This document shows positions 1 to 64,000 of a stretch of DNA of 64,000 nucleotides, one piece after another; the stretch's first letter is position 1; the number at the start of each line of letters is the position of its first letter. The translations under genes and the position numbers were made by a program. The notes beneath the pieces were generated by a model that saw only the letters and a program-made list of their open reading frames with translations, made no database searches and was not told where the DNA came from. Source of the stretch: Microbacterium sp. SL75 (lineage in GTDB: Bacteria > Actinomycetota > Actinomycetes > Actinomycetales > Microbacteriaceae). Where the stretch lies: assembly GCF_026625865.1 (NCBI RefSeq), contig NZ_CP113067.1, positions 3,372,787 to 3,436,786 on the forward strand, given 5' to 3'.

Positions 1-438
1 TTCGAGCGGGCGATCGCGCGCATCGACCCCACCCCGGGCGTGCGCGAGCTGATCGCCGCCGTGCACGAGCGCGGCGGGGTCGTCGGCGTCGTGTCGGGCG
101 GGTTCCACGAGGTTCTCGACACCGTGGCTCCCGGCCTGGGCGTCGACCTCTGGCGCGCGAACCGGCTCGTGGCCGTCGACGGAGCTCTCACGGGAGAGGT
201 CGACGGAGACATCGTGGATGCCACGGCCAAGGCCGACACGCTCCGTCGCTGGGCCGCCGAGCTCGGTGTTCCCCTCCCCCTCACCTTCGCGATCGGAGAT
301 GGCGCGAACGATCTCGAGATGATGGCGACCGCGGGCCTGGGTCTGGCATTCAACGCCAAGCCCGCCGTGCGCGAGCGCGCGGATCTCGTGGTCGGCCCCG
401 TCAACCTCGCGCAGGTCGTCGCCCTCCTCCCCCGCTGA
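1..438 (+). CDS. serB: Phosphoserine phosphatase SerB, C-terminal part (truncated by window edge)
   Basis: The reading frame is open from base 1, so the N-terminus lies upstream of the window. The visible 145 residues are the C-terminal half of a HAD-superfamily phosphatase of the SerB type, which hydrolyses O-phosphoserine to L-serine in the cytoplasm. The GVVSGGF motif is HAD motif II with its Ser. AKADTLR supplies the motif III Lys. The IGDGANDLEMM stretch is the motif IV acidic cluster that binds Mg2+. The protein ends LAQVVALLPR just after the domain, as in short SerB proteins. A homologous non-serine HAD phosphatase cannot be fully excluded without the N-terminal DxDxT motif, but the GDGANDLEM block is characteristic of SerB. 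A small gap separates it from the next gene on the same strand. Confidence 0.88.
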   Translation, partial: FERAIARIDPTPGVRELIAAVHERGGVVGVVSGGFHEVLDTVAPGLGVDLWRANRLVAVDGALTGEVDGDIVDATAKADTLRRWAAELGVPLPLTFAIGDGANDLEMMATAGLGLAFNAKPAVRERADLVVGPVNLAQVVALLPR

Positions 439-527
439 CGGGGCGCCCCGGGCTGACGACCGCCTCGGACTCTCCCTCCGGCGGCGGCCTGCCGCCCCAC
501 CGAGCCGACGCGACGGTCCCCTTCCCG

Positions 528-550
528 ATGTCGGAGGTCCGTTCTACCCT
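528..550 (+). promoter_or_regulatory. RecA_NDp/PafBC-type DNA-damage promoter upstream of alpha/beta hydrolase
   Basis: The sequence reads ATGTCGGAG (528-536), 8 bases, then TACCCT (545-550). This matches the mycobacterial RecA-independent damage promoter consensus tTGTCRGTG-N8-TAnnnT. The -10 ends 6 bases before the ATG at 557, so the transcript is predicted to be leaderless. Four further copies in the window have the same internal geometry. Confidence 0.7.
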
Positions 551-556
551 CGCCGC

Positions 557-1234
557 ATGGACGTCATCTTGGTTCCCGGTCTGTGGCTCGACGCGTCGTC
601 GTGGGACGACATCATCCCCGCCCTCGAGGCGGCCGACCATCGTCCGCATCCGTTGACTCTGCCTGGACCAGCCGTGGGCGACCTGGTCGTCGATGACTGG
701 GTCGATGCGGTCGTCGCAGAGATCGACCGCATCGGTGGCCGGGTGATCCTCGTCGGGCACTCCGGTGGCGGCAACGTCGTCTGGGGTGCGGCCGACCGCC
801 GGCCCGACGAGGTCGCGCGCGTCATCCTCGTCGACACGATCGTGCCGCATCCGGGCGCGATGATCTCCGAATTCCCCATCGGGGACGGTGTCGTGCACTT
901 CCCCGGGTGGGACTTCTTCGACGAAGACGACGTCGCCGACCTCGACCCACAGACGCGAGAGCGCACCGCGCAGCAGGTCGTCGATGTGCCCGGCCGCGTG
1001 CCGAGCTCGCGGATCACCCTGAGCGACGAGCGGCGATTCACCGTGCCCGTGACGATCCTGTCGGGGCAGCTCGATGCAGAAGCCCTCCCGCGGGTGCTCG
1101 CCGAGTGGGGTGCGTACGCCGAGGAGGTCGACCGCCTCGACAGTCTCGAGGTCGTGCGGCTCGGCTCCGGCCACTGGCCGCAGTTCTCGCAGCCCCAGCG
1201 GTTCGCCGAGAAGCTGGTCGCCGCGGTGCGGTGA
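557..1234 (+). CDS. Alpha/beta-hydrolase fold protein, predicted DNA-damage inducible
   Basis: A 225-residue cytoplasmic alpha/beta hydrolase. The nucleophile elbow GHSGGG lies at residues 67-72 (Ser69), an oxyanion-side segment VPGLW is near residues 6-10, and the catalytic His is probably His206 in GSGHWPQF. The acid is likely an Asp near residue 173 in the SGQLDAEAL segment. The substrate cannot be told from sequence; esterases, lactonases and haloperoxidase-like enzymes share this fold. There is no signal peptide. The start is the ATG placed 6 bases after the -10 of a RecA_NDp-type promoter with no Shine-Dalgarno sequence, which supports leaderless translation. It is convergent with fabG. 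Family assignment is firm; function is not. Confidence 0.88.
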   Translation: MDVILVPGLWLDASSWDDIIPALEAADHRPHPLTLPGPAVGDLVVDDWVDAVVAEIDRIGGRVILVGHSGGGNVVWGAADRRPDEVARVILVDTIVPHPGAMISEFPIGDGVVHFPGWDFFDEDDVADLDPQTRERTAQQVVDVPGRVPSSRITLSDERRFTVPVTILSGQLDAEALPRVLAEWGAYAEEVDRLDSLEVVRLGSGHWPQFSQPQRFAEKLVAAVR

Positions 1235-1309
1235 GAAACCGGGCCCGATCGATAGGGCGATGGTGTCGCGCCGGGCCTTCGGGTTCTGGGGTGAGCCGGA
1301 CTCCCGGCG

Positions 1310-2020
1310 TCAGTGCCCCATGCCGAGGCCGCCGTCGACCGGAATCACGGCACCCGAGATGTACGCGGCGTCGTCACCGGCGAGCCACGTGACGACTCCG
1401 GCGACCTCGTCGGGAGAGGCGAAACGTCCGGCGGGGATGTTCTTCTTGTACTCGGACTGGGTGTCGGCGGGAAGCTCGGCCGTCATGTCGGTCTCGATGA
1501 AGCCCGGTGCCACGACGTTCGCCGTGATCCCGCGACCGCCGAGTTCCCGCGTGAGCGAGCGGGCGAAGCCGACGAGCGCGCTCTTGGAGGCGGCGTAGTT
1601 GATCTGACCGGCCGAACCGTACAGACCGACGACGCTCGAGATGAGGATGACACGACCCCAGCGCGCCTTGAGCATGCCCTTGGAAGCGCGCTTGACCACG
1701 CGGAAGGCGCCACCGAGGTTGGTGTTGACGACGCTGTCGAAGTCGTCCTCGCTCATGCGGAGCAACAGGGTGTCCTTCGTCACACCGGCGTTCGCTACGA
1801 CCACTGCGATCGGGCCGAGCTCGGCTTCCACCTGGGTGAAGGCGGCGTCCACGGCGGCGGCGTCGGTCACGTCGGCGCGCACGGTCAGGGTTCCCTCGGG
1901 GCCCTCACCGGAGCGGGCGGTCACGGCGACCTTCCATCCCTCGGCGACGAAACGCTCGGCGATGGCTCGACCGATGCCCCGGTTTCCTCCGGTGACGACG
2001 ACGACGCGGTCCTGGGACAT
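1310..2020 (-). CDS. fabG: 3-oxoacyl-[ACP] reductase FabG-like SDR
   Basis: A 236-residue classical short-chain dehydrogenase, most like FabG, which reduces 3-oxoacyl-ACP with NADPH in fatty-acid elongation. The cofactor motif TGGNRGIG is at residues 10-17 and ANAG at 76-79. The catalytic set is Ser129, Tyr142 and Lys146 (YAASK). The PGFIETDM segment and the C-terminal VDGGLGMGH are typical of FabG. A much longer frame runs upstream, but the ATG at 2020 is chosen because an AGGAG sits a few bases before it and the family begins here. The gene stands alone between the convergent hydrolase and a divergent membrane-protein gene. Some FabG-like SDRs act on other substrates, so the exact role is inferred. 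Confidence 0.9.
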   Translation of the reverse strand: MSQDRVVVVTGGNRGIGRAIAERFVAEGWKVAVTARSGEGPEGTLTVRADVTDAAAVDAAFTQVEAELGPIAVVVANAGVTKDTLLLRMSEDDFDSVVNTNLGGAFRVVKRASKGMLKARWGRVILISSVVGLYGSAGQINYAASKSALVGFARSLTRELGGRGITANVVAPGFIETDMTAELPADTQSEYKKNIPAGRFASPDEVAGVVTWLAGDDAAYISGAVIPVDGGLGMGH

Positions 2021-2154
2021 GGTGAGACTCCTGCGCTTGCGGTGACGGAACCGCCCTAGCCTACCGAGGCGACTCCCCCGCCTCGCCCGCCGAGGTTTGA
2101 CACGGGGTCTGCGCCGCTGGAACGCTGGAGGAACGCGCGACGAAAGGGGCTCCC

Positions 2155-2829
2155 GTGAGCGACGACCGCACCACCGACCCGCAGCATCCCGAGCACATCG
2201 GGTCCGACAACGCGAACGGCGGCGACCAGCCGTCGTCGCCGTACGCTCCGCAGAGCGACACGCCCCCGGCTCCCCCGTACGAGGCAGCGGGGACGTCGGC
2301 GTCCGCGGCACCTTCCGGCGCTCCGGCGGACACCGCTACGCCCTACGGAACCCCGACGCCGGAAGCCCCGGCATCCCACACACCCGCGCCCGAGGCCCCC
2401 GCCTACGGCGCACCCGCGCCCGAGGCCGGTGCAGCCTACGGCGCGCCCGCCTATGGCGCACCGGCGTACGGGCAGCCCACGACCTCGACCTACGGACAGC
2501 CCGCGTACGGTGCCCCGAACGCGGCGTACGGGTACGGGGGCGCCTACGCCGCCCCCGCGCGCACCAACGTTCTCGCGATCGTGTCGCTGGTGGCATCCCT
2601 CGTCGGCTTCGTGCTCATCCTCCCGGTGGTGGGATCGATCGCCGGTGTCATCATGGGGCACATCTCGCTCAAGCAGATCAAGGAGCGAGGCGAGCGCGGC
2701 CGCGGAATGGCGCTCGCGGGTGTCATCATCGGCTACGTGACGCTCCTGTTCGTCATCCTCTTCATCATCGGGATCTCGATCCTCATCGCCGGCAGCGCCG
2801 GTTCCAGCGGCTCGCGCTACGGCGCCTGA
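2155..2829 (+). CDS. DUF4190-type membrane protein with Pro/Ala/Tyr-rich N-terminus
   Basis: A 224-residue protein starting with GTG, preceded by GAAAGGGG about 6 bases upstream. The first ~135 residues are low complexity, rich in Pro, Ala, Gly and Tyr, with short AYGAP/AYGQP repeats. The C-terminal ~85 residues hold two hydrophobic helices (roughly 138-170 and 187-215) separated by a charged loop (KQIKERGERGRG), the pattern of DUF4190 proteins. The protein is probably a membrane protein with a disordered cytoplasmic N-terminus. Function is unknown; such proteins are common in Actinobacteria and some are linked to division or septation, which cannot be shown here. A TTGACA hexamer at 2097 may be its -35 element. 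A strong hairpin follows the stop. Confidence 0.8.
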   Translation: MSDDRTTDPQHPEHIGSDNANGGDQPSSPYAPQSDTPPAPPYEAAGTSASAAPSGAPADTATPYGTPTPEAPASHTPAPEAPAYGAPAPEAGAAYGAPAYGAPAYGQPTTSTYGQPAYGAPNAAYGYGGAYAAPARTNVLAIVSLVASLVGFVLILPVVGSIAGVIMGHISLKQIKERGERGRGMALAGVIIGYVTLLFVILFIIGISILIAGSAGSSGSRYGA

Positions 2830-2840
2830 CGGTCGCGATC

Positions 2841-2872
2841 AAGCCGCCGGGCGCTCAGGCGCCCGGCGGCTT
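2841..2872 (+). terminator. Rho-independent terminator after the DUF4190 gene
   Basis: A perfect 14-base-pair stem (AAGCCGCCGGGCGC and its complement) with loop TCAG begins 12 bases after the stop codon. The 3' arm ends in TT, with only a short T-run. Confidence 0.75.
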
Positions 2873-2942
2873 GTCACGATGTCGAAGAGTCGGCGCGAGA
2901 GCGCACCCTGTGTCATCCCCACGGGCGTACCCTGATACCACT

Positions 2943-3314
2943 GTGAAGACATCGCACACCGCTCAGTCCGCGACGTCGCTCCCCAAGGCACCGAGGGAGG
3001 ACGCCGATTCCCGTTTCACCAAGTACATGGTGATGATGGGGATCCGCATCGCGTGCTTCATCGCGATGGCCGTCATCACTCCCTACGGCTGGTACACCTT
3101 CGTGTTCGCGGCCGGAGCGATCTTCCTGCCCTATCTCGCCGTGATCGTCGCCAACGTCGGCGCCGACCAAGGCTCCACCGAGGCGATCAAACCCGAGCGC
3201 GCCATCGAAGCTCCCTCGGCCGTCCCCGCTCCCGCAGCCGCTGCCGAGGGCCCGCTGGTCATCCGTATCGCCGAGACCCCGCGCCTCGACCCTCCGCGCG
3301 ACAACCGCTCGTGA
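2943..3314 (+). CDS. DUF3099 family small membrane protein
   Basis: A 123-residue protein starting with GTG. Residues ~25-75 contain the DUF3099 core: a charged RFTKYMVMMGIR segment, then two closely spaced transmembrane helices (IACFIAMAVITPYGWY and FVFAAGAIFLPYLAVIVANV). The C-terminal third is Pro/Ala-rich and probably cytoplasmic. Function is unknown; the family is conserved in Actinobacteria. A TACCCT hexamer at 2928-2933 could be a -10 that would give a very short or absent leader. The stop overlaps the next start by 4 bases (GTGA), suggesting translational coupling. Confidence 0.8.
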   Translation: MKTSHTAQSATSLPKAPREDADSRFTKYMVMMGIRIACFIAMAVITPYGWYTFVFAAGAIFLPYLAVIVANVGADQGSTEAIKPERAIEAPSAVPAPAAAAEGPLVIRIAETPRLDPPRDNRS

Positions 3315-3517
3315 GCGACGAGCCCGCCGAATGCTCGCGGGCCGGATGCCGAGAAGCCGCCGTCTGGGCGATCCACTGGCGCAACCCGCGCATCCACGCG
3401 GCCGACCGCCGCAAGACCTGGGTCGCCTGCGACGAGCACGTCGCCTATCTGCGCGAGTTCCTCAGCGCCCGCGACTTCCCCGTCGAGGTCGCCGCCCTCT
3501 CGAGCGATCGCGCGTGA
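3311..3517 (+). CDS. Small conserved protein with Cys/His metal-binding pattern
   Basis: A 68-residue protein starting with GTG inside the stop of the DUF3099 gene. It carries Cys8 and Cys13 (CX4C) and Cys40/His43 (CX2H), a spacing that could bind one zinc ion, plus a basic-aromatic middle (AIHWRNPRIHAADRRKTWVAC). Function is not recognised. It sits in a likely small operon between DUF3099 and the SURF1 cytochrome-oxidase assembly gene, but nothing else ties it to respiration. Confidence 0.75.
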   Translation: MSDEPAECSRAGCREAAVWAIHWRNPRIHAADRRKTWVACDEHVAYLREFLSARDFPVEVAALSSDRA

Positions 3518-3595
3518 ACGCCCTGCCGTCGGACGTACCCTGGAAGGCGTGGTCTGTTCGGTCGAGATGAACGTGCGCATCGAGAGGTGCCCGCG

Positions 3596-4498
3596 ATGAG
3601 CGCGCGTGAGATGCCCGCGGCCGGGCGCTGGGCGATCTACGTCGGTATCGCGATCCTCTTCGCGATCGCCTGCGGGTTCCTCTCGAACTGGCAGTTCTCG
3701 CGCAACGCCGAGCGCAGCGAGCAACTGCAGCTCGTCGCCGACAACTACGACGCGACCCCGGTCCCCCTCGCGGAGTTGCTCGCCCCCGGCGCCGAGATGA
3801 ACCCGGGAGACGAGTGGCGTCCCGTGCGCATGCAGGGGCAGTACCTCGCCGACGAGCAGCTGCTGGTCCGCAACCGCGCGCACGGGGGCTCGGCGGCCTT
3901 CGAACAGCTCGTGCCGTTCCGACTCGACGACGGCCGCACGTTCCTCGTGGACCGCGGTTGGCTCCCCCCGGGCAACCAGCAGTCGGAACCCGACGACATC
4001 CCCGCGCCGCCCTCCGGCGACGTGACCGTCGAGGTCCGTCTGCGCCCCGAAGAGGCCGCCCCGACCTCGGGTCGCACCGCCGAGGCGGGTCAGGTACCCA
4101 CCATCAATCTCGGACTCGTGGAGGAGCAGGCCGGCCCCATCGAGCAGGGCGCGTACGGCCTGCTCATGTCGGAATCCCCCGCTCCCGCGACCGCCCCCGC
4201 CCCGGTCGATCCACCGAGCAACGACCCCGGACCGTACCTCTCGTACGCGGTGCAGTGGATCCTCTTCGCCGTGATGGGCTTCGGTTTCATCACCTACGTG
4301 ATCATCAACGAGCGCAAGCTCCGCCGCGAAGAGGACGAAGACGAGGACGACGAGGACGCGCTGGTCGAACCCCTCCCCTCGCCCGAGAAGCCCTCCGGTG
4401 AGCGCCGTCGCGTCGACCCGGTCGCCCTGCACCGCTCGCGCAAACGCCCGAAGGACCGCGACGCCGACGACGAGGACGCCCTGCTCGACGCACGCTGA
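3596..4498 (+). CDS. SURF1 family cytochrome c oxidase assembly protein
   Basis: A 300-residue SURF1/Shy1 homologue, a membrane protein that helps insert heme A into the aa3-type oxidase. It has the family topology of two helices, residues ~12-30 and ~217-237, flanking a soluble extracytoplasmic domain. The conserved VDRGWLP motif is at 118-124 and NWQ at 31-33. The tail after residue 242 is unusually long, acidic then basic, and looks disordered. ATG 3596 is preferred over GTG 3587 because GAGAGG (3582-3587) then lies 8 bases upstream. Heme A synthase (ctaA) and heme O synthase (ctaB) are encoded about 13-16 kb downstream. Confidence 0.9.
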   Translation: MSAREMPAAGRWAIYVGIAILFAIACGFLSNWQFSRNAERSEQLQLVADNYDATPVPLAELLAPGAEMNPGDEWRPVRMQGQYLADEQLLVRNRAHGGSAAFEQLVPFRLDDGRTFLVDRGWLPPGNQQSEPDDIPAPPSGDVTVEVRLRPEEAAPTSGRTAEAGQVPTINLGLVEEQAGPIEQGAYGLLMSESPAPATAPAPVDPPSNDPGPYLSYAVQWILFAVMGFGFITYVIINERKLRREEDEDEDDEDALVEPLPSPEKPSGERRRVDPVALHRSRKRPKDRDADDEDALLDAR

Positions 4499-4505
4499 GC
4501 GCGGG

Positions 4506-4610
4506 ACGGACGGATTTCCAGGCACCCCACAGACGCGTTTCGTCCACCAGCGTCTCGCCGACATCGAAGACGATCGCTCTGACGTCTTCGGGAATCTCTT
4601 GACGGGTCAC
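4506..4610 (-). pseudogene. Remnant of a HAD-family hydrolase N-terminus
   Basis: A GTG at 4610 opens a frame whose first ~30 residues match the start of a HAD-like hydrolase: the beta-strand VRAIVFDVGETL, with the motif I nucleophile Asp, followed by VDETRLWGAW. Similarity stops abruptly; the frame then runs antisense through the end of the SURF1 gene with no further HAD motifs (II, III or IV). Only the first tenth of a gene of about 200-250 codons remains, squeezed between the convergent ends of SURF1 (4498) and the ABC-F gene (4650). It is interpreted as the scar of a deletion. Confidence 0.7.
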
Positions 4611-4649
4611 TCGGCGATGGTGCCACGCACCGCGGCCCTTCGCGACCCG

Positions 4650-6248
4650 CTACGCCAGTGTGATCAGATCCGCGTAGTCGCGACCCCAGATGTCCTCGAC
4701 CCCGTCGGGCAGGATCAGCACGCGCTCGGGGTTCAGCGCCTCGACGGCGCCCTCGTCGTGCGAGACGAGCACGACGGCGCCCTCGTAGTGCGACAGCGCG
4801 CCGAGGATCTCCTCGCGCGAGGCGGGGTCGAGGTTGTTCGTGGGCTCGTCGAGCAACAGCATGTTGGCCGACGAGACGACGAGCGTGGCGAGCGACAGGC
4901 GCGTCTTCTCGCCACCCGAGAGGACCCCGGCGGGCTTCAATACGTCCTCGCCGACGAAAAGGAACGATCCCAGCACCTTGCGGGCCTCGGTCGCGGTGAT
5001 GTGCGGGGCCGACGACATCATGTTCTCGAGCACCGAGCGGTTCACGTCGAGATTCTCGTGCTCCTGGGCGTAGTAGCCGATCTTCAGGCCGTGCCCGGGC
5101 TCGAGCTGACCGGTGTCGGGCTGGTCGACTCCGGCGAGAATACGCAGCAGCGTGGTCTTTCCCGCACCGTTCAGCCCCAGGACGACCACGCGCGAGCCGC
5201 GATCGATAGCGAGGTCGACGTCGGTGAAGATCTCGAGCGAACCGTACGACTTCGACAGGCCCGAGGCCATGAGCGGCGTCTTGCCGCAGGGCGCGGGCTT
5301 GGGGAACCGCAGCTTCGCGACGCGCTCTTCGGCACGCACCTCGTCGAGGCCCGAGAGCATCTTCTCGGCGCGCGCGACCATCTGGTGCGCGGCTGCGGCC
5401 TTCGAGGCCTTGGCGCCGAAGCGTGCGGCCTGCAGCTGCAGCGCCGTGGCCTTCTTCTCGACGTTGACGCGCTCCTTCTTGCGACGCTCCTCGTCGGCCA
5501 CCCGCTGGCGCAGGTAGTTCTTCCAGTTCATGTTGTAGACGTCGATGACCTGGCGATTGGCATCCAGGTAGAAGACACGGTTGACGGTCTCGCCGACGAG
5601 CTCGACGTCGTGCGAGATCACGATGAGCCCGCCCTTGTAGCCCTTGAGGAATTCGCGCAGCCACACGACGCTGTCGGCGTCGAGGTGGTTGGTCGGCTCG
5701 TCGAGGATCATCGTCTGCGCGTCGGAGAAGAGGATGCGCGCGAGCTCGATGCGGCGACGCTGACCACCCGAGAGGGTCTTCAGCGGCTGATCGAGGATGC
5801 GGTCGGGAAGCGAGAGGTTGTGGGCGATGGATGCCGCCTCGGCCTCGGCCGCGTATCCGCCGGCCGCCTCGAAGCGCTCGGTGAAGTTCGCGTACTTCTT
5901 CATGGCCTTCGCGGCGACGGCGGGGTCGTCGTCACCCATCGCCATCGACGCCTCGTGCATGCCCAGGGCGAGCGAGCCCAGGCCGCGGGCGTCGAGGATG
6001 CGGGTGCGCGCCAGCATCTCGGGGTCGCCCGAGCGCGGGTCCTGCGGCAGGTAACCGAGTTCACCCGAGCGGTCGACGCCGCCGTTGGCGGGCAGCAGGT
6101 CTCCGGCGAGCACCTTGGTCAGCGTCGTCTTGCCGGCGCCATTACGCCCGACGAGGCCGATCTTGTCGCCGTCGGAGACGCGGAACGCCACGTCGGACAT
6201 GAGCACGCGGGCACCCACGCGGATCTCGAGGTCGTGCACGGCGAGCAC
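4650..6248 (-). CDS. ABC-F family ATPase (translation factor / ribosome protection type)
   Basis: A 532-residue soluble protein with two fused ATP-binding cassettes and no membrane domain, the hallmark of ABC-F proteins that act on the ribosome. The first cassette has Walker A GRNGAGKTT (34-42), signature LSGGQ (159-163) and Walker B ILDEPTNHLD (181-190). A charged linker follows at about 240-310. The second cassette has GLNGAGKTT (358-366), LSGGE and LLLDEPTNNLDP. The length and short linker fit the housekeeping EttA/Uup-like actinobacterial groups rather than a dedicated antibiotic-resistance factor, but resistance cannot be excluded. The start is GTG 6248, where family homology begins; a longer frame upstream lacks homology. 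Confidence 0.92.
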   Translation of the reverse strand: MLAVHDLEIRVGARVLMSDVAFRVSDGDKIGLVGRNGAGKTTLTKVLAGDLLPANGGVDRSGELGYLPQDPRSGDPEMLARTRILDARGLGSLALGMHEASMAMGDDDPAVAAKAMKKYANFTERFEAAGGYAAEAEAASIAHNLSLPDRILDQPLKTLSGGQRRRIELARILFSDAQTMILDEPTNHLDADSVVWLREFLKGYKGGLIVISHDVELVGETVNRVFYLDANRQVIDVYNMNWKNYLRQRVADEERRKKERVNVEKKATALQLQAARFGAKASKAAAAHQMVARAEKMLSGLDEVRAEERVAKLRFPKPAPCGKTPLMASGLSKSYGSLEIFTDVDLAIDRGSRVVVLGLNGAGKTTLLRILAGVDQPDTGQLEPGHGLKIGYYAQEHENLDVNRSVLENMMSSAPHITATEARKVLGSFLFVGEDVLKPAGVLSGGEKTRLSLATLVVSSANMLLLDEPTNNLDPASREEILGALSHYEGAVVLVSHDEGAVEALNPERVLILPDGVEDIWGRDYADLITLA

Positions 6249-6300
6249 AGCGAACGTCCGTTCTTCGGGGATGGGGAGTGGCCGACATGGCCAGCCACCC

Positions 6301-6306
6301 AGTATA
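6301..6306 (-). promoter_or_regulatory. Candidate -10 element for the ABC-F gene
   Basis: On the minus strand this reads TATACT, a near-consensus -10 hexamer. It predicts a transcript with a leader of about 45 bases before the GTG at 6248. No good -35 is visible. Confidence 0.4.
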
Positions 6307-6471
6307 AGACGCACCCCTGCATGCCCGCCGACAGCCCGCTATCTCGTCGTGGACGGGTTACCGACGTGGCGCAGCGGACACGTCGGAACGGCGGCCGAGG
6401 TTACCTCGATACCGAGACGAATCCCCCGGTCCATCACCCTCTGAGTTTGCGTTCTCACCCGATCCCTGAAC

Positions 6472-6490
6472 TAACCTAAGCCTATCCTTA
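6472..6490. promoter_or_regulatory. DtxR/IdeR-type iron box upstream of siderophore importer
   Basis: The 19-base site TAACCTAAGCCTATCCTTA matches the DtxR/IdeR consensus TWAGGTTAGSCTAACCTWA at 15 of 19 positions on the complementary strand. It lies 22 bases before the GTG of the binding-protein gene, over the likely promoter. Iron-loaded repressor should shut the operon off. Confidence 0.8.
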
Positions 6491-6512
6491 CTTAATACGC
6501 AGGAGGCTCTTC

Positions 6513-7550
6513 GTGTCCCGATTCCGCGCTCTGGCGGCCCTCGCCGTCGGTACCGCCCTCGTCCTCACCGGCTGCGCCGGTACCTCAGCCGCGCCGGGCG
6601 CACAGGAAGGTATGTCGACGTCGGCATCGGGTTCCTTCCCCGTCACGATCGACCACGCCTTCGGCGAGACCACGATCGAGGCGGAGCCGCAGCGCGTCGT
6701 CACCGTCAGCTGGGGCAACCAGGAGGCGGCGCTCGCCCTCGGCGTCGTCCCGGTCGCCATGCCCAAGGTCACCTGGGGCGACGAAGACGGCGACGGCCTG
6801 CTGCCTTGGGTCAAGGACAAGCTCGACGAGCTCGGCGCGCAGACACCCACGCTCATGGATGAGACCGACGGTTTCGACTACGAGGCGATCGCCGACGCCA
6901 AGCCCGACGTGATCCTCGGCGCCTACTCCGGCATGACGCAGGAGCAGTACGACACGCTGAGCAAGATCGCCCCCGTCGTGGCGTTCCCCGAGATCGCGTG
7001 GGGCACCTCTTGGCAGCAGATGACGCTGGCGGATGCCAAAGCCCTCGGCCGCGAAGAGCAGGCGGAGCAGCTGATCGGCGACCTCGAGAAGCACGTGACC
7101 GACGAGTCGGCGAAGTACCCCGCCCTCGCCGGCAAGAAGACGCTGTTCACCTCGCTCGACCCGACCGACCTGAGCACCGTCGGCTTCTACTCGCTCAAGG
7201 ACCCCCGCGCGCTGTACCTCTCCGAGCTCGGTATGACCCCCTCGTCGGCCGTCGAGACCGCGAGCAAGGACAGCGAGACGTTCTGGTTCACGCAGAGCAC
7301 CGAGAACATCGAGTCCTTCGCCGACGTCGACGTCATCGTCGGTTACGGAACCCCGGCGCTCCTGACCCAGTTGCAGGCCGACCCGCTGTGGTCGCGCATC
7401 CCCGCCATCAAGAGCGGTGCCGTCGCGCTGCTCACCGACAACACCTCGATCGCCGCGGCGGGCAACCCCAGCCCGCTGTCGATCGGCACCTCGTACGGCG
7501 ACGACTTCATCGGCCTCGTGGGCGCGGCGGCCGACAAGGCCGGCAAGTGA
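6513..7550 (+). CDS. Iron-siderophore ABC transporter, substrate-binding lipoprotein
   Basis: A 345-residue periplasmic-binding-protein family lipoprotein (FepB/FecB/FhuD class). The signal peptide ends in the lipobox LTGC with the lipidated Cys at residue 21. The mature domain carries the PBP2-like ferric-siderophore fold, with FPVTIDHAFGETTIEAEPQRVVTV at its start in the usual family form. The GTG start has a strong AGGAGG at 6501-6506. It is the first gene of a four-gene importer operon, just downstream of an iron box, so iron-repressed expression is predicted. The siderophore bound cannot be predicted; hydroxamate or catecholate xenosiderophores are both possible because no biosynthesis genes are present. 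Confidence 0.92.
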   Translation: MSRFRALAALAVGTALVLTGCAGTSAAPGAQEGMSTSASGSFPVTIDHAFGETTIEAEPQRVVTVSWGNQEAALALGVVPVAMPKVTWGDEDGDGLLPWVKDKLDELGAQTPTLMDETDGFDYEAIADAKPDVILGAYSGMTQEQYDTLSKIAPVVAFPEIAWGTSWQQMTLADAKALGREEQAEQLIGDLEKHVTDESAKYPALAGKKTLFTSLDPTDLSTVGFYSLKDPRALYLSELGMTPSSAVETASKDSETFWFTQSTENIESFADVDVIVGYGTPALLTQLQADPLWSRIPAIKSGAVALLTDNTSIAAAGNPSPLSIGTSYGDDFIGLVGAAADKAGK

Positions 7551-7575
7551 TCGCGTTCTCCCCCGCACCGGCGCG

Positions 7576-8622
7576 ATGACTCGTCTCGCCCCGGCATCGA
7601 CCGCCCCCGTCGACGCAGATCCGCGTCGACGGGGGCGGCGACGCGTGCTCTGGGTCGTCCTGTTCGCCGCGGCCCTGGCCGTCGTCGCCGTGCTCTCCGT
7701 GACGTTCGGAGCCCGTGACGTCGCACCCGCCGACATCTGGGCCGGCCTCACCGGCTCGACCGACACCGCGTCGGCCGCCGCGGTCGGCAAGCGCGTCCCG
7801 CGCACCATCCTCGCCATGCTCGTCGGTGCCGCCCTCGCCGTGGCCGGGGCCGTACTCCAGGGCGCCACGCGCAACCCTCTCGCCGACCCGCAGATCCTCG
7901 GGATCAACGGCGGTGCGTCGCTCGCGATCGTCTCGGGCATCGCGTTCTTCGGCCTCAGCTCGGCATCCGGCTACATCTGGACCGGCATGATCGGCGCGGC
8001 CGCGGCCGCCGTCTTCGTCTACGCGATCGGGTCGCTCGGTCGAGGCGGACCCACGCCCCTGCGCCTGGCTCTCGCCGGAGCCGTCACCGCCGTCGCGTTC
8101 AGCTCGCTGATCAGCGCGATTCTGCTCCCCCGCATCAACGTCATGAACGTCTTCCGCTTCTGGCAGATCGGCGGCGTGGGAGGCGCCACCCCCGACACGA
8201 TCCTGCAGGTACTGCCCTTCCTTCTGGTGGGCCTCCTCGTCTGCCTCGCGAGCGCGTCGGCCCTGAACACCCTCGCTCTCGGCGACGAGCTCGCCGCGGG
8301 TCTCGGCGCTCGCGTCCGCACGGCGCGCCTCGTCGCCTCGGCAGGGGCGGTCATCCTGTGCGGCGCCGCGACGGCCGTGGCCGGTCCGATCGGCTTCGTC
8401 GGTCTCGTCGTCCCGCACATCTGCCGCCTGCTCGTGGGGGTCGACCATCGCTGGCTGCTCCCCGTCTCGGCCGCAGGCGGGGGCATCCTGCTCACCGTGT
8501 CCGACATCGTGGGGCGCGTCATCGCCCGCCCCGAAGAGATCGAGGTCGGCATCGTGACCGCGCTGATCGGCGCCCCCTTCTTCATCGCCCTCGTTCGTCG
8601 CCAGAAGATGAGGGCCCTGTGA
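7576..8622 (+). CDS. Iron-siderophore ABC transporter permease (FecCD family)
   Basis: A 348-residue integral membrane permease of the FecCD/BtuC family, with about nine to ten hydrophobic helices after a basic N-terminus (DPRRRGRRR). The family signature GLVVPHICRLLVG and the ARNPLADPQILGINGGASL-like loop are present. The ATG start at 7576 is 25 bases after the binding-protein stop. It pairs with the following permease to form the transmembrane heterodimer and its cytoplasmic loops contact the ATPase. The stop overlaps the next GTG by 4 bases. Confidence 0.93.
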   Translation: MTRLAPASTAPVDADPRRRGRRRVLWVVLFAAALAVVAVLSVTFGARDVAPADIWAGLTGSTDTASAAAVGKRVPRTILAMLVGAALAVAGAVLQGATRNPLADPQILGINGGASLAIVSGIAFFGLSSASGYIWTGMIGAAAAAVFVYAIGSLGRGGPTPLRLALAGAVTAVAFSSLISAILLPRINVMNVFRFWQIGGVGGATPDTILQVLPFLLVGLLVCLASASALNTLALGDELAAGLGARVRTARLVASAGAVILCGAATAVAGPIGFVGLVVPHICRLLVGVDHRWLLPVSAAGGGILLTVSDIVGRVIARPEEIEVGIVTALIGAPFFIALVRRQKMRAL

Positions 8623-9695
8623 GCACGCACACCTCCCCACGGGTGGCCACCGCGAGCGTCGTGCCCGATGCCCTGGCATCCGTCGTCGCCGGCCGCCGCC
8701 GTCGCCGTCACCGTTGGACGCTCGTCACGGTCGTCCTCGCGATCGCGGTCGTCGTCGCCTTCGCCCTGTCGCTCATGATCGGCCAGACCTTCTACACCCC
8801 CGCCGAGGTATGGGGCGTGCTGAGCGGACAACGGGTGGCCGGCGCCTCGTTCACGGTCGGCGAACTGCGCCTTCCCCGCGCGCTGACCGGCCTTCTCACG
8901 GGACTCTGCTTCGGCATGGGCGGTGTCGTCTTCCAGTCGATGCTGCGTAACGCCCTCGCCAGCCCCGACGTGATCGGCATCAATACCGGCGCCAGCGCCG
9001 CGGCTGTCTTCGGCATCGTCGTGCTGGGGTGGGGCGAGACCGCCGTCTCGGTCGTCGCGATGGCCGCGGCCCTCGCCGTCGCCCTGTCGATCTACCTCCT
9101 CGCCTACCGCAAGGGCGGGTCCGGTGCGCGGCTGATCCTCATCGGCATCGGCGTCGCCGCGATGTGCCAGGCGGTCGTGTCCTACGTCATCTCTCGCGCC
9201 GCCGAGTGGGACCTTCCCGCCGCGATGCGCTGGATCACCGGAAACCTCAACGACGCCACGTGGGACCGCGCCCTCCCGGTCGCCGGAGCCGTCGTCATCC
9301 TCGGACCGATCCTGCTCGCTCTGTCGGGCCGCCTCGAGATCCTGCGGATGGGCGACGACACCGCCGCCGCCGTCGGGCTCCCCGTCGAGCGCACGCGCCT
9401 GCTGCTCATCGTGGCGGCCGTGGGCCTGCTGGCCTTCGGCACCGCCGCGGCCGGTCCCATCGCCTTCGTGTCCTTCTTGGCGGGCCCCATCGCCGTACGC
9501 CTGCTCGGCCCCGTCGGCTCTCCCGTGCTCCCCGCCGGTCTCCTCGGCGCCCTGCTGGTGCTCGTGGCCGACTTCTGCGCCCAGTACGCGTTCGGAACGC
9601 GTCTGCCCGTGGGCGTCATCACCGGCGTGCTGGGCGCGCCGTATCTCATCTACCTGCTCGTTCGCAGCAGCCGAACCGGAGGAACCACGCTATGA
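8619..9695 (+). CDS. Iron-siderophore ABC transporter permease (FecCD family), second subunit
   Basis: A 358-residue FecCD permease paralogous to its neighbour. An Arg-rich cytoplasmic leader (GRRRRRHRW) is followed by about nine transmembrane helices. The conserved LRNALASPDVIGINTGAS and FVSFLAGPIAVRLLG motifs correspond to the ATPase-contact and pore regions. The GTG start lies inside the previous stop codon (GTGA overlap), and the stop overlaps the ATPase ATG, indicating tight translational coupling across the operon. Confidence 0.93.
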   Translation: MSTHTSPRVATASVVPDALASVVAGRRRRRHRWTLVTVVLAIAVVVAFALSLMIGQTFYTPAEVWGVLSGQRVAGASFTVGELRLPRALTGLLTGLCFGMGGVVFQSMLRNALASPDVIGINTGASAAAVFGIVVLGWGETAVSVVAMAAALAVALSIYLLAYRKGGSGARLILIGIGVAAMCQAVVSYVISRAAEWDLPAAMRWITGNLNDATWDRALPVAGAVVILGPILLALSGRLEILRMGDDTAAAVGLPVERTRLLLIVAAVGLLAFGTAAAGPIAFVSFLAGPIAVRLLGPVGSPVLPAGLLGALLVLVADFCAQYAFGTRLPVGVITGVLGAPYLIYLLVRSSRTGGTTL

Positions 9696-10519
9696 CCGTC
9701 GAGCGCTCCCTGGTAGCCGAGGGCGTCACCCTCGGCTACGGAGACCGGACCATCGTCCACTCTCTCGACCTGGAGATCCCGCCGGGCAAGGTCACGACCA
9801 TCGTCGGCGCGAACGCGTGCGGCAAGTCGACGCTGCTCAAGGCCATGGCGCGCCTGCTCGCGCCCTCCGCGGGGCAGGTGCTGCTCGACGGCAAGTCCAT
9901 CCACCGCCAGCCCACCAAGCAGGTCGCGCGAGTGTTGGGGCTCCTCCCCCAGTCGCCGATCGCCCCCGACGGCATCGCCGTGTCCGATCTCGTCAGCCGC
10001 GGCCGCCACCCCCACCAGGGCGCGCTGTCGCGCTGGACGAGCGCCGACGACGCCGCGGTGGCACGCGCCCTCGACGCCACCGACGTCGCGCACCTCGCCG
10101 ACCGCCCCGTCGACGAACTCAGCGGCGGCCAGCGCCAGCGCGTGTGGATCGCGATGGCCCTCGCTCAAGAGACCGACGTCCTGCTCCTCGACGAGCCGAC
10201 GACGTTCCTCGACATCAGCCACCAGATCGACGTCCTCGACCTGCTCGCCGACCTCAACCGCGACCGCGGAACCACGGTGGCCATGGTGCTCCACGACCTC
10301 AACCTCGCCGCCCGTTACGCCGACCACCTCGTGGCCATGGCGCAGGGCGAGGTCATCGCCGCCGGAGACCCCGCCGAGGTCCTCACCGAAGAGACCGTGC
10401 GCCGCGTCTTCGGCCTCGACAGCCGCGTCGTACCCGACCCGCTGACCGGGCGGCCCATGGTCATCCCGATCGGTCGGCACCACACGGTGGCCGAGCCGGA
10501 GCAGGCGCAGACGGCCTGA
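9692..10519 (+). CDS. Iron-siderophore ABC transporter ATP-binding protein
   Basis: A 275-residue ATPase of the FepC/FhuC class that energises siderophore uptake. Walker A is GANACGKST (39-47), with an unusual Ala-Cys in place of the commoner Gly-Ser/Asn residues. The signature is LSGGQRQR, Walker B is VLLLDEPTTFLD, and the H-loop is VLHDLNLAARYADH. The FepC-type LLPQSP Q-loop and SRGRHPHQG segment are present. It is the last gene of the operon and is followed by a strong bidirectional terminator. Confidence 0.94.
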   Translation: MTVERSLVAEGVTLGYGDRTIVHSLDLEIPPGKVTTIVGANACGKSTLLKAMARLLAPSAGQVLLDGKSIHRQPTKQVARVLGLLPQSPIAPDGIAVSDLVSRGRHPHQGALSRWTSADDAAVARALDATDVAHLADRPVDELSGGQRQRVWIAMALAQETDVLLLDEPTTFLDISHQIDVLDLLADLNRDRGTTVAMVLHDLNLAARYADHLVAMAQGEVIAAGDPAEVLTEETVRRVFGLDSRVVPDPLTGRPMVIPIGRHHTVAEPEQAQTA

Positions 10520-10529
10520 CGCTCCGAGA

Positions 10530-10567
10530 ACGAGACAAGCCCCGGCCTCGGCCGGGGCTTGTCTCGT
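10530..10567. terminator. Bidirectional terminator between importer operon and SIP gene
   Basis: A perfect inverted repeat with 18-base arms (ACGAGACAAGCCCCGGCC and its complement) separated by only 2 bases. It lies between convergent stops at 10519 and 10587 and should serve both. Confidence 0.9.
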
Positions 10568-10586
10568 GGGGCGTGGAACGTGCCGC

Positions 10587-11516
10587 TTACGCCGTGCGCT
10601 CGACCTGACCCGCGCGCCAGTACCCCATGAACGCCACACGCCCGCGGTCGACGCCGCAGCCGGAGACGAGCATGCGGCGCAGCAGCTTCACCGTCGACGA
10701 TTCGCCCGCGATCCAGGCGTAGAACTCCCCCTCGGCGTCGGCCGGGCTGTCCCACAGCAGCTCGACGTCGAGGTCGATGTCTTCGAGCACCTGCGGGCGG
10801 GGCGCGGCCGCCCGCGCCAGAACGTCACCGGATGCCGCGGTCCAGGCCTCCATGGCCTCGATCAACGCCTCGCCATGGGGCCGTTCGCCACGCGGAAGCC
10901 AGGTGACGCGCGCATCGCCGCTTCGCACCGGAAGGGCGTCGTCGACATCGGGCACCTCGATGAACGCGTCGACCTCGAGACCCGGCTCGAGACCCTCAAG
11001 CACAGCGCAGATCGCCGGAGCGGCGGTCTCGTCGCCGGCCAGCACGATGCGACGAGCCGTACCGGGATGGAAGTCGATCCCCTGCGCCGACTCGGGGCTG
11101 CGCGCGTCGGGCCCGACGACCACGAGCTGGTCGCCGACGGTCGCGGCCTCGGCCCACGAACCCGCGGGGCCGGCGTCGTGGTGCACGACGAAGTCGATGT
11201 CGAGCTCGAGCGCCTCGGGATCGATCCGGCGCACGGTGTAGGTACGGAACGGCATCCGCTGCTCGTCGGGAAGGTCGCGCCAGCGGATGTACCACTCGCC
11301 GTTGGCGATGGCGTCCGGGTCCTCCTGCCCGATGTCGCAGACGGTGCCGTCGCGACCGGGCAGGACCAGCTTGACGCGCTGGTCGCGACGGTCGGTGCCG
11401 AAGACGTCGAAGTCGGGCGATGTGAACGTCACGCGCACGAAGTGCGGCGAGAGTCGCCGCGCTTCCTTCACCACGGCGACGTACGGGCGGTAGGCGGGAC
11501 GCGTGGCAGTGATCAC
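10587..11516 (-). CDS. Siderophore-interacting protein (ViuB/SIP-type ferric reductase)
   Basis: A 309-residue flavin-dependent ferric-siderophore reductase that releases iron after uptake. The N-terminal FAD-binding barrel has RTYTVR at residues 91-96 and the DFVVHHDAGPAGSWA segment that contacts the flavin phosphates. The C-terminal domain carries the NAD(P)H-binding part, with FYAWIAGESSTVKLLRRML typical of SIP proteins. The GTG start has no convincing Shine-Dalgarno sequence. A DtxR-type box ends 5 bases upstream of it, so a very short or leaderless mRNA and direct iron repression are likely. It is convergent with the importer operon, which it serves functionally. Confidence 0.92.
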   Translation of the reverse strand: MITATRPAYRPYVAVVKEARRLSPHFVRVTFTSPDFDVFGTDRRDQRVKLVLPGRDGTVCDIGQEDPDAIANGEWYIRWRDLPDEQRMPFRTYTVRRIDPEALELDIDFVVHHDAGPAGSWAEAATVGDQLVVVGPDARSPESAQGIDFHPGTARRIVLAGDETAAPAICAVLEGLEPGLEVDAFIEVPDVDDALPVRSGDARVTWLPRGERPHGEALIEAMEAWTAASGDVLARAAAPRPQVLEDIDLDVELLWDSPADAEGEFYAWIAGESSTVKLLRRMLVSGCGVDRGRVAFMGYWRAGQVERTA

Positions 11517-11520
11517 GAGA

Positions 11521-11539
11521 TAAGGATACCCTTACCTTG
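11521..11539. promoter_or_regulatory. DtxR/IdeR-type iron box upstream of the SIP gene
   Basis: TAAGGATACCCTTACCTTG matches TWAGGTTAGSCTAACCTWA at 15 of 19 positions. It lies immediately before the SIP start codon at 11516. Bound repressor would cover the promoter and transcription start. Confidence 0.78.
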
Positions 11540-11585
11540 TCCCGAATGCCACGCCGCTGCCTCGACGACGAGGTACCCCGCCGGG

Positions 11586-12749
11586 CTATCCGCGATCGAC
11601 GAGTCCCCCGATGCGCTCTATCGCCTCGCGCAGCACCTCGGGCGCGCACCCGACGTTGATGCGCACGTGCCCCACGCCCTCGACACCGAAGAGCGGCCCG
11701 TGATGCAGGGCCACCTGGGCCTCGCGACGGATGAACGGAGCGGGGTTGTCGCCCCAGCCGTACGCCGAGACGTCGACCCACGCGAGGAACCCCGCCTCGG
11801 GAACGCGATAGCGCGCAAGCGGCAGATGCTCGGCGAGCAGGTCGGCGAGCAGCCGGCGATTGGAATCCAGGGCCACGAGCAGCGACGCGAGCCACTCGTC
11901 GCTGTCGACGGAGAACGCCGCGCGATTTGCGATGACGCCGAACAGCCCCGCTCGCCACTCCACCTCCCACGGGAGCCCGCGGACGACGGCGGCCGTGTCC
12001 TCCGCCCCCGTCACGATGACCGCGCACTTGAGGCCGGCGAGGTTGTACGTCTTGCTCGCGCTCGTCACGGTGTAGCCGACCGCGGCGGCATCGTCGCCGG
12101 CATCCAGGAAGGGGGTGAACACCGCCGGGGCGTGAGTGAGCGGCGCGTGGATCTCGTCGCTGACCACGCTGGCGCCGTAACGCCGGGCCAGACGCGCGAG
12201 GGCCGCGAGCGACTCACGCGAGTGCACGGTTCCGGTCGGGTTGTGCGGGTTGCACAGCAGCACGGCACGCGCGCCCCCGGCCAGCGCCCGCTCGATGCCA
12301 TCGAGATCCAGACTCCACCGTTCGCCGTCGTCCACCAGCGGGACGCGCTCGACCACGGCCCCCGCCTCCTCGACGGTGTCGTAGAACGGCGGATACACCG
12401 GCGGCGTCACGACCACCCGGTCGCCGGGCGAGGTCACCGCGCGCAGCACCTCGACGACGCCCATCATCACGTCGCCCGTCCAGCGGATGCGCGCCGCATC
12501 CGGCCGCCACCCCCACTGCCGCTCGGCGAAGTCGGCGAAGTCGAGATCGATGCCCGGTCGCGGCGGGGTGTACCCCGTGTCACCGATCTCGACGGCCCGG
12601 TGCAGAGCGTTCGTGATGGCCGGCGCGAGCGGAAAATCGGTCTCGGCCACGAACATCGGGATCACGTCATCGTCGTAGGAACGCCATTTCGTGCTGCTGC
12701 GCTGGCGCAGAAGTTCGAGCGGCAGGGCCTGCAACGGGAGAACGCTCAT
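11586..12749 (-). CDS. MalY/PatB-type aminotransferase (cystathionine beta-lyase-like, PLP)
   Basis: A 387-residue fold-type I PLP enzyme of the MalY/PatB class, which usually cleaves C-S bonds of cystathionine or cysteine conjugates. Characteristic parts are KWRSYDDDVIPMFVAETDFP at the N-terminus, the CNPHNPTG motif (166-173), VSDEIHAPL with the PLP-pyridine Asp near 198, and the PLP-binding Lys233 in TSASKTYNLAGLK. The C-terminal VRINVGC supplies the substrate-carboxylate Arg. It lies alone on the minus strand between the SIP gene and the SUF operon. Whether it is a lyase or a true aminotransferase cannot be decided from sequence. Confidence 0.88.
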   Translation of the reverse strand: MSVLPLQALPLELLRQRSSTKWRSYDDDVIPMFVAETDFPLAPAITNALHRAVEIGDTGYTPPRPGIDLDFADFAERQWGWRPDAARIRWTGDVMMGVVEVLRAVTSPGDRVVVTPPVYPPFYDTVEEAGAVVERVPLVDDGERWSLDLDGIERALAGGARAVLLCNPHNPTGTVHSRESLAALARLARRYGASVVSDEIHAPLTHAPAVFTPFLDAGDDAAAVGYTVTSASKTYNLAGLKCAVIVTGAEDTAAVVRGLPWEVEWRAGLFGVIANRAAFSVDSDEWLASLLVALDSNRRLLADLLAEHLPLARYRVPEAGFLAWVDVSAYGWGDNPAPFIRREAQVALHHGPLFGVEGVGHVRINVGCAPEVLREAIERIGGLVDRG

Positions 12750-12828
12750 GCGAAAAGCCTAACGAGAGCCCCGGATGCCGAGCATCCGGCGCGTCAGAGG
12801 AGGACACACGGCGCGCAAGGAACCACGA

Positions 12829-12854
12829 ACGCCCACCCCCGGAGGGATGGGCGT
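12829..12854 (-). terminator. Probable terminator of the SUF operon
   Basis: An imperfect hairpin with arms ACGCCCA/TGGGCGT plus an inner CCC/GGG stem, 14 bases after the sufT stop on the minus strand. T-richness after it is modest. Confidence 0.5.
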
Positions 12855-12867
12855 CCATGAGAGGGTC

Positions 12868-13197
12868 TCAGATCGCGAAACCGAGGGCGCGCATCATGTC
12901 GCGGCCGTCGTCGGTGATCCGTTCGGGGCCCCACGGCGGCATCCACACCCAGTTGATGCGGAAGCGTTCCACGACGTTGTCGAGGGCCTGGGCCGTCTGC
13001 TCTTCGAGCACGTCGGTCAGCGGGCAGCCGGCCGAGGTAAGGGTCATGTGGATGACGAGCGCGTCGTTCTCGTCATCCCACGCGAGATCGTAGATGAGGC
13101 CGAGGTCGACGACGTTGATCCCCAGTTCGGGGTCCATGACGTCTTTGAGAGCCTCGGTGACCTCGTCGTACTTCTCGGGAGCGAGGGTTGCGGTCAT
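12868..13197 (-). CDS. sufT: SufT-like Fe-S assembly factor (MIP18/DUF59)
   Basis: A 109-residue MIP18/DUF59 protein, the family of auxiliary Fe-S cluster maturation factors. Conserved features are VMDPELGINVVDLGLIYDL and the MTLTSAGCPLTDVLEEQ loop with the family Cys, then VNWVWMPPWGPERITDDGRDMMRALG-type C-terminus. It is the last gene of the sufB-sufD-ferredoxin-sufC-sufT operon, 9 bases after sufC, and probably helps target clusters to client proteins. Confidence 0.9.
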   Translation of the reverse strand: MTATLAPEKYDEVTEALKDVMDPELGINVVDLGLIYDLAWDDENDALVIHMTLTSAGCPLTDVLEEQTAQALDNVVERFRINWVWMPPWGPERITDDGRDMMRALGFAI

Positions 13198-13206
13198 GTA
13201 ACGATC

Positions 13207-13977
13207 CTACGCGTCGATCGGCGTACCGGCCTCGAGGAAGCGGTCGTAACCCTCTTCTTCGAGTCGGTCGGCGAGCTCGGGCCCGCCCTCTTCGACGATG
13301 CGGCCCTTGACGACCACGTGCACGAAGTCGGGGCGGATGTAGCGCAGGATTCGCGTGTAGTGGGTGATGAGCAGCACACCGAGATCGGTCTGCTCCTTCG
13401 CGCGGTTCACACCCTCGGACACGATCTTCAGCGCGTCGACGTCGAGACCCGAGTCGGTCTCGTCGAGCACGGCGATCTTCGGCTTGAGAAGCTCGAGCTG
13501 GAGGATCTCGTGACGCTTCTTCTCGCCGCCCGAGAAGCCCTCGTTCACATTGCGGGAGGCGAACTTCGGGTCCATGCGGAGGTTCTCCATGGCGCCCTTG
13601 ACGTCCTTGGTCCACGAGCGGATCGCCGGGGCCTCGCCGTCGATGGCCGTCTTGGCGGTGCGCAGGAAGTTCGTGACGGTGACGCCGGGGATCTCGACCG
13701 GGTACTGCATCGCCAGGAAGAGGCCCGCGCGAGCGCGCTCGTCGACGCTCATCTCGAGGACGTCCTCGCCGTCGAGCGTGATGGAGCCGCTCGTGACGGT
13801 GTACTTGGGGTGACCGGCGATCGTGTACGCCAGGGTCGACTTGCCCGAGCCGTTGGGGCCCATGATCGCGTGGGTCTCACCGGTGCGCATGGTGAGCGTC
13901 ACGCCGTTGAGGATCGGGGTCGTACCGTTCTCCGTCTCGACCGTCACGTGGAGGTCGCGGATCTCGAGGACAGACAT
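13207..13977 (-). CDS. sufC: Fe-S cluster assembly ATPase SufC
   Basis: A 256-residue ABC-type ATPase that forms the SufBC2D scaffold complex with SufB and SufD. Walker A is GPNGSGKST (40-48). The signature is unusual for ABC proteins but typical for SufC: GFSGGEKKR. Walker B is IAVLDETDSGLD, with the SufC-specific DETDSGLD in place of DEPTSALD. The H-loop lies in LITHYTRIL. A long frame extends upstream, but the ATG at 13977 begins the homologous region and has AAGGAA about 6 bases before it. Confidence 0.96.
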   Translation of the reverse strand: MSVLEIRDLHVTVETENGTTPILNGVTLTMRTGETHAIMGPNGSGKSTLAYTIAGHPKYTVTSGSITLDGEDVLEMSVDERARAGLFLAMQYPVEIPGVTVTNFLRTAKTAIDGEAPAIRSWTKDVKGAMENLRMDPKFASRNVNEGFSGGEKKRHEILQLELLKPKIAVLDETDSGLDVDALKIVSEGVNRAKEQTDLGVLLITHYTRILRYIRPDFVHVVVKGRIVEEGGPELADRLEEEGYDRFLEAGTPIDA

Positions 13978-14018
13978 GGTGTTCCTTACTCGTAAATTCT
14001 GGGGGTCGTGGGCGCGGC

Positions 14019-14348
14019 TCAGGCCGTCGCCTTGGTGACGGACGGATCGATGAGCACGTCGTCTCCGTCGATCACGACCTCGTACACGGGAACCGGCTCG
14101 TAAGCCGGGAGGTTCAGCGGGCGACCGGTCTTCAGCGAGAACGCCGAGCCGTGGGCCCAGCACTCCAGGGTCTCTCCCTCGACGAAGCCGTCGGAGAGCG
14201 AGATGTCGCCGTGCGTGCACACGTCGCCGATCGCGTGGACATCGCCGTTGCCGTCGAGGACGACGGCGATCGCGACACCGTCGATCTCGACGCGGTGCGC
14301 CTCGTCTTGCGTGAGGTCGCTGAGGGCGCAGGCGCGGGAGGCGCTCAC
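14019..14348 (-). CDS. Rieske-type [2Fe-2S] ferredoxin in the SUF operon
   Basis: A 109-residue soluble Rieske ferredoxin (non-heme oxygenase ferredoxin type). The cluster ligands are clear: Cys44-Thr-His46 and Cys63-Trp-Ala-His66. The GTG start overlaps the sufD stop by 4 bases (GTGA), which fixes it over a much longer upstream frame. It probably donates electrons during cluster assembly or repair; this position between sufD and sufC is usual in Actinobacteria. The true partner reductase is not known. Confidence 0.92.
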   Translation of the reverse strand: MSASRACALSDLTQDEAHRVEIDGVAIAVVLDGNGDVHAIGDVCTHGDISLSDGFVEGETLECWAHGSAFSLKTGRPLNLPAYEPVPVYEVVIDGDDVLIDPSVTKATA

Positions 14349-15538
14349 GCCGGGGCTCCCGCGGCCAGCTCGTGCTCGATGGCCTCGATGAGCTCGATCT
14401 CGAGCTCGGGGATGCCGATGCGCTGCACGATCTCGCTGAGGAAGCCGAGCACGACGAGGCGGCGAGCCTCGTCTTCCGCGATGCCGCGAGCCTGCAGGTA
14501 GAACAGCTGCTCGTCGTCGAAACGCCCCGTGGCGCTGGCGTGGCCGGCGCCCTGGATGTCGCCCGTCTCGATCTCGAGGTTCGGGATCGAGTCGGCGCGA
14601 GCACCGTCGGTGAGAACGAGGTTGCGGTTGGCCTCGTAGGAGTCGGTGCCCGTGGCATCCGGTCCGATGAGGACATCGCCGATCCACACGCTGCGCGCGC
14701 TCTCGCCCTGCAGGGCGCCCTTGTACAGCACGTCGCCGACCGTGTGCGGTCCCTTGTGATGCAGGTAGACCTGCGACTCGAGGTGCTGACCGGCGTCGGC
14801 GAACGACAGGCCGTACAGGCGTCCCTCGGCGCCGGGTCCCGACAGCTCCACCGAGGGGTTCACGCGCACGACGCCGCCGCCGAAGCTCACCACGACGTGC
14901 GTGAGCTTGGCGTCGCGGTCGACACGAGCCTGGTGGGATGCCGCGTGCACGGCGTCGTCGTTCCAGCGCTGCACCGAGACGACGGTGAGATCGGCGCCGT
15001 CGCGCACGATGATCTCGACGTTCTGCGCGTGGTTCGCGGTGCCCTCGTGACGCAGCACCACGGTGCCGCGCGAGTTCGGCTGCGCCTCGATCACGACGTG
15101 GGCGTGCGCGAGGCCGCCCGTGCCGGTCAGGCGAACGACGACGGGCTCGTCGAGCTCGACGTTCGCGGGGATACGCAGCAGCGGCGCCTCGGCCTCGTGC
15201 TGCCAGGCGAGGGCGGCGGTGAGGTCTTCCGGACGGAAGTGCTCGCCACGCGGAGCCTCACCGGCGGCCAGCCGCAGCTGCTCGACGGCGGCGGGGGCGC
15301 TCACCTCGACCGAGACGACGCCCGAGGGGCCCGCCTCGTCGACGAACAGCGGCGCGAGCCGGGCGATGGGCGTCAGCTTCCAGTTGACCTCGCGGCCCGT
15401 GGGCACGCCGAAGTCAGCCGGATCGAACGAGGTCGGTCGCTCGGAGCGCGTCTGCACCGGAACGACGGATGCCACGAGTGCGGCGGGGTCGATATGCCCC
15501 TCCGCGGCGGCTGCGGGGGTCTGAGTCGCAGTCGTCAT
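14345..15538 (-). CDS. sufD: Fe-S cluster assembly protein SufD
   Basis: A 397-residue SufD, the beta-helical partner of SufB in the SufBC2D scaffold. The C-terminal half has the SufB/SufD core, including HHKGPHTVGDVLYKGALQ and the SATGRFDDEQLFYLQARGI motif with the family His/Asp positions partly replaced, and ARRLVVLGFLSEIVQRI near the end. The ATG at 15538 directly abuts the sufB TAA with no spacer. Confidence 0.95.
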   Translation of the reverse strand: MTTATQTPAAAAEGHIDPAALVASVVPVQTRSERPTSFDPADFGVPTGREVNWKLTPIARLAPLFVDEAGPSGVVSVEVSAPAAVEQLRLAAGEAPRGEHFRPEDLTAALAWQHEAEAPLLRIPANVELDEPVVVRLTGTGGLAHAHVVIEAQPNSRGTVVLRHEGTANHAQNVEIIVRDGADLTVVSVQRWNDDAVHAASHQARVDRDAKLTHVVVSFGGGVVRVNPSVELSGPGAEGRLYGLSFADAGQHLESQVYLHHKGPHTVGDVLYKGALQGESARSVWIGDVLIGPDATGTDSYEANRNLVLTDGARADSIPNLEIETGDIQGAGHASATGRFDDEQLFYLQARGIAEDEARRLVVLGFLSEIVQRIGIPELEIELIEAIEHELAAGAPA

Positions 15539-16957
15539 TTAGCCTACGGATCCTTCCATGCCCATCTCGATGAGCTTGTTGAGCTCGAGCGCGTATTCCA
15601 TCGGCAGCTCGCGAGCGATCGGCTCGATGAAGCCGCGCACGATCATGGCCATGGCCTCGTCTTCGGGCATACCGCGCGACTGCAGGTAGAACAGCTGCTC
15701 TTCGCTGACCTTGGAGACCGTGGCCTCGTGGCCGAGCTGCACGTCGTCGACGCGGATGTCGATCGCGGGATAGGTGTCGCTGCGCGAGATCGTGTCGACC
15801 AGCAGGGCGTCGCAACGCACCGTGTTCGCGGAGTGGTGCGCATTGGCATCCACTCGGACCTCACCGCGGTAGCCCGCCCGACCGCCACCGCGGGCGATCG
15901 ACTTCGAGACGATCGACGACTGCGTGTAGGGCGCCATGTGGATCATCTTCGCGCCGGCGTCCTGGTGCTGGCCGGGACCGGCGAAGGCGACCGAGAGGGT
16001 CTCGCCCTTGGCGTGCTCACCCATGAGGTAGATGGAGGGGTACTTCATCGTGACCTTGGAGCCGATGTTGCCGTCGACCCACTCCATGGTCGCGCCCTCG
16101 TGCGCGATGGCGCGCTTGGTGACGAGGTTGTAGACGTTGTTCGACCAGTTCTGGATCGTCGTGTAGCGAACGCGGGCGTTCTTCTTCACGATGATCTCGA
16201 CCACGGCCGAGTGCAGCGAGTCGCTCTTGTAGATGGGAGCGGTGCAGCCCTCGATGTAGTGGACGTAGCTGTCCTCGTCGGCGATGATCAGCGTCCGCTC
16301 GAACTGACCCATGTTCTCGGTGTTGATGCGGAAGTACGCCTGGAGGGGGATCTCGACGTGCACGCCCTTAGGGACGTAGACGAAGGAGCCGCCCGACCAG
16401 ACCGCCGTGTTCAGAGCGGCGAACTTGTTGTCTCCGGCGGGGATGACGGTGCCGAAGTACTCTTCGAAGAATTCGGGGTGCTCGCGCAGAGCGGTGTCGG
16501 TGTCCATGAAGATGACACCCTGCTGCTCGAGGTCCTCGCGGATCTGGTGGTAGACCACCTCGGACTCGTACTGCGCGGCGACGCCGGCGACGAGGCGCTG
16601 ACGCTCGGCCTCGGGGATGCCGAGCTTCTCGTAGGTGTTGCGGATCTCTTCCGGAAGGTCTTCCCAGGTCTGCGCCTGCTTCTCGGTCGAGCGCACGAAG
16701 TACTTGATGTTGTCGAAGTCGATCTCCGACAGGTCTGCACCCCAGGTGGGCATGGGCTTGCGGCCGAAGAGCTGGTAGCCCTTCAGGCGCGTCTTCAGCA
16801 TCCACTCGGGCTCGGACTTGAGGGCGGAGATCCCGCGCACCACGTCCTCGTTGATCCCGCGCTGCGCGATCGCGCCGGCGGCATCGGTGTCGTGCCAGCC
16901 GAACTCGTATTGCCCCAGGCTTTCGAGCTCGGGTCGGTCGATGAGTACATCGGACAT
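15539..16957 (-). CDS. sufB: Fe-S cluster assembly protein SufB
   Basis: A 472-residue SufB, the main scaffold subunit on which clusters are built. Conserved blocks include [30 protein letters not shown] with the catalytic-region Cys, [13 protein letters not shown], and [24 protein letters not shown] 16957 is preferred over GTG 16966: AAGGAG lies 10 bases before the ATG but only about 1 base from the GTG. It opens the SUF operon and is divergent from ctaA. No SufR regulator and no sufS or sufU gene are present. Confidence 0.96.
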
Positions 16958-17206
16958 GGTGATCACTCTCCTTCTCGGGCCACAACGGTGTCATCCGCCC
17001 CGGCATTCCGGACTCCGGTCGAAGTCTCAGGAAGGTCGCTGGTGGGCCCGCTCGAAGGCGCTGGCTGCGCGCCTAGACTGTCGTGGGTGCGGAACGCGTG
17101 AGCGCTGCACCCGGACCCTTTGATTCTACAGGCAACACCCGCTCTCGGCATGGCAGGCCCACTCTCCCGACGGCCAGGAGCACTTCGACGCCAGGAAGCC
17201 GTACGC

Positions 17207-18193
17207 ATGCCCTCCGCCTCGTCCCCCACCGCCTCCACCCGCGACTCCGGCGCTCTGCGCCGCCTCATCGGATGGCTCCCCACCGACGTCGACCGTCGCG
17301 TGCGCGTTTTCGCCTGGTTGTCGTTCGTCGCCGAGGTGCTCATCATCGGCACCGGGGGCGCCGTGCGCCTCACCGGCTCGGGCCTCGGCTGCCCGACCTG
17401 GCCCAAGTGCACGCCCGACTCGCTCGTGAACACGCAGGAGATGGGTATCCACGGTGTCATCGAGTTCGGCAACCGGACGCTGACCGGGCTGGTCGGAATC
17501 CTCGCCATCGCCGTGGTGGTGCTCGTCTGGCGTATGCGGCACGAGCGCCGCGTGCTGTTCGTGCTCGCGCTCGTCGTGCTCGTCGGGATCGTCGCCCAGG
17601 CCGTCGTCGGCGGCATCACGGTGCTCACCGGCCTCAACCCCTTTATCGTCGGCTTCCACTACGTCGCCTCGGTGTCCCTGGTGGCGGTGTGCGCCGCCTT
17701 CCTCGTGCGGATGAACCAGCCCGCCGGCCCTCGCCTGCTCGCGGTCCCCCGCTGGTTCGCCGGCCTGGTCCACGCGACGACGGGCGTCCTCGCGCTCACG
17801 ATCGTCTTCGGCGTGCTCACCACCGGCGCGGGCCCCCACTCGGGTGACGCCTCCGCCGGACGCAACGGGTTCGACGCAGAAGTGCTCGAGCACGTGCACT
17901 CGTGGCCCGGGTACGCGCTGTTCGCGCTGACGCTCGTCGTGGTCGTCGCGGCGTGGCGTCTGCGCCTGCCGGTGCGCCGCTGGGCGACCGCCCTGCTCGC
18001 CGTCGAACTCGTTCAGATCGCCGTCGGTCTCTACCAGGCACGCAACGGTCTGCCCGAGTTCGCGGTCGGTACCCATATGGTGCTCGCGGCCCTGACCGCC
18101 GCCACCATGACCGTCGTGGTGCTGCGCCTGAAGCAGCCCGCGACCGCGGGCCGCCACGATGCCGCACGCGAGACGGCGGCCGCCCGCGGCTGA
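17207..18193 (+). CDS. ctaA: Heme A synthase CtaA (COX15 family)
   Basis: A 328-residue membrane enzyme with eight predicted helices that oxidises heme O to heme A for the aa3 oxidase. Heme-ligand histidines appear in the expected places: GIHGVIEFGNR, VGFHYVAS, EHVHSWPGY and VGTHMVLA. The first extracytoplasmic loop has the Cys pair GCPTWPKC found in this class of CtaA. ATG 17207 is chosen because AGGAAG lies 8 bases upstream; longer frames lack homology. It is divergent from sufB. The partner ctaB is encoded about 1.5 kb downstream on the other strand. Confidence 0.94.
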   Translation: MPSASSPTASTRDSGALRRLIGWLPTDVDRRVRVFAWLSFVAEVLIIGTGGAVRLTGSGLGCPTWPKCTPDSLVNTQEMGIHGVIEFGNRTLTGLVGILAIAVVVLVWRMRHERRVLFVLALVVLVGIVAQAVVGGITVLTGLNPFIVGFHYVASVSLVAVCAAFLVRMNQPAGPRLLAVPRWFAGLVHATTGVLALTIVFGVLTTGAGPHSGDASAGRNGFDAEVLEHVHSWPGYALFALTLVVVVAAWRLRLPVRRWATALLAVELVQIAVGLYQARNGLPEFAVGTHMVLAALTAATMTVVVLRLKQPATAGRHDAARETAAARG

Positions 18194-18473
18194 CGCGGGG
18201 CCGGGGTCTGCGCCGAGACGCGCTCTCGCCGACGGTCCGCTTCGCCGCCGGCCGGCATCCGCTCGGCACCGCGATGTCCACCTCCGCATGCCCTCAGGGC
18301 GCGGATCGGACCCCCTTATACGCTCATAGGCGTTTCATCGGCGACCCCTACACAGCACACCGGCGCATGGGTCATGGTCGAACATGGCACTTTCGTGTCC
18401 ACCGTCCCGTCGTCCCCCGCTTCGGGACCCGCCGCCCGACACCCCCCTGTCGGAACGACAAGGAGTACTCCCC

Positions 18474-18965
18474 ATGAAGACCCGTCCCCGCCTGGTGACC
18501 AGCATCCCGTTCTGGGTGCTCGTCGTCGCATCCCTGGCCGCCATCGCCGGCGGACTCGCGATCGTCCTGAACGGGATCGACGCGATGGAGCAGGTGCTCA
18601 ACGATCCGAACGCCACCGTCGTGCAGGTCTACGTCGGCCAGTCGTGGGTCGTCGTCGGCGCCGCCGTCCTCGGCGCGGGTGCGATCGGCATCGTCGCGGT
18701 CCTCGCCCTCGCCGCCGCCACCGCGCTCACCCACCGTCCCGACGTCGCTATCGAGACCATCGACTGGAGCAGCGACGACGAGACCGTCGCCGAGGACTCC
18801 GCTCCCGTCTCCCCGTTCGCGCCCGCCACGACCGCCACGCCCCTCGCGGTGGAGGATGCCGACGTCGAGACGCCGTCGACCGCGACCGCTCCCCCGCAGG
18901 CCGCAGCTGCTGCTCGCCACGACGAGCCCCGGCTCGACGCCGGAGACGACGCCACGCGCCGCTGA
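18474..18965 (+). CDS. Two-helix membrane protein of unknown function
   Basis: A 163-residue protein with helices at about residues 8-32 (IPFWVLVVASLAAIAGGLAIVL) and 55-83 (VVVGAAVLGAGAIGIVAVLALAA), separated by a short loop. The C-terminal half is acidic, Ala/Thr/Pro-rich and probably disordered in the cytoplasm. The start is supported by AAGGAG (18460-18465) 8 bases upstream. No family is recognised. The preceding 280 bases (18194-18473) hold no gene I can see. A hairpin terminator follows. Confidence 0.75.
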   Translation: MKTRPRLVTSIPFWVLVVASLAAIAGGLAIVLNGIDAMEQVLNDPNATVVQVYVGQSWVVVGAAVLGAGAIGIVAVLALAAATALTHRPDVAIETIDWSSDDETVAEDSAPVSPFAPATTATPLAVEDADVETPSTATAPPQAAAAARHDEPRLDAGDDATRR

Positions 18966-18977
18966 TCCCGCGCCTCG

Positions 18978-19010
18978 AAGCGCCCGCTCCCGATGGGGGC
19001 GGGCGCTTTT
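18978..19010 (+). terminator. Rho-independent terminator
   Basis: Arms AAGCGCCCGC and GCGGGCGCTT with a GC-rich loop, followed by TT. It begins 13 bases after the stop of the unknown membrane protein and lies before the acetyltransferase gene. Confidence 0.8.
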
Positions 19011-19050
19011 CGCGTCTCCGGAGGACGGGTCGAATGCGTACCGTGGAGGG

Positions 19051-19605
19051 ATGTTCACACTGCGCACGACCCGGGAGGTCGACTGGCCAGAGGTGCGGTC
19101 GTTCCGCATCGAGAACGCCACGGACAACCCCGTGTCGTGGACCGCGACCGTCGAAGAGACGCTGCTCATCCCGGACGAAGGCTGGAAGATGCGCGCACGT
19201 CGCGGCGAACAACCAAACACGACGAGCCTGGCCGCCATCGCCGACGAGACGGGTCGATGGCTCGGGATGATGTGCGCGCAGCTCGGCGATGCGCACGGTC
19301 CGGAACCCGTCCTCACGGGCGTGTATGTGACCCCGGACGCGCGCGGGCGTGAGAACGGCGTCACCGACGCCCTGCTCGCCGCGGTCCTGAGCTGGGCGGC
19401 CACACGCGGAACGACCCTCCGGCTCTGGGTGGCCGAGCGCGCCGCCCCGGCCCGGAAGTACTACACCCGAAACGGGTTCGTCGCGACCGGGCGCACCCAG
19501 GAGCTCCGGGTCCTCGGGCGCCGTTCGCTCCCCGAGGACGGCGGCCTCGTGGAGATGAGCCGCTCCCTCATCGCCGACGCACCCCGCACGCACGCCGACC
19601 GCTGA
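19051..19605 (+). CDS. GNAT family N-acetyltransferase
   Basis: A 184-residue GNAT acetyltransferase. The acetyl-CoA pyrophosphate-binding region is VYVTPDARGRENGVTDALL, matching the R/Q-x-x-G-x-G/A loop in form RGRENGV. The C-terminal ARKYYTRNGFVATGRTQEL is the usual GNAT tail with Tyr. The substrate is unknown. GGAGGG touches the ATG directly, too close for a normal ribosome-binding site, so initiation may be unusual. It is convergent with ctaB across a shared terminator. Confidence 0.85.
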   Translation: MFTLRTTREVDWPEVRSFRIENATDNPVSWTATVEETLLIPDEGWKMRARRGEQPNTTSLAAIADETGRWLGMMCAQLGDAHGPEPVLTGVYVTPDARGRENGVTDALLAAVLSWAATRGTTLRLWVAERAAPARKYYTRNGFVATGRTQELRVLGRRSLPEDGGLVEMSRSLIADAPRTHADR

Positions 19606-19656
19606 TCGCCACCGCGCCGGCTCGCTCGGACACCCCGGGAACCGGCATCCGGAACG

Positions 19657-19694
19657 AGAAAGCGCCCGCCCCGAGAACGGGACGGGCGCTTTCT
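19657..19694. terminator. Bidirectional terminator between GNAT gene and ctaB
   Basis: Perfect 12-base arms AGAAAGCGCCCG and CGGGCGCTTTCT around a 14-base loop, located between the convergent stops at 19605 and 19703. Confidence 0.85.
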
Positions 19695-19702
19695 GAATCC
19701 GC

Positions 19703-20629
19703 TCAGAACGGAAGCAGCGGGTCGACCGCGATCGCGACGAACAACAGGGTGAGGTAGGTGATGGAGGCGTGGAACACGCGCATCGGCCGGGGCTCTCCGC
19801 CGCGCACGGCACGGGAGTACAGCCGGTGCGACTCGTAGATGAACCACCCGCCGAAGACAAGCGCCGAGACCGTGTAGACCAGGCCCATCGGCGCGACGGG
19901 GATGAGCAGCAGCGAGCACGCGACGGTGGCCCACGCGTAGAGGATGACCTGCAGGCCGACCTGCGAACCACTGCGCGTCGCGCCGAGCATGGGTACGTCG
20001 ACCTCGTCGTACTGGGCGGCGTACTTCATCGACAGCGGCCAGTAGTGCGGGGGCGTCCACAGGAACACCAGGGCGAAGAGGATGAACGGCGTCCACGAGA
20101 GCGAGCCCGTCACCGCCGACCAGCCGATGAGCACCGGGAAGCACCCCGCGATGCCGCCCCAGACGATGTTCTGCTCGGTGCGGCGCTTGAGGATCATCGT
20201 GTAGATCACGACGTAGAAGAAGATCGCTGCGGCCGACAGACCCGCCGCGAGGACGTTGGTGAAGGCCCACAGCCAGATCGTCGAGACCGCCGCGAGCGTC
20301 CACGCGAAGACCAGCGCACCGCGCGGCGAGACCTCTCCCGTCACGAGCGGGCGGTTGACCGTGCGCTGCATGTGGGCGTCGATGTCGCGATCGAGGTACA
20401 TGTTGAACGCCGCCGCCGACCCCGCGCTGAGCGAACCGCCGATGACGGTGGCGAGGATCAGCCACAGGTTGGGAAGGCCACCCTGCGCCAGGATCATCAC
20501 CGGCACGGTGGTCACCAACAGAAGCTCGAGGACGCGGGGCTTGGTCAGAGCGACGTAGGCCCGGAGGGTGCGTCCGACGGAGCGGCGATCGGTCGTCGCA
20601 ATGACGTGCGACGTCGTCGAGATGTCCAT
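19703..20629 (-). CDS. ctaB: Protoheme IX farnesyltransferase (heme O synthase) CtaB
   Basis: A 308-residue UbiA-family prenyltransferase with about nine helices. It adds a farnesyl group to heme B, giving heme O, the substrate of CtaA. The prenyl-diphosphate/Mg2+ motif NMYLDRDID is at residues 76-84 (Asp80, Asp84), followed by MQRTVNRPL, diagnostic for CtaB. The second motif region is [21 protein letters not shown]. The ATG at 20629 is favoured over an upstream extension because of the GGGGGA just before it and family length. It is divergent from tkt. Confidence 0.95.
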
Positions 20630-20663
20630 CGTCCCCCGGGATAGCGCGAATAGAACCCTCACG

Positions 20664-20669
20664 ATTCTA
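20664..20669 (-). promoter_or_regulatory. Candidate -10 element for ctaB
   Basis: The minus strand reads TAGAAT, a good -10 hexamer, about 35 bases upstream of the ctaB ATG. The -35 region is not clear. Confidence 0.35.
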
Positions 20670-20858
20670 TGCCATCCCCACCACACGCCCGGCCGCCTGT
20701 CGACCCCCGTCACGCACCGCGACCTGCACCGGCGTTCTCGCTATGCTGACGGAGAACGCGCGCCCCGCGCCGACACCCCACCCCTCTCCCACTCCTACGG
20801 TGGTGAGTGCGGCGTCGGAAGTGAACCCGGGCGCTCAGTATCGAGAAAGGCGACCCAG

Positions 20859-22988
<2,130 letters not shown>

Positions 22989-23007
22989 TCAGAGGAGAAC
23001 CAGAACA

Positions 23008-24129
23008 ATGAGCACTCCCACCGCAGATCTCTCCGCCGCAGGCGTCAGCATCTGGCTCGACGACCTGTCGCGTCAGCGCATCCAGTCCGGCAACCTCGCC
23101 GAGCTCATCGAGAAGCGCGACGTCTCGGGCGTCACCACCAACCCGACGATCTTCGCCGGTGCGCTGTCGAAGGGCGAGGCGTACGAGGGCCAGGTCAAAG
23201 AGCTCGCAGCCCAGGGCGCCAGCGTCGACGAGGCGATCTTCTCGATCACCACCGACGACGTGCGCGACGCGTGCGACATCTTCCTCCCGGTCTTCGAGGC
23301 CACCAACGGCGTCGACGGTCGCGTCTCGATCGAGGTCTCCCCCGACCTCGCGCACGACACCGAGGGCACCGTCGCTCAGGCGAAGGACCTCTCGGCCCGC
23401 GTCGACCGCAAGAACGTCCTCATCAAGATCCCCGCGACCAAGGCCGGCCTGCCCGCCATCACCGAGGTCATCGGCGCCGGCATCTCGGTCAACGTCACGC
23501 TCATCTTCAGCCTCGAGCGCTACGAAGAGGTCATCGACGCGTACCTCGCGGGCGTCGAGAAGGCGCGCGACGCCGGTCACGACATCGCGAACCTGCAGTC
23601 CGTCGCGTCGTTCTTCGTCTCGCGGGTCGACACCGAGATCGACAAGCGTCTCGCCGCGATCGGCACCGACGAGGCCGCCGACCTCAAGGGCAAGGCCGGC
23701 ATCGCCAACGCGCGCCTGGCCTACGAGCTCTTCGAGAAGAAGTTCGCCGAGCCCCGCGCCAAGGAGCTCCTGGATGCCGGTGCCACGGTGCAGCGTCCGC
23801 TGTGGGCCTCGACCGGGGTCAAGGACCCGGCTCTGCCCGACACGCTCTACGTGACCGAGCTCGTCGCCCCCGGCACCGTGAACACGATGCCCGAGAAGAC
23901 GCTCGAGGCCACGTTCGACCACGGCGTCATCACCGGCGACACCGTCACCGGCGCGTACTCCGACGCGCACGAGGTCTTCGACCGCCTCGCCGCGGCAGGC
24001 GTCGACGTCACCGACGCCACCCAGGTGCTCGAGGACGAGGGCGTCGAGAAGTTCATCGCCTCCTGGCACGAGCTGCAGGACACCGTGAAGACCGCACTGC
24101 AGGCCGGAAGCGCCCAGGCCGCGCAGTGA
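23008..24129 (+). CDS. tal: Transaldolase (actinobacterial long type)
   Basis: A 373-residue transaldolase that transfers a dihydroxyacetone unit between sugar phosphates. The Schiff-base Lys is Lys140 in [23 protein letters not shown] lies at the N-terminus and the [24 protein letters not shown] block near residue 265. AGAGGAG lies 10 bases before the ATG and 20 bases separate it from tkt. Its stop overlaps the pgi start by 4 bases. Confidence 0.96.
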
Positions 24130-25751
24130 CTCTCGCCGTCAAGGTCACCGGCCACGTCAAGTCGGTCGTCGACGCGGAGCTGCCGGGCCTGACGGGCTCG
24201 CTCATCGCGTCGGGCATCACCGCGGGCGACGCCTCCCTGTGGGGCGCCGCCGCGGAGGACGAGGCCTCGCGTCGGCTCGGGTGGGTGCGGGCGGTCTCCG
24301 TCTCGCGCCCGCTCGTGCCCGAGATCACGGCCCTGCGCGACGAGCTCGTCGCGCAGGGCGTGACCCGTGTCGTCCTGGCGGGGATGGGCGGATCCTCGCT
24401 CGCCCCCGAGGTCATCGCGCAGTCAGCGGGCGTACCTCTCGTCATCCTCGACTCGACCGCTCCGGGCCAGGTGCTGGCTGCGATCGACGGCGATGCCGAG
24501 TCCGGTGGCCTCGAGAAGACCGTGCTGGTGGTCTCGAGCAAGTCGGGCTCCACGATCGAGACCGATTCCGCCAAGCGCGCCTTCGAGGCCGCCTTCCGCG
24601 ACCTCGGCATCGACCCGGTGGGTCGCATCGTCGTCGTCACCGACCCCGGCTCCCCGCTGGAGGAGTCGGCTCTCGCCGACGGCTACCGCGTCTTCACCGC
24701 CGACCCCACCGTGGGTGGGCGCTACTCGGCACTGACGGCGTTCGGACTCGTCCCCACGGGCCTCGCGGGCGTCGACATCGAGGATCTCCTCGACGAGGCG
24801 GATGCCACGTTGCTCGAGGTCGCGATCGACTCGCCCGAGAACCCGGCGCTCGTGCTGGCGGCAGCCATCGCCGGAGGCGGCGACCTGCGCCGCGACAAGC
24901 TCGGACTGGTCACCGACGGCAGCCACATCATCGGCCTCCCCGACTGGATCGAGCAGCTGGTGGCCGAGTCGACGGGTAAGAACGGCACCGGCATCCTGCC
25001 CGTCGTCCTGCTCCCGGTCTCGCCCGAGCTCGAGACGAGACCGGACGACCTTCAGGTCGTGCGCTTCGTCGACGACGCCGACGCCTTCCACCTGTTCGAG
25101 CGCCACACCGGCGAGGTGCTGGTGAGCGGCTCACTCGGCGCGCAGTTCGTCGTGTGGGAGTACGCCACCGCGATCGCCGGTCGGCTGCTCGGGATCGACC
25201 CCTTCGATCAGCCCGACGTCGAGTCGGCCAAGACCGCGACGCGCGGTCTGCTCGACGCGCAACCCGCCCCCACCGCCCCGGCCTTCGTCGATGGCGGAGT
25301 AGAGGTGCGCGTCTCCGACCCGGCCCTGGCGGCCAGCGGAACGGTCGCCGGTGTGCTCGCGGCGCTGTGGCAGACGGTACCCGCGGACGGCTACGTCAGC
25401 GTTCAGGCGTACGTGAACCGACTCGACCTCGCCCAGCTTGCGGGACTGCGCGAACTCGTGGCCGCCGATTCCGGTCGCCCCACGACGTTCGGGTGGGGAC
25501 CGCGGTTCCTGCACTCCACCGGGCAGTACCACAAGGGAGGACCCGCGACCGGCGTCTTCCTGCAGATCCTCGAACGCACCGATGTCGACCTCGAAATCCC
25601 CGGTCGACCGTTCACGTTCGGACAACTCATCCAGGCACAGGCCGCGGGAGACGCGAGCGTGTTGGCGGAGGGCCACGGCCGTCCCGTCGTCACGCTGACG
25701 CTGACCGACCCGCAGGTCGAGGTCCTCTCACTCTTCGAGGCGGCACAGTAA
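24126..25751 (+). CDS. pgi: Glucose-6-phosphate isomerase, actinobacterial divergent type
   Basis: A 541-residue sugar isomerase-type protein with two SIS domains. [11 protein letters not shown] (near residue 86) and [14 protein letters not shown] are the phosphate-binding loops of phosphoglucose isomerase, and the C-terminal [19 protein letters not shown] contains the conserved catalytic-region His/Lys. It is shorter than and diverged from the enterobacterial Pgi but typical of operons between tal and zwf in Actinobacteria. The GTG start overlaps the tal stop (GTGA). It links fructose-6-phosphate from tkt/tal back to glucose-6-phosphate for zwf. Confidence 0.9.
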
Positions 25752-25753
25752 GC

Positions 25754-27304
25754 ATGGTCGTAGAGATCACTCCGGGTCACAATCCGTTGCGCGATCCCGA
25801 GGATCGTCGCTTGAGCCGAATTGCGGGGCCCAGCGCCCTCGTGATCTTCGGCGTCACCGGCGACCTCTCGCGCAAGAAACTCATGCCGGCGGTCTACGAC
25901 CTCGCCAACCGCGGGCTGTTGCCCCCGGGCTTCGCGCTCGTGGGGTTCGCACGCCGCGACTGGGAGGACCAGGACTTCGCGAAAGTCGTCTACGAGTCGG
26001 TCAAGAAGTACGCCCGCACGGAGTTCCGCGAGGAGACGTGGAAAGAACTCCTCGAGGGCATCCGCTTCGTCCAGGGCGAGTTCGACGACCCCGAAGCCTT
26101 CCAGCGCCTGCGTGCGACGGTCGACAAGCTCGACACCGAGCGCGGCACGATGGGCAACCACGCCTACTACCTCTCGATCCCGCCGAAGGCCTTCCCGCTG
26201 GTGACCACCCAGCTCAAGGCATCGGGGCTCGTCGGAGACGAGTCCGACGGCGTCAACGGGTGGCGTCGCGTGGTCATCGAGAAGCCGTTCGGCCACGATC
26301 TCGCTTCCGCTCGCGAGCTGAACGAGGTCGTCGAGAGCGCCTTCCCCGCCGACTCGATCTTCCGCATCGACCACTACCTCGGCAAAGAGACGGTGCAGAA
26401 CATCCTCGCGCTGCGTTTCGCCAACGAGCTGTACGAGCCGATCTGGAATCGCAACTACGTCGATCACGTGCAGATCACCATGGCGGAGGACATCGGTGTC
26501 GGCGGCCGAGCCGGCTACTACGACGGCATCGGTGCAGCCCGTGACGTCATCCAAAACCACCTGCTCCAGCTCCTGGCCCTCACCGCGATGGAAGAGCCCA
26601 TCAGCTTCAACGCCGCGGATCTGCGTGCCGAGAAGGAGAAGGTGCTCGCCGCGGTCCGCGTGCCCGAGAACCTCGCCGAGGCCACCGCTCGCGGTCAGTA
26701 CGCCGGCGGGTGGCAGGGCGGGGAGCAGGTGCTCGGCTTCCTCGAGGAAGACGGCATGAATCCCGAGTCGGTCACCGAGACGTACGCGGCGATCAAGCTC
26801 GAGATCAACACGCGCCGCTGGTCGGGCGTGCCCTTCTACGTCCGCAGCGGCAAACGCCTGGGCCGCCGCGTGACCGAGGTTGCCGTCGTGTTCAAGCGCG
26901 CGCCGCAGCAGCTGTTCTCGCAGAGCCAGACGCAGGAGCTGGGGCAGAACGCCCTCGTCATCCGTGTTCAGCCCGACGAGGGTGTGACGATCCGTTTCGG
27001 CTCGAAGGTCCCCGGCGACGGCACCCAGGTGCGCGACGTCACGATGGACTTCGGCTACGGGCACGCTTTCACCGAGGCGAGCCCCGAGGCCTACGAGCGC
27101 CTCATCCTCGACGTGCTGCTCGGAGACCCGCCGCTGTTCCCCCGTCACGAAGAGGTGGAGCTCAGCTGGAAGATCCTCGACCCGATCGAGGAGTTCTGGG
27201 CCGCCCAGGGCGGTCCGCTCGAACAGTATTCGCCCGGTTCGTGGGGTCCGGCTTCCGCCGACGAACTCCTCGCCCGCGACGGCCGCACCTGGAGACGCCC
27301 GTGA
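25754..27304 (+). CDS. zwf: Glucose-6-phosphate 1-dehydrogenase
   Basis: A 516-residue enzyme oxidising glucose-6-phosphate to 6-phosphogluconolactone. The nucleotide-binding motif is GVTGDLSRKKL (33-43). The substrate/active-site motif RIDHYLGKE is at 204-212. EKPFGHDL and the C-terminal DPPLFPRHEEVELSW segment are also standard. It begins 2 bases after pgi and its stop overlaps the opcA GTG. OpcA, encoded next, is its allosteric partner. Confidence 0.97.
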   Translation: MVVEITPGHNPLRDPEDRRLSRIAGPSALVIFGVTGDLSRKKLMPAVYDLANRGLLPPGFALVGFARRDWEDQDFAKVVYESVKKYARTEFREETWKELLEGIRFVQGEFDDPEAFQRLRATVDKLDTERGTMGNHAYYLSIPPKAFPLVTTQLKASGLVGDESDGVNGWRRVVIEKPFGHDLASARELNEVVESAFPADSIFRIDHYLGKETVQNILALRFANELYEPIWNRNYVDHVQITMAEDIGVGGRAGYYDGIGAARDVIQNHLLQLLALTAMEEPISFNAADLRAEKEKVLAAVRVPENLAEATARGQYAGGWQGGEQVLGFLEEDGMNPESVTETYAAIKLEINTRRWSGVPFYVRSGKRLGRRVTEVAVVFKRAPQQLFSQSQTQELGQNALVIRVQPDEGVTIRFGSKVPGDGTQVRDVTMDFGYGHAFTEASPEAYERLILDVLLGDPPLFPRHEEVELSWKILDPIEEFWAAQGGPLEQYSPGSWGPASADELLARDGRTWRRP

Positions 27305-28248
27305 TCATCGATCTTCCCGACACCACTGTCAGCGCCATCTCGAAGAAGCTCGTGAGCGTGCGCGAAGAGGGCGGCGCCGTGGCCCTCGGCCGCGTGCTGA
27401 CGCTCATCATCGTCACGCACCACGGTGCCGAAGAAGAGGTCATCGAGGCCGCGAACGACGCGTCGCGCGAGCACCCGATGCGCGTCATCGCCGTCCTGTT
27501 CGGCGACGGCGATGTCGAGCCGCGTCTCGACGCGCAGATCCGCGTGGGCGGCGACGCCGGGGCGAGCGAGGTCGTGGTGCTCCGTGCCCACGGCGCCGCG
27601 GGCTCCAACGCCGAGAGTCTCGTGACCGGTCTGCTGCTCCCCGACGCGCCGGTCGTCGCGTGGTGGCCGGCCGACGCTCCCGACGATCCATCGCATTCCG
27701 CGATCGGTCGCATCGCCCAGCGTCGCATCACCGACGCGTCCTCTCAGGCGGATCCCGCCGCGTGGGTCGCGCACCTCGGCGAGCACTACGCCCCCGGCGA
27801 CACCGACTTCGCATGGACCCGCGTGACGCGCTGGCGCGAGCAGTTGGCCGCGGTCCTCGACCAGCCGCCCTACGAGCCGGTCACCGCGATCGAGGTCCGC
27901 GGCGCCGCCGACTCCCCCTCCACCGCCCTGCTGGCGGCGTGGCTGGGAATGAAGCTCGAAGCCCCCGTCGACTACGCGTACCTGCCCGCGGACGAGTGGT
28001 CGAGCGGCATCAAGTCGGTCCGTCTGACGCGGGCAAGCGGCGACACCCTTCTCGAGCGCCCGGAGTCCGGTGTCGCGGTGCTGACCCAGCCGGGTCAGCC
28101 CACGCACGACCTGGCATTCCCCCGGCGCACGCTCCGCGAGTGCCTCGCCGAGGAGCTCCGCCGCCTCGACCCCGACCTGCTCTACGGTCGCGTCATCACC
28201 GAGGGGCACGACCTTCTGCTCGCAGCGAGCGAGCGGAACGCGTCATGA
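27301..28248 (+). CDS. opcA: Glucose-6-phosphate dehydrogenase assembly protein OpcA
   Basis: A 315-residue OpcA, the actinobacterial and cyanobacterial protein that activates and regulates Zwf. Typical segments are VLTLIIVTHHGAEEEVIEAANDASREHP, LLLPDAPVVAWWPADAPDDPSHSAIG and ITDASSQADP. The GTG start lies in the zwf stop (GTGA) and its own stop overlaps the pgl ATG, so stoichiometric coupled synthesis with Zwf is expected. Confidence 0.94.
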   Translation: MIIDLPDTTVSAISKKLVSVREEGGAVALGRVLTLIIVTHHGAEEEVIEAANDASREHPMRVIAVLFGDGDVEPRLDAQIRVGGDAGASEVVVLRAHGAAGSNAESLVTGLLLPDAPVVAWWPADAPDDPSHSAIGRIAQRRITDASSQADPAAWVAHLGEHYAPGDTDFAWTRVTRWREQLAAVLDQPPYEPVTAIEVRGAADSPSTALLAAWLGMKLEAPVDYAYLPADEWSSGIKSVRLTRASGDTLLERPESGVAVLTQPGQPTHDLAFPRRTLRECLAEELRRLDPDLLYGRVITEGHDLLLAASERNAS

Positions 28249-29036
28249 CCGACAACGGCTCGGCCAAACAGGTCATCATCAAGCCGGATGCCGAGACCCT
28301 GGCATCCTACGTCGCCACCCGTTTCGTGAACCGCATCGTCAAGCGCGTCGCCGAGGGCAAGCGCATGCACGTGTGCCTGACCGGCGGGACGATGGGCGGA
28401 GCGGTGCTGCGCACGGCCGCGCGCGACGAGCGCATCGGGCAGATCGACTGGTCGCTCGTGCACTTCTGGTTCGGCGACGAGCGGTTCGTTCCGCGCGACT
28501 CCGACGATCGCAACGAGAAGCAGGCGCGCGAGGCGTTCCTGGACCACCTCGACATCCCGGCCGAGAACATCCACACCGTGGCCTCGAGCGAAGACGGACT
28601 CGACCTCGATGCGGCGGCCATCGCCTACGCCGACGAGCTGGCGCAATTCGCGCCGTCCGATCGCAGCGAAACCGGTCCGTGGCCCGCGTTCGACATCTGC
28701 TTCCTCGGTGTCGGTCCCGACGCGCACATCGCCTCGCTGTTTCCGGATCGCCCCGAGATCTCGGTGGTCGATCGAGCCACCGTGCCGGTGCGCAACTCCC
28801 CCAAGCCGCCGAGCGAGCGTGTGTCGCTGACGCGACCGGTGATCAATTCGTCCAAGCGCGTGTGGATGGTCGTGGCGGGTGCCGACAAGGCCGCTGCTCT
28901 GGGCCTCGCCCTCGCCGGCGCCAGCTATCAGAGCGTGCCGGCGGCCGGAGCCAAGGGACGCCGCCGCACGGCGTTCTTCGTCGACGAGGTCGCGGCCGAC
29001 CAGGTTCCGCCGCAGCTCATCGACCGCGAGTACTGA
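28245..29036 (+). CDS. pgl: 6-phosphogluconolactonase
   Basis: A 263-residue lactonase of the DevB/glucosamine-6-phosphate-isomerase fold that hydrolyses the Zwf product. The phosphate loop is LTGGTMGGAV. WFGDERFVPRDSDDRNEKQAR and FLGVGPDAHIASLFPD contain the conserved Asp/Glu/Arg and catalytic His of the family. It overlaps opcA by 4 bases and ends the operon, followed by a strong hairpin. Confidence 0.95.
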   Translation: MTDNGSAKQVIIKPDAETLASYVATRFVNRIVKRVAEGKRMHVCLTGGTMGGAVLRTAARDERIGQIDWSLVHFWFGDERFVPRDSDDRNEKQAREAFLDHLDIPAENIHTVASSEDGLDLDAAAIAYADELAQFAPSDRSETGPWPAFDICFLGVGPDAHIASLFPDRPEISVVDRATVPVRNSPKPPSERVSLTRPVINSSKRVWMVVAGADKAAALGLALAGASYQSVPAAGAKGRRRTAFFVDEVAADQVPPQLIDREY

Positions 29037-29076
29037 GACTCGCGAGAACGAGCGCTGCCGCCTGCGTCACGCCTGT

Positions 29077-29108
29077 CGAGACCGGATGCCAAACGGCATC
29101 CGGTCTCG
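29077..29108 (+). terminator. Terminator-like hairpin after the pentose-phosphate operon
   Basis: A perfect 14-base stem CGAGACCGGATGCC / GGCATCCGGTCTCG with loop AAAC, 40 bases after pgl. It lacks a clear T-run. The stem contains a GGATGCC/GGCATCC pair. Confidence 0.7.
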
Positions 29109-29266
29109 GTCGTTACGCACTCGTAAGTCTGCCGGGGTCCCCGCCCATTGTCTTCGACCCATCGCGGTCTTACTCTTCTCGTGGGGGGCATCCTTGACCA
29201 CTCGACGGGGCTCGATCCGCAAGGGTCGATCAGCGACGAGCGGCCGACGCAGCAGGGAGCGTTCGG

Positions 29267-31792
29267 ATGCCATTTTTCGGTCGAGACCGAGAAAAGCAGG
29301 TCACAGATAAAGACGTCGCGGCGCACAACGGCTCGGCGAGATTGTTGTTCGGAGAGCCCGGAATCGGCAAGACGCGCCTCGCGTGGGCTATCGCCGAGCG
29401 GCACGAGACGGTCGTCGTGTCGGCGAGCCCGAGTGAGCGCATGTGGCCGTACTCGGGGCTGTCGGCCGCTGCCGCGGCTCTCGGCGGCGCACGGGGAGCC
29501 GCCATCGACGGTCTGCTGGCTCGAGGTCGCGACTGGCCGGAGCACCTGTTCGCCGAGGAGCTGAACCGGACTCTGCATCTGGTCCACGACGAACCCGCCG
29601 TCCTCGTCATCGACGACCTCGATGAGATGGACAATGCGAGCATCGTCGTGCTGTCCTTCGTGTTCGCCCGCCTGCACGGGACGGGACTCACCGTCCTCGC
29701 CACCGCCCGCGAGTCCGGCGGCCGCCACGACTTCACGGGTATGGCGCATACGCGGATCCGGCGGCTGTCGTTCGACGAGTCCGTCGACCTCGCCCGGTCG
29801 GTCCTCGGATCGAGCACCGCCGCGGCCGTCCTCTACACGATCGCGGAGTTCACGGCGGGCCACCCGGGCACGATCGTCCGTGTGCGGCTGACGCCTCGAG
29901 AGGCCGCCGGCGACCAGCCCCTTCCCCTCCCCCTGCGCCTGGCAGACGACCGCGCACGTCGTCGCAGGGAAGGGCGTACCGCCGATGACCCGCGAGTGAC
30001 CTCGCTGCTCGATCTGCTGGCGGTCGGCCCCGTCTTCAGCTATGACAGGTTGGAACTCGTCGCCGAGGAGCGCGGCGTCGACCTCGAGGCGCTCATCGAC
30101 GACGGTCTCGTCTCGGTGCACGACGAGCTGGCCCGCATCGCCGACCCTGCCCGCCGGCTGAGCCACCACGCGGCGCTGTCGACGGAAGAACGTCGTCGAC
30201 TCCATGTCCGAGCGGCGCAGGAGCACGAGAGCGCACACCCGGCCACCTACCTGTGGCACACCAGCTTCATCCAGCCCGAGGCGGACCGCGAGGGACTGCT
30301 CGTCGCGGCCGTCGAGCTCGCCCGCGGCGGCGATCACCCCGAGGCGATCGAGTTCGCGGAGAGAGCGCTGGCCAGCGAGATCTCTCCCGAGGTGCGCTGC
30401 CGCCACCTCATCGACCTCGGCGAGGCCTTGGTGCTGCACGGTCAAGACGTGCAGGGGCGGCACTACCTGAACCGAGCCGGGCACGCGGCCCAGCCGGATC
30501 TTCGCGCTCGGGCGGCTCTCGCTCGGCTTCGCGCCACGGCGGCGATCGAGCACATGATCGACGAGGCCGCCATCGCCGTCGCGGTCGATGCCGACGACGG
30601 CCGCACCGCCGAGCACGTCCTGTGCGAAAGCGCCCTCCTGCATCTCTGGCACGGCGAACTCGAGCGAGCCCGGGAGCTGATCGCCACGGCGATCGAGCGC
30701 GGTGTCGCCACGACCGAGACCGCTCTGGTGGCGAGATTGCTGGAAGAGCTGGGGACCGACACCCTCTCGGACCTGACGATCGACACCGGCGTCGCCACGG
30801 CGTCGGCGGACGCCGAGCTGCCGATCGAGCTGGAGTTGCTTCAGTTGAGAGCCGGAGTCATGCGCGAGGAGTACGCCGCGGTGCGCCGCCGGATCCGAGG
30901 GCTGCTCGAGCGTACCCCCCGCTTGGCGCCGATCTGGCGCGACCACCTCTTGTGCCTGCTCGTCACGAACGAGGTTCGCGGAGGCGACCCCCTCGGAGCA
31001 CACGAGGCCGTCGTCGCGTGGCGGCGGGAATGGGTCGACGGTCGCACCGTCGACGTCGCGACGATTCTCGTGCTGGCCTCGGCCGCGGCTCTCGACCCGC
31101 TCGCCCCGCAGGCCGGCGCTCTGGTGCGGCAGGGACGCGAACTGTGCCGGAGAGCAGGGACCCCGACTCTTCTTCCGTGGTTCGCCGTCATCGAGGGGCA
31201 GACGGCCCTGGCAGAGGGCCGCTATGACGACGCCGTCGTATCGCTGCAAGCCGGGCGGGACGCGGTCGAAGCCGACGACCCGGCTCTGCTGCGCGCCGAC
31301 GCCGACCTGATCGAGGCGCTCTGGCTCAGCGGACGGCGGGCGCAGGCCCAGCAGGAGCTGCACGGGCTCGAACGCGCGGCCCGACGTTCCCCGCGCCGCT
31401 GGACGACGCTGGCCCTCGCGCGGTCGCGAGCGATCTGCTCCTCGGATCGCGACGCCGTCGGTGCGTTCCGCGAGGCCGAGGCGATCTACCGCACGGACGA
31501 TGCGCCGCTCGAGCGCCGCCGTCTCGCGCGCGCTCGCGAGCGCTGCGTCACCGTCCACGAACGCGTCCTCCTGCGCCCCGTGCCCCGCGCCGAGACGCGC
31601 AGTCGCTCCCTCACCGCCCAAGAGCACGATGTCGTCGCTCTGGTCGAGAAGGGCCTGCGCAACCGCGAGATCGCGGCATCCCTCTTCCTCTCCCTCCGCA
31701 CCGTCGAGCTGCGCCTCACCGGGATCTACCGCAAGCTCGGGGTCAGCTCGCGCGCCCACCTCATCGCCACACTGCACAACGCCGCGAGCTGA
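29267..31792 (+). CDS. LuxR-family transcriptional regulator with AAA-type ATPase domain (LAL)
   Basis: An 841-residue large ATP-binding regulator of the LuxR family. The N-terminal ATPase has Walker A GEPGIGKTR (29-37) and Walker B VLVIDD (113-118). A long helical, TPR-like middle (about 330-740) probably senses a ligand or protein. The C-terminal ~60 residues are a LuxR helix-turn-helix: SLTAQEHDVVALVEKGL, NREIAASLFLS and RTVELRLTGIYRKLGV. AGGGAG lies 7 bases before the ATG. It ends convergent with the glycan-synthase gene and may regulate that island, which is inferred from position only. Low-copy orphan regulators of this type are frequent in Actinobacteria. Confidence 0.88.
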   Translation: MPFFGRDREKQVTDKDVAAHNGSARLLFGEPGIGKTRLAWAIAERHETVVVSASPSERMWPYSGLSAAAAALGGARGAAIDGLLARGRDWPEHLFAEELNRTLHLVHDEPAVLVIDDLDEMDNASIVVLSFVFARLHGTGLTVLATARESGGRHDFTGMAHTRIRRLSFDESVDLARSVLGSSTAAAVLYTIAEFTAGHPGTIVRVRLTPREAAGDQPLPLPLRLADDRARRRREGRTADDPRVTSLLDLLAVGPVFSYDRLELVAEERGVDLEALIDDGLVSVHDELARIADPARRLSHHAALSTEERRRLHVRAAQEHESAHPATYLWHTSFIQPEADREGLLVAAVELARGGDHPEAIEFAERALASEISPEVRCRHLIDLGEALVLHGQDVQGRHYLNRAGHAAQPDLRARAALARLRATAAIEHMIDEAAIAVAVDADDGRTAEHVLCESALLHLWHGELERARELIATAIERGVATTETALVARLLEELGTDTLSDLTIDTGVATASADAELPIELELLQLRAGVMREEYAAVRRRIRGLLERTPRLAPIWRDHLLCLLVTNEVRGGDPLGAHEAVVAWRREWVDGRTVDVATILVLASAAALDPLAPQAGALVRQGRELCRRAGTPTLLPWFAVIEGQTALAEGRYDDAVVSLQAGRDAVEADDPALLRADADLIEALWLSGRRAQAQQELHGLERAARRSPRRWTTLALARSRAICSSDRDAVGAFREAEAIYRTDDAPLERRRLARARERCVTVHERVLLRPVPRAETRSRSLTAQEHDVVALVEKGLRNREIAASLFLSLRTVELRLTGIYRKLGVSSRAHLIATLHNAAS

Positions 31793-31817
31793 CGGGAGGG
31801 CTGCCGAGCACTCACGG

Positions 31818-31856
31818 CCCCGCGCGAGGCGAGGAGACGCGGCTCGCGCGACGGGG
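31818..31856. terminator. Possible bidirectional hairpin between LuxR gene and glycosyltransferase
   Basis: Arms CCCCGCGCGAG and CTCGCG-CGA-CGGGG form an 11-base-pair stem with a 3-base bulge, between convergent stops at 31792 and 31907. The evidence is structural only. Confidence 0.35.
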
Positions 31857-31906
31857 TACGCGGCCCCTTCGACGACAGGGGAAGACGAGGGGGAACCCCG
31901 CGCCGC

Positions 31907-33187
31907 TCACGCCACAGATTGCCGGGCGGGCCGTATCGCGCGCCGATCGGGGCTGCACCACCGGCCGTCCGAGGGACGCCCCAGGGCCGCCCCGAGTGCG
32001 CGCAAGCACTGCACCGCGTCCCAGACGCGCATGAGGGGGAACAGCAGCATCCACGCGCGGGGACGCACGCGCGAGATCGCGCACGCGAACGCCGTCATCA
32101 CGGCATCCACGACGAAGAATCCCAGCGCGATGGGCCCCACCGGGAACGCGGCCGACACCCATGCCGACACCTGCCCCGCCTCGCCCGAGAGCAGAGGGGC
32201 CGTCACCAGCGCCGCCGTTGTCACGAGCAGGACGGGCAGGATGGCCGTCAGGACGACGCTGGACACCACGGTCTCGAGCGCGAAGACGCCGACCGTCGCC
32301 GAGAAGAGCCCCGGCCGCACACCGTGGCGACGTACCGTCTGCCAGAACCCCAGGCTCCACCGCCGCACCTGCGCTGTGTAGTCGCGGAGGACGGCCGGAT
32401 CCTGCGTCTCGGCGATCGCGCACTCGGGATGGAAGGCGATGCGTCCGAGCCGCTTCGCGTGCACCTCGAACGTCATGTTGAAGTCCTCGATCGACAGGCC
32501 TGGAGCGTCGATGTCGATACGGTCGAGCACGTCGGTGCGGTACAGACTGGCAAACCCCGGCACGATCGCCACGACGTCCGCGGCGCGGGCGGCCTGACCG
32601 AACTTGTGCAGGTACTGCGTGCAGACGTAGGTGCGCTCACGATAGGCCGTGAGGAATCGTCCCATGCGGGTGGTCGGTGCGTCGGCTGCGGTCGTGGCGC
32701 ACCCGGCCACGGCGACCACACCGTCGTCGGTGAACAGGGGCAGAGCTGTCTGAAGGTAGTCCGGCCGGGGCCGGGAGTCGGCGTCGAGCAGCAGAAGGAG
32801 GGGAAAGCGCGACGGGATGCCGAACCGCTCGAGCCCCGCGCGGATGGCACCGGCCTTCCCACGGTTGGGCGTGAGATCCCACGCGGTGGCCCCCTCGGTA
32901 CGCGCGCGCTCCACCGTCGCATCGCTCGAACCGTCGGACACCACGAACACGTTGCGCGCGGGCACCAGGCGGCACGCGGCCGCGACGGCGTCGGCGATGA
33001 CGAGCTCCTCGTTGTGCGCCGCGATCAACACGGCCACCTCGTCTCGGCGGTAGTACATCGACGGCGAGAGCAGGGCGTGCTCCTGCCGACCCTCGGCCAG
33101 CAGGCGGCAGATCGCGGCGAGCCCCCACACCAGGGTCGACACGCCGATCGTGCACACAGCGACCATGACGACGACGGCGGGGGTCAT
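31907..33187 (-). CDS. Processive GT2 glycosyltransferase (NodC/HasA/PgaC-like)
   Basis: A 426-residue membrane glycosyltransferase of family GT2. An N-terminal helix (1-30) precedes a cytoplasmic catalytic domain with IAAHNEE (55-61), SDGSSDAT (84-91), LDADSR with the metal-binding DAD at 135-137, the catalytic-base region SIEDF (232-236) and QVRRW at 273-277. DxD, ED and QxxRW together mark processive beta-glycan synthases such as chitin-oligosaccharide, hyaluronan or poly-GlcNAc synthases. Three or four C-terminal helices would form the export channel. The ATG at 33187 has AGGAGGG about 6 bases upstream. It is divergent from a nucleotide-sugar operon that could feed it. The polymer made is unknown. 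Confidence 0.85.
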   Translation of the reverse strand: MTPAVVVMVAVCTIGVSTLVWGLAAICRLLAEGRQEHALLSPSMYYRRDEVAVLIAAHNEELVIADAVAAACRLVPARNVFVVSDGSSDATVERARTEGATAWDLTPNRGKAGAIRAGLERFGIPSRFPLLLLLDADSRPRPDYLQTALPLFTDDGVVAVAGCATTAADAPTTRMGRFLTAYRERTYVCTQYLHKFGQAARAADVVAIVPGFASLYRTDVLDRIDIDAPGLSIEDFNMTFEVHAKRLGRIAFHPECAIAETQDPAVLRDYTAQVRRWSLGFWQTVRRHGVRPGLFSATVGVFALETVVSSVVLTAILPVLLVTTAALVTAPLLSGEAGQVSAWVSAAFPVGPIALGFFVVDAVMTAFACAISRVRPRAWMLLFPLMRVWDAVQCLRALGAALGRPSDGRWCSPDRRAIRPARQSVA

Positions 33188-33480
33188 GGCATCCCTCCTC
33201 TTCGGGGCGAGGCGTTCGTGCCGACGGTACGCCGTGCCCAGGCCGAAGACGACCGCAACCGCCCGCACAGCGACGTGCGGTTTCCCGCACTCCGCGGTGC
33301 GGTCGGCGGCAACCCGCATGATGCGGCCGGCGATCTTGACCGTCGCCGGAGCCGCGCCCCAGTGTGATTCCCGGAGCAGCGTCGATACCCGACGGACGCC
33401 GTCCCATCACCCGAATTCCTCCGAGGGGGCGCCTCATCTCCCCCGAGCCGTCCCCTCGGACCCTGCCTTGGAGGATGAAC
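33188..33480. other. Divergent intergenic region in the glycan island
   Basis: These 293 bases separate the divergent glycosyltransferase and sugar-dehydrogenase genes and must hold both promoters. Both ribosome-binding sites are clear at the edges. I see no convincing -35/-10 pair, operator palindrome or small gene inside. Confidence 0.5.
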
Positions 33481-34812
33481 ATGTCCACTCTCGACATCCG
33501 GGCCGACGTGGTCACCACGCCGCCGCCCTCTGCTCCCGCCCCGACGCGGACGTTCGACTTCGACGTCGCCATCGTGGGGCTGGGATACGTGGGGCTCCCG
33601 ACGGCGCTCGCCTACCACGCCAGCGGCTCCCGAGTGATCGCCCTCGATGTCTCCACCCGGCGCCTGCGCACCATCGCCGCTCGAGGCGCCGACCTGATCG
33701 GATCCGATCGGGAGCGTCTCGAGACGGCCCTGCGCGCACCTGCCGGATTCCGGCTCACCAGCGACCCCTCGGAGCTCCGTCGCGCCGCCGCGATCGTCGT
33801 GTGCGTGCCGACGCCCGTGGATCATCAGCAGGTGCCGGATCTCACCGCGCTCCGGGCGGCGTGCGCCACCGTCGTCGCCGCCGTCCGGCCCGGGCAGCTC
33901 GTCATGCTCACCTCGACCACCTACGTCGGGTGCACGCACGATCTGGTCGAGATGCCGCTTCGGGAGCGTGGGATGCAGGTCGGCCGCGACGTGTTCGTGA
34001 CCTTCAGCGCCGAGCGCATCGACCCCGGCAACATCGGGTTCGCCCAAGAGATCGTCCCCCGCGTCGTCGGTGGAGCCACCCCGCAATGCGAAGAGGAGGG
34101 CGCTCGACTCCTCGCCCGTTACGCCGCGCGGGTGCACCGGGTGTCGAGCCTGGCCACCGCCGAGATGACGAAGCTGCTCGAGAACACCTTTCGCGCCGTC
34201 AACATCGCCCTGGCCAACGAATTCGCCGACATCTGCGGTGCTCTCGACGTGCGTATCACCGAGGTCATCGAGGCCGCGAGCACCAAGCCCTACGGCTTCA
34301 TGGCGTTCTACCCGGGCCCGGGGGTCGGGGGCCACTGCATCCCGTGCGACCCGCACTACCTGCTGTGGCAGCTCAAGGCCCTCCACGTCGACGCCGGCGT
34401 GATCACCGAGGCGATGACCCGCATCGCCGCCCGCCCCCTCCGGGTCGTCGACCGCATCCGCGACGTCCTGGGTCGCGCGGGCAAGGGAACCCTCGGCGCC
34501 CGCATCCTCATCGTCGGTGTCACCTACAAGCCCGACGTCGCCGACCTCCGAGAGTCTCCCGCCCTGGAGATCATCGACCACCTCATCGACGCCGGCGCAG
34601 AGGTGCAGTACGTCGACACGCACGCACCGCACATCCACCTCGACTCGGGGCGGGAACGCGACTCGCTCGCCGACCCCGCGGACTTCCATCCCGACGTCGT
34701 GCTCGTGCACACGCGCCACCATGACAGCGACCTCGGCTGGCTCGACGGCGAAGCCGTGGTCGTCGACGGCACCTACCGCAGCGCCGACATCGCGGGGCGG
34801 GTGCTCCTGTGA
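33481..34812 (+). CDS. Nucleotide-sugar (UDP-hexose/HexNAc) 6-dehydrogenase
   Basis: A 443-residue UDP-glucose/GDP-mannose dehydrogenase family enzyme that oxidises the C6 alcohol of a nucleotide sugar to a carboxylate, using two NAD+. The NAD-binding motif is GLGYVG (33-38), the catalytic Cys is Cys286 in GVGGHCIPCDP, and FSAERIDPGN and TYKPDVADLRESP are conserved. The GVGGHCIP form and length resemble the UDP-N-acetylhexosamine dehydrogenases (WbpA/WecC-like) more than UDP-glucose dehydrogenases, but the substrate is not certain. ATG 33481 is favoured over 33475 because GGAGG touches the earlier codon. The stop overlaps the epimerase GTG. Confidence 0.88.
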   Translation: MSTLDIRADVVTTPPPSAPAPTRTFDFDVAIVGLGYVGLPTALAYHASGSRVIALDVSTRRLRTIAARGADLIGSDRERLETALRAPAGFRLTSDPSELRRAAAIVVCVPTPVDHQQVPDLTALRAACATVVAAVRPGQLVMLTSTTYVGCTHDLVEMPLRERGMQVGRDVFVTFSAERIDPGNIGFAQEIVPRVVGGATPQCEEEGARLLARYAARVHRVSSLATAEMTKLLENTFRAVNIALANEFADICGALDVRITEVIEAASTKPYGFMAFYPGPGVGGHCIPCDPHYLLWQLKALHVDAGVITEAMTRIAARPLRVVDRIRDVLGRAGKGTLGARILIVGVTYKPDVADLRESPALEIIDHLIDAGAEVQYVDTHAPHIHLDSGRERDSLADPADFHPDVVLVHTRHHDSDLGWLDGEAVVVDGTYRSADIAGRVLL

Positions 34813-35873
34813 GCGGCGTGCCGGTCTATCCGGGCTCCGCGCACTCGCACACGCGCACGCTGGTCACCGGCGGCGCCGGCTTCGTCGGGAGCCACCTCGT
34901 CGAGCATCTGCTCGCTCTCGGCGACGAGGTCGTCGTCCTCGACGATCTCTCCACCGGCTCAGCCCGCAATCTCGCGGGCGTCGCCGACAACCCGCGCCTC
35001 GAGATGATCCACGGCTCGATCCTCAACACCAAGACGGTGGGCTCGGCGATGCGGGGCTGCGACCGCGTGTTCCACCTGGCCGCGGCGGTGGGGGTCAAGC
35101 TCATCGTCGAGCAGCCGCTGCGGGGACTGCGCATCAACATCCACGGCACAGAGAACGTGCTGACCGCCGCCATCGAGCAGCAGGCCTCGGTGCTGATGGT
35201 GTCGACGAGCGAGGTGTACGGCAAGAACACCGCCGACCGCCTACGCGAGGACTCCGATCGCGTGCTCGGCGACCCGCTGCTCTCACGCTGGACGTACGCC
35301 GGGGCGAAGGGGATCGACGAGGCGTTCGCGAAAGCGTACTGCGACCAGGAGGGCCTGGACGTCTCGATCGTGCGCCTGTTCAACACCGTCGGCCCCCGCC
35401 AGACCGGACGCTACGGCATGGTGCTGCCGAATCTCGTGGGCCAAGCCCTGCGCGGCCAGCCGCTCACCGTCTTCGGCGACGGGCTGCAGACGCGCTGCTT
35501 CTCGGCGGTCGAAGACGTGGTTCCCGCGATGGTCGCCATCGAGAGAGATCCGCGCGCCCGCGGCCAGGCCTACAACCTCGGCGGCGCCCGCGAGATCTCG
35601 ATCTCGGCGCTGGCGGAGGAGATCATCCGCACCCTGGACAGTCGCAGCACGATCCAGCTGGTTCCCTACGAGCAGGCGTATGCGCCGGGTTTCGAGGACA
35701 TGCGCCGCCGTGTGCCCGACAACACCAAAGCGCACGACCTCGTGGGCTACGAGCCGCACACCTCGCTGACCTCGACCATCATGCGCGTCGCCGCCGATCT
35801 GCTTTCGCGCGAACGACTCGGTTCGGATGCCATGCCGTTGGCCGGTGCCGGCTCCTTTCGGGGGGTTCTCTGA
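34809..35873 (+). CDS. NAD-dependent epimerase/dehydratase (extended SDR, nucleotide sugar)
   Basis: A 354-residue extended short-chain dehydrogenase. The NAD motif GGAGFVG is at 21-27, and the active site is Ser134 region (VSTSEVYG) with Tyr163 and Lys167 (YAGAK). FNTVGPRQTGRYGMVLPN and RCFSAVEDVV are typical for enzymes acting on UDP- or dTDP-sugars: 4-epimerases, 4,6-dehydratases and UDP-glucuronate decarboxylases. Next to a sugar dehydrogenase, a 4-epimerase or decarboxylase acting on the UDP-uronic acid is the simplest reading. The GTG start overlaps the previous stop; its own stop overlaps the glmS-like ATG by one base. Confidence 0.85.
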   Translation: MSGVPVYPGSAHSHTRTLVTGGAGFVGSHLVEHLLALGDEVVVLDDLSTGSARNLAGVADNPRLEMIHGSILNTKTVGSAMRGCDRVFHLAAAVGVKLIVEQPLRGLRINIHGTENVLTAAIEQQASVLMVSTSEVYGKNTADRLREDSDRVLGDPLLSRWTYAGAKGIDEAFAKAYCDQEGLDVSIVRLFNTVGPRQTGRYGMVLPNLVGQALRGQPLTVFGDGLQTRCFSAVEDVVPAMVAIERDPRARGQAYNLGGAREISISALAEEIIRTLDSRSTIQLVPYEQAYAPGFEDMRRRVPDNTKAHDLVGYEPHTSLTSTIMRVAADLLSRERLGSDAMPLAGAGSFRGVL

Positions 35874-37687
35874 TGTGCGGGATCACCGCCTATCGCGGAC
35901 CATCCTCAGCCGCATCGCGCGCGCGAAGCGCCCTCGAACGCCTGGAGTATCGGGGCTACGATTCCGCGGGCATCGCCGCCCGGCACCTCGATGGCACGAC
36001 GCTGCACGTGCGCACGCTCGACGGCGTGGCCTCCCTGACCGACGCGGTGCATTCGGATGAGTCGGGGACGGATGCCACGACCGCAGCGATCGGCCACACG
36101 CGCTGGGCCACGCACGGCGAGGTGAGCCGACGCAATGCCCATCCGATCGAGGACTGCAGCGGCCGGCTCTTCGTGGTGCACAACGGGATCGTCGACAACG
36201 CCGATCTGCTGCGCGCGCATCTCGTCGCCGGCGGACACCGCTTCGCCACCGACGTGGACACCGAGGTGATCGTGCACCTCGTCGAGCAGGCCCTGCGCCC
36301 GGGGGTGGGTCTCGGTGACGCCCTCGCCGACGCGGCCCGGCACCTCGAGGGGTCCTGGGCTGTCGTCGCCCTCGACGCGCGCACGGGGGCCCTCGCGGGC
36401 ACCGCTCACGGCTCCCCCCTCATCTTCGCCGAGGGTGAGGAGGGGGTGTACTTCGCGAGCGACGTCGGCGCGATCACACCCGTGGTGGAGGCGTTCCGCG
36501 TGCTGGAGGACGACGACGTCGTCGAGGTCGATGCCGAGGGGATGCGCTGGCACCGTTCCGGCGGCAGCTGCCGTCCGCGGGGGCTGTGGCCGGTGCCCCA
36601 GACGGCCTATCTCGCCAGCAAGGGGCGCCACCGCGACCACATGGGCAACGAGATAGACGAGCAGCCCGCTGTGGCTCGCCGGGTGCTGGAGGTGCTCACC
36701 CCGGGTATCGCCGACGGGCTGCTCTGGCGAGGGATGGGCCTGGCCCCGCTCGACGAGATCGACCGCGTCACCGTCCTCGGTTGCGGGACCTCGCTGCACG
36801 CGGGGCGGGCCGTCGCGCAGGTCTTCTCGCGTCTGGGCGGTCTTCCCACCCGGACCCTCGTCGCGAGCGAGGCGGCGCACGAGGTCTGGGAGCCGCGGAC
36901 CCTCGTGATCGCGCTCAGTCAGTCCGGGGAGACGGCCGACGTGTTGAGGGCCCTCGACGGGCTGCCCGAGGGTGTCGCCACGGTGCTGGCACTGACGAAC
37001 AATCCCTCCTCGACGCTCGCGCGACGCGCCGACGCCACACTGGACTGCCTCGCCGGCCCCGAGATCGGCGTTGCGGCGACGAAGACCTTCATCGCGCAGG
37101 TGCTCACGGGGGCCTGCCTCGCCCTATCGGGGCTCTCCGTGTCGTCGCGAACCGACGCGATCGCGTTCGAGAGCGACCTGCGGGCGATGGCCGCGACCCC
37201 CGACGCGCTCTCGGCGGCGCTGGACACCTGGCGGGAGCCGGCCGCGAAGATGGCCGGCGAGTTCGTCGACGCGCCCGGCTTCCTCTTCCTGGGGAGGGGC
37301 TCCGGCCTCGTCTATGCGGCCGAGGGCGCCCTCAAGCTCAAGGAGCTGTCGTATCGCTGGGCCGAGCACCAACCGGCGGGAGAGCTCAAGCACGGCCCGC
37401 TCGCCCTGGTGGACACCGGCACCCCCGTGTTCGTCGTCGACAACGGCGATCCTCGACTCGACGTCGACATCGCCGAGATCCTCGCCCGCGGGGGGCGCGT
37501 GCTGCGCGTCGGTGAGAGGGTGCTGAACGTCGGCGGTCTGCCCATGCACCTGCCGCGGACCGGTCCCTCGTGGGGGCCGCTCGAAACGGTGGTACCCCTG
37601 CAGATGTTCGCGCGAGAGCTCGCGCTGCGGCTGCGTCGCGACGTCGACAAGCCGCGCAATCTCGCCAAGTCGGTGACGGTCTCATGA
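35873..37687 (+). CDS. glmS: Glucosamine-fructose-6-phosphate aminotransferase (GlmS-like)
   Basis: A 604-residue GlmS-type enzyme making glucosamine-6-phosphate from fructose-6-phosphate and glutamine. The N-terminal nucleophile is Cys2 (MCGI). Glutaminase motifs are LEYRGYDSAGIA, GHTRWATHGEVSRRNAHP and VHNGIVDN. SIS domains follow with VLGCGTSLHAG, ALSQSGETADV and the C-terminal KPRNLAKSVTV. The segment before the first SIS domain reads HMGNEIDEQP instead of the usual FMxKEIxEQP. Because it sits in a glycan operon and differs there, it may be a pathway-dedicated copy rather than the housekeeping GlmS; only the rest of the genome can tell. Confidence 0.88.
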   Translation: MCGITAYRGPSSAASRARSALERLEYRGYDSAGIAARHLDGTTLHVRTLDGVASLTDAVHSDESGTDATTAAIGHTRWATHGEVSRRNAHPIEDCSGRLFVVHNGIVDNADLLRAHLVAGGHRFATDVDTEVIVHLVEQALRPGVGLGDALADAARHLEGSWAVVALDARTGALAGTAHGSPLIFAEGEEGVYFASDVGAITPVVEAFRVLEDDDVVEVDAEGMRWHRSGGSCRPRGLWPVPQTAYLASKGRHRDHMGNEIDEQPAVARRVLEVLTPGIADGLLWRGMGLAPLDEIDRVTVLGCGTSLHAGRAVAQVFSRLGGLPTRTLVASEAAHEVWEPRTLVIALSQSGETADVLRALDGLPEGVATVLALTNNPSSTLARRADATLDCLAGPEIGVAATKTFIAQVLTGACLALSGLSVSSRTDAIAFESDLRAMAATPDALSAALDTWREPAAKMAGEFVDAPGFLFLGRGSGLVYAAEGALKLKELSYRWAEHQPAGELKHGPLALVDTGTPVFVVDNGDPRLDVDIAEILARGGRVLRVGERVLNVGGLPMHLPRTGPSWGPLETVVPLQMFARELALRLRRDVDKPRNLAKSVTVS

Positions 37688-37770
37688 CCGATCGCGCCCC
37701 CGACGAACGCGCGTCCGACGACGCCCCGGTGCGTCGACGGACGGCCCCTCTCACCCGAAAGGACTCCCCC

Positions 37771-39222
37771 ATGATCCAACGACACGCCGCCCCCGGGCGG
37801 CGACGGATTCGGGCCCTGGCGGTGCTCGCCGCCGTCGCCGTGGGAACGGGCGGGCTCATCGCCACCTCGCCCCCGGCATCGGCGCCGGCGCAGGCCGCGA
37901 CCCGGACGATCGTCAGCCTTACTTTCGACGACGCCAACGCCGACCAGCTCAATGCTCTCCCCTCCCTACAGGCCAACGGCATGAAGGGGACGTTCTACGT
38001 CAACTCCGGCTTCATCGGCGCCGCGGGGCACATGACCCGAACCGATCTGACGAACCTGAAGAACGCGGGCCATGAGCTCGGCGGCCACACCGTCAACCAC
38101 CCCGACCTCGCGCAGGTGAGCATCGACGAGGCCACCCGGCAGATCTGCACCGACCGGAAGAACCTCACGTCGTGGGGGTTCGCGGTCCGCAGCTTCGCGT
38201 ACCCGTTCGCATCCGCTGACGCCGCGGTCGAGAAGGCGGTGGCCAACTGCGGATACAACAGCGCACGACTTCTCGGCGACATCCGCAGCCGCTTCGGGTG
38301 CCCCGAATGCGCCTACGCGGAGTCCACCCGACCCGCCGACAAGTACGCACTGAAAGCCCTCGATCAAGTCGACGCCACCTGGACGCTCGACGATCTCAAG
38401 GCCGGGGTCACCAACGCCGAGAAGAACGGCGGTGGTTGGGTGCCGTACACCTTCCACGACATCTGCGACGACGCCTGCAGCGACCTCGCGGTGACCACGT
38501 CGCTCTTCGGACAGTTCACCGCGTGGCTGAAGACCCGCCAGTCGGCCGGCACGGTGGTCAAGACCGTCGGCGAGGCCATCGGCGGCGCCACCAAGCCGGT
38601 GGTCGACGGCCCGTCGGTGCCCGCGGTGACAGGGTCCGCCAACGGCATCGTCAACCCGAGCATGGAGACCGGTGCCCCCGACTGCTGGATGAGGGGCGGA
38701 TACGGCGACAACTCACCGGCCTTCAGCACGGGGTCTCCCGCCCATACGGGCAACATCTCGAGCGCTATCGCGATGTCGAACTACGTCGACGGAGACGCCA
38801 AGTTGCTGCCGCAGTTCGACCTCGGGCAGTGCTCCCCCACCGTGACGCCCGGCACGTCGTACACGCTTCGCGAGTGGTACCAGTCGAGCGGAGTGACGCA
38901 GTTCGCCGTCTATCTCCGTTCGACGAGCGGCTCGTGGTCGTACTGGACCTCCAGCCCCTGGTTCGGCTCGGCGTCGGACTGGACGCAGGCCGATTGGACG
39001 ACCGCGGCCATCCCGGCCGGGTACAGCGGCATCAGCTTCGCGCTGACGATCTTCGGCAACGGCACCCTCCGAGCCGACGACCTGCAGCTCTACGACAGCG
39101 CCGGTGCCCCGCCCCTGGCTCCCGCCACCGTGACCGCTCCCTCGTTCGCCCCGATGACCGCGACACCCCCTCAGGGACCGGTGGAGAAGGTCCACCCCAC
39201 CGAAAGCGACATCAGCGAGTGA
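37771..39222 (+). CDS. Secreted polysaccharide deacetylase (NodB/CE4) with C-terminal carbohydrate-binding-like domain
   Basis: A 483-residue exported protein. The signal peptide has a basic start (GRRRIRALAV), a hydrophobic core and a probable AQA-A cleavage near residue 43. The NodB domain (about 45-270) has TFDD (51-54, Asp53/Asp54) and the zinc-binding HTVNH motif (His106, His110), with FAYPFAS further on. It should remove N-acetyl groups from a GlcNAc-containing polymer outside the cell. The C-terminal part (about 300-455) is rich in Ser/Thr/Trp and looks like a beta-sandwich carbohydrate-binding module. ATG 37771 is chosen for GAAAGGA 7 bases upstream and the signal peptide; ATG 37684, overlapping the previous stop, is a less likely start. 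Confidence 0.88.
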   Translation: MIQRHAAPGRRRIRALAVLAAVAVGTGGLIATSPPASAPAQAATRTIVSLTFDDANADQLNALPSLQANGMKGTFYVNSGFIGAAGHMTRTDLTNLKNAGHELGGHTVNHPDLAQVSIDEATRQICTDRKNLTSWGFAVRSFAYPFASADAAVEKAVANCGYNSARLLGDIRSRFGCPECAYAESTRPADKYALKALDQVDATWTLDDLKAGVTNAEKNGGGWVPYTFHDICDDACSDLAVTTSLFGQFTAWLKTRQSAGTVVKTVGEAIGGATKPVVDGPSVPAVTGSANGIVNPSMETGAPDCWMRGGYGDNSPAFSTGSPAHTGNISSAIAMSNYVDGDAKLLPQFDLGQCSPTVTPGTSYTLREWYQSSGVTQFAVYLRSTSGSWSYWTSSPWFGSASDWTQADWTTAAIPAGYSGISFALTIFGNGTLRADDLQLYDSAGAPPLAPATVTAPSFAPMTATPPQGPVEKVHPTESDISE

Positions 39223-39968
39223 CGCGAGCGTTGCGGCCGACGGCGGCGATCACCCTCGTGGTGGTTGCCGCCGTCGGCCTGTCGGCGTGCGCCCCGCACG
39301 CGGCTCCTCGCCCCGACACGGGGTATGCGTGGCACACCGACGTCGTCGCCACCACGTTCTGGGTCGGCGAGGTGTTCGATCCGAACACCTCCGACGGCAC
39401 TCAGCGCATCTCGACCTACGACTCCGACTGGCTGGGCTCGTACGGCGGCTGCGACGGGATCGTCGTCGGCGACGACTGCCGGACCGAGCCCCGCACCCCC
39501 GGATCGGGCTACTTCCCCACCGCGATGACACCCCGCGAGAACCCGTTCTACCTCGATCTTCCCTTCGACGACGTCAATGACGACACGGCCTTCGCCACGC
39601 GGGGAGAGGTCATCCCCTGGGCGAGCGAGCCCGCCTACGCGGCCGTCGTCGACGAGCGCTCCGCGAGCCTCATGAAGAACCGCTGGGTCGTCCTCCGCAA
39701 AGACGGACGCATCTGCTACGGCCAGATCGAAGACGCCGGCCCCGGCGAGTACCACGACGCCGCGTACGTCTTCGGCTCCGACGACCAGCGCCCCGCCAAC
39801 GCGCGCTACAACGGCGCCGGGCTCGACGTATCCCCGGCTCTCAACGGCTGCCTGGGCTTCAGCGACCTGAACGGCCAAGACGACCGCGTCGACTGGTCCT
39901 TCGTCGACGAGGAGAACGTCCCCTCCGGCCCCTGGACGACGATCGTGACGGACTCCCCCGTCCGCTGA
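39219..39968 (+). CDS. Unknown lipoprotein of the glycan island
   Basis: A 249-residue protein with a lipoprotein signal: hydrophobic VVVAAVGLSAC with the lipidated Cys at residue 24. The mature part starts TGYAWHTDVVATTFWVGEVFDP and has several conserved-looking Cys (CDG, CRTE, CYGQ, CLGF), aromatic and Asp residues, so it is probably an extracytoplasmic folded domain. No family is recognised. The GTG start lies in the deacetylase stop (GTGA overlap), strongly coupling the two. A surface role in holding, modifying or exporting the polymer is a guess from context. Confidence 0.8.
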   Translation: MTRALRPTAAITLVVVAAVGLSACAPHAAPRPDTGYAWHTDVVATTFWVGEVFDPNTSDGTQRISTYDSDWLGSYGGCDGIVVGDDCRTEPRTPGSGYFPTAMTPRENPFYLDLPFDDVNDDTAFATRGEVIPWASEPAYAAVVDERSASLMKNRWVVLRKDGRICYGQIEDAGPGEYHDAAYVFGSDDQRPANARYNGAGLDVSPALNGCLGFSDLNGQDDRVDWSFVDEENVPSGPWTTIVTDSPVR

Positions 39969-39988
39969 GCGGACCGCGCACATGCAGA

Positions 39989-40016
39989 AGGGCCGGATGC
40001 CATGGCATCCGGCCCT
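39989..40016. terminator. Bidirectional terminator between glycan island and rbpA
   Basis: Perfect 13-base arms AGGGCCGGATGCC and GGCATCCGGCCCT separated by 2 bases, between convergent stops at 39968 and 40039. The arms carry GGATGCC/GGCATCC. Confidence 0.85.
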
Positions 40017-40038
40017 CGTGCCGTGCGCGCTCGGGGAC

Positions 40039-40392
40039 TTACTGTCCGCGACGCTCGCGCAGCTGCTGCAGCGCGTCGTCGAGCAGCGAGGCGGCTTCTT
40101 CGTCGCTGCGGCGCTCCTTCACGTACGCGAGGTGCGTCTTGTAGGGCTCCGCCTTGGCCAGGGCCGGCGGGTTGGCCTTGTCGCGACCGGCGGGAAGACC
40201 GGAGTGCGGGGAGTCGATGGTCTCGGGGATCTCGTCGTCGGGAATACCCGCGGCGAAGTAGCGCACCGTCTCGTTGCCGAGCGCATCCCAATACGACACG
40301 GCGACGCGGTCGGCGTGGAAGCCGTGATCCTGTTCGCCCATGGGGCCCGCGCCGACACGCGAGCCGCGGATGGCATTGCCTCCAGTGGCCAT
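40039..40392 (-). CDS. rbpA: RNA polymerase-binding protein RbpA
   Basis: A 117-residue RbpA, the actinobacterial factor that binds RNA polymerase and group I sigma factors and stabilises the open complex. The N-terminus MATGGNAIRGSRVGAGPMGE is the conserved arm that follows the RNA-polymerase cleft, and the VSYWDALGNETVRYFA core and the Leu/Arg-rich C-terminal sigma-interaction helix (LLDDALQQLRERRG) follow. The start matches the family start. It lies downstream of secG with only a 2-base gap, so both are probably co-transcribed. Confidence 0.95.
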   Translation of the reverse strand: MATGGNAIRGSRVGAGPMGEQDHGFHADRVAVSYWDALGNETVRYFAAGIPDDEIPETIDSPHSGLPAGRDKANPPALAKAEPYKTHLAYVKERRSDEEAASLLDDALQQLRERRGQ

Positions 40393-40394
40393 GA

Positions 40395-40643
40395 TCAGAT
40401 CTCCGCGAACTTGGTCAGCAGACCGAGACCGACGATGGTGACGAACCACACCAGCGCGAGCACGATCGTGAAACGGTTGAGGTTGCGCTCGGCCAGGCCC
40501 GACGAACCGAGGGCGGAACTCATCCCGCCGCCGAACATGTCGGACAGACCGCCGCCGCGACCCTTGTGGAGCAGGATGAGCAGGGTCAACAGGAGGCTGG
40601 TGATACCCAGGAGCACCTGCAGGACGAACTCGAGAATCTGCAC
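40395..40643 (-). CDS. secG: Preprotein translocase subunit SecG
   Basis: An 82-residue protein with two transmembrane helices (about 5-25 and 57-78) separated by a Gly/Ser-rich cytoplasmic loop containing KGRGGGLSDMFGGGM, the SecG signature. It assists SecYE in protein export. The GTG start at 40643 is supported by GAAAGG 9 bases upstream. Confidence 0.93.
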   Translation of the reverse strand: MQILEFVLQVLLGITSLLLTLLILLHKGRGGGLSDMFGGGMSSALGSSGLAERNLNRFTIVLALVWFVTIVGLGLLTKFAEI

Positions 40644-40715
40644 AGTCGAAAGCCTTTCGTAGCGATCGGTTCGACCGCACAAGCGTCAAGTATACGGGGA
40701 CGCGTCCCAGACGCA

Positions 40716-40748
40716 CGGATGCCCGCGGCGTAACGCCGCGGGCATCCG
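40716..40748 (-). terminator. Terminator after tpiA
   Basis: A perfect 15-base stem (CGGATGCCCGCGGCG and its complement) with loop TAA, 8 bases after the tpiA stop on the minus strand. The arms carry GGATGCC/GGCATCC. Confidence 0.85.
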
Positions 40749-40755
40749 GTCAGCG

Positions 40756-41544
40756 TCAGACGCCGACGTGCTTCTGGAACCGGACGATGGCGGCGAACTC
40801 ATCGACGACGAGGCTCGCACCGCCCACCAGGGCGCCGTCCACGTCGGGCTCGCGCATGAAGCCGGCGATGTTGCCGGACTTCACCGAGCCGCCGTACAGC
40901 ACACGGGTGCGAGCGGCCGCATCGGCGCCGAGCTTGTCGGCCACGACCGCGCGGAGCTTGGCGCAGACCTCCTGGGCCTGGTCGGGCGTCGCCGCCTGAC
41001 CGGAGCCGATGGCCCACACCGGCTCGTACGCCACGACGATGTCGGCATCCGCCGCGACACCTTCGAGGGCGACCTCGAGCTGACCGACGGGAACGGCGCT
41101 CGCGCCGAACTTCTCGAGGTCCTCCGAGGTCTCACCGACGCAGATCACCGGAGCGAGGCCGTGGCGGAGGGCCGCCTGGGTCTTCGCTGCGACGACCTCG
41201 TCGGTCTCGTTGTGGAACTGACGACGCTCGGAGTGCCCGATGATCACGTACTTCGCGTCGAGCTTGGCCAGGAACTGGCCCGAGATCTCGCCCGTGTACG
41301 CACCGGAGTCGTGCGCGGACAGGTCCTGACCGCCGAGGGCGAAGTCGATCTTGTCGGCGTCGAGCAACGTCTGCACGGTGCGCAGGTCGGTGAACGGCGG
41401 GAAGACCGCGACCTCGACGCTTCCGGTCTCGTGCTTGGCCTCCTTCAGCGTCCAATGCAGCTTCTGGACGAACGCGACCGCCTGCAGGTGGTCGAGGTTC
41501 ATCTTCCAGTTGCCGGCGATGAGAGGGGTTCTGGTCACTGCCAT
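40756..41544 (-). CDS. tpiA: Triosephosphate isomerase
   Basis: A 262-residue TIM-barrel enzyme interconverting dihydroxyacetone phosphate and glyceraldehyde-3-phosphate. The catalytic residues are Lys14 (GNWKMN), His104 (IGHSERR) and Glu174 (AYEPVWAIG). The phosphate loop GGSVKSGN lies near the C-terminus. The ATG overlaps the end of pgk by 10 bases, so the gap-pgk-tpiA genes form one coupled operon closed by the hairpin at 40716. Confidence 0.97.
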   Translation of the reverse strand: MAVTRTPLIAGNWKMNLDHLQAVAFVQKLHWTLKEAKHETGSVEVAVFPPFTDLRTVQTLLDADKIDFALGGQDLSAHDSGAYTGEISGQFLAKLDAKYVIIGHSERRQFHNETDEVVAAKTQAALRHGLAPVICVGETSEDLEKFGASAVPVGQLEVALEGVAADADIVVAYEPVWAIGSGQAATPDQAQEVCAKLRAVVADKLGADAAARTRVLYGGSVKSGNIAGFMREPDVDGALVGGASLVVDEFAAIVRFQKHVGV

Positions 41545-42749
41545 CCGAGGACCTCCAGTCCGGGGAGCTTCTTGCCTTCGAGGAATTCCAGGCTCGCGCC
41601 GCCACCGGTGGAGATGTGGCCGAAGGCGTCGTCCGTGAAACCGAGCTGACGCACGGCCGCGGCGGAGTCGCCGCCGCCGACGACGCTGAGGCCGTCGACC
41701 TCGGTGAGCGCCTGGGCGACGGTCTTCGTTCCGGCTTCGAACGCCTTCATCTCGAACACGCCCATCGGGCCGTTCCAGAAGACGGTGCGCGAGCCGCGGA
41801 TGGCGTCGGCGAAGATCTCCGCCGTGCGGGGTCCGATGTCGAGACCGAGCCCCGAGGCACCGAAAGCGGTGTTCTCGAGGGAGTCGGCGTCGGCGACCAC
41901 GTGTTCGGCATCCGCCGAGAAGGACGCGGCGACGACCGCGTCGACGGGGAGCACGATCTCGACGCCGCGCTCCTTCGCCGTGGCGAGGTAGCCCTTGACG
42001 GTGTCGATCTGGTCCTTCTCGAGCAGGCTCGAGCCGACCTTGTGGCCCTCGGCGACGAGGAAAGTGAACATCATGCCGCCGCCGACGAGGAGCTTGTCCA
42101 CGCGAGGGAGCAGGTGCTCGATCACGCCGAGCTTGTCGCTGACCTTCGAGCCGCCGAGCACGACCGTGTAGGGACGCTCCGGGTTCTCAGTGAGACGGTC
42201 GAGGACCTCGAGCTCTTTCTGGATCAGAAGGCCCGCGGCGGAGGGCACCAGCTGGGCGAGGTCGTAGACGCTCGCCTGCTTGCGATGCACGACACCGAAA
42301 CCGTCCGACACGAGAGCGTCGCCGAGACGGGCGAGCTCCCGCGCGAAGGCCTGGCGCTCGGCCTCGTCCTTGGAGGTCTCGCCGGCGTTGAAGCGGAGGT
42401 TCTCGATGACGGCGACCTCGCCGTTCTCCAGCGAGGAGACGGCATCCTGAGCAGATTCCCCCACCGTGTCGCGCGCGAACGCGACCGGCTGACCGAGCAG
42501 CTCGGACAGACGCTGCGCGACGGGCTCGAGAGAGAACTTCGGATCGGGTGCCCCGTCGGGGCGGCCGAGGTGCGAGCACACGACCACACGCGCGCCGGCG
42601 TTGATCAGTGCGTTGAGGGTCGGCAGCGACGCGCGCACGCGGCCATCGTCCGTGATGATCCCGTCCTTGAGAGGAACGTTGAGATCACAACGGACGATGA
42701 CGCGCGTGCCGGCCAGCGACCCCAGCGAATCGAGGGTGCGCAGAGCCAT
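41535..42749 (-). CDS. pgk: Phosphoglycerate kinase
   Basis: A 404-residue glycolytic kinase that makes ATP from 1,3-bisphosphoglycerate. Conserved parts include RVIVRCDLNVPLKDG, the SHLGRPDG substrate segment, VVLGGSKVSDKLGVIEHL, and GPMGVFEMKAFEAGT plus VGGGDSAAAV of the nucleotide domain. It starts 6 bases after gap and overlaps tpiA. Confidence 0.97.
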   Translation of the reverse strand: MALRTLDSLGSLAGTRVIVRCDLNVPLKDGIITDDGRVRASLPTLNALINAGARVVVCSHLGRPDGAPDPKFSLEPVAQRLSELLGQPVAFARDTVGESAQDAVSSLENGEVAVIENLRFNAGETSKDEAERQAFARELARLGDALVSDGFGVVHRKQASVYDLAQLVPSAAGLLIQKELEVLDRLTENPERPYTVVLGGSKVSDKLGVIEHLLPRVDKLLVGGGMMFTFLVAEGHKVGSSLLEKDQIDTVKGYLATAKERGVEIVLPVDAVVAASFSADAEHVVADADSLENTAFGASGLGLDIGPRTAEIFADAIRGSRTVFWNGPMGVFEMKAFEAGTKTVAQALTEVDGLSVVGGGDSAAAVRQLGFTDDAFGHISTGGGASLEFLEGKKLPGLEVLGWQ

Positions 42750-42755
42750 GAAGGG

Positions 42756-43781
<1,026 letters not shown>

Positions 43782-43830
43782 TCAGTTGTGCGCGAGAAGC
43801 GCGTGATTGCGATGTTCGCTGGCGGACAAC

Positions 43831-43862
43831 GGCGTCCCGGTGGGGTGTCCCACCGGGACGCC
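43831..43862 (-). terminator. Terminator after the superoxide dismutase gene
   Basis: Perfect 14-base arms GGCGTCCCGGTGGG and CCCACCGGGACGCC with loop GTGT, 7 bases beyond the sod stop on the minus strand. Confidence 0.85.
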
Positions 43863-43869
43863 GCACCGT

Positions 43870-44496
43870 TTACGACAGTACCAGCAGACCCGAGGTCTTC
43901 TCCCGGGCGGCCGCGAAGCGCTTCTGAGCGTCGTCCCAGTTGGCGATGTTCCAGAAGGCCTTCACGTAGTCCGCGCGGACGTTCTTGTAGTCGAGGTAGT
44001 AGGCGTGCTCCCAGACGTCGAGCAGGAGGATCGGAACGGTCCCCGCCACGATCTGGCCCTGCTGGTCGAAGAACTGCTGGATGACGAGGTTCTCACCGAT
44101 CGAGTCCCAGAACAGACCCGCCCAGCCCGAGCCCTGCACACCGAGGGCCGCAGCGGTGAACTGCGCGCGGAACGCGTCGAACGAACCGAACTGGTCGTCG
44201 ATCGCGGACTCGAGGTCGCCGGTGGGCTTGTCGCCCCCGTTGGGCGAGAGGTTGGTCCAGAAGATCGAGTGGTTCGTGTGACCGCCGAGGTTGAAGGCGA
44301 GGTCCTTCTGCAGGCGGTTGATGTTGGCGAAATCGCCCTTCTCGCGCGCTTCGGCGAGGAGGTCGAGAGTGGTGTTGGCGCCGTTGACGTAGGTCTGGTG
44401 GTGCTTGCTGTGGTGCAGCTCCATGATGGTCGCACTGATGTGCGGCTCCAGCGCCGAGTAGTCGTAGGGCAGTTCGGGCAGCGTGTACTTCGCCAT
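43870..44496 (-). CDS. sodA: Superoxide dismutase (Mn/Fe family)
   Basis: A 208-residue Fe/Mn superoxide dismutase. The metal ligands are His28 (MELHHSKHH), His76 ([10 protein letters not shown]), Asp160 and His164 ([13 protein letters not shown]). The GGDKPTGDL loop and FGSFDAF match the Mn-type actinobacterial enzymes, but Mn, Fe or cambialistic use cannot be settled from sequence alone. The ATG at 44496 begins the domain; a long frame upstream has no homology. GGAAG lies about 9 bases before the start. It is flanked by its own terminator, so it is probably monocistronic. Confidence 0.95.
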
Positions 44497-44739
44497 GATC
44501 TCAACTTCCGAATCGGGCGCCGCCGAGACCTCTTCGCCGAAACGACGTGCCGAGGAACCGAGCAGCGAGGGTGACGATTTCATCCTACTGAGGGGTAACC
44601 ACGGCGCACCGGGGTTGCTTCCCCGAATGACGGAAGATAGGCGCCCGGGCGCGTCGGACGACGCTGTTCGGGATGCCGGCGACCCGCGCATCGCGGCCGA
44701 CGCGAAGGAACCGGTCGCCTGCGACAGCGCTCTGCGGGC

Positions 44740-45717
44740 TCAGCCCTCGGCGCCGACCGGCACAGCGGCTTCGGTGCCGGGAATGCCCTCGACCTCGGCC
44801 TTCTTGTCAGCCATCGCGAGAAGGCGGCGGATGCGGCCGGCGACGGCGTCCTTGGTGAGGGGCGGATCGGCGTGGTGGCCGAGCTCGTCGAGGCTCGCGT
44901 CCCGGTGGGCGAGACGCAGCTCACCCGCCTGCTGCAGATGAGCCGGCACCTCGTCGCCGAGGATCTCGAGCGCGCGCTCCACACGGGCGCACGCGGCGAC
45001 GGCAGCCTGCGCCGAGCGGCGGAGATTGGCGTCGTCGAAGTTCACGAGGCGGTTGACGCCCGCGCGCACCTCGCGGCGCTGACGCATCTGATCCCACTCC
45101 CCTGCGGTGCGACGAGCGCCCATCTCGTAGAGGGCTCCGCGGATCGCTTCGCCGTCGCGCACGACGACGCGCGGGACACCTCGAACCTCGCGGGCCTTGG
45201 CGGGGATGCCGATGCGGTGGCCCGCGCCCACGAGGGCCATGGCCGCCTCGGACGAGGGGCACGAGATCTCGAGGGCCGCTGATCGGCCCGGGTCGCTGAG
45301 GGAACCCGCCGCGAGGAAGGCCCCGCGCCAGATGGCGCTGAGATCGGGTCGCGAGCCGGTGGTGAGCTTGTTCGGCAGCCCGCGCACCGGGCGACGACGC
45401 TGGTCGAGGAGACCGGTCTGACGGGCCAGGGTCTCACCGGCCTCGATCACACGCACGGCGTAGAGGCCGCCCGCGCGTCCTCCCGAGCCCTGCACGTGGT
45501 GCAGCTCGGGGCGCACGCCGTAGAGCTCCATGAGGTCGCGGGCCACGCGACGCGCGAGGATGTCGGAGTCGAGCTCGGCCTCCACCGCGACGCGGTTGGC
45601 GATGGAGTGCAAGCCACCGGAGAAGCGCAGGAGGGCCGTCAGCTCGGCGACGCGCGCGGTCGGGCGCGGGTCGCGAACGGTGATGAGTTCGGCCTTCACG
45701 TCGGCGGTCAGCGGCAC
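44740..45717 (-). CDS. whiA: DNA-binding protein WhiA
   Basis: A 325-residue WhiA, the conserved Gram-positive regulator that couples cell division and, in Streptomyces, sporulation. The N-terminal LAGLIDADG-derived fold begins [14 protein letters not shown] and includes [27 protein letters not shown]. The C-terminal helix-turn-helix is in [34 protein letters not shown]. It is the last gene of uvrA-uvrC-rapZ-whiA, 39 bases after rapZ. Confidence 0.96.
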
Positions 45718-45756
45718 GGTTCTCCTCGGGTGGGGCGGCGGGGACGACGGTACAGC

Positions 45757-46638
45757 CTACTCGCGACCGAGGTCGCGGTGAGCCACGCGGACGGCCACCC
45801 CGGGCACATCGGACAGACGTGCAGCCAACTCACGGGCCATCACCACCGAACGGTGTTTACCGCCCGTGCAGCCCACCGCCACGACGGAATGCCGCTTGTT
45901 CTCGCGCTGATACCCCTCCATAACGGGGCGCAGCGCCGCCGCGTAGGCGTCGAGGAACTCCGATGCGCCCTCTTGAGCCAGCACGTATTCCCTCACGCGG
46001 GGGTCTTCGCCGGTGAGGGCTCTCAGGTCGTCGTTCCAGAACGGATTCGGCAGGAACCGCATGTCGGCCACGAGATCGACGTCGGGCGGCAGACCGTACT
46101 TGAAGCCGAAGCTCATGAGCGTGACGGTGTGCCGCGCTGCTCCCTCGTCGCCGAAGAGCGACACCGTCCGCAGGGACAGTTGGTGCACGTTCAACGCCGA
46201 GGTGTCGATCACGACGTCGGCCGCCTCGCGCACGGGGGCCAGTCGCTCGCGCTCGCGATGGATCCCATCGAGGATCGTGCCGTCATGCTGCAGAGGGTGC
46301 GGTCGGCGCACGGCTTCGAACCGCCTCACGAGCGCCGCGTCACTGGCATCCAGGAACACCACCCGCACCTGACGGTTCGCCTGCAGGGTCCGCATCGCCT
46401 CGGGCAGGTCGCCGAAGAGCGACCGGCCGCGCACATCCACCACCACTGCCACCCGCGGAACGGCTCCGCCGGCGAGCTCGGTGAGCTCGAGCAAAGGGCG
46501 CAGCATGCGCGGCGGGAGGTTGTCGACCACGTACCAGTCGAGGTCTTCGAGGGCGTTGGCGACCGTGGATCGCCCGGCACCCGACATGCCGGTGACGATC
46601 AGCACCTCTCCTGGCTCGTCGTTGCGTGCCGGTTCCAT
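45757..46638 (-). CDS. rapZ: RNase adapter protein RapZ (YvcJ family, nucleotide-binding)
   Basis: A 293-residue RapZ/YvcJ ATP/GTP-binding protein. The N-terminal Walker A is GMSGAGRST (17-25). Family blocks are [44 protein letters not shown] and, near the C-terminus, [20 protein letters not shown]. In E. coli RapZ guides RNase to the GlmZ RNA and so controls glmS; in Gram-positives its role is less clear. It sits between uvrC and whiA as in most Actinobacteria. The ATG at 46638 begins the homologous region. Confidence 0.95.
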
Positions 46639-46669
46639 GGGCGATCGCCTCCCGTCGTGTGGTCCCAGC

Positions 46670-48613
46670 CTACCCAGCAAGATGCGCGTGGATGGCCGCG
46701 GCCAGGGTCGGGCCGATGCCCGGCAGCGCCGTGATCTCCTCCGCGGTGGCGTTCTTGAGCGCCGAGACCGAACCGAAGTGCCGCAGAAGCGCCTTGATGC
46801 GGGTGTCGCCGAGACCCGGCACCTCCGCGAGCACGCTCGTGATGTCTCGTTTCCGGCGCTTGCGCTGATGCACGATCGCGAACCGGTGGGCCTCGTCGCG
46901 CAGGCGCTGCAGCAGGTACAACGCCTCCGAGGTGCGAGGCAGGATGACCGGGTACTCCTCCCCCGGCAGCCAGACCTCCTCCAGACGCTTGGCGATGCCG
47001 CACAACGCGATCTCCTCGTGCCCCGCATCGGCGAGGGCACGCGCTGCGGCGGCGACCTGCGGCTGACCGCCGTCGACCACGAGCAGCTGGGGCCGGTAGG
47101 CGAAACGCGGACGCTTTCGCGCGGTCACGACCTCGCCGTCGGCCGTGGCCTCTTCGGAGTCAGGGGCGGCCACGATCGCGCCGTCGATCGTTTCGGGTTC
47201 GATCTCGTCGGGGCGGTCGAGGTACGCGAGGCGCCGGCTGAGCACCTGGTACATCGAGTCGGTGTCGTCCGTCGTCTCGGCGACGCCGAAGGAGCGGTAC
47301 TGGTCCTTGCGTGGGAGACCGTCTTCGAAGACGACCATGGATGCCACGACGTTGGTGCCCGAGAGGTGGGAGATGTCGAAGCATTCGATGCGCAGCGGAG
47401 CCTCGGTCAGGCCGAGCGCTTCCTGGATATCGGTGAGAGCCTGCGACCGGGCGACGTAATCGCTGGTGCGGCGGGTCTTGTGGAGCATCAGCGCCTGTTG
47501 CGCGTTCAGGGTCGCCGTCTTGAGCAGATCGGCCTTGCGACCGCGTTGGGCGATCTGCAGGGTCACCGGTCGGCCGCGTCGCTCGCGCAGCCAGTCCTCG
47601 AGCTGCTCGGCGTCGTCGGGGAGCTCGGGAACGAGCACCTGGCGCGGGATGTCGCCGGCGTCGGCGTCTCCGTACGTTCGCTGGAGCACCTGGTCGACGA
47701 GATCGGCTCCGGAGATGTCGATCTCCTTCTCGATGGTCGTCGCGCGCACGCCGCGCACGCGTCCGCCGCGGACGACGAAGTGCTGCACGGTCGCGGCGAG
47801 TTCGTCTTCCGCGATGCCGAAGAGATCGGCATCCGTATCCGATGCGAGGACGAGCGCGCTCTTTCCGAGCACCGCGTCGATGGCCTGGAGGCGATCGCGG
47901 TAGTGCGCGGCGGATTCGTAGTCCATCGCGGCCGAGGCCTCTTTCATGCGGGCGGTGAGCTCGCGCGTGAAACGCTGATCGCCGCCGGACATGAACGCGA
48001 TGAAGTCGTCGACGACGGCGCGGTGCTCTTCGATCGTCACCTTCATCGAGCACGGGCCGCCGCAACGACCGATCTGCCCCGGGAAACAGGGGCGACCGGA
48101 TGCCATGGCTTTCTTGTACGAGGAGTCGCTGCACGTGCGGATCGGGAAGACCTTGATCATCAGGTCGATCGTGTCGTGCACGGCCCACACCTTCGGATAC
48201 GGACCGAAGTACTTCGCCCCGCGGATCTTGTGGTTGCGCGTGACGATGACGCGCGGGGCCTCGTCGGCGAGGGTGATCGCCATGAACGGGTAGGACTTGT
48301 CGTCGCGATAGCGGACGTTGAAGGGCGGATCGAACTCCTTGATCCACATGAACTCCAGCTGCAAGGAGTCGATATCGCTCGGGACCACCGTCCACTCGAC
48401 GCTCGCCGCCGTGGTCACCATGCGACGCGTGCGCTCGTGGAGCGAATGCAAGGGAGCGAAGTAGTTCGATAGTCGCGCGCGCAGGTTTTTCGCCTTGCCG
48501 ACGTACAGCACGCGCCCCTCGGCATCCCGGAACCGGTAGACCCCCGGGTTGGTGGGGATCTCACCGGCTTTCGGGCGGTACGACAGGTGCGAGACCCGTT
48601 CTCTCGGGGCCAC
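46670..48613 (-). CDS. uvrC: Excinuclease ABC subunit C
   Basis: A 647-residue UvrC that makes both incisions in nucleotide excision repair. The N-terminal GIY-YIG nuclease reads [29 protein letters not shown] domain ([25 protein letters not shown]) binds UvrB. The C-terminal RNase H-like nuclease and tandem helix-hairpin-helix ([22 protein letters not shown] and [12 protein letters not shown]) follow. It starts 2 bases after the uvrA stop, so it depends on the uvrA promoter. Confidence 0.97.
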
Positions 48614-48615
48614 GC

Positions 48616-51585
48616 TCAGCCCGCCGCGCTCACGAGCTCTCGCTCGGCGTCGCCGCTGTCGACCGCGGCGGTGTTGCGCTGCGTGCCGGTACGGCCGGTC
48701 TCGAGGAGCTCTGCCAGGAACGAGCCGGTGTGGCTGCCCTCGACCTTCGCGACCTGCTCGGGAGTTCCCGTGGCAACGATCGTGCCTCCGCCGGCGCCTC
48801 CCTCGGGGCCGAGGTCGATGACCCAGTCCGAGCTCTTGATGACGTCGAGGTTGTGTTCGATCACGATGACGGTGTTGCCCTTGTCGACGAGGCCGTTCAA
48901 GACCTTGAGCAGCAGCGAGACGTCCTCGAAGTGCAGACCCGTGGTGGGCTCGTCGAGCACGTAGATCGACCGGCCGTTGCTCCGACGCTGCAGCTCGGTC
49001 GCGAGCTTGACGCGCTGCGCCTCACCGCCCGACAGCGTGGTCGCCGACTGCCCCAGACGGACGTATCCGAGACCCACGTCGACGAGGGTCTTGAGATAGC
49101 GGTGGATCGCCTGGATGGGCTCGAAGAACTCCGCCGCCTCGGAGATCGGCATCTCGAGGACCTCGGCGATGTTCTTCCCCTTGTAGTGCACCGAGAGGGT
49201 GTCGCGGTTGTACCGCTTGCCGTGGCATACCTCGCAGTCGACGTAGACGTCGGGGAGGAAGTTCATCTCGATCTTGAGCGTGCCGTCGCCCGAACACGCC
49301 TCGCAGCGCCCGCCCTTGACGTTGAAGCTGAAGCGCCCGGCCTGGTAGCCGCGCACCTTCGCCTCGGGCGTCTCGGCGAACAGGCTGCGGATGCGGTCGA
49401 AGACCCCGGTGTAGGTCGCCGGGTTCGAGCGCGGGGTGCGCCCGATCGGCGCCTGATCGACGTGCACGACCTTGTCGAGGTTGTCGAGACCGGTCACGCG
49501 CGTGTGCTTGCCCGGAACGCGACGCGCACCGTTCAGCTTCGAGGCGAGGACTTCGTACAGGATGCCGTTCACCAGCGTCGACTTGCCCGAACCGCTCACG
49601 CCGGTCACCGCCGTCAGCACCCCCAGGGGGAAGTCGGCCGTGACGTTCTGCAGGTTGTTCTCGCGCGCGCCGACCACCGTGACCTGACGCTTCTTGTCGA
49701 TCTTGCGGCGCTTCTTCGGCGCCTCGATCGATCGGCGGCCGGAGAGGTAGGCACCCGTCAGGGAGTTCTCGTCGGTCAGCAGGCCGGAGAGCGGACCGGA
49801 GTGCACGACATTGCCGCCGTCGACGCCGGCGCGGGGCCCGATGTCGACGACCCAGTCGGCCGCGTGGATGGTCTCTTCGTCGTGCTCGACCACGATGAGC
49901 GTGTTGCCGAGGTCGCGCAGAGTCTCGAGCGTCTGGATGAGGCGGCGGTTGTCGCGCTGATGCAGACCGATCGAGGGCTCATCGAGCACGTAGAGCACGC
50001 CGGTCAGCCCCGACCCGATCTGTGTGGCGAGGCGAATGCGCTGCGCTTCTCCGCCCGAGAGCGTGCCGGCCGCGCGGCCGAGGCTCAGGTAGTTCAGGCC
50101 CACCTGCAGCAGGAAGTCGAGTCGCGCGCGGATCTCACGCAACACCGCCGCGGCGATCGTGGCCTCGCGGTCGGTCAGCGTCAGCTGCGAGAAGAACTCC
50201 CGCGCATCGGCGAGGCTCATGCGCGAGGCCGCCGCGATCGAGGTGCCGTCGACGAGCACCGCGAGAACCTCGGGCTTGAGCCGATCGCCGTCGCACACCG
50301 CGCAAGGCACCTCGCGGAGGTACTCCGACCAGCGCTGGCGCTGGGTGTCGGACTCGGCCTGCAGGTACTGACGCTCGATGTAGGGCACGACGCCCTCGAA
50401 GCCCGACGAGTACCGCATCTCGCGGCCGTAGCGGTTCTTCCACTTGACCGTGACCTTGTAGTTCTCACCGCGGAGCACCGCCTGCTGCACGTCGTGCGAG
50501 AGGTCCTTCCACGGCGTGTCGAGCGAGAACTCCAGATCGCGCGCGAGCCCCTCGAGAAGCCGCTCGTAGTACTGGAAGAGCCCCTTGCCCTGGGTCGTCC
50601 ACGGCAGGATCGCGCCGTCGCGGATGGAGAGCTCCTCGTCGCCCAGCATGAGGTCGACGTCGACCGACATGCGCGTTCCGAGGCCGGAGCAGACGGGGCA
50701 CGCACCGAAGGGCGCGTTGAACGAGAACGTGCGCGGTTCGATCTCGGTGAGCTGCAGCGGGTGCCCGTTGGGGCACGCCAGCTTCTCGGAAAACGACTGC
50801 CAGGCGTCATCGCCCTCTTCGTCGACGTAATTGACCTGCATGATGCCGCCGGCGAGCCCCATCGCCGTCTCGACGGAGTCGGTCACGCGGCTGAGGTTGT
50901 CTCCGGATGCCACGAGTCGGTCGACGACGACCGCGATGTCGTGCTTGTAGCTCTTCTTCAGCGTCGGGGGCTCGGCCAGCTGCACCAGCTCGCCATCGAC
51001 CACCGCACGGGCGTAGCCCTTCGCGCTGAGCTCCTTGAAGAGGTCGACGAACTCCCCCTTCTTCTGAGTGACCACGGGGGCGACGATCTGGTAGCGCGTG
51101 CGCTCGGGAAGCTCCATGAGCTGGTCGGCGATCTGCTGGACCGTCTGCCGCTGGATGCGCGCTCCGCAGTCGGGGCAGTGGGGCACGCCGACGCGCGCCC
51201 AGAGCAGACGCATGTAGTCGTGGATCTCGGTGATCGTGCCGACCGTCGAGCGGGGGTTGCGGTTGGTCGACTTCTGGTCGATGGAGACCGCGGGACTCAG
51301 CCCCTCGATGAAGTCGACGTCGGGACGGTCGACCTGCCCGAGGAACTGTCGCGCGTACGCGCTGAGCGACTCCACATAGCGGCGCTGGCCCTCCGCGAAG
51401 ATGGTGTCGAAGGCGAGGCTCGACTTTCCCGAGCCCGACAGACCGGTGAAGACGACGAGCGAATCACGCGGGATGTCGAGGTCGACGTTCTTCAGGTTGT
51501 GGACGCGTGCACCCCGGACACTCAGCTTTCCACTGGTACCGGAATTCGCGGACGGCGAGGGAGAGACGACAGGAACGATGGGCAC
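48616..51585 (-). CDS. uvrA: Excinuclease ABC subunit A
   Basis: A 989-residue UvrA with two ABC-type ATPase modules. The first Walker A is GLSGSGKSS (48-56) and the second is GVSGSGKST. Zinc modules are [21 protein letters not shown] and [29 protein letters not shown]. Signatures are [12 protein letters not shown] and [12 protein letters not shown]. It detects damage and loads UvrB. The GTG at 51585 has no Shine-Dalgarno sequence. A RecA_NDp-type promoter ends 6 bases upstream, predicting a leaderless, damage-induced transcript for the whole uvrA-uvrC-rapZ-whiA operon. Confidence 0.97.
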
Positions 51586-51591
51586 CTGTTA

Positions 51592-51614
51592 AGTCTAGGT
51601 CGGACCTCCGACAT
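51592..51614 (-). promoter_or_regulatory. RecA_NDp/PafBC-type DNA-damage promoter of uvrA
   Basis: On the minus strand: ATGTCGGAG (51614-51606), 8 bases, TAGACT (51597-51592). The -10 ends 6 bases before the GTG start at 51585. Confidence 0.8.
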
Positions 51615-51689
51615 CGGCCCCGGGTTCGCCCCGGGCGCACGGATGTGCGAGAGTGCGGCACGCGTCGCGCCGCAGGCCCGCCGTGCGGC

Positions 51690-52118
51690 TCAGCCCTTCG
51701 ACGGCCCGGCGAAAGGAGCGAGCCCGTCGCGAAGCGCTGCGAGAGCGTCCGCGTCGACGCCGACCCGCGCCATGATCTTGCCCGGTACCTCGAGGGCTGC
51801 AGCCCGCAGCGCTCGACCTTCGTCGGTGAGGTCGATGTCGAGCACGCGCTCGTCGTCGCTGCGGCGCGCGCGAGCGACCCTCCCCTGCGCCTCGAGGCGC
51901 TTGACCAGCGGCGACAGGGTGGCAGGCTCCATCGCGAGTTCCGCGGCCAGGGCGCCGAGCGAGCGAGGCGCCTGATCCCACAGCGCCAGCATCACCAGGT
52001 ACTGCGGGTGCGTCAGACCGAGCGGCTCCAGCACGGGTCGGTAGATCGACACGACGTTGCGCGCCGCCGTCACCAGGGCGAAACAGACCTGGTTCTCGAG
52101 CTTGAGCGGGTCGTTCAC
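51690..52118 (-). CDS. MarR/OhrR-family redox-type transcriptional regulator
   Basis: A 142-residue MarR-family regulator of the OhrR subgroup. LENQVCFALVTAARNVVSIYRPVLEPLGLTHPQYLVMLALWD keeps the OhrR peroxide-sensing Cys (Cys12) and YRPLLEPLG-type helix. The winged helix (LGALAAELAMEPATLSPLVKRLEAQGRVARAR, SDDERVLDIDLT) follows. The GTG at 52118 has GGAGGAGGG upstream. A palindrome in the divergent promoter region is its likely operator. No ohr peroxidase gene is next to it, so the target gene may be the divergent zinc-ribbon gene or lie elsewhere. Confidence 0.85.
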   Translation of the reverse strand: MNDPLKLENQVCFALVTAARNVVSIYRPVLEPLGLTHPQYLVMLALWDQAPRSLGALAAELAMEPATLSPLVKRLEAQGRVARARRSDDERVLDIDLTDEGRALRAAALEVPGKIMARVGVDADALAALRDGLAPFAGPSKG

Positions 52119-52132
52119 GCGCCCTCCTCCCA

Positions 52133-52150
52133 ATTAGTTAGTACACTAAT
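52133..52150. promoter_or_regulatory. Candidate MarR/OhrR operator in the divergent promoter region
   Basis: The inverted repeat ATTAGT-N6-ACTAAT (52133-52150) lies between the divergent marR-type gene (start 52118) and the zinc-ribbon gene (start 52155). It is markedly AT-rich against its surroundings, has the half-site geometry of MarR-type operators, and overlaps a candidate -10 (TACACT, 52142-52147) for the zinc-ribbon gene. Confidence 0.65.
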
Positions 52151-52154
52151 GATC

Positions 52155-52391
52155 ATGACACAAAAGGATGCCGACCGTCCGCCCCTGCGCGAGCGTGTCC
52201 GCGAGGCCGGCGGTTGGTACCAGTACCTCAACACGCGTCTCATTCGCGTCGCCGGTCCCGCGTCCGTCGGCCCCTACGAAACCACTCCGGAGCCCGTCCG
52301 GACGGGACGCCCCTGTCCGCTGTGCGGGCACGCGATGACGGAGCATTCCGTCGACCGCTCGGGGCCGAAGCCGTTGCTGCACTGCCCGTGA
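52155..52391 (+). CDS. Small zinc-ribbon-like protein of unknown function
   Basis: A 78-residue protein with Cys54/Cys57 (CPLCGH) and His76/Cys77 near the end, a plausible single zinc site, preceded by an Arg-rich N-terminus and GGWYQYLNTRLIRVAGPASVGPYE. It starts at ATG 52155; an in-frame ATG at 52149 is an alternative. No Shine-Dalgarno sequence is visible, and TACACT at 52142-52147 could give a leaderless mRNA. It is divergent from the OhrR-like gene and probably under its control. Function is not recognised. Confidence 0.7.
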   Translation: MTQKDADRPPLRERVREAGGWYQYLNTRLIRVAGPASVGPYETTPEPVRTGRPCPLCGHAMTEHSVDRSGPKPLLHCP

Positions 52392-52576
52392 CGCACTGAC
52401 GGCGCACCCACCATTCGCCGCCGACGAGGACGCCACCTCCCCGGCGACCGAAGCCGCATGAGCATTCCATCCGAACGCGCACGGAGGGCGATCGCGCGCT
52501 CGACGCCGCCGACGCCCAGAGTGACGAGCGTGACGCGCCGGCGCACGACGAGTTCCGCGTGTCAGAACCCGCGGGC

Positions 52577-54646
<2,070 letters not shown>

Positions 54647-54652
54647 GCTTCC

Positions 54653-54675
54653 AGCGTAGGCGGGGCCTCCGACAT
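54653..54675 (-). promoter_or_regulatory. RecA_NDp/PafBC-type DNA-damage promoter of uvrB
   Basis: On the minus strand: ATGTCGGAG (54675-54667), 8 bases, TACGCT (54658-54653). The -10 ends 6 bases before the ATG at 54646. Confidence 0.8.
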
Positions 54676-54727
54676 CGGGGGCGGGTTGCGTTCGCCGTGC
54701 GCGAGCGCTCGGCCTCTGTACGCCGGG

Positions 54728-55348
54728 TCAGGCCCCTCGGTTCCACCGTTCCCAGAGCTCGTCGACCTGCCGACGGGTGGCATCCAGGTCTATCGACGTG
54801 TCGATGACGACGTCGGCCAGCGCGAGCCGATCCTCCTCACTCGCCTGCGAGCCGATGCGGGCACGCGCCTCGGCCTCGGTGAGGCCGCGACTCTCGACGA
54901 GACGTCGCACGCGAAGCTCCGCGGGGCAGTGCGCCACCACGACGAGGTCCCAGGAGTCGGCGCCGCGGGCCTCGGCGAGCAGCGGCACGTCGTACACGAT
55001 CACTGCGGCCGGGTCGGCGGCGCGGGCTTCGGCGAACCGGCGCTCCGACTCGATCCGCACCGCCGGGTGCACCAGAGCGTTCAAACGCGCGAGCCGATCG
55101 GGGTGCCCGAACACGAGAGACCCGAGCGCGGGCCGATCGAGCGAGCCGTCCGGGCGCAGCACCCCCGCACCGAACTCCCCCGCGATCTCCTCGAGCACGG
55201 CGGATCCGGGAGCCTGCACTTCCCGCACGATGGCGTCCGCGTCGACGACGACGGCTCCACGGTCGGCGAGAAGGGCGGCGATGGTGGACTTGCCGGAGGC
55301 GATCCCACCCGTCAACGCGAGAAGAGGCACTCGACGAGGATGCCACAT
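54728..55348 (-). CDS. coaE: Dephospho-CoA kinase
   Basis: A 206-residue P-loop kinase for the last step of coenzyme A synthesis. Walker A is GGIASGKST (14-22), with DADAIVREV and the VYDVPLLAEARGADSWDLVVVAHCP block typical for CoaE. ATG 55348 is chosen because GGAAGGA lies a few bases upstream. It precedes uvrB by 81 bases on the same strand, but uvrB has its own promoter in that gap. It is divergent from the receiver gene. Confidence 0.93.
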   Translation of the reverse strand: MWHPRRVPLLALTGGIASGKSTIAALLADRGAVVVDADAIVREVQAPGSAVLEEIAGEFGAGVLRPDGSLDRPALGSLVFGHPDRLARLNALVHPAVRIESERRFAEARAADPAAVIVYDVPLLAEARGADSWDLVVVAHCPAELRVRRLVESRGLTEAEARARIGSQASEEDRLALADVVIDTSIDLDATRRQVDELWERWNRGA

Positions 55349-55442
55349 CCGCACGTCCTTCCACCGGGGAGGCGTGCCGCCGCCCCGTCGTCTAAAATCC
55401 CCCCAGGCCGCTCGCCCGAATCGGCCCGACGAAAGCTCCGCC

Positions 55443-55817
55443 ATGACCGCATTGCACACCACGGTGGTGATAGAGGACGACCTCGACATCCGCCTCCTCG
55501 TGACGGCGGTGCTCGAGAGCGCCGGATACGTCGTCCACGCGGCAGCCACGGGCCTCGACGGTATCGAACTCGTCCGCCGACACGACCCGATCGTGACGAC
55601 GCTCGACGTGAGCATGCCGGGCATAGACGGCTTCGAGACCGCTCGCCGCATCCGTACCTTTAGCGACACCCGCATCCTCATGGTGAGCGCGAGAGCGGAC
55701 GAGGACGAACAGCGGGCGGGGCGCGAGGCCGGTGCCGACGATTACCTCACCAAGCCGTTCCGTCCCCGCGAACTCCGTCAGCGAGTCGCCGAGCTCGCCC
55801 AGTCGGCACGGGGCTGA
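55443..55817 (+). CDS. Stand-alone response-regulator receiver domain
   Basis: A 124-residue protein made only of a CheY-like receiver. Acidic pocket Glu11-Asp12-Asp13 (IEDD), phosphoacceptor Asp55 (TTLDVSMPG), switch Ser in MVSAR and Lys104 (YLTKPFRPREL) are all present. No output domain follows, so it probably acts by protein-protein contact or as a phosphate relay. It ends 9 bases from the convergent end of the GGDEF-like gene, which is downstream of a histidine kinase; a shared phosphorelay is plausible but unproven. GAAAG lies 8 bases before the ATG. A TAAAAT hexamer at about 55393 may be its -10. Confidence 0.88.
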   Translation: MTALHTTVVIEDDLDIRLLVTAVLESAGYVVHAAATGLDGIELVRRHDPIVTTLDVSMPGIDGFETARRIRTFSDTRILMVSARADEDEQRAGREAGADDYLTKPFRPRELRQRVAELAQSARG

Positions 55818-55826
55818 GTCCCGCTC

Positions 55827-56984
55827 TCACGCGAGACCGAACGCCTGCTCCCCCGTCGCCGCGGCACGGGCGGCGGCCTCGTCGGCGCGGCTCGTGAGGG
55901 CTTGCGCACGGTAGCCGTGATCTGCGGCCAATGCCACTCCGACGCCCACCGCCGGTACGACGGCCGCGCCCAGTCGCGCGAGATCCGCGACCACCCGTTC
56001 GTGCAAGACGCGAGCGGCGCGACGGACATCTGTCGTCGGCGTCGTCGTGAACGCGACCGCGAGGCCGGCGGCATCCGTCTCCCCCACCAACGCCATCGTC
56101 GGCGCATGCCGCCGCACTGCGGCGCGCACCTCGAGAGCCAGGCGTTCGGCGTCGTCGGGGCCGAAGGCCACCGCGACGCGCTTGAGATCGTCGATGCGGA
56201 TGCCGATCACACACACTCCCTCGCCGGCGGCCTGTGCGCGAGTGCAGATGATGGCGAGAGTGGCCTCGAAGGATTCGCGGAACAGCACGCCGTTGGTATC
56301 GACCGCGAGTCGTCGTGTCTCCGCCGTTCCGCGAAGGGCCGACTCATTCGCCCGGAGCACCGAAGTCACCACGACCGCCGCGATCAGAAGCGAGATCGTG
56401 AGGAACGCCGAGACGCGCGTATCGAAGACGTTGCGGAACAGATCGCTGTCGGGTCCGAGCCACAGGAACACCACGACACGCGCGAGGAACCACACCGTTT
56501 CGATCGCGAGCACCGCGGTCAGGCCCGAGGAACTCCATCGCCGGCCGATGGCCGCGCGTCGCGTCTCGATCGCTCCGGTGGCCGCGAACACGGCATTGCC
56601 CAGGAAGAAGGGCACTGCCCCCGCCCACGAGCCGCCTTCGGGACCCGCGACGAGAGCCGAGACGACCACGACGATCACCGTCGCGCTGAGAAAGAGCGCC
56701 GGGCGGCGCACAGGTCGCCCGTTGAAGGCGACGCAGCCCAGCCAGATGAAACCCGTCGCCGCGACGAACGCGCCGTTGCCCACCGCGACCGCGAAGTACA
56801 CGTCGGGCAGGAGCAGCCACGCCAGGTAGCACGTCGCCGAGAACGTGCCGGACAGGTAGGCGCTCGCCCACAGACGCCCGGGCAGCCCGTCCTTGAGCAT
56901 GAGCGTGTCGAGCAGGTACATCACCGTCGAGGCGACGATGACCAGCGTCGCCGCCGCCTGCAGGGTGAGGACGTCGAAGTTCAC
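55827..56984 (-). CDS. Membrane protein with degenerate GGDEF domain
   Basis: A 385-residue protein with about six to seven N-terminal helices (1-205) and a C-terminal domain resembling a diguanylate cyclase (about 225-380; IRIDDLKRVAVAFGPDDAERL, VHERVVADLARLG). Where active enzymes have GGDEF it has VGETDAAGLAVAF, so catalytic activity is unlikely. It may be a sensor or c-di-GMP/partner-binding protein. The GTG start overlaps the histidine-kinase stop by 4 bases, so the two are co-translated. Confidence 0.78.
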   Translation of the reverse strand: MNFDVLTLQAAATLVIVASTVMYLLDTLMLKDGLPGRLWASAYLSGTFSATCYLAWLLLPDVYFAVAVGNGAFVAATGFIWLGCVAFNGRPVRRPALFLSATVIVVVVSALVAGPEGGSWAGAVPFFLGNAVFAATGAIETRRAAIGRRWSSSGLTAVLAIETVWFLARVVVFLWLGPDSDLFRNVFDTRVSAFLTISLLIAAVVVTSVLRANESALRGTAETRRLAVDTNGVLFRESFEATLAIICTRAQAAGEGVCVIGIRIDDLKRVAVAFGPDDAERLALEVRAAVRRHAPTMALVGETDAAGLAVAFTTTPTTDVRRAARVLHERVVADLARLGAAVVPAVGVGVALAADHGYRAQALTSRADEAAARAAATGEQAFGLA

Positions 56985-58600
56985 GGGGTCTCCCTCGGTT
57001 GGCGGGGTAGCCGGACGATGAAGGTCGCACCTTCACCCGCCGCCGTATTCACGGTGATCTCGCCCCCATGGGCGCGGACGAGGTCACGGCTGATGGCCAG
57101 CCCCAGGCCGCTGCCATGGGTCGAGGATTTGCGTACGGCATCGCCCCGGAAGAAGCGCTCGAACAAGCGCCCCTGCTCGCTCGCGCTGATCCCCGGCCCG
57201 TCGTCGGAGATCGTCACCGTCACCGAGTGCGGATCGTCGTCGACCGACACGAGGACCGAACCCCCGCGCGGGTTGTACTTGACGGCATTCGACATCAGAT
57301 TGTCGATGACCTGGCGAACGCGACGTCCGTCCACCAGAGCCTGCGCGGGCGGGAGCGTGCCCGTCTCGATCCGGATGCCTCGGTCATGTGCCCGCGGAGC
57401 GATCGACTCGATCGCCGAGCGGACGATGGCGGAGACGTCGGTGGGGCGGAGGTCGAGTTCGACGCCGAAGCCCTCGCGTGAGGTGGACGACACCGCGAGG
57501 ATGTCTGCGACGAGCTCGAGCAACCGCGAGGCGTTGCGCTCAGCGACCTCCAATCGGTCACGCGTGCCGAGGTCGAGGGTCTCGTCGTCGAGAGCGAGCT
57601 CGAGGTAACCGATGATCGAGGTCAGCGGCGTGCGCAACTCGTGCGAGACACTCGCCACGAGGTCCTCGCGGGCGCGGCGCGCCTGCTCCTCCACGGTGAC
57701 GTCACGAGACACCACCACCCCACCGACCTCCCCGCTATCGCTCTCGGGCAGACGTCGCGAGGTGACGCTGAGGGCACGGCGGTCCTCACCGGGTGAGCCG
57801 TACCAGACCACCTCCGCCTCGAAGGCCTCGCCCGATCGCGCGCGCGCCAGCGGCGCGGCATCGGGGGCGATCGCCGTGGAGCCGTCGGCGGCGAACACGG
57901 CGATCTCGCGTCCGAAGGCGTCGGTGCTGTTCAGCAGGAGCCCGTGGGCGGTGTTGGTGACCGAGAACTCCCCCGAGGGAGTGATGCGCGTCACGCCGAA
58001 GTCGACGGCATCCAGGACTTCGGTCACCAGGTCTTCCTGGCGCCGGGCGCGATCGAGAGCGCGACGTAGCTCAGCCGATTGCTTCTCGAGCAGGACGCGT
58101 TGAGCGCGACCGCGGCGCGCGGTGAGGGCGGCCATCGATGCGAGCGCCGTGACCGTGAACGGCAGGACCAACGTCGACGACGAGAACCGCTGCAGGTCAT
58201 CCGTCACGAGCTGATGGACCATGACGACCGAAACCGTCAGCGAGACGGCGATGATCCCGCGAAGGCCGAACACCGTCCCGATCCAGATCGCGGGGAAGGT
58301 CCACAGCAGGCCGAGACCCGACATCGGAGCGCTCTCGCGCATCGCAGCGATCGCCACGACGTCGACGATGGGGAGCAGCCCGACCACCCACCTCGGCATC
58401 CCCTGCCACGGAACCAGGACGGCCGCGATCGCCCCCGCGAAGACGAGGGCGGTGCCCGCGAAGAACAGCGACGCGTGGACGACCTGCCCGACCGCGATCG
58501 ACACGACCACACCCAGGAGGGTCGCCGCAGCGAGCAACGTCTGACTCGCCATGATGCTGCGGCGCAGACCGTAGCGCTCGCTCGAGGTCGGGGGCGCCAT
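56981..58600 (-). CDS. Sensor histidine kinase with multi-helix membrane domain and PAS domain
   Basis: A 539-residue kinase. Residues 15-155 hold about five to six transmembrane helices and 190-305 a PAS-like domain. The HisKA domain contains the phosphorylated His320 (ASVSHELRTPLTSIIGYLEL). The ATPase has the N box NLMSNAVKYNP, G1 DDGPGIS and G2 GSGLGLAIS. ATG 58600 is chosen; TATCGT 7 bases upstream may be a -10 for a leaderless transcript. A longer upstream frame exists. The likely partner is the stand-alone receiver at 55443. The signal is unknown. Confidence 0.88.
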   Translation of the reverse strand: MAPPTSSERYGLRRSIMASQTLLAAATLLGVVVSIAVGQVVHASLFFAGTALVFAGAIAAVLVPWQGMPRWVVGLLPIVDVVAIAAMRESAPMSGLGLLWTFPAIWIGTVFGLRGIIAVSLTVSVVMVHQLVTDDLQRFSSSTLVLPFTVTALASMAALTARRGRAQRVLLEKQSAELRRALDRARRQEDLVTEVLDAVDFGVTRITPSGEFSVTNTAHGLLLNSTDAFGREIAVFAADGSTAIAPDAAPLARARSGEAFEAEVVWYGSPGEDRRALSVTSRRLPESDSGEVGGVVVSRDVTVEEQARRAREDLVASVSHELRTPLTSIIGYLELALDDETLDLGTRDRLEVAERNASRLLELVADILAVSSTSREGFGVELDLRPTDVSAIVRSAIESIAPRAHDRGIRIETGTLPPAQALVDGRRVRQVIDNLMSNAVKYNPRGGSVLVSVDDDPHSVTVTISDDGPGISASEQGRLFERFFRGDAVRKSSTHGSGLGLAISRDLVRAHGGEITVNTAAGEGATFIVRLPRQPRETP

Positions 58601-58690
58601 GGCCTCGACGATAGCGTTTCGCTCACGTCGGGCACCGTCAGAGCACCGCGGCACGCCGTTCAGCGAGTGTTCACGCCCCGACCCACGGGG

Positions 58691-59365
58691 TCAGAAGCCG
58701 AAATCGCCCCCGAAATCCCCACCGAGATCGCCTCCGCCGGCGTCGATCGCCCCCGGGTCGGCGCCTCCGGGATCGGACATCGCGGGGTCGGGCTGCGCAT
58801 CCGCCGCCGCACCGTCGGCGTAGCCCGCGTCGTACCCCGGATCGAACATCGCCCCGACGAGAGCCGAGCCGACGACGTATCCGCCGATGGTTCCGAGCAT
58901 CGACGCCCCGAGCATGGAGCCGAATCCCGGGCCGTTCGAGAACCCCCGTCCCCCGAAAGTGCGCTCCATGAAGCCGGGCTGCGAGTACTCCGCTCGCGTG
59001 GCCGCACGGGCCAGAGTGGCCGGGTCGTCACTCGCGGGACGCTCCGCGGGAGCCAGCCCCGACGACAACTCGGCGAGAACCTGCTGACGCTGCCCCTGGG
59101 TCAAGCGGCCGAAGGCCTCGGCGTGCACCTGCTCGACGGTCTCGGGCGGAGCCGTGCGCAAGAGGTACCGGTAGCGCTCGATGGCCTGACGGTCGTCTTC
59201 GGATCCGGATGCCGGGGGCCCCGGCGCCGCAGCCTGCGCCGGCGGAGGTGCGTACCGGCCGCCCGCCTCGCGGGATCCGCTCACCGGAACGTGCGGCGTC
59301 GGAACCTCGGGGGTGCGCCGCGACGTTTCGTCGCCGGAGCCGAACAGTCGGTCGAACAGTCCCAT
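58691..59365 (-). CDS. Conserved protein with Gly-rich membrane-associated C-terminus
   Basis: A 224-residue protein. It starts MGLFDRLFGSGDET, then has a Pro/Ala-rich linker. A conserved helical block AIERYRYLLRTAPPETVEQVHAEAFGRLTQGQRQQVLAEL (about 61-100, here given in part) resembles an actinobacterial family of unknown function. A Gly/Ala-rich segment with glycine-zipper spacing (GSMLGASMLGTIGGYVVGSA) may insert in the membrane. The tail is Gly/Asp repeats ending GGDFGF. Function is unknown. Confidence 0.72.
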   Translation of the reverse strand: MGLFDRLFGSGDETSRRTPEVPTPHVPVSGSREAGGRYAPPPAQAAAPGPPASGSEDDRQAIERYRYLLRTAPPETVEQVHAEAFGRLTQGQRQQVLAELSSGLAPAERPASDDPATLARAATRAEYSQPGFMERTFGGRGFSNGPGFGSMLGASMLGTIGGYVVGSALVGAMFDPGYDAGYADGAAADAQPDPAMSDPGGADPGAIDAGGGDLGGDFGGDFGF

Positions 59366-59515
59366 GGTGTCGCCTCTCGAGTCGTGTCCCCGAACCCTAA
59401 AGCCCGGCGCTCAGAAGCTCCTGGGTCTTGCGCGCTGCATGCACGGCGTTCCGGTGAGCTGTCCGGAGCGGCAGCCGAGACGGCACCATCGAGAGAGTCC
59501 GAACCCCCGGACCCC

Positions 59516-60067
59516 TCATCCGCTCCGTGCGATCGCCGCGCTCGTCCAGCGGGCGTAGAGGGCCCATGGGTCGTCGACGCCCGCGGCCAGCCCGGTCACG
59601 TGCGCATCGAGTGCCGGGCTCCGGCGGAACCACTCGGTCCTGCCGAAGCGCTCCTCAGCGAAGAGGGCATGGCGGCGGCGCTCCAGCGAACGGTCCCCCG
59701 GCTCGAGAGCGAGAAGCTCGTCGTGCCAGATCGCCGAGAGCCGTTGACGGGGGCTCGCGGTGGTGCCGATCTTGATGCGGTCCTCGAACCTCAGGTAGTA
59801 GACCACGTCCACTCGTGGGGGTGGGAGTTCGTCGTCGACGGTTTCCCCGTGCCGCCACTCGCACACCGCGCACAGCCACCCGCTCGGCCATCGCACGCCC
59901 AGGCGCGAGCCGCAGAGCCGACAGGGCGACGGCAGAACATCGGTCACCCCCTCGGTCGAAGCCGCCCAGTCCGCGCTGACGGCCAGGTGCCACACGCACA
60001 GGGTCACCGGCGCAAGAGGATCGGACGGCTCGTGACACTCCGGCACGAGGCAGTCAGGGGTGGACAT
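59516..60067 (-). CDS. Zinc-finger GIY-YIG (T5orf172-like) nuclease-family protein, predicted DNA-damage inducible
   Basis: A 183-residue protein. The first 70 residues carry two likely zinc sites: Cys6/Cys11/Cys24/His27 and Cys49/Cys52/Cys66/Cys69. The C-terminal domain (about 87-165) is a GIY-YIG nuclease fold of the T5orf172/MUG113 kind: VVYYLRF, KIGTT (99-103), RQRL, then SLERRRHALFAEERFGRTEWF with the conserved Glu and Arg/His. A RecA_NDp-type promoter lies exactly 6 bases before its ATG, so it should be a leaderless, damage-induced gene. A role in DNA repair or restriction is inferred from fold and promoter; it has not been described to my knowledge as a PafBC target. Confidence 0.82.
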   Translation of the reverse strand: MSTPDCLVPECHEPSDPLAPVTLCVWHLAVSADWAASTEGVTDVLPSPCRLCGSRLGVRWPSGWLCAVCEWRHGETVDDELPPPRVDVVYYLRFEDRIKIGTTASPRQRLSAIWHDELLALEPGDRSLERRRHALFAEERFGRTEWFRRSPALDAHVTGLAAGVDDPWALYARWTSAAIARSG

Positions 60068-60073
60068 GCGCTC

Positions 60074-60096
60074 ACGCTATGCCCGACCCCCGACAT
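60074..60096 (-). promoter_or_regulatory. RecA_NDp/PafBC-type DNA-damage promoter of the GIY-YIG gene
   Basis: On the minus strand: ATGTCGGGG (60096-60088), 8 bases, TAGCGT (60079-60074). The -10 ends 6 bases before the ATG at 60067. It begins 5 bases after the stop of the GH13 gene. Confidence 0.75.
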
Positions 60097-60100
60097 CGCT

Positions 60101-62401
60101 TCAGTCCTCGATGACCGGAGGCTCCAGCACGAGGAAAAGGCCGGCGTAGGGACCGAGCTCGAGCGAGAAGCTCTGCAGCTCGTCCACGCGGCCGACGGCT
60201 TCACCCGTCGCCGCGTCGATCGCCGTGCTCTGGGGAACGAGCCACTCGGAGCGTACGGTGCCCTCGATCGTCTCGCCCGAGAAGTTCAGCACCGTGATCT
60301 GCAGGGGGGCCGCCTGGTCTCGCCGATCGCCCCCGTCGAGACGGTGCACCATCACGAGCATGCTGGGGTGACCGACCTGTGGAATGTCGACCTGCGAGGC
60401 GATGGCGATGCCGTGGTCGCCGCGGATCCGCAGGATCTCCTTCAGCCCTGACAGGAAGGACTCCGGGTCCTCCTGCTGCCGTCCGAGCGAGCCGTACAGC
60501 GAACGCGCGCGCGGCACGCCCGACATCGACGACGACGCCTCGGGCGCCACATCGAGCAGGTCGTGCGCTCCGCGCTCGATCCAACGGGTGTCGCCCGTCG
60601 AGATCAGGTGCCGCACATCGTCGGCGGGAAGCGTGAGCGAACCGGTGAGATCCCACCCGGACAACGCGAAGACGCCCGGCTGCCACGAGTTGTACTTCGC
60701 CAGCAGCAGGTGCGCGTCGCGGATCGCCGGGATGTCCTCGTCGGAGATGTCGTCGAGGGTCGCCTTTCCCTGCGTGGCGGCGATGAGGGATGCCGAGGTG
60801 CACGCGATCCCGTTCTGCGTGAAGACGAGATTGTAGTCGGCCTCGACCGTGAGCTTCTCGGTCAGCTCGGCGCGCACCATCTCGGCGATCTCGCCGCCGG
60901 TGTGCTCCTCGTGGCGGAAGGGGTAGACGGTGTCGCGGTGCGTCGTCGCCCAGTGCACGAGCTCGTAGGTCAACTCGTCGTGATTCTGCATGCCGTGCAC
61001 GAGCTGCACGGGCTCGACGCCGGTCTCGAGGGCCGTGGTCAGCGCAAGACGCAGGAATTCGGTGTTCGCCGTGGCGAGAGCGTGGTGATACCCGGGCCGC
61101 GTCACGAAGTCATACGAGAGGTCGGCGCCGACCGCACTGGTGTCGCGGATGTCCTCCATCGTCAGGTTCAGCTCCTGGAAGGTGAAACCGCCCACCTTGC
61201 GCACCATACCGGCGATGATGTGGTTCGCTGCATGGGAGAGCGGATGGCCCTCCGACCACGCCGGCAGACCCTCCGCGCTCTTCTCGACCCCGAGGAAACC
61301 GTTGGCATCGAGGCGAAGCGCACTCGTGCCGAGGTCGCCGAGCGAGTGCAGCGCGTCTCCGATCACGAGCCGCATCCCCGCGAACGTCGGGTCCAGCCAG
61401 TTGATGGACGGCTGCCCCTCTTTGAAGTAGTGCAGGTACACCCAGCGCCGTTCGAGACCGTCGGTACCGACGACCGGTGCCGTGGTGCTCCAGTTCGTCT
61501 CTTTGACGCCGGGGGTGTAGAAGATGACGCGCTGCAGCTCACCGATGATGTAGCCGCGTGCGCTCAGCTCTCGTTCGGTGTCGGCGTCGAGGTTCACGGA
61601 GTCGCGACCCGCGGGTACCTCCGGCAGGAGATCCCAATCCTCGCGCGGGATCTCGACCATGTGGTAGATCCCGGGATAGTCCTTGTAGGCCATCTCGGCG
61701 AGGCGGAAGTCCGCCCCCTTGCCGGTGTGACCGGGGACGATGTCATCGATCACGCTGCCGCCGTGGGACTCCGCGACATCCGCGACGCGACGGAAGGCGT
61801 TCTCGTCGCCGAACTCGGGGTCGATCTGCGTGCTGATCCGGTCGAAGTGACCGTCGACGCTCGGGGTCTCCTGCCATCCCGTGATGCCGCCGGCGCGCTT
61901 CACGGGCCCGGTGTGGATGCCGTTGATCCCCACCCACTCGAAGGCCTCCCACAGTGCCTCGTCTCCGAGTGCCTCCAGGAATGACTCCCCCGGCCGTGTG
62001 ATCAGCGAGATCGGATAGGCCGTGAACCAGACGTCGGTGGATTCGATCGCGCGACGGGCGTCGGGGCGCGCATAGGGGTTCCGCCACATGGACGGCTGGC
62101 CAGAGAGTTGCCGGCTCAGGACGTCGGCGTCTTTCAGCATCGACTGACGCACGAGCCACTCGACGTATGAGGGGTTACCGCCGTTCGCATTGCGAGGATC
62201 GGTCAGGAAACGGCGTAGCGTCCCGCCGCGGAACTGATCACGCGGGCGGAGTCGACGCGGTCGCGCCGGATAGCGCTGCTCGTCGTAGCTGATCTCCGTC
62301 CCGTTCTCGATCGCGTCTTCCGCGTCGCCCGGACCTCCCTCGCCCTGACCCGCGTCGACCATCTCGTCATCCATCGCAGCGCGCTCATCGGCGTCTTCCA
62401 C
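60101..62401 (-). CDS. GH13 alpha-glucan enzyme, trehalose-synthase (TreS)-like
   Basis: A 766-residue (GTG 62401) family GH13 enzyme. Catalytic residues with this start are nucleophile Asp365 (LRLDANGFLG), acid/base Glu410 (FQELNL) and Asp475 (QNHDEL), with the (beta/alpha)8 barrel and a C-terminal beta domain. The pattern is closest to TreS-type maltose/trehalose isomerases and related amylases; the product is not certain. A frame from ATG 62449 exists, but a RecA_NDp-type promoter occupies 62427-62449. GTG 62401, with GGGAGG 5 bases upstream, is therefore the better start. The MFS gene lies upstream on the same strand. Confidence 0.82.
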   Translation of the reverse strand: MEDADERAAMDDEMVDAGQGEGGPGDAEDAIENGTEISYDEQRYPARPRRLRPRDQFRGGTLRRFLTDPRNANGGNPSYVEWLVRQSMLKDADVLSRQLSGQPSMWRNPYARPDARRAIESTDVWFTAYPISLITRPGESFLEALGDEALWEAFEWVGINGIHTGPVKRAGGITGWQETPSVDGHFDRISTQIDPEFGDENAFRRVADVAESHGGSVIDDIVPGHTGKGADFRLAEMAYKDYPGIYHMVEIPREDWDLLPEVPAGRDSVNLDADTERELSARGYIIGELQRVIFYTPGVKETNWSTTAPVVGTDGLERRWVYLHYFKEGQPSINWLDPTFAGMRLVIGDALHSLGDLGTSALRLDANGFLGVEKSAEGLPAWSEGHPLSHAANHIIAGMVRKVGGFTFQELNLTMEDIRDTSAVGADLSYDFVTRPGYHHALATANTEFLRLALTTALETGVEPVQLVHGMQNHDELTYELVHWATTHRDTVYPFRHEEHTGGEIAEMVRAELTEKLTVEADYNLVFTQNGIACTSASLIAATQGKATLDDISDEDIPAIRDAHLLLAKYNSWQPGVFALSGWDLTGSLTLPADDVRHLISTGDTRWIERGAHDLLDVAPEASSSMSGVPRARSLYGSLGRQQEDPESFLSGLKEILRIRGDHGIAIASQVDIPQVGHPSMLVMVHRLDGGDRRDQAAPLQITVLNFSGETIEGTVRSEWLVPQSTAIDAATGEAVGRVDELQSFSLELGPYAGLFLVLEPPVIED

Positions 62402-62426
62402 TCCGACCTCCCTCACGTCATCTACG

Positions 62427-62449
62427 ACGCTAGTCTCTCCCGCCGACAT
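62427..62449 (-). promoter_or_regulatory. RecA_NDp/PafBC-type DNA-damage promoter upstream of the GH13 gene
   Basis: On the minus strand: ATGTCGGCG (62449-62441), 8 bases, TAGCGT (62432-62427). It covers the first codons of the longest frame and places transcription start near 62421, upstream of a ribosome-bound GTG at 62401. Confidence 0.65.
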
Positions 62450-62504
62450 CGACCCGGGCCATTGACCTCGACCCGCCGAACATCGATGGATACGCCGACA
62501 GGTC

Positions 62505-63719
62505 TCATCGAGAGCGAGCAGGAGCCGGGCGCAGAGCCAACATGGCGACCCCGAACGCGAGGACGCACATCCCGAGCACCAGTGATGAGAAAACCACCCA
62601 CCCCGCCGACGCGAACACCAGCCCGAGCAGCCATCCGAACAGGCTCGAGCCCCCGTAGTAGCCCATGTAGTACAGCGAGGACGCTTGGGCGCGCGCTTGC
62701 GGATCTGCCGCCACCGGCGTCCATCCCGACGCCACCGCGTGCGCCGCGAAGAAGCCCGCGGTGAACGCGAGAAGCCCCGCGATCACGGCTGCGACCGACG
62801 GGATAGACATCGCGACGACGCCGACCGCCATCACCCCGATGCTCCCCAGAAGCACCGGCAGACGCCCATACCGCACGGCGAGGGCCCCTGCACGAGGAGA
62901 CGACACCGTGCCTGCCAGGTACGCGAGGAACAACAGGGTCACCACGGCCGGCGCCAAAGAGAAAGGCGGCTCGGCGAGGTGAAATCCCAGGTAGTTGTAG
63001 ACCGCGACGAAAGCGCCCATCAACAAGAACGCCTGGGCGTACAGCGCCAGCTGCACGGGTGAGCGCAGGTTGAGCGCGAGGCGGCGCCGCACCGTGGGAC
63101 CCCTCACGGTTCGCGCGCGCCCGGGCACGAAACCCCGTGCCGTGGGCACCAACGCCAGGAACACGGCCGCGGCCACCGCGCAGAGGAACACCACGGATGC
63201 CACCCCCCACCGCCACCCGGCGAACTCGGCGACGAACCCCGAAGCGACGCGGCCCGACAGGCCTCCCACGGTGGTGCCGGCGATGTAGGAACCGGCGGCA
63301 GCCGCCACGAAACGCGGCGAGACCTCTTCGCTCAGATATGCCAGAGCGACAGCGGGCACCGCACCGAGTGCCACGCCTTCCAGCAGCCGCAGCGCCAGCA
63401 GCAAGCTGAGATCGTGAGCGAACGGTGTGACGGCGCCGAGCAGCGTGGCGGCGATGACACCGATCGCCATCGCCGGAACCCGACCGATCCGGTCGGCCAC
63501 CAGCGACCACGGGATGACCGCCGTAGCCAACCCGAGAGTGGAAGCGGACACGGTCGAGGCGGCGCCCGCCGGCCCCGACGCCACATCGACGGCGATCGCG
63601 GGAAGCACGGCCTGCGTTGCGTAGAGCTGCGCGAACGTCGCGACACCGCCGAAGAAGAGACCGATCAGGAGACGCCGGTACTCGCGGCTCCCGGGCAGGT
63701 GTCCCGAAAAGCCGCTCAC
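62505..63719 (-). CDS. MFS transporter, predicted drug or sugar efflux type
   Basis: A 404-residue major-facilitator protein with 12 predicted helices. The motif A-like loop is LVADRIGRVPAMAIG between helices 2 and 3, and ALRLLEGVALGAVPAVALAYLSEE follows, as in YnfM/Cmx-type efflux proteins. The second half repeats the pattern (LAVRYGRLPVLLGSIG). The GTG at 63719 is preceded by TAGGGT with 7 bases between, again suggesting a leaderless transcript. Substrate is unknown. Confidence 0.85.
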   Translation of the reverse strand: MSGFSGHLPGSREYRRLLIGLFFGGVATFAQLYATQAVLPAIAVDVASGPAGAASTVSASTLGLATAVIPWSLVADRIGRVPAMAIGVIAATLLGAVTPFAHDLSLLLALRLLEGVALGAVPAVALAYLSEEVSPRFVAAAAGSYIAGTTVGGLSGRVASGFVAEFAGWRWGVASVVFLCAVAAAVFLALVPTARGFVPGRARTVRGPTVRRRLALNLRSPVQLALYAQAFLLMGAFVAVYNYLGFHLAEPPFSLAPAVVTLLFLAYLAGTVSSPRAGALAVRYGRLPVLLGSIGVMAVGVVAMSIPSVAAVIAGLLAFTAGFFAAHAVASGWTPVAADPQARAQASSLYYMGYYGGSSLFGWLLGLVFASAGWVVFSSLVLGMCVLAFGVAMLALRPAPARSR

Positions 63720-63825
63720 GTCATCGACCCTATCGATCCCGCAGTGGGTGAGGTGATGCGTCGGTGGGCCCTTCCCTACGGAAGAACGCACCGACGCGGT
63801 ACCGCACCGAAAGTGCCCGTAAATG

Positions 63826-63859
63826 CGAAATGGCCACCCAACGTTGGGTGGCCATTTCG
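63826..63859 (-). terminator. Terminator of the rRNA operon
   Basis: A perfect 34-base palindrome with arms CGAAATGGCCACCCAAC and its complement, 11 bases beyond the 5S rRNA on the minus strand. Confidence 0.85.
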
Positions 63860-63870
63860 ACTGAAAAGAA

Positions 63871-63989
63871 GTCCGGCGGTGTCCTACTCTCCCACAGGGT
63901 CCCCCCTGCAGTACCATCGGCGCTGAGAGGCTTAGCTTCCGGGTTCGGAATGTAACCGGGCGTTTCCCTCTCGCTATGGCCGCCGAAAC
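63871..63989 (-). rRNA. rrf: 5S ribosomal RNA
   Basis: About 119 bases on the minus strand. The ends pair (GTTTCGGCGG with CCGCCGGAC). Internal features include CCGAACCCGGAAGCTAAGC, the universally conserved 5S loop region, and GATGGTACTGC and GGGAGAGTAGGAC. The 23S and 16S genes should follow to the right, outside the window, since the operon is read right to left. Confidence 0.93.
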
Positions 63990-64000
63990 ACTATTGATGT

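Follow-up and report, generated by a model that had tools for sequence, protein, structure and literature searches.

Among the GIY-YIG proteins, UvrC and Cho are nucleases for DNA damage, and Cho of E. coli is under SOS control. Cho has been described as a second enzyme that incises 3′ of lesions (PMC518961). T5orf172 nucleases, which represent another GIY-YIG branch, are known elsewhere as phage homing or anti-satellite enzymes (PMC8263062, PMC10448857); the proteins carry zinc-finger DNA-binding parts and are common as homing-type genes in phages (PMC10448857). Odn (Vibrio phage ICP1 gp88) combines a T5orf172 core with a RepA-like DNA-binding part and acts against a phage satellite; it cuts DNA in vitro, cutting is abolished by the change E180A, and the available portion of its description reports no damage control (PMC8263062). 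In Bacteroidetes, LexA control has been predicted for a GIY-YIG domain exonuclease resembling the proofreading subunit of DNA polymerase III.

PafBC works through RecA-NDp (PMC6789036, PMC8223512), and its trigger is single-stranded DNA (PMC11804915). The known PafBC targets, recA and uvrB among them, have the same promoter type and regulator class as the gene described here, but an open-literature search found no GIY-YIG protein of its kind named among them. The preliminary description of this locus had likewise known of no such PafBC target, and none was found by us in the open literature on PafBC with GIY-YIG or Microbacterium; an open-literature search for a description of the zinc-site GIY-YIG family also gave none.

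The zinc-site GIY-YIG gene and its promoter

The gene was studied in a 64-kb window, by which we mean the whole stretch of DNA that was analysed. Its CDS (59516..60067, minus strand; ATG at 60067, TGA at 59518-59516) encodes a 183-aa protein with two predicted zinc sites, the first at residues 6-27 (59987..60052, minus strand; C6-X4-C11-X12-C24-X2-H27) and the second at residues 49-69 (59861..59923, minus strand; C49-X2-C52-X13-C66-X2-C69). The ligands of the first site were kept in 219-221 of 224 sequences and those of the second in all 224. Downstream of the zinc sites follow VVYYLRFEDRIKIGT, R109, E129 and EWF, within or near a GIY-YIG core of T5orf172/MUG113 type at residues 88-150 (59618..59806, minus strand; Y90, K99, R109, E129, H133). 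The gene had been described beforehand as coding for a small T5orf172-like GIY-YIG protein with two predicted N-terminal zinc sites, and the Cys/His sites and the MUG113/T5orf172-type core found here agree with that. When the single sequence was compared with Pfam, both families stayed below the curated cut-off (MUG113 19.4 bits vs 22.3; T5orf172 17.1 vs 20), while at E<=0.01 MUG113 was matched by 48 and T5orf172 by 42 of 52 relatives. The NCBIfam scan of the 183-aa protein gave no family.

Ending 6 nt before the ATG of the nuclease gene is a RecA-NDp/PafBC-type promoter, TGTCGGGGGTCGGGCATAGCGT (60074..60095, minus strand). Comparator promoters of the same type stand 6 nt before the start codons of uvrA (51592..51613, minus strand) and uvrB (54653..54674, minus strand); these two genes and uvrC (46670-48613, minus strand) were named by eye. 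The search pattern TGTCRGNG-N7..9-TANNNT gave five matches in the window, whereas in 100 shuffles it averaged 0.17 and never exceeded 1. With the 6-nt spacing shared by the nuclease gene, uvrA and uvrB and this excess over expectation, the earlier claim that the nuclease gene has the same damage promoter as uvrA and uvrB was confirmed. The accompanying hint of a repair nuclease, drawn from UvrC as the other GIY-YIG protein of the window, proved weak: the domain belongs to the T5orf172/MUG113 type, and a profile comparison with the window's UvrC domain, the latter taken as a single sequence, gave no significant link (hhalign probability 0.35%, E 0.17).

Genome-wide, the pattern occurred at 86 sites, against 2 for the reversed pattern, and at 47 of the 81 sites outside the window a start codon lay 4-10 nt downstream. 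Ten genes behind such sites were picked by eye and then scanned with NCBIfam; recA, recF, radA, sbcD, tag, xth and a DNA polymerase III epsilon-type protein passed the curated cut-off, and an mfd fragment, a RarA-like AAA protein and a protein that we name SRAP-like fell below it. Many other sites precede genes which by eye have no evident repair role, such as transporters and metabolic genes. On sequence grounds, the motif marks a real damage regulon in this Microbacterium genome. There were also four WYL matches in the genome, two of them adjacent and in front of a tatC-like gene (by eye), and these two proteins are likely PafB and PafC.

Two further motifs were observed in the window. The upstream neighbour of the nuclease gene is alpha-amylase-like (60101-62449, minus strand; PF00128 at E 7.8e-4, below cut-off), and a RecA-NDp-type motif (62427-62448, minus strand) overlaps its first ATG, so that the likelier start is a GTG near 62416, which lies 10 nt beyond the motif; relatives of this neighbour were seen upstream of the nuclease gene in 27 of 80 named loci. 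At 529-550 (plus strand), another such motif stands 6 nt before the ATG of an ORF resembling an alpha/beta hydrolase.

PafBC-type and SOS-type operators among the orthologues

The nuclease gene was found in 181 of 398 family genomes and 44 of 85 genera; it was absent from 217 of the 398, and is therefore not needed for repair in general. An even draw of its own genus gave 7 of 13 genomes, and a class-level draw 15 of 394, of which a single one belongs to a different order. Two genomes (G840, G889) had two matches each and the other matching family genomes had one.

Upstream regions were read at 141 family loci, which come from the 181 matching genomes and lean to the better-scoring ones; two distant loci (L025, L026) were excluded after a first reading of 98 loci. 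The PafBC-type motif was present with at most one mismatch at 106 of the 141 (104 in the main count plus L023 and L024), and at 94 of these 104 a start codon followed 0-15 nt downstream. Another 12 loci had a two-mismatch motif with the start codon in place, and 17 had neither this motif nor an SOS box at the thresholds used (19 before L023 and L024 were reassigned). Among the 80 named loci, the motif was seen with at most one mismatch in 70 and with two in 4, while 4 had an SOS box and 2 had neither; the family, named and other locus sets overlap in genomes, and their counts are not additive. An 80-member relative set consisted of the best 80 of 125 relatives. In controls, the motif with at most one mismatch appeared in 5 of 1125 shuffles and in 38 of 944 neighbouring windows, the latter being real DNA that contains real sites of other genes. 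The orthologue promoter conservation considered in the preliminary description thus held for the 106 loci, and it did not extend in this form to the 12 with two mismatches, the 17 with neither operator, or 6 with an SOS box. Three genomes of the window's own genus (L022, L023, L024) carry a shorter form of the gene, which lacks the first zinc site, forms a separate branch and has a PafBC-type site with at most one mismatch.

At these 6 family loci, and additionally in Arthrobacter copies, an SOS box replaces the PafBC-type motif. The palindrome resembles TCGAAC-N4-GTTCGA and was found at Arthrobacter loci L012, L013, L082, L100 and L104, at loci L145, L165, L168 and L191 of genus g244, and at L014 and L015 of two genomes of genus g2 (L012 and L013 group with the named Arthrobacter loci, and L013 and L104 look like one genome). 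The SOS box of Streptomyces venezuelae is given as tCGAAC-N4-GNNCGa (PMC9380542), and to judge from its letters the palindrome upstream of these orthologues is the actinobacterial SOS box. With one mismatch it occurred in 3 of 1125 shuffles and in none of the 944 neighbouring windows. Two mismatches taken alone were rejected as too loose a threshold, since 132 of the 944 windows reached it. The sole SOS-type locus with two mismatches, L082, has its match at the position where its Arthrobacter relatives carry the box; the two-mismatch SOS match at L250, which has a perfect PafBC-type site, is at chance level. None of 98 loci passed both the PafBC-type and the SOS thresholds, and no SOS box was found upstream of the window's nuclease gene, where the best match has four mismatches.

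The surroundings of other boxes support the LexA-box reading. In G238 (g2), an exact box is flanked by an imuA-like gene on one side and, on the other, by an SRAP-like gene that has a PafBC-type site as well (names by eye). A radical SAM gene (by eye) stands behind an exact box in G238, in G021 and in the window's own genome. The PafBC-type motif itself was abundant in the four g244 genomes (30 to 49 sites each vs 3 to 9 controls), in G238 (40 vs 2) and in G021 (27 vs 3), with little excess in the Arthrobacter-type genomes G041 and G113 (22 vs 6 and 13 vs 5). Both positions were at hand for five SOS-type genomes (G682, G753, G807, G238, G021), and in all five uvrB is preceded by a PafBC-type site, with 6 or 7 nt between the two. 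As read from these operators, uvrB has stayed with PafBC in the five genomes and the nuclease gene uses LexA. An SOS box at some orthologues together with the retained uvrB site indicates that damage control was conserved while the regulator changed. That two unrelated regulators answering to the same trigger would act on one orthologous gene is what speaks most strongly for a damage function.

In mycobacteria, part of the regulon is described as carrying both signals (PMC8223512), which would offer a simple path for a regulator swap. The protein tree was built from 112 of 202 sequences left after L115, L116, L021, L104 and exact duplicates had been dropped; it is midpoint-rooted, so it gives no direction of regulator change. 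In the best tree and over the bootstrap range, the SOS label needs two changes, one for g244 with Arthrobacter and one for the g2 pair; with well-supported branches alone only one change is forced, and the alignment is short. The Arthrobacter copies are placed with g244 (support 99/84), the grouping that joint transfer of gene and box would produce.

Further features of these boxes were seen in passing. In several SOS-type genes (L332-L334, L094, L100), the start codon is inside the LexA box and the proteins begin with MFE, MFD, VFE or VFD; bound LexA would thereby cover the beginning of a leaderless message. The radical SAM gene behind the exact SOS box of the window's own genome (L339:2-1210, minus strand, near G000:C1:1607578) is apparently split by an intein that carries a LAGLIDADG domain, with matches to Hom_end_hint (below cut-off) and LAGLIDADG_3; by eye, the copy in G238 (L335) looks similarly interrupted and that in G021 (L336) is uninterrupted.

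Catalytic residues and relatives

Loss of the catalytic GIY-YIG residues on alignment had been named in advance as an outcome that would speak against a nuclease, and the reverse was observed: R109, E129 and H133 were present in 224 of 224 sequences. Y90 and K99 were also found in all 224, partly by selection, as the loci were located with the pattern VVYY...KIG, which makes the invariance of Y90, K99 and G101 partly a product of the locator; no locus failed to match it, and selection of this kind did not affect R109, E129 or the zinc ligands. At a dN/dS of 0.11-0.21 in nine pairs, the nuclease gene is under purifying selection.

The tyrosine of YIG is replaced by lysine (K99) in this family. 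Lysine occupies the same place in R.Hpy188I (PMC2630997) and, in the multiple alignment, in Odn, which is active, so K99 is no bar to activity. The window protein and Odn are 21% identical in the alignment and share Y90, K99, G101, R109, E129 and H133, with zinc sites in the former in place of the RepA-like part of the latter. The catalytically required E180 of Odn falls on E129 both in the profile comparison and in the multiple alignment; the profile comparison scored weakly (probability 2.5%, E 0.018), and the register thus rests on the conserved residues and the shared Pfam families. By alignment, the GIY-YIG core is intact, and the 183-aa protein is probably an active nuclease.

The protein search returned 1269 relatives at E<=0.001; named organisms among the 120 matches listed were mostly Microbacterium, and the labels were GIY-YIG nuclease family protein or hypothetical protein. 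The protein also matched PHROG 8604, of unknown function, at 5e-20. A phage protein of the PHROG 8604 type, gp91 of Mycobacterium phage Leozinho, is 34% identical to it and has a MUG113 core and, by eye, two Cys/His sites, but unlike the chromosomal window gene it is located in a phage gene cluster behind a helix-turn-helix gene. Relatives were held in 86 phage records, and in MissRona and Dorito a resolvase gene (RuvC-like, RusA-like) lies within about 2.5 kb of the relative. A distant DNA search of phages gave 8 records with 47 bases each, all Gordonia phages, and a plasmid search gave 8 Streptomyces records, none of which covers 80% of the protein.

Candidate roles of the nuclease

Within the 5-kb flank of the nuclease gene, uvrB was found in 21 of the 80 named loci, often so in Microbacterium; among six same-genus genomes it lay within 10 kb in three, and the other three carry the short gene form. 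As a general rule this linkage was rejected, because same-contig distances were below 10 kb in 3 of 61 cases and at least 73 kb in the other 58, and in 19 of 80 genomes the two genes were on different contigs. The uvrB linkage is confined to part of Microbacterium. At seven Frigoribacterium loci (L062, L064, L068, L074, L075, L088, L091), the nuclease gene is followed at a distance of 1.5 to 2.6 kb by a downstream UvrA-like gene, which shares about 45% identity with UvrA of the window. Such proximity to uvr genes is only a hint.

Several other functions would fit a nuclease of this type, and the evidence weighs on them unequally. The most serious is defence, in which infection or prophage induction would trigger the damage response and the protein would cut phage or plasmid DNA. 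Odn, a proven relative, cuts phage-satellite DNA (PMC8263062), and the patchy distribution of the gene (181 of 398 family genomes) is of the kind often seen for defence genes. However, none of 52 members matched a PADLOC model at E<=0.01, none of five loci viewed by eye (three SOS-type, two PafBC-type) was an obvious defence island or prophage, and control by a damage circuit is kept across lineages; we consider defence unlikely. Even less is to be expected of a homing-type endonuclease gene, selfish and standing behind a damage promoter by chance. Zinc-finger T5orf172 proteins are common as phage genes of that type (PMC10448857), and the 86 phage records agree with such an origin, but the gene has its own promoter across the family, the change of regulator preserves damage control, nearly all matching family genomes hold a single match, and a viral_contigs scan with the single 183-aa protein gave no relative. 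This reading is the most improbable of those weighed here.

The lysine in place of the YIG tyrosine could also be taken to mean that the protein is a DNA binder which no longer cuts, and which serves to tag or protect damaged DNA or, in the manner possible for I-TevI, to repress transcription; T5orf172 proteins have zinc-finger DNA-binding parts, and I-TevI is cited as being also a repressor (PMC10448857). The universal retention of R109, E129 and H133 argues against it, as does the same lysine in R.Hpy188I (PMC2630997) and in the active nuclease Odn, and we give it a rather small chance, below that of defence. That the protein is an effector which acts on RNA or is toxic, and which damage would release, for instance to stop growth, is scarcely more probable than the homing-type gene. 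Damage control by itself cannot separate DNA repair from growth arrest, and zinc ribbons also bind RNA. A search of solved structures with the single 183-aa sequence gave no match, and the one match of the profile search was a ribosomal zinc ribbon at chance level (E 0.27). The nearest tested relative, Odn, is by contrast a DNA endonuclease (PMC8263062).

A damage-induced DNA endonuclease with a repair role is the explanation we prefer, at about even chances when taken as a whole. Its parts differ in strength: induction of the gene by damage is very probable, a role in repair is favoured by a little, targeting of a DNA structure is weakly indicated, and a role in excision or on crosslinks is possible. 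Under this preferred explanation, damage would produce single-stranded DNA that activates PafBC, RNA polymerase would then fire the RecA-NDp promoter of the nuclease gene, and the transcript, probably leaderless, would yield protein at once; in other lineages the release of LexA would do the same job. The two N-terminal zinc sites would bind DNA, probably at an unusual structure or a damaged stretch and not at a fixed sequence, and the T5orf172-type core (Y90, K99, R109, E129 and a divalent metal) would nick it to feed repair.

More tentatively, and with less confidence than in any of the graded parts of nuclease activity, induction and repair, these genes may form an undescribed family of Microbacteriaceae repair endonucleases related to phage T5orf172 nucleases. 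Most lineages would have the gene under PafBC, and at least one other lineage, probably two, would have it under LexA. The zinc ribbons of the family would read damaged or branched DNA, and the enzyme would be a structure-specific incision enzyme like Cho or Slx1 from a different GIY-YIG branch. What appears to be new here is a T5orf172-type nuclease under predicted chromosomal damage control, whose orthologues between them carry operators of both the PafBC and the LexA type.

If true, this would mean that a T5orf172-type enzyme has been taken into the DNA-damage response, as a chromosomal branch which occurs in 44 of the 85 genera of one family and is mostly damage-controlled in the loci read. 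The gene is short, is mostly present in one copy and can easily be deleted. With orthologues that use PafBC and others that use LexA, nature would have provided an experiment on the exchange of targets between two damage circuits, and these orthologues speak for a damage function ahead of any assay.
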